DNA of 5,301 nt, from contig JAUWCW010000167.1 of assembly GCA_030609125.1 (NCBI GenBank), forward strand, positions 1 to 5,301, in the 5' to 3' direction. How positions within the stretch are numbered: the stretch's first letter is position 1; every line of letters begins with the position of its first letter. Positions 1 to 5,301 of the stretch are shown piece after piece. The notes beneath the pieces were generated by a model that saw nothing but the letters and a program-made list of their open reading frames with translations, was not told where the DNA came from and searched no databases. Made by a program: the position numbers and the translations under genes. The DNA is from JAUWCW01 sp030609125 [NCBI: Candidatus Rokuibacteriota bacterium] (GTDB lineage: Bacteria > JAUVQV01).

Positions 1-257
1 GGGACTTTGACAGGGTAGTGGTTGATGACAAGCTCGAAGATATGACGGGCCTGGAGTTCGCGCAAAGGATGGTGAGGGTCAATCCCCTGGTCAACCTGGC
101 CGCCGTGAGCAGTCTGGCCCACGATGAATTTCATGAAGCGACGGAGGGTCTGGGCCTGCTCATGCAGCTGCCGCTGCGGCCGGGTGCAGCGGATGCGGTC
201 CGGCTGGCCAGGCATCTCCGGACAGTGATGAGCCTTGCCTCCGGCGAGAGCGGCTGA
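1..257 (+). CDS. Degenerate response-regulator receiver domain, C-terminal part (partial at 5' end)
   Basis: Only the last part of this gene is in the window; the frame is open from base 3 and ends at TGA 255-257. The visible peptide begins DFDRVVVDDKLEDMTGLEFA, which matches the beta3 strand and phosphorylation loop of a CheY-like receiver. The first Asp of the DD pair (bases 24-26) sits at the phospho-acceptor position, eight residues before the conserved Gly. The usual Pro four residues after the Asp is Glu. A Ser pair after beta4 (108-113) stands where Thr/Ser is expected. The conserved Lys of the KP motif is replaced by Leu (168-170, in QLPLRP). Without that Lys, normal phosphorylation switching may be impaired. 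No output domain follows, so this is either a single-domain regulator or the receiver end of a hybrid kinase or larger protein. The next gene starts six bases downstream, so it probably shares the transcript. Receiver identity is fairly sure; its signalling role is unknown. Confidence 0.7.
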   Translation, partial: DFDRVVVDDKLEDMTGLEFAQRMVRVNPLVNLAAVSSLAHDEFHEATEGLGLLMQLPLRPGAADAVRLARHLRTVMSLASGESG

Positions 258-263
258 AAACGG

Positions 264-1121
264 ATGATTATCACTGTTGCAAGCGGCAAAGGGGGCACGG
301 GAAAGACGACGGTTGCCACCAACCTGGCCTTTTCCCTTGCCGACCATGTTCAGTTTCTGGACTGCGACGTGGAGGAGCCCAACGCCCACCTCTTTCTCAA
401 ACCGGCGCTCGGGGAAAAGCAGAGAGTTTTCACTCCCGTTCCCGTCGTGGACGAGACGGCATGCAGCTACTGTAGAAAGTGTGCCGAAATATGCCGGTTC
501 AGGGCAATCACGGTTCTCGGGAAGAAGGTCCTGACCTTTCCGGAGATGTGCCACAGCTGCGGCGGCTGCATGGAGATCTGTCCGGAGCGGGCCATCACGG
601 AAACGGGCCGTGAGCTCGGCGTGATCGAGGAGGGACGGCGGGATGATATCGGCTTTGTTCACGGACGACTGAGGGTCGGTGAGGCCATGGCGCCCCCTCT
701 GATCCGCAAAGTGCTGTCCCACGTCCTGCCCGGAAAGGTCAATATCATCGATGCGCCGCCGGGCACGTCATGTCCGGTCATCACCGCCATGAGAGGGGCC
801 GACTTTGTCCTCCTGGTGACAGAGCCCACCCCTTTCGGCCTGCACGACCTGAAGCTGGCCGTGGAGACCGTGAAGATCCTGGGCCTTCCCCGCGGTCTGA
901 TCATTAATCGTGCCGGCATAGGGGACGACGGCGTGAAGGAGTATGCCGAGGAGGAGGGCCTGCCGGTCCTTATGGAGATCCCCTTCGAGCGGAGTATCGC
1001 CGAGGCCTGCTCGAGGGGCAGGCTCGTGGTTGAAGCCCTGCCGGGGTGGAAGGAAGAATTTCTGGAATTGTTCCGCCGGATCAGAAAAACAATCGGATGG
1101 AAAGAGGTCGGAGCCCGATGA
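264..1121 (+). CDS. MinD-superfamily P-loop ATPase with inserted 2[4Fe-4S] ferredoxin domain (first of tandem pair)
   Basis: A 285-residue cytoplasmic ATPase of the COG1149 type. The deviant Walker A motif GKGGTGKT is at residues 8-15, with the MinD/Mrp signature Lys9 and the P-loop Lys14. DCD at 33-35 is the switch I-like Asp region. A bacterial ferredoxin domain is inserted at about 60-115: Cys67/70/73/77 and Cys96/99/102/106, enough for two [4Fe-4S] clusters. The first motif lacks the usual Pro after its fourth Cys (Arg78), while the second has it. The ATPase fold resumes with Asp163 and PPGTSCPV (165-172), including Cys170, which the paralogue also has, then a LLVTEP strand. The family is thought to couple nucleotide hydrolysis to electron transfer or Fe-S/metal-cluster handling, but the exact reaction is not established. 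The start at 264 places beta1 and the P-loop at the very N-terminus, as is normal; the ribosome-binding site is weak (GAGAG near 246). Its stop overlaps the start of the next ATPase, implying coupled translation and a heteromeric pair. Confidence 0.93.
   Translation: MIITVASGKGGTGKTTVATNLAFSLADHVQFLDCDVEEPNAHLFLKPALGEKQRVFTPVPVVDETACSYCRKCAEICRFRAITVLGKKVLTFPEMCHSCGGCMEICPERAITETGRELGVIEEGRRDDIGFVHGRLRVGEAMAPPLIRKVLSHVLPGKVNIIDAPPGTSCPVITAMRGADFVLLVTEPTPFGLHDLKLAVETVKILGLPRGLIINRAGIGDDGVKEYAEEEGLPVLMEIPFERSIAEACSRGRLVVEALPGWKEEFLELFRRIRKTIGWKEVGAR
282..298 (+). repeat. 17-bp direct repeat over the P-loop codons, copy 1
   Basis: Bases 282-298 are identical to 1139-1155. Both encode the start of the deviant Walker A motif in the tandem ATPases. 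The identity reflects paralogy plus strong constraint on the P-loop, not a mobile or regulatory repeat. Confidence 0.8.
1118..1121 (+). other. ATGA stop/start overlap between the two ATPase genes
   Basis: The ATG of the second ATPase (1118-1120) shares bases with the TGA of the first (1119-1121). This is the classic arrangement for translational re-initiation and suggests the two paralogues are made in similar amounts. Confidence 0.9.
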
Positions 1122-2020
1122 GAGAACTGGTTGTGGTGAGCGGCAAAGGGGGCACCGGCAAGACAAGTCTGACCGCCGCCTTTGCCTCCCTGGCGCGGAG
1201 CATGGTCCTCTGCGACGCCGACGTGGACGCGGCCGATCTTCACCTGCTCATGGATCCGTCAATACGCCGGCAGGAGGATTTTCAGGGAGGAGGAACGGCC
1301 GTAATAGACCGGGAGCGATGCACCGCCTGCGGTCTTTGCCTTGACCTGTGCCGGTTTGATGCCATCGGAAGCGATTACGGAGTCAATCGTATTGACTGCG
1401 AAGGATGCGGTGTGTGTGTTGATTTCTGCCCGGAAAAGGCCATCGCTTTTCCGGCCAGGACGTGCGGGGAGTGGTTTGCCTCCGAAACCCGCTTCGGTCC
1501 TATGGTCCACGCCAGGCTTGGCATCGCGGAGGAGAATTCCGGCCGCCTGGTCACCCTTGTGAGGCAGGAGGCAAGGAAGATCGCGGAAACGAGAAACCTG
1601 GACCTGATCATTACGGACGGTCCTCCGGGCCTGGGATGTCCTGTTATCGCCTCCATCGGCGGCGCTTCCGCTCTGCTCATCGTCACCGAGCCGTCCGTGT
1701 CGGGTCTGCACGACATGGAACGTGTCGTGCAGTTGGCCGCCCACTTCAAAGTGCCGGGCATGGTATGCGTAAACAAGTTTGACCTGAACCCCGGACAGGC
1801 GGAGGCCATCGAAAGACTCGCGAAAGAGAAGAAGATACAGGTCCTGGGAAGGATCCCTTTCGACCCGGTTATCACTGAGGCGATGGTTGGCGGCAAGACC
1901 GTTTTCGAATATGACGCAGGATCGAGGGCCGGGCGGGCGGTCAGGCGGATCTGGGATCAGATCGCCGCATCACCGGCAATCAGAACCGCCTCCGATGAAT
2001 TCCGGCGCTCGATCCCATGA
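1118..2020 (+). CDS. MinD-superfamily P-loop ATPase with inserted 2[4Fe-4S] ferredoxin domain (second of tandem pair)
   Basis: A 300-residue paralogue of the preceding gene. The frame is open from an ATG at 1046, but the start at 1118 is chosen because it gives the ATGA overlap, has a GAGG site at 1104-1107, and puts the P-loop strand at the N-terminus. Walker A GKGGTGKT is at residues 9-16 (signature Lys10, Lys15) and DAD at 33-35. Ferredoxin Cys ligands are at 68/71/74/78 and 94/97/100/104; again only the second set is followed by Pro. Asp167 and PPGLGCPV (169-176) follow, with Cys174 equivalent to Cys170 of the partner, then a LLIVTEP strand and a VNKFD segment near 220-225. It differs from its neighbour by an extra segment between the ferredoxin domain and the second half of the ATPase fold, and by a roughly 20-residue polar C-terminal tail. 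The two ATPases probably form a heterodimer that passes electrons or metal clusters to the NifX-like proteins encoded next; this is inferred from order and family. Confidence 0.93.
   Translation: MRELVVVSGKGGTGKTSLTAAFASLARSMVLCDADVDAADLHLLMDPSIRRQEDFQGGGTAVIDRERCTACGLCLDLCRFDAIGSDYGVNRIDCEGCGVCVDFCPEKAIAFPARTCGEWFASETRFGPMVHARLGIAEENSGRLVTLVRQEARKIAETRNLDLIITDGPPGLGCPVIASIGGASALLIVTEPSVSGLHDMERVVQLAAHFKVPGMVCVNKFDLNPGQAEAIERLAKEKKIQVLGRIPFDPVITEAMVGGKTVFEYDAGSRAGRAVRRIWDQIAASPAIRTASDEFRRSIP
1139..1155 (+). repeat. 17-bp direct repeat over the P-loop codons, copy 2
   Basis: Second copy of the segment at 282-298, in the same codon phase of the second ATPase gene. After it the two genes diverge at synonymous positions, as expected for an old duplication. 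Confidence 0.8.
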
Positions 2021-2040
2021 AAGCAATGACAACAGCGGGA

Positions 2041-2046
2041 AAGGAG
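2041..2046 (+). promoter_or_regulatory. Ribosome-binding site fixing the start of the first NifX-like gene
   Basis: AAGGAG lies 11 bases before the ATG at 2058. The frame stays open back to 1887, inside the ATPase gene, so this site and the start of family similarity together pick 2058 as the true start. Confidence 0.7.
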
Positions 2047-2057
2047 AGTCACGAATC

Positions 2058-2441
2058 ATGCAAAAAGGAAGAGTAGCGGTCCCCTCTACGGGAGAGGGCG
2101 GACTGGACGGACAGAGATCGGGTCATTTCGGCCACTGTGACGTCTTTACCTTCATCGACGTGGAGGGCGGGGAGATCAGAGAGGTCTCGACGATTCGGAA
2201 CGGGGGACATGTCCAGGGCGGGTGCATGGTGCCCGTCAACCTTCTGGCCGAGCACAACGTGAACGCCCTGATCGTGGGGGGCATCGGTATGAGGCCCCTC
2301 ATGGGGTTCAGGCAGGCCGGCATCGACGTGTATCATGACGCGGAAAGAGGTAACATAAGACCGGTGGTGGAAGACTTGATCGCGGACAGATTGCCCATGA
2401 TCGACGACAGCCAGGTGTGCGGCGGCGGGGGGAAGGGGTAA
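2058..2441 (+). CDS. NifX/NifB-C-terminal-like (dinitrogenase Fe-Mo cofactor family) protein, His/Cys-rich subtype
   Basis: A 127-residue single-domain cytoplasmic protein of the family usually named dinitrogenase iron-molybdenum cofactor biosynthesis protein, which has an RNase H-like fold that binds metal-sulfur clusters or their precursors. Visible hallmarks are an N-terminal beta strand GRVAVPS, a G-x-HFG-x-C motif with His23, His26 and Cys27, then HVQGGC (His51, Cys56), then a helix and the strand ALIVGGIGMRPL, and a FRQAGIDVY strand. The chain ends in a short Cys-Gly-rich tail (Cys121, then four Gly). The His and Cys residues are plausible metal ligands. It sits between the ferredoxin-ATPase pair and a second NifX-like gene, with only three bases to the latter. 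There are no nif structural genes here, so a role in nitrogenase maturation is not supported. A cluster carrier working with the ATPases, as in Orp systems, is more likely. Family assignment is firm, ligand and function are inferred. Confidence 0.88.
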   Translation: MQKGRVAVPSTGEGGLDGQRSGHFGHCDVFTFIDVEGGEIREVSTIRNGGHVQGGCMVPVNLLAEHNVNALIVGGIGMRPLMGFRQAGIDVYHDAERGNIRPVVEDLIADRLPMIDDSQVCGGGGKG

Positions 2442-2444
2442 GCG

Positions 2445-2804
2445 ATGAAAATAGCAGTCACGTCCAGGGGTACGGACCTTGATGCGGCGGTTGATCCACG
2501 CTTCGGACGTGCCGCCTACATACTGATAATCGATTCGGACACCCGCGCTTTCGAGGTTCTGGACAACCAGGAGAACGTCGATGCCTTCCAGGGCGCCGGC
2601 ATTCAGGCCGCCGTCATGATAAGCGACAAGGGAGCGGATGTCCTCCTCACCGGCTACTGCGGTCCCAAGGCCTTTGAGACGCTCCAGGCGGCCGGGATAA
2701 AGGTGGTCAATGACGCCGTCGGCACGGTGGACGCCGTCGTGAGGGATTTCAAGGACGGGAAGTTCTCTATTGCGCAGAGCGCCAATGTCGAGGGACACTG
2801 GTAA
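2445..2804 (+). CDS. NifX/NifB-C-terminal-like protein, canonical RFGR subtype
   Basis: A 119-residue protein of the same family as its upstream neighbour but nearer to the archaeal/anaerobe standard form. It has KIAVTS at the N-terminus, VDPRFGR (residues 16-22), a Gln-Gly-Ala-Gly-Ile-Gln segment (49-54) starting the central helix, LLTGYCGPKAF (67-77) with the only Cys (Cys72), and AGIKVV. It lacks the HFGHC and terminal Cys motifs of its neighbour, so the two are not interchangeable copies. Orange protein (ORP) of Desulfovibrio, which holds a Mo-Cu-S cluster, belongs to this family, but binding in this protein cannot be read from sequence. The start at 2445 has GGAAGGGG (2431-2438) six bases upstream, overlapping the previous gene's stop. 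It probably forms a homodimer or a heterodimer with the upstream protein and exchanges a cluster with the ferredoxin ATPases; this is inference. Confidence 0.9.
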   Translation: MKIAVTSRGTDLDAAVDPRFGRAAYILIIDSDTRAFEVLDNQENVDAFQGAGIQAAVMISDKGADVLLTGYCGPKAFETLQAAGIKVVNDAVGTVDAVVRDFKDGKFSIAQSANVEGHW

Positions 2805-2817
2805 GGTCCTTCATGTC

Positions 2818-2825
2818 AAAGGAGG
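2818..2825 (+). promoter_or_regulatory. Strong ribosome-binding site for the zinc-ribbon gene
   Basis: AAAGGAGG lies ten bases before the ATG at 2836. It decides the start: the frame is open back to 2770, but that upstream part lies inside the previous gene. An ATG at 2828 is followed at once by TAA and sits too close to the site to be used. Confidence 0.75.
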
Positions 2826-2835
2826 AAATGTAAGA

Positions 2836-3033
2836 ATGGCCGCAAAGAGAACGTTCAAGTGCGACGCCTGCAGACATGAGTGGGAAGAGCCTTTCGGAAC
2901 AGGAAGGCCTCAACAGTGTCCCGAATGCGGCGGCACGGATTTCCACCGAAGCGACGATAACGCGGGATCCGGCAGAGGTCAGGGTGGGGAGCGCTGCCGG
3001 CACCGGGGAGGAGAAAGCCATGAGTCTGGTTGA
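2836..3033 (+). CDS. Small zinc-ribbon protein with Gly/Arg/His-rich tail
   Basis: A 65-residue protein. The N-terminal half is a two-knuckle zinc ribbon: Cys9-x2-Cys12 and Cys28-x2-Cys31 with a 15-residue spacer that includes EW and a FGTGRPQQ turn, then CPECGGTDF. This pattern binds one Zn (or an Fe in rubredoxin-like fashion). The C-terminal half (about 39-65) is low-complexity, rich in Gly, Arg, His and Ser with one further Cys, and probably disordered. Small zinc-ribbon proteins of this kind are, as I recall, often encoded beside NifX-like genes in anaerobes; no specific activity is known to me. The gene starts 31 bases after the second NifX-like gene and its last 14 bases overlap the start of the ABC ATPase gene. 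Its stop codon lies 11 bases inside that gene, so ribosomes finishing it could re-initiate there. It could be an adaptor or a metal chaperone; the sequence does not decide. Confidence 0.8.
   Translation: MAAKRTFKCDACRHEWEEPFGTGRPQQCPECGGTDFHRSDDNAGSGRGQGGERCRHRGGESHESG
3005..3013 (+). promoter_or_regulatory. Ribosome-binding site for the ABC ATPase gene, inside the zinc-ribbon gene
   Basis: GGGGAGGAG ends six bases before the ATG at 3020. It supports 3020 over the more upstream in-frame ATG at 2876, which would add 48 residues unlike any ABC ATPase. Confidence 0.75.
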
Positions 3034-3721
3034 GTCAAAAGACCTCACCAAGACCTACCAGGCTGGTGAAGTGGAGGTGAAAGCCCTCAAGGGCATCAGC
3101 TTTGCGATCGAGCCGGCGAGCTTCGTTTCATTCGTCGGCCCGTCGGGAAGCGGCAAGACAACGCTCCTCAACCTGGTCGGCTGCCTCGACAAGCCGACCT
3201 CCGGGCAGCTGCGTGTTGTCGGTACCGATGTCGCAACTCTGGGCCGTGCCGAAGGCGCGACCTTTCGCGGCAGGAACATCGGTTTCGTCTTCCAGGACTT
3301 CAACCTCATCCCCGTCCTCACGGTCTTTGAAAACATCGAGTACCCTCTGCTCATGGTCGAGTGCTGTGGCGCCAGGGAGCGCCGGGAGAGGGTCGAGACC
3401 CTCCTTGAAGCGGTGGGCATGGCCGACCAGAAAAAGAAGTTTCCCTCCCAGATCTCCGGAGGGCAGAAACAGCGGGTGGCGGTGGCGCGGGCCCTGGTGG
3501 CCGACCCCAAGCTTGTCCTCGCCGACGAGCCGACGGCCAACCTCGACCACGAGACGGCCTTCATGGTGATCAATCTCATGAAATCCCTCAAAAAAGAGAG
3601 GAAGACGACCTTTGTCTTTTCCACTCACGATCCCAAGATCGTCGGTGAGGCGGAGATCGTATACACCCTCGAAGACGGTCTTGTCACCAACCTCGAGGAC
3701 AGGAGGGCGGGACATGCTTAA
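3020..3721 (+). CDS. ABC transporter ATP-binding protein, LolD/MacB-type
   Basis: A complete 233-residue ATPase subunit of the type that partners FtsX-like permeases. In order: a Tyr13 A-loop, Walker A GPSGSGKT (40-47), Q-loop Gln92 in FQDFNLIP, signature ISGGQ (145-149), Walker B LVLADE (165-170), D-loop NLD (174-176) and switch His203 in STHD. The segment FNLIPVLTVFENIEYPL is typical of the LolD/MacB/FtsE group, whose members drive mechanotransmission: they move or extract periplasm-facing substrates without passing them through a membrane channel. All catalytic residues are present. The gene overlaps the zinc-ribbon gene upstream (14 bases) and its permease downstream (8 bases), so the three should be made together. 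Cargo cannot be read from the ATPase; the LolA-like gene downstream suggests lipoprotein or lipid. It is too general a family member to be called lolD with confidence. Confidence 0.95.
   Translation: MSLVESKDLTKTYQAGEVEVKALKGISFAIEPASFVSFVGPSGSGKTTLLNLVGCLDKPTSGQLRVVGTDVATLGRAEGATFRGRNIGFVFQDFNLIPVLTVFENIEYPLLMVECCGARERRERVETLLEAVGMADQKKKFPSQISGGQKQRVAVARALVADPKLVLADEPTANLDHETAFMVINLMKSLKKERKTTFVFSTHDPKIVGEAEIVYTLEDGLVTNLEDRRAGHA
3701..3706 (+). promoter_or_regulatory. Ribosome-binding site for the permease gene
   Basis: A perfect AGGAGG seven bases before ATG 3714, inside the 3' end of the ABC ATPase gene. It fixes the permease start at 3714; the frame is also open upstream to 3612 but that part is antiparallel to no known domain and overlaps the ATPase gene. 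Confidence 0.8.
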
Positions 3722-4961
3722 TATCGTGAAGATCGCCCTGCGGAACCTCCTCCGCTACAAACGGCGCACGCTGCTCACCTCCCTGCTGATCACTATCGGC
3801 GTCCTGGCCGTCCTGCTTTTCTCATCCATCACCGGCGCCTTCAAGTCCCTGATGGTCGGCCAGATCACCGACTCCATGCTCGGCCACCTGCAGGTGCACA
3901 AACGCGGCTACGTCGCTTCCATCGACAACCTCCCCCTGCACATGAATCTGCGCCCCAAGGAGATGGAGACGATCGAAAAGGTTCTGGACGCCCTGCCGGA
4001 AGTGGAGGCTTACTCCCCGCGCATCAAGTTCGGGGGGATGTTCAGCAACTTCGAGGAGACGACGAACATTCGCCTTAACGGCGTCGATCCGGAGCAGGAG
4101 ATACTCACGGCGCCCCTCCTGCCAAAGCGCATGCTTCAGGGCGCGGCGGGGGACGCTCTTCTCAGACCGGGGGAAATTCTCGTGCCGGAACTGCTGGCGA
4201 GGGGCATGAAAGTCAAACTCGGAGATACGGTGGTGATCGTGGCCACCAACCGGGACGGCTCGGTCAACGCCCAGACCCTTACCGTCCGCGGTGTCCTGGA
4301 GGGGATCTCCGGACCCGGCGGGCGGGACGGCTACATTCACATCAAGGATGCCAGGACACTCCTTCGTATCGAAAAGAAAGAAGCCAACGAGTACGCCGTC
4401 CGCCTGAAAAAGGCTGACGATCTCGACAAGGTGCACGCGGAACTGTCGGCGGCATTCGCCGGGGAATTGAACAAGGAGGGAAAACCAAAGTACGAGATCC
4501 ACACTTGGGAGAAACTCTCTCCCTTTTACAACATTGCCCGGATGATCGACGTCATGACCTTCTTCATCAAGGTGATGCTCATCGCCATCGTTCTGGTCAG
4601 CGTGATGAACGTCATGATCATGGCCGTTTTCGAGCGTATGAAGGAAATCGGGACCATCGCCGCCATCGGGACCCGGCCCGGGAAGATCCTCGCCCTTTTT
4701 CTGGTTGAAGGTCTCAGCCTCGGCATTCTTGGATCGGCCGCCGGGACCCTGTTCTCCCTGGCGGCGATTTTCGCCCTCAAGGTAAATCCCCTCAGCTTCG
4801 ACTTCGGCCGCCAGAAGGGGCTCGTGCTGTCGCCGACGCTGGACGTCAATGAGATAATGATTGCATCTGTACTTGTTGTTCTCGTGTCGGCGCTGGCCAG
4901 CCTGCAGCCGGCTTTCAAGGCCTCACGGATGGAACCGGTAACCGCCATGCGGCAGGTGTGA
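3714..4961 (+). CDS. FtsX-like ABC transporter permease (MacB/LolC-E type)
   Basis: A 415-residue inner-membrane permease with the MacB-like plan. There is a short basic N-terminus (RNLLRYKRR, residues 10-18), then TM1 at about 20-42. A large periplasmic domain follows (about 45-275), with the MacB-PCD style alternation of strands and a GVDPEQE segment. TM2 is at about 283-305, then the cytoplasmic coupling stretch ERMKEIGTIAAIGTRPGKI (307-325) that contacts the ATPase. TM3 is at about 327-355 and TM4 at about 381-403, ending in the usual cytoplasmic tail with EPVTAMR. Only one permease gene is seen, so the transporter is probably a homodimer as in MacB, unless a second permease lies downstream of the window. 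It starts inside the end of the ATPase gene. With a LolA-like protein encoded immediately downstream, extraction of a lipoprotein or other lipophilic molecule from the outer leaflet of the inner membrane is the most likely job; macrolide or peptide export is the alternative. Confidence 0.93.
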   Translation: MLNIVKIALRNLLRYKRRTLLTSLLITIGVLAVLLFSSITGAFKSLMVGQITDSMLGHLQVHKRGYVASIDNLPLHMNLRPKEMETIEKVLDALPEVEAYSPRIKFGGMFSNFEETTNIRLNGVDPEQEILTAPLLPKRMLQGAAGDALLRPGEILVPELLARGMKVKLGDTVVIVATNRDGSVNAQTLTVRGVLEGISGPGGRDGYIHIKDARTLLRIEKKEANEYAVRLKKADDLDKVHAELSAAFAGELNKEGKPKYEIHTWEKLSPFYNIARMIDVMTFFIKVMLIAIVLVSVMNVMIMAVFERMKEIGTIAAIGTRPGKILALFLVEGLSLGILGSAAGTLFSLAAIFALKVNPLSFDFGRQKGLVLSPTLDVNEIMIASVLVVLVSALASLQPAFKASRMEPVTAMRQV

Positions 4962-4963
4962 CG

Positions 4964-4970
4964 GGAAGGA
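4964..4970 (+). promoter_or_regulatory. Ribosome-binding site that helps choose the start of the LolA-like gene
   Basis: GGAAGGA lies 11 bases before ATG 4982 but touches the alternative ATG at 4970, leaving it no spacing. This favours 4982. A weaker AGGTG at 4954-4958 could still serve 4970. Confidence 0.5.
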
Positions 4971-4981
4971 TGACCAGGAAA

Positions 4982-5301
4982 ATGAAGAAACTGCTCGCTG
5001 CGATAACGATCTCGGCACTGTTTTTCGGAACAGCATCTCCGGCCTGCGCTCTTGACGGGGAGAAGATCCTCCGGCAGGTGGACCGCAACCTCAACCCCGA
5101 ATCGTATGAAATGTACCGCAAGCTCATCAACATCCAGCCCGACGGAAGCAGGAAGGAGTACGTGCTCTACACCATCAAGAAGGGCCAGGATCGAATGGTG
5201 GCCCTCTTTCTTTCCCCTGCGAGCGAGAAGGGGAGGAGCACGCTCCGCCTCGAGGACAACATGTGGCTCTACATGCCGAACGTCGGCAGGCCCATCCGCA
5301 T
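4982..5301 (+). CDS. Secreted LolA-like outer membrane lipoprotein-sorting protein (partial at 3' end)
   Basis: The first 106 codons of a gene cut by the window end. It begins MKKLLAAITISALFFG, a clear signal peptide: basic start, hydrophobic core, and an Ala-Cys-Ala motif at residues 21-23 suggesting signal peptidase I cleavage before Leu24. Cys22 is preceded by Ser-Pro-Ala, not a good lipobox, so a lipoprotein is less likely. The mature part shows the pattern of the COG2834/LolA-like family (proteins often named outer membrane lipoprotein-sorting protein): an early helix EKILRQVDRNLNP, then successive beta strands (YEMYRKLINI, KEYVLYTIKKG, MVALFLSP, STLRLEDNMWLYMP) and NVGRPIRI. The MWLYMP...RI segment is a recurrent mark of that family. 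Such proteins form a half-barrel that carries an acyl chain or lipid through the periplasm. It follows the permease stop by 20 bases, so it is likely the periplasmic partner of the ABC transporter. An alternative start at 4970 adds four residues (MTRK). Confidence 0.8.
   Translation, partial: MKKLLAAITISALFFGTASPACALDGEKILRQVDRNLNPESYEMYRKLINIQPDGSRKEYVLYTIKKGQDRMVALFLSPASEKGRSTLRLEDNMWLYMPNVGRPIR

Follow-up and report, generated by a model that had tools for sequence, protein, structure and literature searches.

Based on its sequence, the stretch of DNA analyzed here (hereafter the window, 5,301 nucleotides) almost certainly carries an orp gene cluster of the Desulfovibrio gigas type. The gene content, orthology, and conservation of the cluster are direct observations. 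The window carries a version of the orange-protein gene set known from anaerobic microbes, which comprises two ATP-driven iron–sulfur proteins and two small carriers of metal clusters, so it adds a further example to an established though poorly understood system and is not a new kind of system. Five genes lie on one strand in the order REC–A1–A2–NX1–ORP (Table 1). The first-pass annotation of this DNA had described two tandem ATPases with eight ferredoxin cysteines each, followed by two NifX-family proteins and separated by overlaps or gaps of 3–37 bases. Its coordinates for A1, A2, NX1, and ORP hold exactly, with all four genes on the forward strand. The start of A2 overlaps the end of A1 by 4 bases, and spacings of 37 and 3 bases separate A2 from NX1 and NX1 from ORP. 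Pfam likewise finds ParA/CbiA and Fer4 domains in A1 and A2, and PF02579 in NX1 and ORP, all above curated cut-offs. The proposed extent of the module (264–2804) stands for the genes it encloses but not for its left limit, since the end of a receiver-like gene, REC, occupies positions 3–257, 6 bases before A1.

Table 1. Features of the orp cluster in the window
Feature	Coordinates	Strand	Details
REC, 3′ end of degenerate receiver-domain gene	3..257	+	84 aa; cut by contig start
A1, ferredoxin-inserted MinD-fold ATPase (Orp3/Orp4 type)	264..1121	+	285 aa; Pfam ParA, CbiA, Fer4
A1 eight-Cys ferredoxin segment, C67–C106	462..581	+	conserved 99–100% in 86 A1 rows
A1 ninth invariant Cys, C170 (DAPPGTSC)	771..773	+	86/86 rows
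A2, paralogous ferredoxin-inserted MinD-fold ATPase	1118..2020	+	300 aa; Pfam ParA, CbiA, Fer4
A2 eight-Cys ferredoxin segment, C68–C104	1319..1429	+	conserved 99–100% in 82 A2 rows
A2 ninth invariant Cys, C174 (DGPPGLGC)	1637..1639	+	all 81 rows (of 82) that have a residue at this position
NX1, stand-alone PF02579 (Di-Nase) protein	2058..2441	+	127 aa; PF02579 E 8.4e-21
ORP, orange-protein (Orp8) homolog	2445..2804	+	119 aa; PF02579 E 2.3e-23; PDB 2wfb E 4.5e-28

The D. gigas genome was recognized by a match of its ORP to PDB entry 2wfb over 113 of 113 residues (locus L187); PMC3069746 describes this entry as apo-ORP of D. gigas. All four complete genes of the window have one-to-one relatives at this locus, with identities of 50% (A1), 52% (A2), 48% (NX1), and 52% (ORP), whereas comparisons with the wrong paralog give 28–32% (about 31% for A1 and A2). 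In a joint FastTree tree of the two ATPase families (rows of at least 200 residues; 86 A1 and 82 A2), the window proteins fall inside the clades that hold the D. gigas orp copies, with local support of 0.912 for A1 and 0.906 for A2, and these clades consist mostly of deltaproteobacterial rows. For NX1 and ORP, assignment relied on profile scores and BLAST instead of a tree. These relationships, the ATPase phylogeny among them, support the earlier suggestion of an Orp-related metal-cluster/ATPase module. The ORP, A1, A2, NX1, and REC families also lie close together in D. gigas. However, the gene order there is ORP–A1–A2–NX1–(another gene)–REC and, unlike in the window, a single open frame encodes both the ORP domain and a DUF134 domain, and another encodes both REC and NifU_N.

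The first-pass annotation had taken D. vulgaris as its model, but D. gigas is nearer. As judged from its published description rather than by sequence, the D. vulgaris Hildenborough complex (Orp3, 4, 5, 8, 9) resembles the window in combining an Orp8-type protein with a pair of ATPases that each carry two ferredoxin motifs. According to PMC6345978, Orp3, Orp4, and Orp8 copurify and take Fe–S clusters from MrpORP (Orp9) in vitro. In contrast to the MrpORP and two divergent operons of D. vulgaris, the window has a single gene run; MrpORP is absent from the contig and has no match over the cut-off in the bin, and no gene of the contig was assigned to Orp5. NX1 and the degenerate receiver gene recur instead in D. 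gigas-type clusters. The best MrpORP match in the D. gigas genome itself scores 382.7 bits, below the cut-off of 450, and lies about 258 kb from ORP. Thus, we regard MrpORP, which is over the cut-off in 44 of 199 genomes of the D. gigas order, as variable rather than as defining the orp cluster.

Using an A1 profile, we compared the best 80 loci of at least 320 relatives. A same-strand A2 gene starts within 6 kb of the A1 start in 77 of these 80, and within 300 bases of the A1 end in 68 of the 77 paired loci. Within that 6-kb range, ORP is present in 69 of the 80 loci and a PF02579-type protein in 76, frequencies that indicate co-occurrence beyond chance. As judged by eye, a close NX1 and a fused MrpORP never occur in the same locus. 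Because the fusion is present in only four of the 80 loci, we do not claim that the two are mutually exclusive.

Each ferredoxin segment comprises two CxxCxxCxxxC sets. In separate family alignments these cysteines are invariant save A2 C71 (at least 90%), and Walker A, including its signature lysine, is invariant across both ATPase families. The alignments designated A3, A4, and A5 hold 58, 54, and 18 rows picked from 72, 66, and 20 that passed the filter, the others having been dropped for list length or short loci. In addition, both ATPases carry a ninth invariant cysteine that profile alignment matches to the switch-II cysteine of NifH, at only 19% and 26% identity. In the A1–Mrp profile alignment, a gap opens exactly at this residue. 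When positions are instead counted from the Walker-B Asp, an Asp occupies the place in 18 of 18 Mrp rows. We did not find this cysteine described in the literature searched, which excluded the key 2011 operon paper, and among the matches listed when COG1149 was paired with NifH or cysteine, no paper contained COG1149.

The resemblance to NifH and BchL extends to the fold (Z 20.4–23.5 in the rows listed), Walker A, and the one cysteine at the profile-aligned switch-II position. However, NifH has two invariant cysteines, C93 and C130 in alignment numbering, which serve as ligands, and A1 and A2 match only one of them. Alignment gaps suggest that the two-cluster ferredoxin insert lies in the stretch where NifH carries the other. 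Moreover, NifH works as a homodimer, whereas A1 and A2 are a paralogous pair. The Mrp/ApbC/NBP35 carriers are nearer to A1 by profile (Mrp E 6.2e-24 by hhalign versus NifH E 4.8e-8), but the Mrp sequences seen lack the inserted eight-cysteine ferredoxin.

Single-chain AlphaFold2 models (pLDDT 95.9 for A1 and 95.1 for A2) were matched to known structures by fold. A1 is best matched by ApbC (8zkc, Z 24.1), then by MinD (23.1), ATPase-type HypB (22.6), and the DPOR L protein (22.5), with the best nitrogenase Fe protein at 21.4. The top match for A2 is MinD (1g3q, Z 24.5; 218 aligned, 2.7 Å), and two others fit about equally well, namely ApbC (8zkc, Z 24.2) and the Fe protein of V-nitrogenase (6q93, Z 23.5; 227 aligned, 3.1 Å). 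Because A1 is nearer to Mrp than to NifH by both profile and fold, cluster carriage is favored over NifH-style reduction.

The PF02579 proteins had been called “NifX-like,” which is apt at the superfamily level but not for NifX proper: searched against NCBIfam at E 1e-3, NX1 and ORP match no NifX model, and MrpORP alone is listed, under its cut-off. NX1 has three invariant cysteines (C27, C56, and C121); its HFGHC and GGC motifs and C-terminal cysteine are present in 16 of 16 rows. The sole cysteine of the window ORP sits where D. gigas ORP has valine. ORP-type proteins bind a non-covalent Mo–Cu sulfide cluster, as reported in PMC6345978, and we assume that the window ORP binds Mo and Cu as well.

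The REC fragment alone yields no Pfam match. It belongs to the same family as genes at two other loci (L034 and L035) that match Response_reg over the cut-off, and it shares an FHExxEGxG..LP motif with these relatives. Residues were scored visually against the usual receiver pattern, in an alignment without a canonical receiver. In the family, none of the 11 rows reaching that point has the acidic pair and none of 12 has the Lys, but 10 of 12 keep the Asp. In the window fragment the acceptor Asp is present and the Lys is missing, and the fragment stops short of the acidic pair. From this residue pattern, REC is probably a receiver without the usual phosphorylation. We found no mention of such a receiver in the literature searched, again excluding the key 2011 operon paper. 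Six of the seven REC-bearing loci among the best 80 have a sigma-54 activator gene within 6 kb of A1. The window contig, examined for a sigma-54 activator of the DVU2106 type beside the cluster, begins inside REC.

We speculate that A1 and A2 pair as a heterodimeric ATPase of the deviant-Walker type. With ATP bound, the two switch-II cysteines and both ferredoxin inserts would meet at the dimer face, and ATP hydrolysis would gate the delivery of a cluster or of low-potential electrons to the small carriers of the PF02579 family. Of these carriers, NX1 would bind an Fe–S cluster via its Cys/His set, ORP would hold a non-covalent Mo–Cu–S cluster, as known for this protein type, and the receiver-like REC protein might be an adaptor or regulator. 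As an explanation of the whole, a D. gigas-type orp cluster with an ATP-gated electron or cluster mechanism is reasonably probable. The mechanistic part, in which the A1–A2 pair may use ATP to push electrons or clusters into small carriers, is the likeliest function but a tentative reading of the sequences that we rate as quite possible. Counted against this mechanism are the greater nearness of A1 to Mrp than to NifH, the counterpart for just one of the two NifH cysteines, the low identity of the alignments behind the cysteine match, the cysteine of the window ORP at a valine position of D. gigas ORP, and the equal quality of MinD and NifH as fold matches. A more specific version seems improbable: A1 and A2 could be an obligate heterodimer that works, like the Fe protein of nitrogenase, as an ATP-gated reductase and builds or reduces the Mo–Cu–S cluster of ORP. 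In it, a switch-II cysteine from each subunit, together with the two inserted ferredoxins, would take the place of the single bridging cluster, and the regulatory subunit would be a receiver that cannot be phosphorylated.

One alternative is a MinD-like positioning machine, in which A1 and A2 cycle on a membrane or pole to place the septum or other cargo and the clusters only sense redox state. Besides the MinD fold matches, PMC6345978 places D. vulgaris MrpORP at the pole and reports a C-terminal amphipathic helix in Orp3/Orp4. In the window, the hydrophobic moment of the A2 C-terminal stretch is equaled by just 0.5% of shuffles, which is suggestive of a MinD-like membrane helix, but that of A1 is reached by 13% and is not unusual. 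Both ATPases also score far below the MinD cut-off (TIGR01969, 62.6 bits for A1 and 72.4 for A2 versus 201.75), and several recurrent neighbors of A1 are metal-cluster genes, with Mrp in 28 and a NifU_N scaffold in 17 of the 80 best loci. Moreover, the authors themselves treat the cell-division role as a hypothesis. We consider this alternative unlikely.

Equally doubtful is metal-sulfide storage or detoxification, wherein NX1 and ORP would scaffold Fe–S, Mo–S, or Cu–S anions in the manner of IssA with thioferrate while the ATPases load or unload them. PMC5524996 assigns IssA to the same NifB/NifX-type domain family, Mo–Cu sulfide binding by ORP-type proteins is in line with such a role, and the last residues of NX1 form a short CGGGGKG tail. 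However, the window ORP has no Gly-rich tail, the invariant cysteines and His motifs of NX1 look more like a discrete cluster site, and storage leaves two ATPases with eight ferredoxin cysteines each unexplained. Finally, a nitrogenase-associated or FeMo-co assembly module, to which PF02579 (common to NifX and NifB according to PMC5524996) and a weak resemblance of A2 to NifH (21.5 bits) might point, is very improbable and already largely refuted by the NifX-model results and by profile searches for nifH, which find none over the cut-off anywhere in the bin and, among 50 of the 80 relatives' genomes, a NifH-type match at E 1e-60 in 12 and one over the cut-off in 5, each time on a contig that differs in length from the one with the module. 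Thus, the annotation “without nif genes” holds for nifH, and in these 50 genomes the relatives do not sit beside a nifH over the cut-off.

The 5.3-kb contig is more like Desulfobacterota than its own bin is, and it may be mis-binned or transferred. In a regression of A1 identity on rpoB identity, the window's pairs with loci L032 and L033 exceed the fitted line by about 2.2 SD; because the regression is a weak one (slope 0.24, SD 6.3, 136 pairs), this signal of mis-binning is suggestive only. Of 30 genomes examined, 27 yielded an rpoB gene, and the rpoB tree has 17 rows, with two long ones (L057 and L048) left out. Composition was compared by GC only.

Lineages rich in anaerobes widely carry the ORP complex, and this locus is ordinary in kind. 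Its comparison with the best 80 of at least 320 relatives nonetheless yields two testable leads, namely the ninth invariant cysteine in both ATPases, aligned with the switch-II cysteine of NifH, and the degenerate receiver seen repeatedly in clusters of the D. gigas type. Together, these features point to ATP-gated redox or cluster chemistry, and not to cell division alone.

The first-pass annotation described an Orp-like module of paired ferredoxin-MinD ATPases followed by two NifX-like proteins, and its gene coordinates and gaps, its eight ferredoxin cysteines in each ATPase, and its pair of PF02579 proteins are all correct. The Orp interpretation is likewise supported by one-to-one matches to the orp locus of Desulfovibrio gigas at 48–52% identity: 50% for A1 and 52% for A2 (paralogous ferredoxin-inserted MinD-fold ATPases of the Orp3/Orp4 type), 48% for NX1 (a stand-alone PF02579, or Di-Nase, protein), and 52% for ORP (an orange-protein, or Orp8, homolog). 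Judged from sequence, the module appears to be a further example of the already known orp system rather than a new kind.

Genes of the window, which is the entire contig C366 (5,301 bases) of G000, a metagenome bin of 376 contigs that is 92% complete
Feature	Coordinates	Strand
REC, 3′ end of receiver-like gene	3-257	+
A1	264-1121	+
A2	1118-2020	+
NX1	2058-2441	+
ORP	2445-2804	+
Small FmdB-type zinc-ribbon gene immediately after ORP (match under cut-off)	2836-3033	+
LolD-like ATPase, ABC-transporter run	3020-3721	+
LolC/FtsX-like permease, ABC-transporter run	3714-4961	+
LolA-like, ABC-transporter run, truncated at contig end	4970-5299	+

We take genome G163 as that of D. gigas because it gives a 113/113 match to PDB 2wfb, the apo-ORP of this species (PMC3069746, available portion). 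Its locus, L187, carries ORP, A1, A2, NX1, and REC, a degenerate receiver-domain gene. Among four more loci from the same order, picked by high ORP similarity, these five genes run consecutively as ORP-A1-A2-NX1-REC in L188 and L189, all five families are present in L190, and REC is missing from L191. In contrast, three of four loci picked for a fused MrpORP (L205, L207, and L208) carry a sigma-54 activator, a weak PF02579 protein, ORP, and MrpORP in an order consistent with D. vulgaris DVU2106 to DVU2109, and neither a close NX1 nor REC occurs in any of the four within the stretch examined. Thus, we group the window with the D. gigas arrangement. The D. vulgaris complex consists of Orp3, Orp4, Orp5, Orp8, and Orp9 (MrpORP), of which Orp3, Orp4, and Orp8 co-purify (PMC6345978, available portion).

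An A1 profile search of the genome collection revealed at least 320 relatives, of which the best 80 were retained. Of these 80 loci, 78 are described as metagenome-assembled; Desulfobacterales, Chloroflexota, Omnitrophota, Planctomycetota, and Bathyarchaeota are among the lineages to which the set is assigned. Because several loci are truncated by contig ends, counts of genes starting within 6 kb of A1 are lower bounds. Among these best 80 of at least 320, A2 is near A1 in at least 77 (starting no more than 300 bases past its end in 68), a PF02579-type protein of any sort in at least 76, ORP in at least 69, Mrp in at least 28, a NifU_N scaffold in at least 17, radical SAM and sigma-54 activator genes in at least 13 each, NX1 of the window's close type in at least 10, and REC in at least 7. 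In the same set, FmdB-like zinc-ribbon genes are near A1 in at least 10 loci and a DUF364 cluster in at least 7; a pair of DUF364 genes (“putative heavy-metal chelation”) occupies 13025-14474 of L035, after the module and REC. A permease and LolA-like pair resembling that of the window lies on the opposite strand in L033, approximately 8 kb from the orp module.

The contig appears foreign to G000, because its genes are nearest to those of Desulfobacterota, yet the bin rpoB falls with G001, its sole order-mate in the comparison set, on a separate deep branch (72.5% identity, versus 53.7–57.7% to 15 other rows). For A1, identity is 68% to its counterparts in L032 and L033, which belong to Desulfobacterota; for the ABC permease, it is 63–64% to those of two genomes, of 20 searched, that group with Desulfobulbaceae. 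G001 yields only distant matches to both proteins. The GC fraction of the window is 0.600, compared to 0.605–0.707 in 19 readable bin stretches. The contig was likely mis-binned or transferred, and the gene identities are unaffected in either case.

A1 and A2 form distinct groups in a joint FastTree tree (86 A1 and 82 A2 rows), with midpoint-root support of 1.0 for A2 and only 0.30 for A1. Confident AlphaFold2 models (pLDDT 95.9 and 95.1) were compared with known folds. A1 matches ApbC (Z 24.1), MinD (23.1), HypB (22.6), DPOR L protein (22.5), and nitrogenase Fe protein (21.4), and profile comparison also places it closer to Mrp than to NifH; for A2, MinD, ApbC, and nitrogenase Fe protein differ by at most 1 Z unit. 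The modeled fold alone does not decide among positioning, cluster carriage, and electron transfer. Beyond the eight ferredoxin cysteines, each ATPase has a ninth invariant one, C170 of A1 (86/86 rows) and C174 of A2 (81/81 rows having a residue there). Both align by profile with the second invariant cysteine of NifH, C130 of the NifH alignment, which we take to be Cys132, one of the ligands of the bridging [4Fe-4S] cluster. The ferredoxin insert would sit in the segment bearing the other NifH cysteine. Counting from the Walker-B Asp, Mrp has Asp at this distance in 18/18 rows, and the A1-Mrp alignment opens a gap there. No earlier description of the ninth cysteine was found in a limited literature search that included PMC6345978.

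The receiver assignment of REC varies across its family. In a Pfam scan of six relatives, L034 and L035 exceed the Response_reg cut-off, L041 falls just below it, and L187, L188, and L190 give no Response_reg match; the window fragment gives no Pfam match. The family shares an FHExxEGxG..LP motif. Scored by eye against the usual receiver pattern, the acidic pair is present in 0/11, the Lys in 0/12, and the Asp in 10/12. In L187 (10747-11685), a single open reading frame encodes the degenerate receiver together with NifU_N, an Fe-S scaffold domain. The terms “receiver” and “response regulator” are absent from PMC6345978, and the available portions of PMC3897727 and PMC4641369 mention no receiver as an orp component; nothing pertinent stood among the literature-search results listed. 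The association may nonetheless already be known, for instance from the 2011 operon description.

The ORP of the window matches PDB 2wfb, and residues F20, R22, N41, G50, G73, and P74 are kept in 82/82 ORP-type rows. The D. gigas ORP itself holds a Mo-Cu-S cluster. Orp8 is described as homologous to proteins holding such clusters, and the Di-Nase half of MrpORP from D. vulgaris/alaskensis binds a cluster that its authors interpret as [3Fe-4S] (PMC6345978, available portion). This Di-Nase half is the sole NCBIfam match of NX1 (51.7 bits, under cut-off), whose close family, D. gigas included, retains HFGHC, GGC, and a C-terminal Cys in 16/16 rows.

We infer the proposed mechanism of the orp module from its anatomy. 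In L187 (7386-8135) and L188 (7422-8438), a DUF134 domain lies upstream of the ORP domain in a common open frame; thus, some orange proteins may also bind DNA.
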